Of a DNA stretch of 32,110 bases, positions 1 to 32,110 are shown piece by piece. This DNA is from Methylobacter sp. (GTDB lineage: Bacteria; Pseudomonadota; Gammaproteobacteria; Methylococcales; Methylomonadaceae), in assembly GCA_030655535.1 (NCBI GenBank), contig JAURVK010000008.1:1-32110 (forward strand). Direction: 5' to 3'. The notes under the pieces were generated by a model. It was not told where the DNA came from. It did not search any database and saw nothing but the letters and a program-made list of their open reading frames with translations. Position 1 is the first letter of the stretch. Every line of letters starts with the position of its first letter. A program made the translations under genes and the position numbers.

Positions 1-190
1 GATATTCCATCCATTCGTGATTAATGGTGATGTCGCCTTCAAAGAAATGGAAGCGCTCATGCTCGCGGAATGATTCAACACGGTTGGATTGCATGTCCAT
101 ACCGTAGACATGCCAATCGGTGGTTTCGAGTATGCGCTTTGAAAGATGATGGCCGATAAAACCATTGACACCCAGTATGAGTACGTTCAT
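1..190 (-). CDS. arnA: ArnA-type UDP-glucuronate decarboxylase/dehydrogenase, 5' part only
   Basis: Only the first 63 codons are inside the window; the gene runs off the left edge. The start is ATG at 188-190. The product begins MNVLILGVNGFIGHHLSKR, the N-terminal Rossmann NAD(+)-binding motif (GxxGFIG) of short-chain dehydrogenase/epimerases, and continues with EGDITINHEW, which closely resembles the dehydrogenase half of E. coli ArnA (VLILGVNGFIGNHL ... EGDISIHSEW). In that family the enzyme oxidatively decarboxylates UDP-glucuronic acid to UDP-Ara4O, the first committed step to Ara4N. It lies 30 bp after the separate formyltransferase gene and is probably the next gene of the same operon. 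In E. coli the two domains are one polypeptide. A general UDP-glucuronate decarboxylase is the alternative, but the local match and context favour ArnA. Confidence 0.82.
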   Translation of the reverse strand, partial: MNVLILGVNGFIGHHLSKRILETTDWHVYGMDMQSNRVESFREHERFHFFEGDITINHEWMEY

Positions 191-220
191 AAGTTCCTGA
201 TTGGTTATATTAAAAAATTG

Positions 221-1156
221 TTAATCGTTTACGGTTGGAAATAACTGTTCATCATCGATTAGGGCTTTGAAAGCAGAATGATCCAGCGATATTCCGTCGC
301 AGCTAAGTTGTTCAATGCGGAAGCGTTTGTTGTCGGCGCAGTCGGCATAAAAATGGCCGTCTACCCAATAGATGCAAACCTTGCCCGAATTCATAGCGGG
401 TTCGCCGCTGTAATGACTGCCGAGCAGGAAAAAACGCTTGCCGTTGCTATCGAAGAATGCGCCCGGATAAGGCGGCGCCACGGCTCTGACCAGATTATGG
501 ATGGTCCAGGCCGATTGTTGCCAGTCGATACGGCCGTGTTCCGGCTTGCGTCCGCCGAAATAACTGCCCTGGGCAAGATTCAAAGGCTTGGGTTCTATGT
601 TCCCGGCCAGCAATAAGGGTAAACAGCGGGTTAACAGCGTTTTTGCGGCCGGCGTAAGCTTCAAAAAAACAGCGTGTGCGGTATCGTTGGGCAGAATAGC
701 GACGGCTTCCTGATCAATCAGCGAACCTGCATCGGGTTTTTCCACCATTTGATGGAGACTGACGCCGGTTGTAGCTTCGCCATGCAAAACCGCCCAGTTG
801 ACCGGCGCGCGGCCCCGGTATTTCGGCAGTAACGAGCCGTGCAGGTTATAAGCGCCTCGGGGCGGTATTGCCAGCAGCTCGGGACTCAACATGTGCCGGT
901 AATAAAAGGAAAACAACCATTGCGGATTAAGCTCGGCAATGTGTTTGATTACTTCAGCCTGATTGGGATTTTCCGGCGTTATAACCGGAATCCGATGCCT
1001 GTTTGCCAGTTCGGCAACGCTGCTAAACCAGATGTTTTCCTTGGGGTCATCCTGATGGGTGATCACCTGTTTAATGTCGAATCCGGCTTGCAGCAGGCAT
1101 TCTATGCCGGTAACGCCGATGTTGTGATAGGCAAAAACGACGGCTGAGGGCTTCAT
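221..1156 (-). CDS. arnA: UDP-Ara4N formyltransferase (stand-alone ArnA N-terminal half)
   Basis: The 311-residue product matches the formyltransferase half of ArnA. It transfers a formyl group from 10-formyl-THF to UDP-4-amino-4-deoxy-L-arabinose. The core reads AYNLHGSLLPKYRGRAPVNW followed by EKPDAGSLIDQ. Asn104, His106 and Asp142 (numbered from the ATG) correspond to the catalytic triad Asn102/His104/Asp140 of E. coli ArnA. The chain ends after the formyltransferase C-terminal subdomain with no dehydrogenase domain fused, unlike the ~660-residue E. coli protein. The ATG overlaps the arnC stop codon (TGATG), so translation is probably coupled. A TTG three bases upstream could also start it. 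Confidence 0.9.
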   Translation of the reverse strand: MKPSAVVFAYHNIGVTGIECLLQAGFDIKQVITHQDDPKENIWFSSVAELANRHRIPVITPENPNQAEVIKHIAELNPQWLFSFYYRHMLSPELLAIPPRGAYNLHGSLLPKYRGRAPVNWAVLHGEATTGVSLHQMVEKPDAGSLIDQEAVAILPNDTAHAVFLKLTPAAKTLLTRCLPLLLAGNIEPKPLNLAQGSYFGGRKPEHGRIDWQQSAWTIHNLVRAVAPPYPGAFFDSNGKRFFLLGSHYSGEPAMNSGKVCIYWVDGHFYADCADNKRFRIEQLSCDGISLDHSAFKALIDDEQLFPTVND

Positions 1157-2118
1157 CAAGGTTTGTTGCTCTTGGTATTATCCAGTACTGCCTTGACCAG
1201 GTAACGGGGGCGCGAGCGGGTTTGGGAATAAATCCGCCCGATGTACTCGCCCAGCAGGCCGATACCGAACAACAGGATGCCGATCAAGAAAAACACGATG
1301 GCGAACAGCGTAAAAACGCCCTCCGCTTCCGGCCCAACCGTCAGTCTGCGCCAGCCCAGATAAAATACAAAGAGCAGCGAGAATATCGAAACGCCGATGC
1401 CGATCAACGAAAATGCCTGCAAAGGGGCAATGGAAAATCCGGTCATCAAGTCGAAATTGAGATGGATTAGCTTGAACAGCGAATATTTCGACTCTCCGGC
1501 TGCACGCTCTTCGTGGTTAATCACTATTTCCGTAGGATTTCCGGCATAAAGGTAGGCCAGCGCCGGTATAAAGGTATTGGTTTCGGTGGTGGCTAAAACC
1601 GCATCGATAATGTCGCGGTGATAGCCCCGCATCATACAGCCCTGGTCGGTAATACGAATGCGGGTAATTTTTTCGCGTAAACGATTCATCGCCAATGAAG
1701 CCCAATGCCGCCAGCGGCTGTCTTTACGCTCCCGGCGGATAGTGCCGACATAATCGAAACCCGCATCCATTTGCAGCAGCAGGTTGGGGATTTCTTCGGG
1801 AGGATTTTGCAGGTCTGCATCGAGAGTCAGTATATAGTTGCCTCTGGCGTGCTCAAAACCTGCGATCAACGCCGCATGTTGTCCGGCATTGGCGCGCAGA
1901 AATACGACGCGGGTGGTGTCGGGGAACAATTGAAACTGCTTGCGCAGCAATGCGGCCGAGTGGTCGCGGCTGCCGTCGTCAACAAAAATGACTTCGTAGC
2001 GGTGCTTAAGTGTTTTCAATACGGGATAAAGCCGTTCAAACAGCAACGATAAAACGGCTTCTTCGTTATAGACGGGAATAACGATGGATACTTCCGGTGT
2101 TTCAAAATTGTTCGTCAT
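1156..2118 (-). CDS. arnC: Undecaprenyl-phosphate Ara4FN transferase ArnC
   Basis: This is a 320-residue family-2 glycosyltransferase with two C-terminal membrane helices. The N-terminal GT-A domain has VSIVIPVYNEE, VDDGS (residues 47-50) and the metal-binding DADLQNPPEE (100-109). TDQGCMMRGY and the ESKYSLFKLIHL segment are typical of ArnC and its dolichol-phosphate-mannose-synthase relatives. Residues ~235-257 and ~268-292 are hydrophobic helices. In the family it moves 4-deoxy-4-formamido-L-arabinose from UDP to undecaprenyl phosphate on the cytoplasmic face. It sits 77 bp after arnB and overlaps arnA by one base. Length equals the usual ~322 residues. Confidence 0.93.
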   Translation of the reverse strand: MTNNFETPEVSIVIPVYNEEAVLSLLFERLYPVLKTLKHRYEVIFVDDGSRDHSAALLRKQFQLFPDTTRVVFLRANAGQHAALIAGFEHARGNYILTLDADLQNPPEEIPNLLLQMDAGFDYVGTIRRERKDSRWRHWASLAMNRLREKITRIRITDQGCMMRGYHRDIIDAVLATTETNTFIPALAYLYAGNPTEIVINHEERAAGESKYSLFKLIHLNFDLMTGFSIAPLQAFSLIGIGVSIFSLLFVFYLGWRRLTVGPEAEGVFTLFAIVFFLIGILLFGIGLLGEYIGRIYSQTRSRPRYLVKAVLDNTKSNKP

Positions 2119-2195
2119 TATGAAATAGGTGTGTGGTGTTAAATCGGTAAGTGCGTCGTAAATTATCGCTCGGTAGGAGGATATGCTGTGCGTAC

Positions 2196-3326
2196 TTACA
2201 TGGCGTCATTAATGAGAGAGCCATTCAGCAATGAAATCACCGCCGAACAGACCCGGTCAACGTCTTTTTCTGCCATGCCGGGAAATAACGGCAGCGTCAA
2301 GGTTTGCTCGCCGATTCTTTCGGCATTGGGAAAATCGCCGGGTTTGTAGCCGTATTGACGATAAAGCGAGAACAAATGCATGGCAGGGTAATGGATGCCC
2401 GCAGCGATGGATTGCTGCTTGAGTAGGTCGAGAGCCTGCTTACGGTTCAGGCCTATTTTCTCCCAATCGAGCAGGATACAGAACATATGCCAGCTGTGGC
2501 CTTCTACATCGGCGGGCAACACCAAGGCGTCATGTTTTGGAAGTTGCTGTAAATAACGCCGAGCCAGTGTTCGGCGTTTTCGATTGAAACCATCCAGTTT
2601 TTTCAATTGCACCAAACCCAGGGCTGCGCCTACATCCGGCATATTCATTTTGCCGCCCCATGCAGTTACATCCATGCCGCCTTGCGAGTCTCTTTCGATG
2701 CCGTGAAAACGTATGCCGTCAATTTTTTTCAGCAAAACCGGGTCGTTGATCGCCAGCGCACCGCCTTCAATCGTGGTCATGTTCTTATTGGGATGAAAGC
2801 TGAAACAGACGGGATTGCCTGTACTTCCGATCCGGCTCCCCTGATATTGTGTGCCGATAGCCTGGGCCGCATCTTCCAGCACCAGCAAGTTATGCTGCTC
2901 GGCCAGCTGATAAATAGCATCCATATCGACGGCGCGACCGGCAAAATGCACCGGGATAACGGCTTTGGTGTTGGGCGTGATTGCCGCTGCAATCGCAGCA
3001 GCATCGATATTGCGGGAGATTAAGTCAACGTCAACAAATTTGGGTGTGGCGCCGCAACGAACGATCACATTGGCGCTGGCAACAAAGCTCATCGCCGGTA
3101 CGATAACTTCGTCGCCCGGCCCAATGTTATAAGCCAGCAACGCGGCTTCCAGTGCGCTGGTGCCCGAATTGAATACCCGAAGCTGCACATCGCCGCCGAT
3201 ATAATCGGCCAACGCGGCTTCAAAAGCGGCAACCTTGGGGCCGGTCGCCAGCCATCCTGATTGCAGCACCTCTTTGATCGCTGCAAATTCTTCGTCATCA
3301 AGCGTGGGGCGGGTGAATGGCAGCAT
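2196..3326 (-). CDS. arnB: UDP-Ara4O 4-aminotransferase ArnB
   Basis: This is a PLP-dependent DegT/DnrJ/EryC1 aminotransferase of 376 residues. It begins MLPFTRPTLDDEEFAAIKEV, close to E. coli ArnB. EDAAQ (Asp152) and CFSFHPNKNMTTIEGG (Schiff-base Lys181) are the cofactor motifs. The family converts UDP-Ara4O to UDP-Ara4N with glutamate as amino donor. The open frame extends 17 codons further upstream, but that part lies inside the arnE-like gene. The ATG at 3326 has a good Shine-Dalgarno AAGGAG 7 bases before it and matches the family N-terminus, so I chose it. Other DegT sugar aminotransferases look similar; the operon decides for ArnB. Confidence 0.9.
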   Translation of the reverse strand: MLPFTRPTLDDEEFAAIKEVLQSGWLATGPKVAAFEAALADYIGGDVQLRVFNSGTSALEAALLAYNIGPGDEVIVPAMSFVASANVIVRCGATPKFVDVDLISRNIDAAAIAAAITPNTKAVIPVHFAGRAVDMDAIYQLAEQHNLLVLEDAAQAIGTQYQGSRIGSTGNPVCFSFHPNKNMTTIEGGALAINDPVLLKKIDGIRFHGIERDSQGGMDVTAWGGKMNMPDVGAALGLVQLKKLDGFNRKRRTLARRYLQQLPKHDALVLPADVEGHSWHMFCILLDWEKIGLNRKQALDLLKQQSIAAGIHYPAMHLFSLYRQYGYKPGDFPNAERIGEQTLTLPLFPGMAEKDVDRVCSAVISLLNGSLINDAM

Positions 3327-3327
3327 C

Positions 3328-3699
3328 TTAGCTCCTTGCCAAAACGTAAACGCCGAGAAGGACGATGCCCATTCCAACCAAACGGGTCGGGTTCATGGCT
3401 TCGCCGAATAACTGCCACGCAAAAAACGCATTGACCACATAGCCCATGGACAGCATCGGATAGGCGATGCTGACGTCGACCCTGGATAATGCCAATATCC
3501 AGACGATCACGCTGATGCCGTAACAAAACAAGCCGATCCAGAGGAAAGGCTCGAAAGCCAGCCTCAAAAATGCCGTAGCGGATGAGGAAAAGTTCAGGCC
3601 GATGGCGCCCATTTCCTTGACGCTGGCTTTGAGCGCCAATTGCGCGACCGCATTCAGCATGACGCCGGTCAGAATAATACCGAAACTAATCAGGTTCAT
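3328..3699 (-). CDS. arnE: ArnE-like small EamA/SMR membrane protein (Ara4N-lipid flippase subunit)
   Basis: The 123-residue protein is almost wholly hydrophobic, with about four membrane helices of the EamA/small-multidrug-resistance fold. LNAVAQLALKASV is the typical first-helix signature, and SRVDVSIAYPMLSMGYVVNA resembles the third-helix region of ArnE/ArnF/EmrE. In E. coli ArnE and ArnF together flip undecaprenyl-P-Ara4N to the periplasm. Here a single subunit lies between arnT (4-base ATGA overlap) and arnB (1-base gap). No ArnF partner is visible, so it may act as a homodimer or have a partner elsewhere. The function is inferred from fold and operon position. Confidence 0.78.
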   Translation of the reverse strand: MNLISFGIILTGVMLNAVAQLALKASVKEMGAIGLNFSSSATAFLRLAFEPFLWIGLFCYGISVIVWILALSRVDVSIAYPMLSMGYVVNAFFAWQLFGEAMNPTRLVGMGIVLLGVYVLARS

Positions 3700-5351
3700 C
3701 GGCGGGCCACCGCGATATAACGGGGATTTTCATAAATGGTGAGCATTGGAATCTTTTGTTGTTGCCATCGGTTGTAGGTGGATTGATTAAGGACGCTGAT
3801 CGCCTGTTCTGAATTTAGCCATAAAGGCAGAAAATCCGCCTCATTTAACCATTTTTTCGGCTCTTGCTTAATCCCGAATTCCAGTTCGCCGGTAAAGCCG
3901 ACCAAGTTGATGGTTCTGCCTAAATAATAAGGCAAAGACTGATCATAGCGATTAACGTCATAAATTTCCACATTGTCTTTGCTGTTTTTGTCGAGGTAGG
4001 ATTGAATCGCAACTGCCATAGCCCTGCTGGAGCGTAATTCGCTGATGCTTTGATAGCCCCATGAAATCATTTGTATGCCAAGCAGGGCGCAGAGGGCATA
4101 AACGGAGATAGCCAGATTTTTTTGATGTCTTAACCGTAGTGAAAAAATACCGGCCGACCCTGTTAAAGCCGCCGCTGCCATAATCCAGGGGCGGAACAGC
4201 GTCAGGTTTGACACTGATTTTCCAATCTTGGACGTATCGACAACTTTCCAGAAAAAGAAAATGAATATCACGCCGGCAAGTATTATCGCCAGAATGCCGT
4301 CGGCAATAAAGCGTTTGCGCTTGGACATATTTTCGCCGACTAACAATGCCAGCGCCGGGAACATCGGTAAAATGTAGGCCGGTAACTTGGAATGCGAAAT
4401 TGAAAAGAAGAAAAAAACAAAAACCGCATAAACCCAAAGCAAGCGGGAGGCTTCAAATTTTCCGGCTTCGGCTCTCCAGGAAAAAGACGGTTTAATCAAG
4501 CCATGTAATGACGAAAATAACCAGGGCATCGCCCCTATTGCCAAGACCGCGAAGAAATACCAGTTGGATTTGGTGCGCCCGTGGACATCGCTGGTAAAAC
4601 GCTCGAAATGTTCATGGATAAAAAAGAAATGGGGGAACTCAGGGTTTTCATAGCTGACAGCAATAAACCAGGGCGCGGCTATCAAAAAATACAACAGCAG
4701 GCCTTTGCCCAGATGCAAATGACGCCACAATGCCCAGTCGCGCTGCCAGAGGGTGTACGCCACCAGCGCGCCGCCGGGAAGCGCCAGGCCGATCAGGCCT
4801 TTGCTCAGTGTTGCTCCGGCAAGTCCAGCCCAAGCCAACAGCATCCAGTTTCGTTCCTGTGTTGGCAGATGCCGTACTGACTGAGCCAGCGCCAGTGCGC
4901 CGACTGCGATGATCAGCAGTACACTGACCCCCATATCCAGGCTGTTGGCGTGCCCCATCCCAACATAAAGCACTGTGCTGATTAAAAACAGGAATGCGAA
5001 ATAACCGGCGCTACGCCCATAAAGTCGGCTACCGACAAAACCGACCCATAAGGCACCGATAAACCCTAGACCTGAACACCACACTCTGGCTGCCGCATTG
5101 GTTTCGCCCAATAAAGCCATGCCGATCGCGGATCCCCAATATTGTAAAGGCGGTTTTTCAAAATACTTGAAGCCGTTAAGGCGCGGAGTAATCCAATTGC
5201 CGGAGTTGAGCATTTCCCGCGCAATTTCGGCGTAGCGCCCTTCATCCGGGTCTATCAGGTCACGGTAGCCCAGCAACAGAAACCAGATAAATCCGGCAAC
5301 AACTATTACTATTCCATTTATCCGGCATTGACGCAAAGACACTGGTGTCAT
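3696..5351 (-). CDS. arnT: Ara4N lipid A transferase ArnT (GT83 family)
   Basis: The 551-residue polytopic inner-membrane protein is the same length as E. coli ArnT (550). Near the N-terminus after the first helix is DPDEGRYAEIAREM (residues ~34-47), then NGFKYFEKPPLQYW, the periplasmic-loop motifs of the ArnT/PMT-like superfamily. About a dozen hydrophobic helices follow, then a C-terminal soluble domain from ~430. The family transfers Ara4N from undecaprenyl phosphate to lipid A phosphates, lowering negative charge and polymyxin binding. It is the first gene of the operon here, whereas in E. coli arnT follows arnBCAD. A weak AAAGGA lies ~12 bases before the ATG. It could be a more general lipid glycosyltransferase, but the neighbours argue for ArnT. 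Confidence 0.88.
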   Translation of the reverse strand: MTPVSLRQCRINGIVIVVAGFIWFLLLGYRDLIDPDEGRYAEIAREMLNSGNWITPRLNGFKYFEKPPLQYWGSAIGMALLGETNAAARVWCSGLGFIGALWVGFVGSRLYGRSAGYFAFLFLISTVLYVGMGHANSLDMGVSVLLIIAVGALALAQSVRHLPTQERNWMLLAWAGLAGATLSKGLIGLALPGGALVAYTLWQRDWALWRHLHLGKGLLLYFLIAAPWFIAVSYENPEFPHFFFIHEHFERFTSDVHGRTKSNWYFFAVLAIGAMPWLFSSLHGLIKPSFSWRAEAGKFEASRLLWVYAVFVFFFFSISHSKLPAYILPMFPALALLVGENMSKRKRFIADGILAIILAGVIFIFFFWKVVDTSKIGKSVSNLTLFRPWIMAAAALTGSAGIFSLRLRHQKNLAISVYALCALLGIQMISWGYQSISELRSSRAMAVAIQSYLDKNSKDNVEIYDVNRYDQSLPYYLGRTINLVGFTGELEFGIKQEPKKWLNEADFLPLWLNSEQAISVLNQSTYNRWQQQKIPMLTIYENPRYIAVARR

Positions 5352-5648
5352 GTTTTTGGAGATCCTTTAAAATTTCTGGCCTTGGCAAAATTCCGGCAAT
5401 GATAATACAATTCGGCAGCTAAAACACATTTCATCAAAATAAACAATTAAAAAATAGATGCAATCAATGTGTCGTTATTTGACTTTGGTGGGGGCTATAA
5501 TTTTTTTAAGGTATGCGAAATGTTGGCTCAATCACAATGAGCTACTTCCAATAGCGCTGTTTCTATAAAATAGTTCATAATTTACAGGCTCAAGGGAGAA
5601 GCGATACCCTTTCGACTTTTCACCGTTTACTTTCGCTGTACAACACAC
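5352..5648. promoter_or_regulatory. Divergent intergenic region between arnT and lptF
   Basis: This 297-bp AT-rich gap separates the starts of two divergent operons and must hold both promoters. On the plus strand a TATAAT lies at 5496-5501, but the nearest TTGACT (5479-5484) is only 11 bases away, too close for a normal sigma-70 promoter. A second AT-rich box, TATAAA (5564-5569), has no clear -35. On the minus strand TATTAT (5402-5407 on the plus strand reads ATAATA) could serve arnT. I see no clear PhoP/PmrA direct repeat, but cannot exclude one. Confidence 0.35.
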
Positions 5649-6806
5649 ATGTTTTTGATGGGGAGAATACGCTTGGAAGCAGCTTGGACTAAAGGCTATA
5701 ACAGGGGGCGGCGCAAGATAGTCACCGTTCTGGATAAAATGATTGCCTTGGATTTGTTAAGGACGTTGCTGGCGGTTTGGTCGGTGATTGTCGTGATTAT
5801 CGTCAGTCGGCAGTTTATCAGGATTCTTGATAAGGCCATTGAAGGGCAGGTATCCAATCAAACCCTGATGACTGTTTTGGGTTTAAAAACGATTATTGCC
5901 GGCGCGGCTTTTTTGCCTGCGGCCTTGTTTATGGCGGTGTTAATGGTTCTGGGCAGAATGTACAGGGATCAAGAGATGTCGGCAGTGGCCTCGGCAGGCG
6001 GCGGTGCGGGAACGGTCTATCGGGCTATATTGTTGCTGGTTTTTCCTTTAACGGTGCTCTCAGTCGGCTTGTCATTCTATGTCTCGCCCTGGGCGGAAGC
6101 CATGATGGAGGAGTTGATGCATCAGGATAAGGAGTCCGCAGATCTTAGGGGCATTGCCGCCGGAAAATTTAGTGAATATAGTCAAGGAGACCTGGTTTTT
6201 TACGTGGAAAATATTGATGCCGATAAAAAAATGCATCAGGTTTTTGTCCAGCACAGGCAGGGAGGTCGTTTGGCGATTATCAATGCGGAAGCAGGTCGGT
6301 TGAAAGATTTGCCGGACGGACGTTATGTTATTCTGGAAAACGGTGAGCGCATACAGGGACAACCGGGCGCGTTAAATTTTGTGCTTGAACAGTTCACTGA
6401 ATATGCAGTCAGAATAGAGAATAAAGAATCCGTTGCTAATTTTGGCAAGGAGTCGATTGGCAGTGATGCGTTAATGGCTTCCGGCCAAATAGCCGATATT
6501 GCCGAATTGCAGCGTCGATTGTCTATTCCTATGGGAATCATATTGCTGAGTTTTATTGCCGTGCCTTTGGCCCAAATGTCGCCTCGCGGCGGCGTATACG
6601 GGAATATGCTGGTTGGCTTTATGATTTATTTTAGCTATGGAAATCTTATTCGGGTCAGTTATAGCTGGGTAATGAATCAAACTATCCCCGCGTGGCTGGG
6701 TATTGTTGGCGTCAATACCTTATTGTTGTTGATAGGCGCGGTTTTGTTGGCACGGTTATTTGGCTGGCAGTGGCTGCTGATGAAGCTTAGGGAGGTCAAT
6801 AAGTGA
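5649..6806 (+). CDS. lptF: LPS export ABC transporter permease LptF
   Basis: This is one of the two inner-membrane permeases of the LptB2FG complex that extracts LPS from the inner membrane and passes it to LptC. Six helices are visible: two or three at the N-terminus (from MIALDLLRTLLAVWSVIVV), a large periplasmic beta-jellyroll segment (~150-280 of the open frame), and three at the C-terminus. MAVLMVLGRMYRDQEMSAV is the cytoplasmic coupling helix region. The start is uncertain. The listed ATG at 5649 gives 385 residues and lacks a Shine-Dalgarno. TTG at 5673 has GGGAGA in front, and ATG 5739 gives 355 residues beginning at the first helix. Family similarity seems to begin around VTVLDKM, just before 5739. 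The stop overlaps lptG by four bases. Confidence 0.9.
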   Translation: MFLMGRIRLEAAWTKGYNRGRRKIVTVLDKMIALDLLRTLLAVWSVIVVIIVSRQFIRILDKAIEGQVSNQTLMTVLGLKTIIAGAAFLPAALFMAVLMVLGRMYRDQEMSAVASAGGGAGTVYRAILLLVFPLTVLSVGLSFYVSPWAEAMMEELMHQDKESADLRGIAAGKFSEYSQGDLVFYVENIDADKKMHQVFVQHRQGGRLAIINAEAGRLKDLPDGRYVILENGERIQGQPGALNFVLEQFTEYAVRIENKESVANFGKESIGSDALMASGQIADIAELQRRLSIPMGIILLSFIAVPLAQMSPRGGVYGNMLVGFMIYFSYGNLIRVSYSWVMNQTIPAWLGIVGVNTLLLLIGAVLLARLFGWQWLLMKLREVNK

Positions 6807-7873
6807 ATGTATTAACAGGCTATATCGTCAGGGAAATAGTAAAGGGCTCTTTTATTGCCATTTTATTATTATTGACCTTATTTAATTTATTTACTTTTAG
6901 CGACCAGCTAAAGGATCTGGGCAAAGGCAGCTACGGCTTAACCGAGATTTTTTATTATCTTGCGCTGACCTCGCCGACCGTTTTTTATGAATTGATGCCT
7001 GCCTCTGCGTTATTAGGCAGTCTGTTTATATTGGGTGCGATGGGTAATAATCGCGAACTGATTGCGATGCAAGCCGCCGGCTTGTCTGTTATGGGGATTA
7101 TTAGAGCGGTTATGCTGGCCGGTGCGATTTTAGTTTTTATTGCCCTATTGGTCGGTGAATTCATTGCACCGGTAACCGAACGGACGGCACGGATATTGAA
7201 AGTTACCGCCCAGAATGAGCAGGTTGTTATGGGGGGCGAATATGGACTGTGGCTGCGCGAGGGCAAAAAATTCATTAATGTACGAAGCATACAAGACGAC
7301 GGAAATTTAGCCGACATCAGTATTTATGAGCTGGACGATCAGCGTCATTTGAGGCGGTCAATTCATGCAGAGAAAGCCTCTTTTCAAGGCAATAAGCAAT
7401 GGAAATTAGAGCAAATCAAACAATCGGATATTTCAATACAGCAGGTGACGGCAAGCAGTCAAAATGAGCAGCTATGGCAATCAACCGTTGCCCCGGATTT
7501 GTTAAAAATTGTTGTGGTCAATCCGAATAACCTGTCCATGTATGATCTGGCTATGTATATCGGTTTTTTAAAGGACAATCATCAAAAATCGCATAGTTTT
7601 GAGCTGGCTTTCTGGGGGCGGGTGGTCAATCCGCTGATTGTTTTTGTGATGTTGTTGGTGTCTGCGCCCTTTGTTATCGGCGTTAAACGCGGCGTTAACG
7701 TAGGCGGAAGGATGATGATAGGCATTGTCATCGGCATGGGATTTAATATCATCGATAAAATAGTCGGTCATATCGGCTTGATTTATGAACTTAATCCCCC
7801 GCTAATGGCAATTGCTCCCAGTCTGGCTGTTTTGATTGCGGCATTATTTGCTTTGAAACGGGTGCAAGGTTAA
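6803..7873 (+). CDS. lptG: LPS export ABC transporter permease LptG
   Basis: The 356-residue partner permease of LptF has the same layout. Three N-terminal helices include IVREIVKGSFIAILLLLTLF and the conserved ELMPASALLGSLFILG, followed by a periplasmic beta domain (~140-265) and three C-terminal helices. MGNNRELIAMQAAGLS is the coupling helix that contacts the LptB ATPase. It starts with GTG inside the lptF stop (GTGA), preceded by AGGGAGG at a good distance, so translation is coupled. LptB, C, A, D and E are not in this window, as is usual because lptFG stand apart in many genomes. Length fits the family. Confidence 0.93.
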   Translation: MNVLTGYIVREIVKGSFIAILLLLTLFNLFTFSDQLKDLGKGSYGLTEIFYYLALTSPTVFYELMPASALLGSLFILGAMGNNRELIAMQAAGLSVMGIIRAVMLAGAILVFIALLVGEFIAPVTERTARILKVTAQNEQVVMGGEYGLWLREGKKFINVRSIQDDGNLADISIYELDDQRHLRRSIHAEKASFQGNKQWKLEQIKQSDISIQQVTASSQNEQLWQSTVAPDLLKIVVVNPNNLSMYDLAMYIGFLKDNHQKSHSFELAFWGRVVNPLIVFVMLLVSAPFVIGVKRGVNVGGRMMIGIVIGMGFNIIDKIVGHIGLIYELNPPLMAIAPSLAVLIAALFALKRVQG

Positions 7874-7919
7874 TTCGACGCCGTGCAAACGGCGTTAACA
7901 TACGTAAATCGAGGTTAGT

Positions 7920-8462
7920 GTGACCATTAGAAAATTTAACGATAAGCAACCTAAAATCGGCAAGTCGGTGTTTATAGACGACAGCGCCGTGGTGATCGGC
8001 GACGTTACCTTGGGTGATGATGTCTCTATTTGGCCGACGACGGCGGTCAGAGGCGATGTTGAAGCTATCACGATCGGCGATGGCACCAATGTCCAGGACG
8101 GTTCGGTATTGCATGTGTCTCATTTCGGCAAGTTTACCGACAAAGGCCATCCTTTAATCATAGGAAAAGGCGTAACTATCGGGCATAGGGCGGTGGTTCA
8201 TGCCTGCACGGTGGGCGATTATTGCCTGATCGGGATAGGGGCGATTATTATGGACGATGCCGTTCTTGAAGATTATGTGATGCTGGGTGCGGGTGCGCTG
8301 GTTCCGCCGGGGAAAAAACTGGAAAGCGGCTATCTTTATGTCGGCTCGCCTGCCAAACAGGCAAGGCCATTAACAGAGACCGAAAAAGAGTTTCTGGAGT
8401 ACTCATCTTTGCATTACATTCATTTGAAAAACGAATATTTGAAGATGAAAGATGAAAGATGA
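7920..8462 (+). CDS. Gamma-carbonic anhydrase-like hexapeptide-repeat protein (YrdA type)
   Basis: This 180-residue protein has a left-handed beta-helix built from hexapeptide repeats (IGDVTLGDDVSI, ITIGDGTNVQDG, LIIGKGVTIGHRAVVHAC) and a C-terminal helix from ~150. Arg44/Asp46 (AVRGD), Gln59, and histidines 65 or 68, 89 and 94 sit where the gamma-class enzymes hold their proton-shuttle and zinc residues. Many YrdA-type homologues have unproven activity, so carbonic anhydrase is only a family assignment. It starts with GTG after GAGG at a spacing of five bases. The last six residues (KMKDER) and the stop are encoded by the GATGAAA heptamer tract that begins at 8444, so the 3' end has been overwritten by repeat sequence. 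Confidence 0.88.
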   Translation: MTIRKFNDKQPKIGKSVFIDDSAVVIGDVTLGDDVSIWPTTAVRGDVEAITIGDGTNVQDGSVLHVSHFGKFTDKGHPLIIGKGVTIGHRAVVHACTVGDYCLIGIGAIIMDDAVLEDYVMLGAGALVPPGKKLESGYLYVGSPAKQARPLTETEKEFLEYSSLHYIHLKNEYLKMKDER

Positions 8463-8541
8463 AAGGTGAAAGGTGAAAGGTGAAAGGGCGAAGGGCGAAG
8501 GGCGAAGGGCGAAGGGCGAAGGGCGAAGGGCGAAGGGCGAA
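8444..8541. repeat. Heptanucleotide tandem tract, 14 units in three blocks
   Basis: Direct reading gives GATGAAA x3 (8444-8464), GGTGAAA x3 (8465-8485) and GGGCGAA x8 (8486-8541), all at a strict 7-bp period. The first block encodes the C-terminus of the carbonic-anhydrase-like gene. The tract is G/A-rich on the plus strand and faces the C/T-rich tract at 8580-8698. Confidence 0.97.
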
Positions 8542-8579
8542 AAAAAGCTTGCATTGAGGTTTAAGATTTTTTTTCAATT

Positions 8580-8698
8580 TTTAGCCTTTAGCCTTTAGCC
8601 TTTAGCCTTTAGCCTTTAGCCTTTAGCCTTTAGCCTTTAGCCTTTAGCCTTTAGCCTTTAGCCTTTAGCCTTTAGCCTTTAGCCTTTAGCCTTTAGCC
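8580..8698. repeat. TTTAGCC heptanucleotide tandem tract, 17 perfect units
   Basis: TTTAGCC is repeated 17 times without a mismatch and then degenerates. Read on the minus strand the unit is GGCTAAA, a variant of the GGYGAAA units of the tract at 8444-8541, so the two tracts are imperfect inverted repeats with a 38-base gap. The aroE stop codon (TAA, 8693-8695) lies in the last unit. Confidence 0.97.
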
Positions 8699-9532
8699 TT
8701 TAAGCTGCCGCTCTGAATTCAACAGCTCAATAACAGGCAGGGTTTTAGGACGAACGCCACGCCAGATAAAAAAAGCTTCTGCCGCCTGTTCAACCAGCAT
8801 ACCCAGGCCATCCAGGCTTTTTAGCGCATGGTTTTCCTGCCCCCAACGCACAAAAGCGGTCGGTTCGTTGCCGTAGGCGAGATCGTAACACACGCCGTTT
8901 TTAGCCAGTAAACCGGTCGGTAGCGGCGGTAACTGGCCGCTTAAACTGGCAGATGTCGCGTTTAAAATCAAGTCGAATTGCCGGTTTTTTAAGGCATCAA
9001 AACCGCAGCCGCTGATGGAGCCGTCGTCGTCAAATTCGGCGGCCAGCTTGACGGCTTTATCAACGGTGCGGTTGGCGATAACAAGCGAGTGCGGGGCTTG
9101 TTCAAGAATCGGGGCTATGATGCCCCGACTGGCGCCGCCTGCACCCAGGATCAATATGCGGCTGCCCGATAAGACGATGGCATGATTGGCGATCAAGTCG
9201 GTTACCAGGCCGATGCCGTCGGTGTTGTCGCCTAATAGCGAACCGTCCGTTTGCAGTGCGAGCGTGTTGACGGCTTTGCTCAGTCGGGCGCGTTCGGTTT
9301 TACGGTCGGCGCAGTTCCAGGCAAGTTCTTTGAGCGGTACCGTGCAATTCAAGCCTTTGCCGCCGTCAGCAAAAAAGGTGGTAACGGCGCTCTGAAATTG
9401 TTCGGCGGGAACATCTTGAGCCGTGTATTCGAGCGTTTGTCCGGTTTGTTCGGCAAAAAGCCGATGAATGCGCGGCGATTTACTGTGTTTGATAGGGTGG
9501 CCAAATACAGCGTAGCGATCTATTAGCGTCAT
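8693..9532 (-). CDS. aroE: Shikimate dehydrogenase AroE
   Basis: This is a 279-residue NADP-dependent shikimate dehydrogenase of chorismate biosynthesis. The substrate-binding N-terminal motif is GHPIKHSKSPRIH (residues 11-23). NCTVPLKE supplies catalytic Lys68 and NTDGIG supplies Asp105. LILGAGGASRG (128-137) is the nucleotide loop, followed by NRT. I chose the ATG at 9532, which overlaps the upstream membrane-protein gene by four bases (ATGA). The open frame continues upstream, but that part does not resemble the family. The last two residues (KG) and the stop come from the GGCTAAA repeat, so the C-terminus has been reset by the heptamer tract without harming the core domain. Confidence 0.95.
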   Translation of the reverse strand: MTLIDRYAVFGHPIKHSKSPRIHRLFAEQTGQTLEYTAQDVPAEQFQSAVTTFFADGGKGLNCTVPLKELAWNCADRKTERARLSKAVNTLALQTDGSLLGDNTDGIGLVTDLIANHAIVLSGSRILILGAGGASRGIIAPILEQAPHSLVIANRTVDKAVKLAAEFDDDGSISGCGFDALKNRQFDLILNATSASLSGQLPPLPTGLLAKNGVCYDLAYGNEPTAFVRWGQENHALKSLDGLGMLVEQAAEAFFIWRGVRPKTLPVIELLNSERQLKG

Positions 9533-10062
9533 GATTGTGCTTTTTTTTCCATCCGTAATTCCCAGAAAATAGTCATCGCAACGATCAAAATGGCGATGCC
9601 CAATTCTACCCAGAGAAAGTGCGGCGTATAGACGGAAACAACGGCAGAAACACCCAGGAAAAGCCCGACCAGACTGAAGCGCCAGCCTACGCGCAGGCCG
9701 TCGAGCGTGGTTGAAAGCGACAAAATAAGCAGAATAATCAGTCCTGCATCTTCTTCGGCTATCCGTCCGGACTGATGTATTAAAAATGCACCGCCAACTA
9801 CCAGCAGCGACGTCGCCCAATGCATGGACTGCTCTCGCAGGATAATCCAGACATCGTCGCTACGATGTTTGGATTGCAGCCAGCCGATAATCATCGCAAA
9901 CAGGCAAAAGACAAAAACCAAAATGAGCCAGTAGCCATAGCCGTCGGCGGGGGAAAAGTCCATGATGCCGATACCGACCAGCGACAGTATCAGCAGCAAA
10001 ACCAAAATAGCTTCCTCAATATGGAATCTTCTTTTTTCGGTGATTAAGATGTCTTCTGACAT
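9529..10062 (-). CDS. Hypothetical inner-membrane protein, translationally coupled to aroE
   Basis: I do not recognise this 177-residue protein. It has a short charged N-terminus (MSEDILITEKRRFHIEE) and about five hydrophobic helices: ~19-37, ~43-63, ~82-98, ~103-120 with ~125-145, and ~148-168. It ends in a charged tail. No catalytic motif is visible. The ATG has GGAG eight bases upstream, and the stop overlaps the aroE ATG. The tight overlap suggests shared transcription and coupled translation with aroE rather than a shared biochemical role. Confidence 0.8.
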   Translation of the reverse strand: MSEDILITEKRRFHIEEAILVLLLILSLVGIGIMDFSPADGYGYWLILVFVFCLFAMIIGWLQSKHRSDDVWIILREQSMHWATSLLVVGGAFLIHQSGRIAEEDAGLIILLILSLSTTLDGLRVGWRFSLVGLFLGVSAVVSVYTPHFLWVELGIAILIVAMTIFWELRMEKKAQS

Positions 10063-10182
10063 GAAACAGGCTCCGCTTTAGTGATTGAATTGTAACGACT
10101 CAGCAGTTAGAGAAATGGAATGCAGATAAATATGATAAACGCGGATAATCCAAGAAAAAATCTTATTTTATCTTAATAATCA

Positions 10183-10203
10183 GCGTCGCCTAGAGGCGCC
10201 TAC
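10183..10203 (-). repeat. Single REP-like palindrome downstream of hemB
   Basis: On the minus strand the sequence is a GTAGGC head followed by GCCTCTAGGCGACGC, a short hairpin CGCC-TCTA-GGCG. The GTAGG head and GC-rich palindrome match the REP family seen at 12106, 13161, 24580, 26101 and 32091. It lies in the 210-bp gap after hemB and could also serve as its transcript end, although no U-run follows. Confidence 0.55.
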
Positions 10204-10272
10204 TTTTGGCATCTGCGTTCTATTATATTAATAGCTAAGTAGTTACATTGAATTAATGGTAATGCGTTCGAA

Positions 10273-11328
<1,056 letters not shown>

Positions 11329-11345
11329 CTAAGTACAGAAGATTT

Positions 11346-11354
11346 ATTGTATCA
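11346..11354 (-). promoter_or_regulatory. Probable extended -10 promoter of hemB
   Basis: The minus strand reads TGATACAAT, an extended -10 element (TGn plus TACAAT). It would give a leader of about 60 bases before the hemB ATG. No good -35 hexamer is present, which is common for extended -10 promoters. Confidence 0.45.
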
Positions 11355-11418
11355 GGGAAATTGCCACTCTGATATTTGAACAGTGAATGTATTTGTTAGT
11401 TTGATTTTTGAGGATTTT

Positions 11419-12063
11419 ATGAAAGCTAAGCAAGTTTCAATAGTGGGTTTATTCGTGGTATTACTCGGTTTAATGCCTGTCGCTAACGTCGTCGCGGCTG
11501 AGTTGTTGCCGCCGCAACAGGCGATACACGTAGCTTCGATGCAATTGCAGGAAAGGATGCAGGATAAGTCGTTTACCACGGATTTTGCCAAGATTACAGA
11601 ATTCGTTAACAAGGCTATTTATCCGCACACCGATTTCGACAGGATTGCGGCATTAGTACTCGGAAAGCTCTGGAAAACCGCGACTAATGACGAACGTGAG
11701 CGTTTTAAACATGAATTCCAAACGCTGTTGGTAAGAACCTATTCCCGTGCTTTTGTGGAGTTTAAGGATTGGTCCATTCGTTTTCTGCCTCTTGAAATGG
11801 AAGGTGATGCAACAAAAGTTATTGTAAAAACAGAAGTTTTGCAGCCCGGTATACAGCCTATCGGCGTCAACTACCGGATGCTGCTAAGCAAAGGCGAATG
11901 GAAGGCTTACGATATTATGATTGAAGGTGTGAGTCTGGTGACCAATTATCGCACCACCTTCACCAATGAAGTTCAAAGCAAAGGTTCATTAAACGCCGTC
12001 ATCGATGGACTGGCTAAGCGTAATGCGGAAGCATTGTCGGTAAGATCTAAAGCGAAGTCCTGA
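11419..12063 (+). CDS. mlaC: MlaC/Ttg2D family periplasmic phospholipid carrier
   Basis: The 214-residue protein has a Sec signal peptide (MKAKQVSIVGLFVVLLGLMP, then a VANVVA-type cleavage region near residue 27). The MlaC fold follows, with FVNKAIYPHTDFDRIAALVLG, ERFKHEFQTLLVRTYSRAF, and YDIMIEGVSLVTNYRTTF near the end. The family ferries phospholipids across the periplasm between the outer-membrane MlaA complex and the MlaFEDB transporter. I chose the ATG at 11419 because GAGGA lies just before it; an upstream in-frame start lacks a signal sequence of this type. No other mla genes are in the window, so this is an orphan copy or the cluster is dispersed. Confidence 0.88.
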   Translation: MKAKQVSIVGLFVVLLGLMPVANVVAAELLPPQQAIHVASMQLQERMQDKSFTTDFAKITEFVNKAIYPHTDFDRIAALVLGKLWKTATNDERERFKHEFQTLLVRTYSRAFVEFKDWSIRFLPLEMEGDATKVIVKTEVLQPGIQPIGVNYRMLLSKGEWKAYDIMIEGVSLVTNYRTTFTNEVQSKGSLNAVIDGLAKRNAEALSVRSKAKS

Positions 12064-12105
12064 GCTTTAATTGGCAGTAGCGACTTCATCGTTTGCCTGT
12101 TCGTA

Positions 12106-12158
12106 GCTGTAGGAGCGGCTTTAGCCGCGATTATCGCGGCTAAAGCCGCTCCTACAGC
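12106..12158. repeat. Perfect REPIN: two inverted REPs with 25-bp arms
   Basis: The left arm 12106-12130 and right arm 12134-12158 are exact reverse complements with a 3-base loop (tta). Each arm contains the REP unit GTAGGA plus GCGGCTTTAGCCGC plus GA, itself a hairpin. It fills the gap between mlaC and cmoA and can form either one long or two short hairpins. It may terminate or stabilise the mlaC transcript. Confidence 0.93.
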
Positions 12159-12203
12159 CGTTAACGATTGTTCATCCACTTAGCCTCTCGCCTCGTTAAA
12201 TTC

Positions 12204-12935
12204 ATGAATTCCGTCAAAGACTCCATCTATGCCAGTCCCGTCGGCGAAATCGGCGCTTTTAAGTTTGACGAAACAGTAGCCGGCGTTTTCCCGGATATGA
12301 TCCAGCGATCCGTTCCCGGTTATAACGCCATTATTTCCGCGATAGGTCTTTTGGCCGGGCGTTTTGCCCGCGAACATAGCGTTTGTTACGACCTGGGCTG
12401 CTCTTTGGGCGCGGCGACCTTATCGATGCGCCACCAGATTGAAGCTAAAGATTGTCGCATCATAGCCGTCGACAATTCTCCGGCAATGGTGACGCGTTTT
12501 CAGCAAGCATTGCAAAAAGATCGGGCCACGGTTGCCGTCGATGTGGTGTGCGCCGATATTCGAGAGCTTGCGATAGAAAATGCCTCGGTGGTCGTCTTAA
12601 ACTTTACCTTGCAGTTTATTCCGCTTGAAGACCGGCTCGATTTTTTGCAAAAAATCCACCAGGGACTGTTGCCCGGCGGCATATTAATCTTGTCGGAGAA
12701 ACTCAGATTCGACGATGATAGGCAACAGGAATTGCAAACAGAAATGCATCACGCCTTTAAAAAAGCACAAGGTTACAGCGATCTGGAAATCAGCCGGAAA
12801 CGCACCGCGCTGGAAAATGTGCTGATCCCTGAGACCTTTGTCCGGCATCAAAGCCGCTTGCGGCAAGTGGGTTTCAGCAGCGCTGAAGTCTGGTTTCAAT
12901 ACTTCAACTTCGCCTCGATCATTGCGCTGAAATGA
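12204..12935 (+). CDS. cmoA: Carboxy-SAM synthase CmoA
   Basis: This 243-residue SAM-dependent enzyme makes carboxy-S-adenosylmethionine from SAM and prephenate, the donor used by CmoB. The start region [20 protein letters not shown] and the SVPGYNAII motif are characteristic of CmoA. The SAM loop is [14 protein letters not shown] (62-75), and [11 protein letters not shown] and LSEKLRFDD follow. I chose the ATG at 12204, which matches the family N-terminus; a TTG 36 bases upstream is in frame but less likely. It overlaps cmoB by four bases (ATGA). AroE, which feeds the prephenate pathway, is nearby but probably by chance. Confidence 0.95.
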
Positions 12936-13939
12936 TCGACTACCAACCCTTATATGATGCATTGACCGACGCCAAGGCCGAGGCTTGGGCAAAAATACTG
13001 CCGCAACAGCTTGAACAGAGCCTTGATCAAAGCAAACATGGCGATTTGGCGCAATGGCAGGCTTTAGTCGATAGCGTGCCGCACATGCCGACCGCACATC
13101 GAGTGCTGGATGCCGATGCGGTACAAATTGGCGGTGCGGATGAACTGCCGGATGAGCATGGTAGGGGCGACTTTAGTCGCCCTGGGCGCCTTGCGTCGTC
13201 CCTACAAAGCCAGTTAAAAGCTCTGCATCCCTGGCGTAAAGGCCCGTACAAGCTGTTCGGCATCCATATAGATACCGAATGGCGTTCGGACTGGAAGTGG
13301 GACAGGCTGAAAGATCATATCGCGCCGTTGGAACATCGTCTGGTATTGGATGTCGGTTGCGGCAACGGTTATCACTGCTGGCGTATGCTGGGTGCCGGTG
13401 CAAAAATGGTGGTCGGCATTGATCCCATGCTGCTTAATGTGATGCAGTTTCAGCTGGTTAGAAAACTGTATGGCGAAGCGCCGGTCTACGTTTTGCCATT
13501 GGGCATAGAAGACCTGCCTTATGGCATGAAGGCATTCGACACGGTATTTTCGATGGGCGTGCTTTACCATCGTCGTTCGCCTATCGATCATCTGATGGAA
13601 TTAAGGGATTGCCTGCAACCCGGCGGCGAGCTGGTATTGGAAACCCTGGTTATCGACGGCGGCCTGGGTCAAGTCTTATTGCCGGAAGACCGTTACGCCA
13701 GAATGCGCAACGTCTGGTTTTTGCCCAGCTGCGACACCCTGATCAGCTGGTTAAAACGCTGCGGATTTAAAAATATCCGGTTGGTTGATGTCAGCGTAAC
13801 CAGTATTGAAGAGCAGCGAACTACGGAATGGATGACTTTCCATTCGCTGAAAGATTTTCTGGATGCCGATAATCCGCAACTGACCTGCGAAGGTTTGCCG
13901 GCTCCGAAGCGAGCGATTGTTATTGCGAATGCGGCATAG
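12932..13939 (+). CDS. cmoB: tRNA U34 carboxymethyltransferase CmoB, with an internal REP-derived insertion
   Basis: CmoB carries the carboxymethyl group from carboxy-SAM to 5-hydroxyuridine at tRNA position 34, giving cmo5[27 protein letters not shown], the SAM loop [14 protein letters not shown] (139-152), [16 protein letters not shown] and LVIDGG are all conserved. At 335 residues it is about 12 longer than the E. coli enzyme (323). The excess falls at residues 77-92 ([14 protein letters not shown] region), encoded exactly by a 45-bp REP-like sequence at 13161-13205. It lies just before the conserved HPWRKGP motif in a part that is variable between species. The frame is kept, so the enzyme may still work. 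Confidence 0.95.
13161..13205. repeat. REP/REPIN-like sequence inside the cmoB coding region
   Basis: It opens with GTAGGG plus GCGACTTTAGTCGCC (13161-13181) and closes with GGGCGCCTTGCGTCGTCC plus CTAC (13184-13205). The ends GTAGGG and CCCTAC (reading GTAGGG on the other strand) give the inverted two-REP layout of the REPIN at 12106. Total length is 45 bp, 15 codons, with no stop in the cmoB frame. Confidence 0.85.
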
Positions 13940-13949
13940 AATCAGAGGT

Positions 13950-13983
13950 GGAGTGCAAGCTTTGCAAGCAAAGCTTGCACTCC
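13950..13983. repeat. Inverted REP pair (GGAGTGCAAGC family) flanking the RAYT gene
   Basis: The arms GGAGTGCAAGCTTTGC (13950-13965) and its exact complement (13968-13983) are separated by aa. The element lies directly 3' of both the convergent cmoB and RAYT genes, whose stops are 11 bp before it and immediately after it. It may act as a shared terminator as well as the flanking repeat of the transposase. Confidence 0.93.
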
Positions 13984-14517
13984 TTAAAAGTCGTCTTCGG
14001 TCAGAATTAAGGATTGGTATTTCGGGTTATCGTTAAATTGTCGGCGTAAGTTTTCTCGCCCCACTTTCTCTATATGCTGATGAAAGCTGGAAAAAGGATA
14101 ATCAGCCAGATTTTTCGTATAGCCATGTTTTACCGGATTGTTCAGCAAATAGTTAAGGTGAATTAAGTAATCCTTTTCAGCGCGTGGGCAATAATCCCAG
14201 TAATTCCACCACACTGGTAAATTAGAAGGATAAACTTTTCTGATTAACCGCCCCGACTGATAATGCACGCGACCCATGATTTTCGGTAAATCCTCACCTT
14301 TATGACTAAACGCCATCAGGTGGTAGTGATTATTTAGCGCCACCCAATGTTCCAGCGTCCAGGAAAATTCAGTAAACGTTTGTTGCAATAAGGCGATCAA
14401 CTGTTCTTTAAGTTGATTGTTTAATAGATGGCGTTTTTGATAAATACTGCCGGTTATAAAGTAACTGGTATTATCTAGCAGGAGGTGTGCTGGGCGATGT
14501 TGATAGCGTTTTAACAT
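13984..14517 (-). CDS. REP-associated tyrosine transposase (RAYT, Y1/HUH family)
   Basis: The 177-residue single-domain Y1 transposase resembles IS200/IS605 TnpA. The HUH motif is LNNHYHLMAF (His64, His66). The catalytic tyrosine is probably Tyr123 in HLNYLLNNPVKHGY, which aligns with VDYIYINPVKHG (Tyr115) of E. coli TnpA-REP. DYPFSSFH and the WWNYWDY segment are also typical. I chose the ATG at 14517, which has GGAG six bases before it. The frame is open further upstream only because it reads through the repeat array at 14557-14707. RAYTs are domesticated single-copy nucleases that cut and spread REP sequences. Repeats of one family sit on both sides here. Confidence 0.9.
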   Translation of the reverse strand: MLKRYQHRPAHLLLDNTSYFITGSIYQKRHLLNNQLKEQLIALLQQTFTEFSWTLEHWVALNNHYHLMAFSHKGEDLPKIMGRVHYQSGRLIRKVYPSNLPVWWNYWDYCPRAEKDYLIHLNYLLNNPVKHGYTKNLADYPFSSFHQHIEKVGRENLRRQFNDNPKYQSLILTEDDF

Positions 14518-14556
14518 AGTCAGCTCCAAAAGATAATTAAGGTGCGAAGCGTGGTT

Positions 14557-14707
14557 GGAGTGCAGGCTTCGCCTGCTTTGCAAGCAAAGCTTGCACTCCG
14601 GGTTGCGGTTGGAGTGCAGGCTTCGCCTGCCTTGCAAGCAAAGCTTGCACTCCGGGTTGCGGTTGGAGTGCAGGCTTCGCCTGCCTTGCAAGTAAAGCTT
14701 GCACTCC
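14557..14707. repeat. Three tandem 43-bp REPINs at a 54-bp period
   Basis: Copies lie at 14557-14599, 14611-14653 and 14665-14707, separated by the same 11-bp spacer (gggttgcggtt). Each contains GGAGTGCAGGCTTCGCCTGC, a 3-base linker, then the complement of GGAGTGCAAGCTTTGCTTGC. That is two related REPs head to head, each with its own small hairpin (GCAGGC-TTC-GCCTGC; GCAAGC-TTT-GCTTGC). Copies differ at single positions only. The array is between the RAYT start and the ubiC stop. Confidence 0.95.
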
Positions 14708-14718
14708 GGGTTGCGGAA

Positions 14719-15282
14719 CTAAAAAACCTCCAAAACCCCCGGCAAAAAAAACTCACTCACCAGCATTTGCCGTTGCGAAATCGCATAGACGGTTCTTCTG
14801 CCCCAGATCGGCTGGTCGATATAGCCTTCAACTATCGCCGACTGTGTCCATGTCGGTGAAGCAATCAAGGCGACATCCATTTCGATGCGTTCCAGCTTGG
14901 GATAGGAAAAAATCACTTCCCCCAGCGGCCGACTGCCGAGATGTGCCAGGTTGCTTTTAGCCGCTTTGATGGTTTTTGTCGGGATGATGGTTCTGGCTAG
15001 AATCAGCGGCTTGCCGTCGGCGTGCAGCAAAACTTCACGGATCAGGCTGTATTTGCTTTCGTGCAATTTAAGCAGTCTGCGCTCGGTTAAAAACGGCGTA
15101 TTCCATTGTTGCAGCAGAATTTTAACGCCAATCGCATCGCCGTAATAATCACGCAGACGCTGAGTCAGCGATCCCGGTTCATAGACCCATGATTGAACGT
15201 TTTCCGGCAGGGTATGACGGGTGCCCGAGCGGTTTTCAAGCCATGAGGGTTCCCGGTTAAATAAAAAGCTTTTGCTGTTCAA
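14719..15282 (-). CDS. ubiC: Chorismate pyruvate-lyase UbiC
   Basis: The 187-residue protein removes pyruvate from chorismate to give 4-hydroxybenzoate, the ring precursor of ubiquinone. REVLLHADGKPLILARTIIP and LGSRPLGEVIFSYP are the conserved core. The C-terminal third is longer and ends FFLPGVLEVF. A stop lies in frame just upstream, and the only usable start is TTG at 15282, 12 bases after a GAGGT that overlaps the recG end. A rare start codon could keep expression low. It lies six bases after recG and is probably in the same transcript. The later Ubi genes ubiE, ubiJ and ubiB are also in this window. Confidence 0.88.
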   Translation of the reverse strand: MNSKSFLFNREPSWLENRSGTRHTLPENVQSWVYEPGSLTQRLRDYYGDAIGVKILLQQWNTPFLTERRLLKLHESKYSLIREVLLHADGKPLILARTIIPTKTIKAAKSNLAHLGSRPLGEVIFSYPKLERIEMDVALIASPTWTQSAIVEGYIDQPIWGRRTVYAISQRQMLVSEFFLPGVLEVF

Positions 15283-15288
15283 TGTAGT

Positions 15289-17379
15289 TTAAACCTCGGA
15301 ATATTCGGTGGATGCGCCCAACCAGCGATCACACAAGGGTTGTATGGCCTGGGGCGAGTGAGTAAAAAAGCTGTCGCCGACCTGTTGGACAATATCCAGC
15401 ACATCGGCATCTCTGGCTAAATCGGCAATCTTAAAATGCATTTGCCCTGTCTGCCTTGTACCCATGACTTCGCCGGGGCCGCGCAGCTCAAGATCTTTTT
15501 CGGCAATTACAAAGCCGTCGTTGCTGTCTCGTAAAACGCCCAGACGATGGCGGGAAGTATCGGACAACGGCGCTTGATACATCAGCAGGCAATAACTGTT
15601 GTCATTGCCTCGACCGACCCGGCCGCGCAATTGATGCAGCTGCGACAAACCGAGGCGTTCCGGGTTTTCGATGATCATTAATCCGGCATTGGGTACGTCG
15701 ACGCCGACTTCAATAACGGTTGTCGCGACCAGTAAATCAAGCTGGTGATTTTTAAAGGCCTGCATGACGGCATCTTTTTCGGCGGATTTCATGCGCCCGT
15801 GTATCAGTGCAATACGCACATTCGGCAAGGCCTGGGTCAGCGTTTCTGCGGTTTTTTCCGCCGCCTCGCATTGTAAAACTTCCGACTCTTCAATCAGCGT
15901 GCAGACCCAATAGACCTGTTTTTTTTTCTCGACCCAGCCGTGAATCCGGTCGATCACCTCGGCGCGCCGCTCTGCGGGAATCACGCTGGTGACGATCGGC
16001 TTTCTGCCCGGCGGCAGCTCATCGATAATGGACATATCCAGGTCGGAATATTGCAGCATGGCCAGGGTGCGGGGAATCGGCGTGGCGGTCATCACTAACT
16101 GGTGCGGCCTGATACCGCCCTGTTGGCCTTTTTCCCTTAGCGCCAGCCGCTGGTGTACGCCGAAGCGGTGTTGTTCATCAATAATAATCAGGCCGAGGCG
16201 GTAGAAGTTTACGCTGTCCTGAAACAAGGCATGAGTGCCGATGATGATTCCGGCGGTACCGTCTTCCAGCGCTTCTAAAACGGCTCTCCTGGCGTTGCCT
16301 TTGAGTTGCCCGGTTAAGTACATTACCTGGGTCTGAAAGCCTTCAAACCAGATGCTGAAGTTGCGCTTATGCTGTTCGGCCAGCAACTCGGTCGGAGCCA
16401 TCACCGCAACCTGATAGCCTGCCGTTAACGCCAGCAATGCCGCATAGGCGGAGACTACGGTTTTACCGGAGCCGACATCGCCCTGTACCAGGCGCATCAT
16501 CGGGTGTTGTGATCGGCAATCGGCTTCAATTTCTGCGATGACCCGTTGCTGCGCGCCGGTCAGTTTAAACGGCAGGGAGCGGATGAAATGTTCTATGGCG
16601 ATTTTGCCCGTTGCCGTTTCCGAAAAAGAGGGCGCTTGCCAGGCTTTGGTTTTATTCCGGGTTATTCGGAGGCTTAAATAATGCGCAAGCAGTTCTTCAA
16701 AAGCCAAGCGTTTTAGCGCGGGTACGCTGCCGTTTTGCAAGGCTTCAATCGACACCGATTCGTCCGGCGCATGCAGGATCCGGATCGCCTCGGCGAGGCT
16801 AGGATAATGATATTGCGTTAAGATCGACTCGGGTATCCAGTCGGTCAGCAGTTCGGGAAACTGGCTGCACAGGTCTAAAGCCTGTTTGACCGCCTTGCGT
16901 ATGACATTCTGGCTGAGGCCTTCGGTCAGCGGATAAACGGGGGTTAAGCGGGTTTCCGTTATGCAGTCGTTTGGATTGACGATGACCTTGTATTCGGGAT
17001 GAACCATTTCCAGTCCGGCATAGCCGTAGCGAACTTCGGCAAAACAACTGATCGCTGTGCCGGGTTTCAGTGCGTTGTGCTGGCTGGCGCTAAAGTGGAA
17101 AAACTTTAAGTTGATAAAGCCGGTAGGGTCGCTGATTCGGCAGATCAGGCTTTTTCGGCCTCGGGGCAATACGTCGATAAATTCAACTGTGCCGCTGATC
17201 AACGCGGCCTGGCCCGGCCTTAGCGAGCCGATCGGATAAACGCGGGTTCGATCCTCGTAACGCAGGGGCAGGTGAAAAATCAAATCCTGAATAACGCAAA
17301 GGCCGAGTTTTTGCAATCGGTCTGCGGTTTGAGTCCCTATCCCTGTTAATGCTGAAACGGGTTGATTCAGGGTGTTCAT
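15289..17379 (-). CDS. recG: ATP-dependent DNA helicase RecG
   Basis: At 696 residues this matches the family (E. coli 693). RecG reverses stalled replication forks and processes recombination intermediates. The N-terminal wedge/OB domain (~1-220) contains GSLRPGQAALISGTV. The helicase core has Walker A GDVGSGKT (300-307), DEQH (401-404), TATPIPRTL, ATTVIEVGVDVPNA, and the terminal QLRGRVGRG with the TRG-like ENPERLGLSQLHQ region. The start is ATG 17379, which gives the family-like N-terminus MNTLNQPVSALTGIG; a longer frame upstream crosses a dispersed repeat. It follows ridA by 237 bp that contain repeats. Confidence 0.97.
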   Translation of the reverse strand: MNTLNQPVSALTGIGTQTADRLQKLGLCVIQDLIFHLPLRYEDRTRVYPIGSLRPGQAALISGTVEFIDVLPRGRKSLICRISDPTGFINLKFFHFSASQHNALKPGTAISCFAEVRYGYAGLEMVHPEYKVIVNPNDCITETRLTPVYPLTEGLSQNVIRKAVKQALDLCSQFPELLTDWIPESILTQYHYPSLAEAIRILHAPDESVSIEALQNGSVPALKRLAFEELLAHYLSLRITRNKTKAWQAPSFSETATGKIAIEHFIRSLPFKLTGAQQRVIAEIEADCRSQHPMMRLVQGDVGSGKTVVSAYAALLALTAGYQVAVMAPTELLAEQHKRNFSIWFEGFQTQVMYLTGQLKGNARRAVLEALEDGTAGIIIGTHALFQDSVNFYRLGLIIIDEQHRFGVHQRLALREKGQQGGIRPHQLVMTATPIPRTLAMLQYSDLDMSIIDELPPGRKPIVTSVIPAERRAEVIDRIHGWVEKKKQVYWVCTLIEESEVLQCEAAEKTAETLTQALPNVRIALIHGRMKSAEKDAVMQAFKNHQLDLLVATTVIEVGVDVPNAGLMIIENPERLGLSQLHQLRGRVGRGNDNSYCLLMYQAPLSDTSRHRLGVLRDSNDGFVIAEKDLELRGPGEVMGTRQTGQMHFKIADLARDADVLDIVQQVGDSFFTHSPQAIQPLCDRWLGASTEYSEV

Positions 17380-17408
17380 ATAACAACTCGGCAGTGAGAG
17401 ATACGGTA

Positions 17409-17430
17409 TTGTCCACGAAAGGCACGAAAA
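17409..17430. repeat. Solo copy of the terminal sequence of the 21891-22210 element
   Basis: The 22 bases beginning TTGTCCACGAAAGGCACG are an exact complement of 22189-22210, the right end of the structured element. Here it stands alone just upstream of recG. Confidence 0.85.
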
Positions 17431-17510
17431 ATCTTTATAGCTCAATAACTTCGACTGTTTCTAGCTCCAGAAGCTATGAAAGTATTCATTTTTAGGATAG
17501 CACAAGAATA

Positions 17511-17596
17511 ACCACGGAGAACACAGAGAACACGAAGGATTTAATGCGTTGAATTAATGTAATGACTTTCTCCGTGTCCTTCGTGTTCTCCGTGGT
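17511..17596. repeat. Inverted repeat of the CCACGGAGAACAC type
   Basis: The right arm 17577-17596, read on the minus strand, is ACCACGGAGAACACGAAGGA. The left arm 17511-17539 is the same with nine extra bases (AGAGAACAC) in the middle. The loop is about 37 bases. It lies in the 237-bp gap between ridA and recG and could form a long hairpin in the transcript. Confidence 0.85.
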
Positions 17597-17616
17597 GAAT
17601 AATTTTTAGGCTCTAA

Positions 17617-18021
17617 TCAAGAAGCCGGATATTCCTGCGCCTTTAACACCATGATCGCATCCATTTCCACATCGGCGGCTTTGGGCAATGCGGCAACGCC
17701 GACAGCGGCGCGTGCGGGATAGGGTTCCTGGAAATAACGCCCCATGATTTCGTTGACTATCGGAAAGTGCGCCAAATCGGTCAAAAAAACATTCAATTTG
17801 ACGATGTCCGAAAAATCGCCGCCCGCAGCTTCAGCAACCGCTTTTAAGTTTTCGAACACCCGAGTTATTTGTGCGCTTATATCGCCCTCAATAAGGATCA
17901 TGGTTTCAGGCACCAAAGGAATTTGTCCTGAAAGATAAACCGTGCGATCCACTTTAATGGCTTGCGAATAAGTGCCGATGGCTTGCGGCGCTTTATCGGT
18001 CTGAATGATGTGTTTGGACAT
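17617..18021 (-). CDS. ridA: RidA family enamine/imine deaminase
   Basis: The 134-residue YjgF/YER057c/UK114 protein is probably a homotrimer that hydrolyses reactive 2-aminoacrylate-type imines made by PLP enzymes. Conserved positions include Tyr18 in [26 protein letters not shown], the key Arg104 in PYPARAAV, and Glu119 in DVEMDAI. It lies 10 bp after spoT. Gene order spoT-ridA is common in gammaproteobacteria; no functional link is implied beyond shared transcription. Confidence 0.95.
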
Positions 18022-18031
18022 GGTTGATCCT

Positions 18032-20200
18032 TTAGGCTTTAACGCGAGTCAGTTTTAATACGATGGATAGTTCTTTCAAACGGCGCATGATTTTGGCTAA
18101 ATGCACCCGATCTTTGACGGTTAAGGTAATTAAGTCGACGCAAATACGATCATCCTGATCGACGACGGTAACGTTTTCAATATTGGAGCTCAGTTCGGAA
18201 ATAGTCGAGGCGATAGTCGCCAGAGAGCCGCGTTGATTGAGTATTTCTATGCGAATTTCAACGGGGAAATCGCCGACCGCATCCTCGCTCCATTCAACAT
18301 CGAGCCAGTTGGTTTGTTTTTTTCTGACGATATTGCTGTTACGACATTCGTGATGATGTACGACGATGCCTTTGCCGGGATTAAAATAGCCTATGATCGA
18401 ATCGCCTGGAATTGGCCGGCAACATTTTGCCAGGGTTATGACCATGTCTTCCGTGCCTTTTATAACCAGCGGTCTTTTGGGGATTTGGTCGTTGTCATCC
18501 AGTTTGACAGTGGCATTAATATCATCCTGGGTGATGAGTTTGGCGATCAAAAACGGCATTTTATTGCCCAGTCCAATATCTTCGAGCAATTCATCCAGTG
18601 TTTGTTTAGACGTGACCTGAAGCAAGGCTTGTATTTTGGTTTCGTCAATATCTTCCAGATGTAGATGCATGGCCTGCAGTTCTTTTTCCAGTAACCGGCG
18701 TCCCAGGTCGATTGCTTCCTGCTGTTTAAAATGTTTAAGATAGTTGCGAATGCCGGAACGGGCTTTGGCGGTAATCACATAATTGAGCCAAAGCGGATTG
18801 GGTCTGGCCCACGATGCGGTAATGGCTTCGACGGTGAAGCCGTTTTCCAGTTGGGTTTGTAACGGCACCAGTTGTTTGTCGACTCTGGCGGAAACGCAGG
18901 CATTGCCCACATCGGTATGCACCGCGTAGGCAAAATCGATAATGGTCGCGCCGCGAGGCATTTTAATAATCTCGCCCTGCGGGGTGAATACAAATACTTC
19001 CTGAGGGAACAAGTCCACTTTCAGGTTATCGATAAATTCCAGCGAATCGCCGGCAGATTTTTGGATTTCGAGCAAATCCCTCAGCCACTCGTTGGCACGG
19101 TCCTGGAACTTTTCAGTTTTATCGTCATCGGATTTATACAGCCAGTGCGCGGCGATGCCGGATTCAGACATGCGGTGCATTTCATGCGTTCTGATCTGGA
19201 CCTCAATCGGCACAGCGTAGGGCCCCATTAATATGGAATGCAGGGATTGATAGCCATTGGCCTTGGGCAAGGCGATATAATCTTTAAAACGTCCGGGAAT
19301 CGGCTTGTATAGGTTATGCATAACGCCTAGCACGCGGTAGCAGGTATCCACGTCGTCGCAAAAAATCCGGAACGCATAGACATCAAAAACATCGGCCAGA
19401 GAGATTTTTTTGTTGAGCATTTTTTTATAAATGCTGTAAAGATTTTTTTCTCGTCCGGCAACGTCACAGTTTATGCCGACTTCTTTCAAACGATTTTTTA
19501 TCGTGCTTTCGATAATATCGATAATTTTACGACGATTGCCCCGCGCTTTTTTTACCGCATTATTTAACACCGCGTGCCGCATCGGGTACATCGCCTCAAA
19601 ACTCAGCGCTTCGAGTTTTTGCCGGATATTGTTCATGCCCAGACGATTGGCGATCGGAGCGTAAATATCCAGGGTTTCACGGGCGATGCGACGCTTTTTT
19701 GCAGCCGGCATGATGCCGAGTGTCTGCATGTTGTGCAGTCGGTCTGCCAGTTTGACGATGATGACGCGTAAATCTATAGCCATGGCCAGAAACATTTTGC
19801 GGACATTTTCCGCTTGCGTTTCTGCATGTGACTTATTGTCGATTTTGGTTAATTTGGTAACCCCATCGACCAGTTCTGCGACTTGTGTGCCGAACTGGTC
19901 AGCCAGTTCTTGTTTGCTGATAGGGGTGTCTTCGATAACATCATGCAGTATCGCCGCCATGATGCCGTTGGCATCCATACGCATTTCGGCAAGCGTGATC
20001 GCGACAGATATAGGGTGGCAAATATAGGCTTCGCCGGTTTTACGAAATTGACCGGAATGGGCGGCTGCGCCAATTTCATAAGCTTGGACGCATTGGTCGA
20101 TTTGGGTTTGATCCAGATAGTCGGACAAGGTCGTGCATAAACGCCGAATCAGTTTGTCTTGAGGGCGTTCCCGCTCGATCGTGTCGGCTATTTCCAGCAT
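18032..20200 (-). CDS. spoT: Bifunctional (p)ppGpp synthetase/hydrolase SpoT
   Basis: This is a 722-residue RelA/SpoT long homologue. The hydrolase domain is intact: His62 (CHPISVA), His86-Asp87 (ILHDVIEDT) and KLADRLHNM. The synthetase domain has [21 protein letters not shown] and [23 protein letters not shown] domain follows ([18 protein letters not shown] ... [19 protein letters not shown]). Then come the CC/zinc-finger region [16 protein letters not shown] and a C-terminal ACT domain that begins ~650. It therefore looks able both to make and degrade the alarmone. It follows rpoZ by 12 bp, the classical order. Confidence 0.97.
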
Positions 20201-20212
20201 AGGCTTTATAAA

Positions 20213-20455
20213 TCAGAACATTGGGTTATGGTGATCATGGACTTCGCCGACACGATGCAGGAGATCGACATTTTCAGTCGTGACGTGACCTGCCGCAATT
20301 TCGCGCAATGCGACAACCGTATCTTTATCTTTACCGCGCGGGACAAATTCAGTCGCACCGTGGCTTAGTTGGCGCGCCCGGGTGCTGGCTAATAAAACCA
20401 GTTTGAAGCGGTTTTCAACATGTTCTAAACAATCTTCGATAGTGACTCTGGCCAT
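20213..20455 (-). CDS. rpoZ: RNA polymerase omega subunit RpoZ
   Basis: The 80-residue product begins [20 protein letters not shown] and contains LASTRARQL and [12 protein letters not shown], the conserved omega core. Omega binds beta-prime, aids polymerase assembly and contributes to the ppGpp site, so its place in front of spoT is meaningful. The ATG at 20455 has AGGA six bases upstream; the longer open frame upstream is not family-like and includes heptamer repeat. The C-terminus is a few residues shorter than in E. coli. gmk, which precedes rpoZ in E. coli, is absent; pgk is upstream instead. Confidence 0.95.
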
Positions 20456-20481
20456 TTTTAATCCTGATGCGTTGTAGTTAA

Positions 20482-20529
20482 GGCAAAAGGCAAAAGGCAA
20501 AAGGTTTTTTCGCCCTTCGCCCTTCGCCT
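20482..20529. repeat. Inverted heptamer cluster between pgk and rpoZ
   Basis: Three GGCAAAA units (20482-20502) and a partial fourth face CGCCCTT-type units (20511-20529; GGGCGAA on the minus strand) across a T-run. AGGCAAAAGGC can pair with the facing GCCCTTCGCCT with two mismatches. The pgk stop is eight bases away. It is the same repeat family as at 8444-8698, but far shorter. Confidence 0.85.
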
Positions 20530-20535
20530 AACTTG

Positions 20536-21705
20536 TTATCGTGATTTTAACACAGAAACAGCGGGAAGTTCTTTACCTTCAAGAAATTCAAGGAAGGCGC
20601 CGCCGCCGGTCGATGTGTAAGACACGTCATCGTTAATGCCGTATTTGTCGATAGCCGCCAAGGTATCGCCGCCGCCTGCAATCGAGAAAGCCTTGCTTAC
20701 GGCAATCGCTGTCGCCAGTGCTTTGGTACCATTGCCGAACTGGTCGAATTCAAATACGCCGACCGGGCCGTTCCAGACGATGGTGCCGGCGGTTTTTATG
20801 ATATCGGCATACTGTTTTGCGGTATCGGGGCCTATATCCATAATCATGTCATCGGCTTCGACATCTGCCACTTTTTTAACGGTAGCGACGGCGGTTTCTG
20901 AAAATTCCTTGGCGCAAACTACGTCGACAGGGATCGGAATATCGGAACCGTTGCTTTTGGCTGCTGCAATCAGTCGTCTGGCTTCATCCAGCAGGTCGGC
21001 TTCGTAGAGCGATTTTCCGACCGGATAACCTGCGGCCGCAATAAAGGTATTGGCAATACCGCCGCCGACGATTAACTGGTCGACTTTTTCCGACAGGGAC
21101 TTTAATACGGTTAATTTGGTGGATACTTTAGAGCCGCCGACAATAGCGACTAATGGTTTGGCCGGCGTTTCCAAGGCTTTGCCCAGTGCATCCAGTTCGC
21201 TGGCTAACAATGGGCCGGCGCAAGCAATCGCTGCAAATTTGGCTACGCTGTGGGTTGATGACTGCGCTCTGTGCGCGGTGCCGAAAGCATCCATTACAAA
21301 TATGTCGCAAAGAGCCGCCATTTTTTGCCCCAGTGCATCGTCGTTTTTACCTTCACCGGCATTAAAACGCACGTTTTCGCACAGCACGACTTCGCCCGGT
21401 TGTATAGTGATGCCGTCGATCCAGTCTTTTTCCAGTCTGACCGGCTTGCCCAATAAGCTGGACAGGCGTTCGGCGACCGGTTTCAATGAAGACTCTTCGT
21501 CGTATTGACCTTCAGCAGGGCGTCCCAGATGCGACATTACCATGACCGCAGCGCCCGCAGCCAGAGCTTGTTCAATGGTGGGTACGCTGGCCTGGATACG
21601 AATATCGCTGGTCACTTGGCCGTTTTTTACCGGTACGTTCAGATCCTGACGGATTAACACCCGTTTGCCTGCCAAGTCCAAATCTACCATTTTCTTAATT
21701 GACAT
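20536..21705 (-). CDS. pgk: Phosphoglycerate kinase
   Basis: The 389-residue two-domain enzyme interconverts 1,3-bisphosphoglycerate and 3-phosphoglycerate with ADP/ATP. N-domain motifs are [24 protein letters not shown] and [15 protein letters not shown]-domain motifs are [19 protein letters not shown] and [10 protein letters not shown]. Length is typical of proteobacteria (387 in E. coli). gapA and fba, often adjacent, are not in the window, so it seems to lead the pgk-rpoZ-spoT-ridA-recG-ubiC stretch, with a heptamer hairpin between pgk and rpoZ. Confidence 0.97.
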
Positions 21706-21785
21706 ATTACGCTCTCATTGTTGTGGGTTGATTGTTTGATGCTAAGGAACAGGCACGAAATAAAGTGAGCAAGTTTCCAATAGCC

Positions 21786-21829
21786 GGAGTGCAGGCATCC
21801 CGTGCAAACGCAAGCAAAGCTTGCACTCC
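21786..21829. repeat. REPIN of the GGAGTGCARGC family upstream of pgk
   Basis: The right half is the exact 20-base REP complement found next to the RAYT (GCAAGCAAAGCTTGCACTCC). The left half, GGAGTGCAGGC followed by ATCCCGTGC, is a degenerate copy with a damaged hairpin. It shows that the RAYT-linked repeat is dispersed beyond the array. Confidence 0.88.
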
Positions 21830-21890
21830 CGCTACAAACTTATGGCGCGAGTTGTTCACGTTATTTCATACTCATTCCTAAAAAAGCAGT

Positions 21891-22210
21891 TTGTCCACGA
21901 AAAGCACGACTATTTTATATTTTTCGTCACTGCTCACGTATCCATGTGGGCAAAACTTGCTTTGAATTATCCAAAGCCAGCTTTGCCTACATGGATGTAG
22001 GTAAGGCAGATATTTGCTCCTGCATTACCCTACTACACGCCATCCATGGCGTTATGCAATATCTGCATTCAACACATCCCTGTGTCTTGGGCGTGAGCAG
22101 GAGCGGAAGCTTTGGACTCCAGAAAATGTGCTTGCCGGAGTTCAAAGCTAGCTTTGAACAATCAGCACGTTGGTACGAACATGGGCAATTTTCGTGCCTT
22201 TCGTGGACAA
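21891..22210. mobile_element. Structured ~320-bp non-coding element with terminal inverted repeats (MITE-like)
   Basis: The left end TTGTCCACGAAAAGCACGA (21891-21909) and the complement of the right end (22189-22210) match at 18 of 19 bases. Inside are three stem-loops: 21942-21994 (CCATGTGGGCAAA/TTTGCCTACATGG), 22006-22066 (GCAGATATT/AATATCTGC, with nested CGCCAT/ATGGCG), and the perfect 20-base palindrome GTTCAAAGCTAGCTTTGAAC (22140-22159). No gene-like frame is convincing. A separate copy of the end sequence lies at 17409. I do not recognise the family. Mobility is inferred from the ends; a structured RNA or decayed element is possible. Confidence 0.55.
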
Positions 22211-22222
22211 TGCCGGATTTGA

Positions 22223-22780
22223 TTAATCCAGCTTCCATTTGATCGAGCAACCGATACTGTTGATTTGCTCTTTCGGACCGTGGCCAGTTTCGGCGATCAG
22301 CTTCATCGCCTCAAACAATTCCCGTTTGGTGCCTTCCGGTGCGGTTTCCTTGCGACTGGCATCGAGTCGTCCTCGGTATTGCAGTTCGTAGTCGGTATTA
22401 TAGCCAAAAAAGTCCGGCGTACAGATAGCGCCATAAGCCTTGGCGATTTCTTGCGTTTCGTCCAGTAAGTAAGGGAAGCTAAAGTTCAGCTGTTCGGACA
22501 TGCGTTTCATGTTGTCGAAAGAATCAGCGGGGTATTCAATCGTATCGTTGGACATGATGGCGACCGTTTCAATTCCCAGTGTTTTGAGTTCTTGCGCATC
22601 CCTGACAATCCGGTCTTGCACGGCTTTGACATACGGACAATGATTGCAGATAAACATCACCAGCAGGCCGTTTTTACCCATGCACTGCTGGAGCGACCAG
22701 GTGCGCCCGTCAACGCCGGGCAATTCAAAATCGATGGCTTTCTTGCCGAAATCACAGATTGGGGTTTCCAGAGTTACCAT
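22223..22780 (-). CDS. Thioredoxin-fold (AhpC/TSA-like) thiol oxidoreductase
   Basis: The 185-residue cytoplasmic protein, with no signal peptide, has a peroxiredoxin/TlpA-like fold. FELPGVDGRTWSL precedes LLVMFICNHCPYVKAV, where Cys45 and Cys48 form a CNHC redox pair. AIMSNDTIEYPADSFDNM, PDFFGYN and QYRGRLDASR follow. The C-terminal GPKEQINSIGCSIKWK contains a third cysteine that is conserved in this uncharacterised subgroup as I remember it. The substrate is unknown. It has AGGTAGGT before its ATG and stands apart from ubiB by 152 bp that hold an inverted repeat. Confidence 0.85.
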   Translation of the reverse strand: MVTLETPICDFGKKAIDFELPGVDGRTWSLQQCMGKNGLLVMFICNHCPYVKAVQDRIVRDAQELKTLGIETVAIMSNDTIEYPADSFDNMKRMSEQLNFSFPYLLDETQEIAKAYGAICTPDFFGYNTDYELQYRGRLDASRKETAPEGTKRELFEAMKLIAETGHGPKEQINSIGCSIKWKLD

Positions 22781-22827
22781 TTTGCACCTACCTTAATTGA
22801 TGTATGAAAAAAACGTAGTCATTATGC

Positions 22828-22885
22828 ACCACGAAGCACATGAAGTTCACGAACAAAAAACGTGGTGCTCCGTGTGCTTCGTGGT
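22828..22885. repeat. Inverted repeat ACCACGAAGCACA
   Basis: The arms at 22828-22840 and 22873-22885 are exact complements of 13 bases with a 32-base loop that itself contains related sequence (GTTCACGAAC, ACGTGGTGCTCCGTG). It resembles the repeat at 17511 in composition (CCACG-RAG-CAC). Confidence 0.85.
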
Positions 22886-22932
22886 TTTATACCTTAAGTA
22901 GATACGTGGGATTTGTGCAATGCGTCCGTACT

Positions 22933-24483
22933 TTATTGAAACAACACTGCCGCACTGATGACCACCGCGCTGACCAGCATAGCCCAGACCGTTTTGCGGT
23001 GATTGTTGTCCATTTGTTGGCGTAACAGCATTAATTCCCTGTTTTGCGTTTCCGCCTGTTGCTTTGCGTGAGCGGCATTGTCCAGCGCTTTATAAATCAA
23101 CGAAGGGATTTCGGGGAATTGCTCGGCAAAGTCCGGGAACTGTTTGATCAGTTTGTCGATTTTGGCTTTAGGGCCGACGCGTTCATGAAACCATTTTTCA
23201 AGAAAAGGTTTGGCGGTTTGCCATAAGTCCAGATCGGGATAAAGCTGTCGCCCCAAGCCTTCAATGTTGAGCAGGGTTTTTTGCAGCAACACCAGCTGCG
23301 GCTGAATGTGCATATCAAAACGCCGCGCAGTCTGGAATAAACGCAGCAACAATTGGCCGAAAGAAATGTCCTTAAGCGGCTTTTCGAAAATCGGCTCGCA
23401 AACGCTACGTATCGCGGACTCAAATTCTTCTATTCGGGTCGATCCGGAAACCCAGCCGGATTCAACATGCATTTCAGCCACTTTGCGATAATCGCGATTG
23501 AAAAAAGCCAGAAAATTTTCCGCCAGATAATGCTGGTCGGACAATGACAGGGTGCCGACGATGCCGAAATCAACGGCGATATATTTGGCCGGCAGATCGA
23601 CGAAAATATTGCCGGGATGCATGTCGGCATGAAAAAAATTATCCCTGAACACCTGGGTAAAAAAGATTTCCACGCCGCGCTCGGCGAGTAATTTAAAATC
23701 GGCGCCGCCAGCTTGTAGTTCATCAATGTTGCCTACGGGTATGCCGTGAATCCGTTCCATAACCATCACTTTCTGGCGCGTTAACGGCCAGTGGATTTCC
23801 GGTATATAGATGACGTCGGAGTTTTCGAAGTTGCGGCGTAGTTTGGCGGCATTGGCGGCTTCTCTGACCAGATCGAGTTCATCGAGCGTGGTTCTTTCGA
23901 ATTCGGCAACGACATCAACAGGGCGTAAGCGTCTGGCGTCAGCCCAGAAACGTTCGGCAAAACGGGCCAGTTCGTAGAGTAGGCCTATGTCCGAGCGTAT
24001 GCGACTTTCTATGTCGGGACGCAACACTTTAACCACAACGCTTTCGCCGCTGTGCAGCACGGCGGTATGAACCTGTGCGACCGACGCCGAGGCTAGCGGT
24101 TCGGCATCGAATTCGGCAAATGCCTCGCTGATAGACATGCCGAGTTCTTTTTCAATAATGCTGCGGGCAATATCGTTGCCAAAGGGCGGAACTTTATCTT
24201 GTAACTTGACCAGTTCATCGGCGATGTCATCGGGTAGCAGATCCTTGCGAGTAGACAAGGCCTGGCCGAATTTGACATAAATAGGCCCCAAATCTTCCAG
24301 CGCGCGCCGGATTCTGACGCCGCGAGGTTCCGTCCGATGTTTGAGCCAGTAGTTGGGGGAGAAAACCGCTAAATAACGAATAGGCCGGAATAAATGAGTT
24401 TTTAAAACGATTTCATCGAGGCCGTGAAAGACCAGAACCCAGTTAATATGGATCAGGCGCAATAATAATTTTGGGTTGATCAC
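22933..24483 (-). CDS. ubiB: UbiB atypical kinase/ATPase of ubiquinone biosynthesis
   Basis: The 516-residue ABC1/ADCK-family protein has the diagnostic KxGQ motif ([14 protein letters not shown], 71-84). The alanine-rich loop [11 protein letters not shown] replaces the kinase P-loop. [10 protein letters not shown] and AVDFGIVG are the catalytic-loop and metal-binding motifs. A membrane helix closes the C-terminus (~495-515). The family hydrolyses ATP and supports the Ubi complex, probably by making lipid intermediates accessible. It starts with GTG after AAGGT. ubiB follows ubiJ by about 200 bp that contain a REPIN. Confidence 0.95.
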
Positions 24484-24579
24484 GAGTTACCTTTGTTTGT
24501 AGGGTGATGCTTTTGTGCCCACCATTAAAGCTATGTTTTATAGCACCGTTCCCACGATCTGCATCACTGTCATTTTTAG

Positions 24580-24636
24580 GTGGGCGCGAATTTATTCGCG
24601 TTTTTTAACCTACAGCGCGAATAAATTCGCGCCCAC
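24580..24636. repeat. REPIN between ubiJ and ubiB, 21-bp arms
   Basis: The arm 24580-24600 (GTGGGC plus GCGAATTTATTCGCG) and its exact complement at 24616-24636 are separated by 15 bases. Each arm is a REP with head GTGGGC and hairpin GCGAA-TTTA-TTCGC. It is the A+T-rich member of the GTRGG family. Confidence 0.93.
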
Positions 24637-24681
24637 ACATTCGTTATCATGCCGAAGCGAGGGAACGATGCGAAAGTTTTT

Positions 24682-25314
24682 TTAATCTTGTGCCTTTCGC
24701 CTTTCACCAAAAATATTTTCCAGCCGTTCAATCCTGCTTTGCAATCGGTCAAAATCGGTGCGCAATTCGTCAATCTGGGCGTAATAAATATCCATTTCAG
24801 GCGCCGACGGCAAATCGCGGGTTTCTTCCTGCAAAAATTCCGCGGCATTCAGCCTGAAGGTCTCAAGCGAATTTTTGCTCCAGCTTTGCCCTGCACGGAA
24901 AAAATTAGCCATTTTATGCGCAATAATGTCGCCGGTGACATGCGACAGTTTTTCTTCCAGATCGATGTCCAGTTTGGCGAACAGCTCCTGAAATTTTCGG
25001 CCGGTTTGCATATCGCCTTCGATTTTTACCTCGCCGGAAAAAATCGAACGCATCGGCGTAGAGCTAAGTCCCATCAAACCCAGTGCCCAAATCGAACCGG
25101 TCAGGCGGGTGTCCGCTGGCTCAGGGAACTGGTCCAGGCACTGAATGGAGTCGGTAGTCGGGCACAGGTAAACGGTTTCATCAAACGGCAACACGGTAAC
25201 GGCAATGACTTTACCGGCCAGCGGCGTTAAAAAATAGCCGCTGTCCTGATCCAAGGCAAGGTATTGATTCAGCGTGGCTTCCAGCGCGCCAATCAGCAAG
25301 GGTTTGATGGTCAT
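24682..25314 (-). CDS. ubiJ: Ubiquinone accessory factor UbiJ (SCP2 domain)
   Basis: This 210-residue SCP2-like lipid-binding protein (~15-115) is followed by helices and a coiled coil near the end (ELRTDFDRLQSRIERLENIF). UbiJ helps organise the soluble Ubi complex and binds the hydrophobic ubiquinone intermediates. It lies one base after ubiE and before ubiB, the canonical ubiE-ubiJ-ubiB order, which supports the call despite weak sequence conservation. The last residues (GERRKAQ) are encoded by GGTGAAA-GGCGAAA-GGCACAA heptamers, so its tail seems to derive from the repeat family. Confidence 0.9.
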   Translation of the reverse strand: MTIKPLLIGALEATLNQYLALDQDSGYFLTPLAGKVIAVTVLPFDETVYLCPTTDSIQCLDQFPEPADTRLTGSIWALGLMGLSSTPMRSIFSGEVKIEGDMQTGRKFQELFAKLDIDLEEKLSHVTGDIIAHKMANFFRAGQSWSKNSLETFRLNAAEFLQEETRDLPSAPEMDIYYAQIDELRTDFDRLQSRIERLENIFGERRKAQD

Positions 25315-25315
25315 G

Positions 25316-26059
25316 CTAGATTTTATAACCTCTGTGAACGGCGACGATGCCTTGCGTCATGTTGAAATATTCGCAACGTTCCAGGCCTGCGTTTTCCATC
25401 ATTGTTTTCAGTTCATCCTGCTTGGGATGCATGCGTATCGATTCGGCAAGATAACGGTAACTGTCTTCATCTTTGGCGACAAATTTGCCTATCTTGGGCA
25501 GCAGCTTGAACGAATAAAAATCGTAGACTTTTTCGGTGATTTTGTCGACCGGATGCGAAAATTCCAGCACGATAACACGGCCGCCGGGTTTAAGAACGCG
25601 GTACATGGAGCGCAACGCGGCATTTTTATCGGTGACGTTGCGGAGGCCAAAGGCAATGCACACGCAATCGAAGGTATTATCTTCAAAGGGCAGGCATTCG
25701 GCATTGACTTGCGCATAGCGGATATTGCCGACCAGGCCTCTGTCGATTAAGCGGTTACGACCGGTGCGCAGCATTTCAGAATTAATATCGGCCAAAACTA
25801 TCTGGCCTTCTTTGCCTACGCGTTTTTCGAACAGCGTGGTTAAATCGCCGGTGCCGCCGGCAAGATCAAGCACTTGCTCGCCTTTGCGCACATTGCTAAG
25901 CTGTACCGCAACGCGTTTCCAGATGCGGTGGATACCCAAGGACATCAGGTCGTTCATGATGTCGTATTGTCCGGCAACGGAATCGAATACGCCGCGTACC
26001 AGTTTGACCTTGTCTTCTGTGGCGACTTGTTTAAAGCCGAAATGGGTGGTGTTAGTCAT
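25316..26059 (-). CDS. ubiE: Ubiquinone/menaquinone C-methyltransferase UbiE
   Basis: This 247-residue SAM methyltransferase performs the C2 methylation of the benzoquinol ring (and of demethylmenaquinol where present). [20 protein letters not shown] and [20 protein letters not shown] form the UbiE N-terminal signature. [10 protein letters not shown] is the SAM loop. [10 protein letters not shown] and [13 protein letters not shown] follow, and the end is [15 protein letters not shown] at 26059, TAG at 25316. It is probably co-transcribed with ubiJ and ubiB. Confidence 0.97.
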
Positions 26060-26100
26060 GGTTGTGCCCGTGTGTCATTAAATAGTGTTCATTCGCAGTT

Positions 26101-26124
26101 GTGGGAGCGACGCCCACGTCGCGA
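26101..26124 (+). repeat. Single REP of the GTRGG family upstream of ubiE
   Basis: Head GTGGGA, then hairpin GCGACG-CCCA-CGTCGC, then GA. It sits in the 82-bp gap between the DUF971 gene and ubiE, where it may affect the mRNA that leads into ubiE. Confidence 0.85.
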
Positions 26125-26141
26125 ATACCACAATGATGCAG

Positions 26142-26531
26142 TTAGTTTTGTAGCGGTTGCTTGCGTTTATGCCCGGCAGCGTCAAGTTTATGAAGATAAT
26201 CAGCCCATAAAGTTTGATATTCCGCGCCCAATTTATGCAGCAAATCCCAGGTATAAATGCCGCTGTTATGGCCGTCGCTAAAGACCGGAGCTATCGCATA
26301 ATTGCCTATCGGTTTGATTTCCTTGATGGTGACATCTTCCTTACCGAGTTGCAGAACCTCCTGTCCGGGCGAGTGGCCTACCGCTTCTGCCGAAGGCGTG
26401 TACACGCGCAGATATTCGCACGGCAATTTAAACACGCTGCCGTCGTCAAAACTGATTTCAACAATGTTGGAAACCTGATGCAGCTTGATTTCAGTCGGGT
26501 GGGTATTGGTAGGTTTTGCAGTTAGGCGCAT
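26142..26531 (-). CDS. DUF971 domain protein
   Basis: The 129-residue protein consists of one DUF971 (GBBH-like N-terminal) domain: ISFDDGSVFKLPCEYLRVYTPSAE, then VTIKEIKPIGNYAIAPVFSDGHNSGIYTWDLLHKLG. The family fold is seen in gamma-butyrobetaine hydroxylases, where it binds zinc, and in iron-sulfur-related proteins. The stand-alone bacterial form has no firm function. It lies between hslU and ubiE on the same strand; this neighbourhood recurs in gammaproteobacteria as I remember it. The C-terminus (HKRKQPLQN) is basic. Confidence 0.88.
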   Translation of the reverse strand: MRLTAKPTNTHPTEIKLHQVSNIVEISFDDGSVFKLPCEYLRVYTPSAEAVGHSPGQEVLQLGKEDVTIKEIKPIGNYAIAPVFSDGHNSGIYTWDLLHKLGAEYQTLWADYLHKLDAAGHKRKQPLQN

Positions 26532-26542
26532 AAATAATATAG

Positions 26543-26603
26543 GACGAAAGGTGAAAGGCTAAGGGCGCAATGCGGCAAGAGATTTTACCTTTAACCTTGC
26601 GCC
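26543..26603. repeat. Degenerate heptamer cluster between hslU and the DUF971 gene
   Basis: On the plus strand the units are GACGAAA, GGTGAAA, GGCTAAG and GGCGCAA (26543-26570). On the minus strand they are GGCGCAA, GGTTAAA and GGTAAAA (26603 down to ~26583). The two halves are of opposite polarity, and the hslU stop codon touches the last unit. Confidence 0.75.
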
Positions 26604-27922
26604 TAAAGAATATAACGACTCAAATCCTCGTCTTCAACGAACTCGGCCAAATGATCATTAACATAAGCGGCATCGATAAGGATGTCTTTTCCGCTAAGAT
26701 CCGGGGCGTTAAAGGAGATGTCTTCCAATAGCCGTTCCAGAACGGTGTGCAATCGTCTGGCGCCGATATTTTCGGTGGTTTCATTCACCTGCCAGCCAAG
26801 TTCTGCAATGCGTTTTATGCCGTCGGTAGAAAACGACAGCGATAAGCCTTCGGTGGCCAATAACGCAATATATTGCTCGGTTAACGAGGCATCGGGTTCG
26901 GTCAGGATACGCACAAAATCATCGGCTGAAAGCGCATCCAGTTCAACGCGGATAGGGAATCGGCCTTGCAATTCGGGAATTAAATCCGATGGTTTGGACA
27001 AATGGAATGCGCCCGAGGCGATAAACAAAATATGGTCGGTTTTGATCGCGCCGTATTTGGTGCTGACGGTAGTGCCTTCAACCAACGGTAACAAATCGCG
27101 CTGTACGCCCTCGCGGGAGACTTCACCGCCGCCCAGCTCGGAGCGTTTGCAGATTTTATCGATTTCGTCCAGAAACACGATGCCGTTTTGCTCTACAGAT
27201 TCAACCGCGCGTAAGCGTATGTCATCTTCATTGACCAGTTTGGCCGCTTCTTCATCCTGTAGAACTTTCAGGGCTTTGTCGATTTTCATTTTGCGGGAGC
27301 GGGTTTTGCCCGAACCCAGGTTTTGAAACATGCCTTGCAATTGGCTGGTCATTTCTTCCATGCCGGGAGGCGCCATGATTTCAACGCCCACCGGTGCCAG
27401 ATGCACGTCAATCTCAATTTCCTTGTCGTTCAAGTCGCCTTCGCGTAATTTCTTGCGCATTTTTTGACGGGTCGTTTCTTCCGTGTCGGACAGCATGCCG
27501 CCATTCGCCCGGGGCAACAGGATATCCAGAATCCGGTCTTCGGCGGCATCGAAGGCCTTGTTTTCAACCTTGTCCATTTCTATGATGCGGGTCATTTTGA
27601 CGGCGGTATCGACTAAATCACGGATAATGGAATCGACATCACGGCCGACGTAGCCGACTTCGGTGAATTTGGTGGCTTCAATTTTAATGAAAGGCGCATT
27701 GGCCAGACGCGCCAGGCGGCGGGCAATTTCAGTCTTGCCGACGCCGGTAGGGCCGATCATTAAAATGTTTTTTGGGGTGATTTCTTCACGCAGGGCAGGG
27801 TCAACCTGTTGACGGCGCCAGCGGTCGCGTAGTGCAATCGCGACGGAACGCTTGGCATTGGCTTGGCCGACAATATGCTTGTCCAGTTCGCGTACAATTT
27901 CTTTTGGAGTCAATTGAGTCAT
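26603..27922 (-). CDS. hslU: HslU ATPase subunit of the HslUV protease
   Basis: The 439-residue AAA+ unfoldase forms hexamers that feed substrates to HslV. The N-terminus is [17 protein letters not shown], with Walker A GPTGVGKT (57-64), KVGYVGRD-like pore sequence [10 protein letters not shown], Walker [11 protein letters not shown] (~250), and sensor [19 protein letters not shown]. The C-terminal tail SRYIL is the peptide that docks between HslV subunits. The I domain (~110-240) is present, with [14 protein letters not shown]. It follows hslV by four bases. Confidence 0.97.
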
Positions 27923-27926
27923 TTGT

Positions 27927-28472
27927 TTACTCGTTAGGTTCGGCGTCGAGTTCTTCTATACGCAAGTTGTGGTTGGTATAAATGCAGATATCGGCGGCTA
28001 TATTTAAAGACCGTTCGACAATTTCGCGGGCGCTAAGATCGGTATTTTCCAGTAATGCACGGGCGGCAGCCTGGGCAAAAGCGCCGCCGGAGCCGATCGC
28101 CATCAAGTCGAATTCGGGTTCGATCACATCGCCGGTACCGGAAATAATCAATGAGGTTTTGGCATCGGCAATGGTCAGCAACGCTTCCAGTTTGCGCAAG
28201 GCGCGGTCGGTACGCCAATCCTTAGCCATTTCCACTGCAGCGCGGGTTAAATTGCCCCGGTGTTTTTCCAGTTTGCCTTCAAAATGCTCAAATAAAGTGA
28301 ATGCGTCCGCCGTTGCACCGGCAAAACCGGCGATGACTTTATCGTGATATAAACGGCGTACCTTGCGGGCATTGCCTTTCATCACCGTGTTGCCCAATGT
28401 GACTTGACCATCGCCGCCGATCACAACTTTGTCGCCTCGGCGAACGGAAAGTATCGTTGTTCCTCTAAACAC
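27927..28472 (-). CDS. hslV: HslV peptidase subunit of the HslUV protease
   Basis: This 181-residue N-terminal-nucleophile threonine protease forms two stacked hexamers. It starts with GTG, preceded by AGGA eight bases away. The short leader MFRG precedes [20 protein letters not shown], so maturation must expose Thr5 as the nucleophile. [21 protein letters not shown] and [16 protein letters not shown] are conserved. No clear sigma-32 promoter (CTTGAAA/CCCAT) is visible upstream. A TTGATT and a TAGGAT-like box are possible, but the latter overlaps the Shine-Dalgarno. Confidence 0.96.
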
Positions 28473-28638
28473 TTTAATATCCTAAAATTACTAAATAGAT
28501 AAAATCAATTTTACATGGTCTGAATTTAAATGTGCGAAAAAATGAGGGCAGGATCATATTAATGTAGCGAGTTCGATTTAGCTGAGGTTCAGAAAAATAT
28601 GCTACGCTGAGCAAAATTATTAGAACAGAGATACTCTA

Positions 28639-29277
28639 ATGGACGCACTGGATCAAATATCAACAACCCTGGCACTATCCATGGGGCTGGCGTGGGCCAG
28701 CGGCATAAACCTGTATGCGACGCTGTTCACACTGGGTTATCTTGCCAATACCGGCAATATCGATTTGCCGCCGGATTTGCAGATAGTCGCTAACCCGATG
28801 GTCATGGGTGCGGCGGGACTGATGTATTGTGTCGAATTTTTTGCCGATAAAACGCCGGGCATAGATACCGGTTGGGATGCGATCCACACCTTCATCCGCA
28901 TTCCGGCAGGAGCGATGCTTGCGGCCGGAGCGATCGGCGACTTGAATCCCGCCGTTGAGTTAGCCGCAGCCGTCATGGGCGGCAGTCTGGCGGCAGGTTC
29001 GCATGCGACCAAGGCCGGGAGTCGTGTGTTGATCAACGCCTCGCCGGAACCCTTTAGCAACTGGGCGGCATCGATCGGCGAGGATGTCGCGGTAATCGCC
29101 GGCGTCTGGGCGTGCATTAATCATCCGGTATTGTTCTTGGTAGCGCTGGCGTTATTTATTCTGCTGATGATCTGGCTGCTGCCGAAAATATGGGTAGGCA
29201 TAAAGCGGGTATTCGGTTTTATTATTAACTTGTTCAGAAGGGAAAATCCGGCGCCGGATCAAAGTCCGCCCCAATAA
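28639..29277 (+). CDS. DUF4126 domain membrane protein
   Basis: The 212-residue protein begins MDALDQISTTLALSMGLAWA and contains SGINLYATLFTLGYL, FFADKTPGIDTGWDAIHTFIRIP, GGSLAAGSHATKAGSRVLIN and NWAASIGEDVAVI, which I recognise as the DUF4126 pattern. About four or five hydrophobic helices are present, the last at ~165-185, followed by a charged tail. Function is unknown. It is a single gene, divergent from hslV, followed by the tRNA-Phe promoter. Confidence 0.87.
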   Translation: MDALDQISTTLALSMGLAWASGINLYATLFTLGYLANTGNIDLPPDLQIVANPMVMGAAGLMYCVEFFADKTPGIDTGWDAIHTFIRIPAGAMLAAGAIGDLNPAVELAAAVMGGSLAAGSHATKAGSRVLINASPEPFSNWAASIGEDVAVIAGVWACINHPVLFLVALALFILLMIWLLPKIWVGIKRVFGFIINLFRRENPAPDQSPPQ

Positions 29278-29290
29278 AAAACATTAGGTA

Positions 29291-29319
29291 TTGACTGTCG
29301 GCAGATAATCGAGTCTAAT
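29291..29319 (+). promoter_or_regulatory. Sigma-70 promoter of the tRNA-Phe pair
   Basis: TTGACT (29291-29296), a 17-base spacer, then TCTAAT (29314-29319), followed by a GC-rich discriminator (GGCGC) typical of stringently controlled stable-RNA promoters. The first tRNA begins 20 bases after the -10. Confidence 0.85.
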
Positions 29320-29338
29320 GGCGCTCTTTTGTAGTTCC

Positions 29339-29414
<76 letters not shown>

Positions 29415-29442
29415 CTGCAAAAAAACGCAACACCTCAAAAAT

Positions 29443-29518
<76 letters not shown>

Positions 29519-29530
29519 TGAATATTCTTT

Positions 29531-29560
29531 AAAAAAGCCGACCGATGCGTCGGCTTTTTT
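29531..29560 (+). terminator. Rho-independent terminator of the tRNA-Phe operon
   Basis: Stem AAAAAAGCCGAC / GTCGGCTTTTTT with loop CGATGC, ending in six T. It begins 13 bases after the second tRNA. The A-run also makes it usable in the opposite direction. Confidence 0.93.
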
Positions 29561-29582
29561 ATGTGCAAAGATTTTTAAGTTC

Positions 29583-29688
29583 CGTGTCCGGGTTATTTCC
29601 GGGCCTACGAACCCGGTATTAAGGATCGGGTGATTGAAATGGCAATCAATGGCAGCGGCATACGTGATACGGGGCGGATGTTAAAAAT
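29583..29688 (+). pseudogene. Remnant of an IS1-family InsA-like transposase fragment
   Basis: In one frame the sequence reads PGYFRAYEPG then IKDRVIEMAINGSGIRDTGR and MLKI. This resembles the helix-turn-helix segment of IS1 InsA proteins (consensus like I-I-E-M-A-L-N-G-S-G-I-R-D-T-A-R-V-L). There is no start, no zinc-finger half and no downstream InsB part. The similarity stops at ~29688, where the next gene's frame begins. It is a short relic left by insertion and deletion. Confidence 0.65.
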
Positions 29689-29757
29689 CAATATCTCGGT
29701 GCGGATCTAGCTCCCGTTCTCGCAGCAGCCGAACCTGAAGAGTTCAACGATGCGCTG

Positions 29758-30780
29758 GTGGGCGTTTTGCAAAAAGTATCGGCAAGTGATTTTAAGGCGC
29801 GGGTTCTGGAGCAGGCCCGTATGATTGCAAAGCGATCGCCGCAGATCATAGGTCTTCAGGAAGTTTGGGATTTAAAATGTATCGATCTCGATCCGCAGCC
29901 TGAGTTTGGCTGCGATGATCCATCGATTGCCAATGCTTTTGATGATCATTTGGATCTAACGCTGGCAGCGTTGAATAACACACGGGAAGTGCTGAGTAAA
30001 AAGGGTATAAATTATGAGGTAGCCGCCACAGTCAAGAACCTTGATGCGGTCATACCGTTCAATATCAACGGTAAGGATGCCTATCTGGTCGCTGTCGATC
30101 GGGATGTAATTTTGGCGCGCCGGGATGTGGAGATTGCCAAGGTCGATTGGTCGGCTTATCAATCCTTGGGTTTATGCGCAAAGCCATCAGTCGATGGTTG
30201 TCATTATCAAGTTGTCGTTTCAGTCGAATCGCTTGGGATAGATATAGAGAGAGGCTTTGTGGCAGTGGACGCGACTATTGGCAATAGAGTTTACCGTATT
30301 GTCAATACGCATTTTGAAGTCAAAGGGGAGGACGTCGGTATGCCGGAGTTCACTTTTTATCAAGCCGCCCAAGCTGATGAACTGCGTCAAACCCTCGATA
30401 TGACTACGCCTACGGATTATTTAATTGTGCTTGGGGACATGAATTCCTCACCGGAACAGGTGGATATTTCGGACGTATCTTCGCCTTTCGCTACAGGCGT
30501 CACCACGCCTTACCGTCAATTCGAGGACAACGGTTACCATGACGTGTGGAAACTCAGGCCCGGTAAAGTCCCGGGTTATACGTGCTGTCAAAATGAAGAT
30601 CTGGATAGCAAAAAATCGTTGCTAACGGAGCGGATCGATATGATTTTTACCCGTGAAATGCCTAAAAAAGTTAAACAAGCTCGTGTGTTGGGCGACAAGG
30701 TTTCGACCAAAACCAATCCGCCCGGTTTAGGCTTATGGTCTACGGATCATGGTGGAATTGCCGCTGAACTGCAGTTCTAA
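29758..30780 (+). CDS. Endonuclease/exonuclease/phosphatase family protein, 5'-truncated
   Basis: The 340-residue frame has EEP-fold motifs: PQIIGLQEVWD (metal-binding Glu), VNTHFEVKG, the DxN pair VLGDMNSSPEQ, RIDMIF, and the C-terminal STDHGGIAAEL (Asp-His). The frame is open further 5' and reads QYLGADLAPVLAAAEPEEF from about 29689. In related proteins that segment follows the first beta strand and an export signal, both missing here. Upstream is the IS1-like relic, so the original start was probably lost. The GTG at 29758 is only a nominal start without a good Shine-Dalgarno. The gene is therefore probably inactive or not exported. The substrate is unknown. Confidence 0.75.
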   Translation: MGVLQKVSASDFKARVLEQARMIAKRSPQIIGLQEVWDLKCIDLDPQPEFGCDDPSIANAFDDHLDLTLAALNNTREVLSKKGINYEVAATVKNLDAVIPFNINGKDAYLVAVDRDVILARRDVEIAKVDWSAYQSLGLCAKPSVDGCHYQVVVSVESLGIDIERGFVAVDATIGNRVYRIVNTHFEVKGEDVGMPEFTFYQAAQADELRQTLDMTTPTDYLIVLGDMNSSPEQVDISDVSSPFATGVTTPYRQFEDNGYHDVWKLRPGKVPGYTCCQNEDLDSKKSLLTERIDMIFTREMPKKVKQARVLGDKVSTKTNPPGLGLWSTDHGGIAAELQF

Positions 30781-30829
30781 TAAAAGGGATTTAATGGGGT
30801 ATATATCGCGGTAATCATAGCTGTGAGCA

Positions 30830-30838
30830 TGGTATACT
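30830..30838 (+). promoter_or_regulatory. Extended -10 promoter of the ParB-like gene
   Basis: TGG followed by TATACT is an extended -10 element (TGn-TATACT). No -35 match lies 17 bases upstream. The ATG is 26 bases downstream, after AAGG. Confidence 0.5.
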
Positions 30839-30863
30839 GATCGGCTTAAATTAAGGCTGATAA

Positions 30864-31724
30864 ATGACTGATAAAAATATTCAAACAATGGAGCTACATC
30901 CGCTTTGCACTTACTTTCCGCGAATGTCTGATGCCGAGTTTATTTCACTTAAAGAAAATATACAGACTAACGGACAAACACATCCTATCTACACGCTGGA
31001 CGGCATGATTCTGGACGGCGGCAATCGCTATCGTGCGCTGTGTGAGCTGGGTATTGATCCTGTCATTATTGAATACACCGGCTCCAATCCTGCGCAATTT
31101 ATCTTGTCGTCAAATTTACATCGCAGGCACTTAACTCAGGGGCAGTCCGCGGCTATCGTATCGGCCTCTCAAAGCTGGGTAAATGCTCAAGTACAGGATA
31201 ATAACTCCCAATTGCAGAGTGTTGCGCAGTTAGACAGCGCGACATTCAGAGCTAAACAATCGGGAGTAGGGCATCGTACTCAACAGTTAGCCGATAAGCT
31301 GGTTAAGGAAGCGCCGGCGGAACTGGTAAAGGAAGTTATAGACGGCAAAAAAAGCCTGAATAAAGCCATTAAAGAGATCTCGCCGCCTAAGCCTGTAGCA
31401 CCCAAGCCTGAGCCCGTTCCTGCGGCCGAGTCGGAAGCTGAGGGCAGCCATGACGAGCAGTTGAACAGCATTATTGATCAACAGAAAGGTGCGATAAATG
31501 CTTTAGAGGCAGATAACAAGGTGATGTTGAAAGTGTTCGAGTCTGACGACAGGATTTCGGCCTCGATTGAAGAAGTTAAGCGATTAACCGAGTTGAACAG
31601 GGATTTAAACGAGCGCATCAATGGCTTGATGGCTGACAAGGAAGACGCGATTAAGACGGCTAACTACTGGAAAGATCGGTTCTTAACGCTCGAAGCAGCG
31701 TTTAACAACAGCGTTGCAAAATAA
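30864..31724 (+). CDS. ParB-like nuclease-domain protein with C-terminal coiled coil
   Basis: The 286-residue protein starts with a ParB/Srx-type N-terminal domain (~8-90): SLKENIQTNGQTHPIYTLDGMILDGGNRYRA (split here as ILDGGNRYRAL, residues 49-59) and NLHRRHLTQGQ (85-95). A helical DNA-binding-like middle follows (~95-165), with GVGHRTQQLADKL. After a Pro/Glu-rich linker (~170-195) comes a heptad-like coiled coil (~200-280; NALEADNKVML, RLTELNRDLNERI). This is not the chromosomal ParB, as parA is absent and the C-terminus differs; it resembles plasmid/phage or orphan ParB-domain regulators. It has its own promoter and sits next to IS and REP sequences, consistent with an accessory gene. Confidence 0.78.
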   Translation: MTDKNIQTMELHPLCTYFPRMSDAEFISLKENIQTNGQTHPIYTLDGMILDGGNRYRALCELGIDPVIIEYTGSNPAQFILSSNLHRRHLTQGQSAAIVSASQSWVNAQVQDNNSQLQSVAQLDSATFRAKQSGVGHRTQQLADKLVKEAPAELVKEVIDGKKSLNKAIKEISPPKPVAPKPEPVPAAESEAEGSHDEQLNSIIDQQKGAINALEADNKVMLKVFESDDRISASIEEVKRLTELNRDLNERINGLMADKEDAIKTANYWKDRFLTLEAAFNNSVAK

Positions 31725-31751
31725 CATTTCGACACAAGAGAAAACTCAATA

Positions 31752-32057
31752 ATGTTCACGCTACCTTCCCTATGGAACCTGATTATCTCCACTATGGTGT
31801 TCTTCATAGCGGTCAGGTATCTCCGCCGTTATCTGGAAGAGCAGGGCCTGCTCAAGGGCATGACACGCGGCACGCTGGTGTTTGTACTTGCCTCCCTGGT
31901 GTCGTGGGGATCGGGAGAGATGGTGGATTGGACGCAACAAAAAATAGAGGGGCCGCAACCGGCAGTGCAAACTTCGGTTGAGTTGATGCAAGTACTGAAG
32001 GCGGCAGGTCTGGAGCAACCCGTGGCCGCAGCATTAAAGGAAATCGATTCGAATTAA
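31752..32057 (+). CDS. Small two-helix membrane protein, unknown function
   Basis: I do not recognise the 101-residue product. Hydrophobic helices lie at ~5-22 and ~40-55 (TRGTLVFVLASLVSWGSG) around a basic loop (RYLRRYLEEQGLLKGM). An amphipathic soluble tail with VELMQVLKAAGLEQPVAAALKEI follows. It starts 27 bases after the ParB-like stop and is likely in the same transcript. The Shine-Dalgarno is weak (AGAGAAAA). Confidence 0.65.
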   Translation: MFTLPSLWNLIISTMVFFIAVRYLRRYLEEQGLLKGMTRGTLVFVLASLVSWGSGEMVDWTQQKIEGPQPAVQTSVELMQVLKAAGLEQPVAAALKEIDSN

Positions 32058-32090
32058 ATGCTTAGAAATAACGTGAACAAGCGATAAATT

Positions 32091-32110
32091 GTAGGGGCGA
32101 CCGGCCGGTC
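32091..32110. repeat. REP of the GTRGG family, cut by the window end
   Basis: Head GTAGGG then GCGACCGGCCGGTC, which would complete as a palindrome with GC-CCCTAC beyond the window. It matches the family at 12106, 13161, 24580 and 26101. Confidence 0.8.

Follow-up and report, generated by a model that had tools for sequence, protein, structure and literature searches.

The facing heptanucleotide tracts between two convergent genes of Methylobacter sp., which belongs to a methane-oxidizing group, are probably one copy of a dispersed, REP/MITE-like intergenic Methylobacter element, the arms of which probably vary in length through slippage and may form a hairpin with a mild role at the 3' end of RNA. 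This study analyzed a stretch of 32,110 nucleotides (hereafter the window), a contig (JAURVK010000008.1) of a 2.76-Mb draft genome in 179 contigs (GCA_030655535.1; hereafter G000), and compared its heptamer tracts with those of other genomes, mainly of the same genus.

Two heptamer tracts at the ends of a convergent gene pair

The feature comprises a left purine arm (8442-8541, plus strand) of three GATGAAA, three GGTGAAA, and eight GGGCGAA units, a 38-base spacer (8542-8579, plus strand), and a right pyrimidine arm (8580-8702, plus strand) of 17.6 TTTAGCC units, a count taken from a draft assembly and possibly limited by read length. The units of the right arm are 100% identical and read AAAGGCT on the minus strand. 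The spacer contains the dispersed core GCTTGCATTGAGGTTTAAGA (8547-8566), flanked by an A-run on its left and T-runs on its right. The array and repeat scans bore out the description in an earlier note on this DNA, namely 14 purine heptamers facing 17 perfect TTTAGCC units over 38 bases; the tracts had been located in the right place in that note, with limits that fell short by 2 bases at the left end and by 4 bases at the right end. The longest perfect period-7 run in the window was 116 bases, whereas none of 200 composition-matched order-1 Markov windows exceeded 15 bases, and the head-to-tail repetition of a 7-bp unit is far above chance, as in intergenic heptanucleotide tandem repeats.

The upstream neighbor encodes a hexapeptide-repeat protein (7920-8462, plus strand; Pfam Hexapep), for which the earlier note used a gamma-carbonic-anhydrase-like name, and the convergent neighbor is aroE, which encodes shikimate dehydrogenase (8693-9532, minus strand; Pfam Shikimate_dh_N, Shikimate_DH, and SDH_C). 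Both stop codons sit inside the arms, the TGA of the upstream gene (8460-8462) in the left arm and the TAA of aroE (8693-8695) in the right arm, and the two proteins end in ...NEYLKMKDER and ...ERQLKG, respectively. The element reaches into both convergent gene ends and supplies both stops. A second, short member of the family occupies the gap between pgk and rpoZ (20456-20535, minus strand), where the minus strand reads as 2.9 units of GGCGAAG, an A-run, and 3.6 units of CCTTTTG.

A family of heptamer elements with two arms and a core

The layout of the element consists of a purine heptamer arm of the AAAGGNN type, a core of approximately 40 bp, and a pyrimidine heptamer arm of the NNCCTTT type. 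Units of the AAAGGNN type are present in both arms of the window copy, on the plus strand in the left arm, where the inner units read AAGGGCG, and on the minus strand in the right arm. The pattern AAAGGNNAAAGGNNAAAGG, which represents three AAAGGNN units, returned 47 overlapping matches in G000 and 0 for the reversed control; one unit family is thus present at many intergenic sites of this genome, and the usual layout around its arrays is a purine arm, a short core, and a pyrimidine arm. Membership of a dispersed family with a conserved core had gone unnoticed in the earlier note. When three mismatches were allowed, the 20-base core was found in five copies in G000, all five preceded by a GGCGAAG-type arm and four followed by a TTTAGCC arm. 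When two mismatches were allowed, the genus yielded 19 matches in 9 of 23 genomes, and heptamer arms flanked 17 of these as judged by eye; the two armless matches (G021 and one in G005) are probably due to chance. An exact copy of the core is also present in Methylobacter tundripaludum SV96, as well as in a metagenome assembly of Methylobacter.

The linkage of the arms was examined in three genomes, in which an opposite arm was scored when 8 or more of the 10 positions of CCTTTNNCCTTT matched within 110 nt of an array. Such an arm lay 3' of 45 of 55 arrays and 5' of none of 58, compared with approximately 14% of shuffles; both arms were counted at three sites, and the downstream stretch was incomplete for three arrays. 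AAAGGCT, the most frequent unit of the family (21 of 58 arrays), contains no GGG. By eye, two subtypes were distinguished, one with GGGCGAA and TTTAGCC arms and the other with GGGCAAA and TTTCGCC arms, each having its own right half of the core. Among 55 distinct sites in three genomes, no other pair of arms was as long as that of the window copy, which has 8.3 and 17.4 perfect units, and long arrays were mostly one-armed. A correlation of -0.47 between the unit numbers of the two arms was discounted because the sites had been chosen for one three-unit array.

A survey at the order level detected AAAGGNN arrays in 32 of 151 genomes, including all 10 drawn from the genus. The class-wide search for paired arms gave 7 of 369 genomes against 1 of 369 for the reversed control, too few for placing the origin of the element. 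Two loci in another gammaproteobacterial family (C6:34193 of G231 and C22:11144 of G361) carry AAAGGCT arms opposite pyrimidine heptamer arms with a short core between them, in an identical layout. Three genomes of genus g12 (G041, G111, and G141) contain hundreds of AAAGGNN array matches; because the reversed control also gave many matches in them, these arrays probably represent a different repeat phenomenon. In a 400-kb sample of G019, long arrays of period 7 were no commoner than those of other periods (one at period 7 and four at period 14), and the sole long period-7 array lay outside the heptamer family.

Placement relative to genes

We determined the placement of 56 array sites in G000, G019, and G018 by using a simple gene caller that had been trained on the sample. 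Two of these (L070 and L071) are one site in a self-mirroring contig, leaving 55 distinct sites. The contig concerned, C124 of G000 (30,044 bases), carries this site at the mirror positions 8408 and 21637 and looks like an inverted-duplicate assembly artifact. The 55 sites comprised 39 co-directional, 9 convergent, 3 divergent, and 4 unresolved placements. None of the array sites lay wholly within a called gene, and some extended into a gene end, by as much as 23 nt. In the co-directional gaps, the element started within 50 nt behind the upstream stop at 35 of 39 sites, was nearer to the upstream stop than to the next start at 32 of 39, and had its end no more than 50 nt from the next start codon at 26 of 39. 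Bare arrays at 40 sites exhibited no stop-side preference, 20 lying no more than 50 nt from the stop and 24 no more than 50 nt from the next start; the preference emerged when whole elements were measured.

For comparison, the G019 sample contained 135 co-directional, 32 convergent, and 31 divergent gaps of 20 nt or more. Divergent gaps held 3 of the 51 resolved sites, compared with 31 of the 198 sample gaps (Fisher P = 0.11); this deficit is weak by gap number and becomes clear only against gap length (P = 0.005).

Folding of the arms and a possible role at RNA 3' ends

The RNA of the plus strand folded into a hairpin of -111 kcal/mol (z = -4.19), which was matched by none of 200 shuffles, and the plus strand folded as single-stranded DNA gave a z of -2.50 (2 of 200 shuffles as good). 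The RNA of the minus strand, which is the aroE sense, reached -73.8 (z = -0.34; 66 of 200 shuffles as good), no better than shuffles, and its pairing contained two mismatches per heptamer unit. The earlier note had predicted pairing at six of seven positions, with a periodic G-A mismatch and one G-U pair, in a hairpin carried by both mRNAs. Both the pairing scheme and the hairpin held for the plus-strand RNA, but neither held for the aroE-sense RNA. A periodic hairpin in RNA is therefore a possible property of the element. An Rfam scan of window positions 7800-9000 revealed no match above the gathering score; three sub-threshold matches, the best being MIR2118 at 37.1 bits against 85, were set aside as chance.

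In RNA, the arms are predicted to pair as an imperfect hairpin where the upstream transcript ends; the hairpin would be tolerated there and may modestly protect or delimit that 3' end. Many elements of the family folded no better than shuffles. In a stronger version, the element would be the 3'-end stabilizer suggested in the earlier note and would act in the manner of some REP hairpins, with the stem blocking 3'-to-5' exonucleases and setting the 3' end of the upstream mRNA. The position of the elements close behind stops (35 of 39 within 50 nt) is consistent with such a role, as is the finding that, among the 39 co-directional sites, z values below -2 were commoner in sense strands (21) than in antisense strands (14), one site having given no value. 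However, folding energy revealed no preference for the sense strand, which had the lower energy at only 19 of 39 sites, and long one-armed expansions leave the stem no longer. The arms were also compared in the pgk-rpoZ gap of 22 genomes of the genus, 15 of which (including G000) contain a heptamer-type inverted repeat as judged by eye, with another repeat in 4 and a short gap in 3. Across 15 species, the arms of the same element paired better than swapped arms (P = 0.00005), but no compensatory change was found within related groups (P = 0.25, 14 species). Despite the signal across all species, arm coevolution was thus rejected as proof of a selected hairpin. On balance, a stabilizing role by analogy with REP hairpins may apply, although we consider it doubtful.

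Probable replacement in the aroE gap

The preferred reading, a dispersed element with slippage-variable arms, was examined further in orthologous gaps. The gene pair flanking the aroE gap was present in 22 of 23 genomes of the genus. A heptamer element occupied this gap in five genomes (G000, G019, G018, G011, and G005), and G014 contained a possible remnant. The other gaps held a hairpin after GTAG, CACGAAAA, ACACGGAT, or CACAGAG inverted repeats, or nothing recognizable, the types being named by eye; in G020, the two stop codons overlapped and no element was present. The hairpin after GTAG was found in G007, G015, and G022, and in G007, the nearest relative, both genes of the pair stop beside this different hairpin. 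A four-gene tree grouped G000 with G007 and G015 and then with G022 (deep nodes weak). Because these closest branches all carry a GTAG hairpin, sequence comparison suggests that the window copy probably replaced an older hairpin of this type, which the heptamer copy would have displaced in this lineage.

Three other copies in G000 have cores 2, 4, and 5 edits away from that of the window copy, and a fourth copy (C83) is 9 edits away because its right side is missing. The core of the window copy differed by 11-13 edits from the cores in the aroE gaps of G019, G018, G011, and G005 and by 4, 5, and 6 edits from copies at other sites in G007, G005, and G022; since the latter copies are about as near as those within G000, the source of the window copy is not fixed.

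A further proposal is that the element is a non-autonomous mobile element with slippage-prone heptamer terminal inverted repeats, which settles behind stops, competes with other palindromes, and flips in place. In-place flipping is proposed because the orientation of the core in the aroE gap of G005 is opposite to that in G019, G018, and G011. The window copy has inverted arms, but no target-site duplication was definable for it, the compared gaps holding other repeats and offering no clean empty site. We regard this proposal as rather unlikely; if it is true, each inserted copy can grow its own ends and can provide stops in several frames, as 7 is not a multiple of 3.

Variation in unit number

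We compared the leuS-lptE gap across 22 genomes of the genus. The TTTAGCC arm in this gap comprised 5.3 units in G000, 18.4 in G019, and 3.4 in G011, and at least 12.9-14.3 units in G005, G009, and G010, the contigs of which end in the array; the purine arm comprised about two to five units as judged by eye. Hardly any gap was present in G012, G018, and G002, and the remaining gaps held the heptamer element, other heptamer elements, or other inverted repeats. Unit number thus differs between relatives at an orthologous site. Such large differences at orthologous sites support the suggestion in the earlier note that the locus is slippage-prone and expanded.

The arm-length differences between species probably come from slippage of the 7-bp unit, and the heptamer arms would lengthen and shorten in this manner during replication. 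The growth of one arm in several lineages fits 7-bp slippage and not selection for a longer stem. Very long arms such as those in the window would be best read as by-products of slippage rather than as a selected stem length.

The leuS-lptE loci (L154-L175) also revealed that the right flank of the heptamer element retains the end GTTCTATT, which ends another type of inverted repeat in relatives as well. This shared end suggests the layered insertion of repeat families in the gap.

Less likely readings: termination, quadruplex formation, and assembly artifact

A bidirectional terminator, in which the hairpin would halt RNA polymerase arriving from either side of the convergent pair, had also been suggested. 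The convergent gap and the strong hairpin of the plus-strand RNA accord with this function, and the aroE gaps of other genomes in the genus contain several unrelated inverted-repeat families, as if a hairpin were wanted there. However, neither arm is followed by a U-tract and a simple terminator scan returned no match in the tracts, which accordingly lack the combination of a G+C-rich stem and an immediately adjoining U-tract that marks an intrinsic terminator. The aroE-sense RNA folds approximately as well as its shuffles, 39 of the 55 sites lie between co-directional genes (with the element end no more than 50 nt from the next start at 26 of these 39), and G020 has overlapping stops and no element in the same gap. 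The suggestion was not borne out by these findings, and we consider termination improbable.

The GGG tracts of the left arm might instead form a G-quadruplex, or a nucleoid protein might bind the paired arrays, in line with proposals for the heptamers of Xanthomonas/Nostoc and of Geobacter; either is quite improbable. A formal G-quadruplex motif (8486-8537, plus strand) with eight GGG tracts and 4-nt spacers lies inside the left arm and is the only one detected when both strands of the window were scanned. The accessible part of a study on Geobacter metallireducens (PMC2700814) proposes the heptamers of that species as possible IHF/HU sites. However, the commonest unit of the Methylobacter family has no GGG. 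An assembly artifact, in which the repeat is collapsed or false, is very unlikely: the genome is a draft of 179 contigs, some contig ends in G018, G005, G009, and G010 fall within TTTAGCC arrays, and the 123-bp array is near short-read length, but the same element type is present in the aroE gap of four other genomes and a TTTAGCC arm is present at leuS-lptE in five other genomes, including G019. Contigs break in heptamer arrays, and unit numbers in draft assemblies are untrustworthy.

Comparison with known intergenic repeats

A literature search for a heptamer repeat in Methylobacter found nothing among the matches listed, subscription journals being mostly outside its reach. Elsewhere, the heptamers of Calothrix go by the name STRR. 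The dispersed palindromes known as REPs, of the GTAG and CGTC types, are described in the accessible part of Di Nocera et al. (2013; PMC3733652) as lying between co-directional or convergent genes near 3' ends, with GTAG termini that often provide a stop codon. The Methylobacter element resembles REPs as described there (PMC3733652) in being dispersed and palindromic, in lying near gene 3' ends, and in donating stops, but its arms consist of tandem heptamers, the number of which varies. Read by eye, the copies inspected carried neither the GTAG nor the CGTC tag of a REP palindrome at their arms or core. The window also carries a Y1/IS200-like transposase gene (13984-14691, minus strand; Pfam Y1_Tnp) over and beside three palindromic-looking 54-bp tandem repeats (14553-14716); this gene is putatively of the RAYT type and a possible source of REPs, and nothing among the window features ties it to the heptamer element.

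Direct heptamer repeats provide a second comparison. The TAACTGA repeats of Beggiatoaceae lie mostly just upstream of start codons in the genome studied, in 169 direct sets and one indirect set with 2-6 copies per set and up to 43 copies in other phyla, according to the accessible part of MacGregor (2015; PMC4679880). These repeats and the Calothrix heptamers mentioned in PMC4692102 are, like the Methylobacter element, intergenic heptamer repeats, and they are direct in those systems, as far as the accessible text describes. The accessible part of the G. metallireducens study (PMC2700814) reports multicopy tandem heptamers, as in Methylobacter, but their consensus differs (MTYCTGA) and 15 of 16 sites have five units; according to a figure legend, class-3 sites are depicted as strand-switching hairpins.

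The closest description is that of the GGGAATC and GGGGA(C/T)T heptamers of Xanthomonas and Nostoc. According to the accessible part of Rehm et al. (2015; PMC4692102), these heptamers are over-represented in intergenic regions but under-represented between divergent genes, those on the coding strand mostly lie no more than 50 bp from the stop, and their unit number varies strongly; the genes that flank them are mostly the same in two related species, and Xanthomonas has 70 and 75 heptamer pairs in convergent (inverted) orientation. The Methylobacter element shares 7-bp units containing G, a similar placement, and a similar length variation with these heptamers, as far as described there. It differs in its AAAGGNN unit, which mostly lacks GGG, and in the conserved core that links its arms. 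G-tracts of at least three bases, which characterize the Xanthomonas/Nostoc type, are present in the GGGCGAA arm but do not extend throughout the family; because AAAGGNN units mostly lack GGG, a quadruplex is not general in the Methylobacter family.

The element joins a known kind of intergenic heptamer/REP repeat and is distinguished by a unit of its own, a conserved core, and linked arms. Methylobacter is thereby added to the hosts of little-studied intergenic heptamer repeats, and the element indicates that such repeats can consist of two inverted arms on a conserved core, and the orthologous gaps in 22 genomes offer a series of empty, short, and long states for asking whether hairpins at gene ends act or are tolerated.
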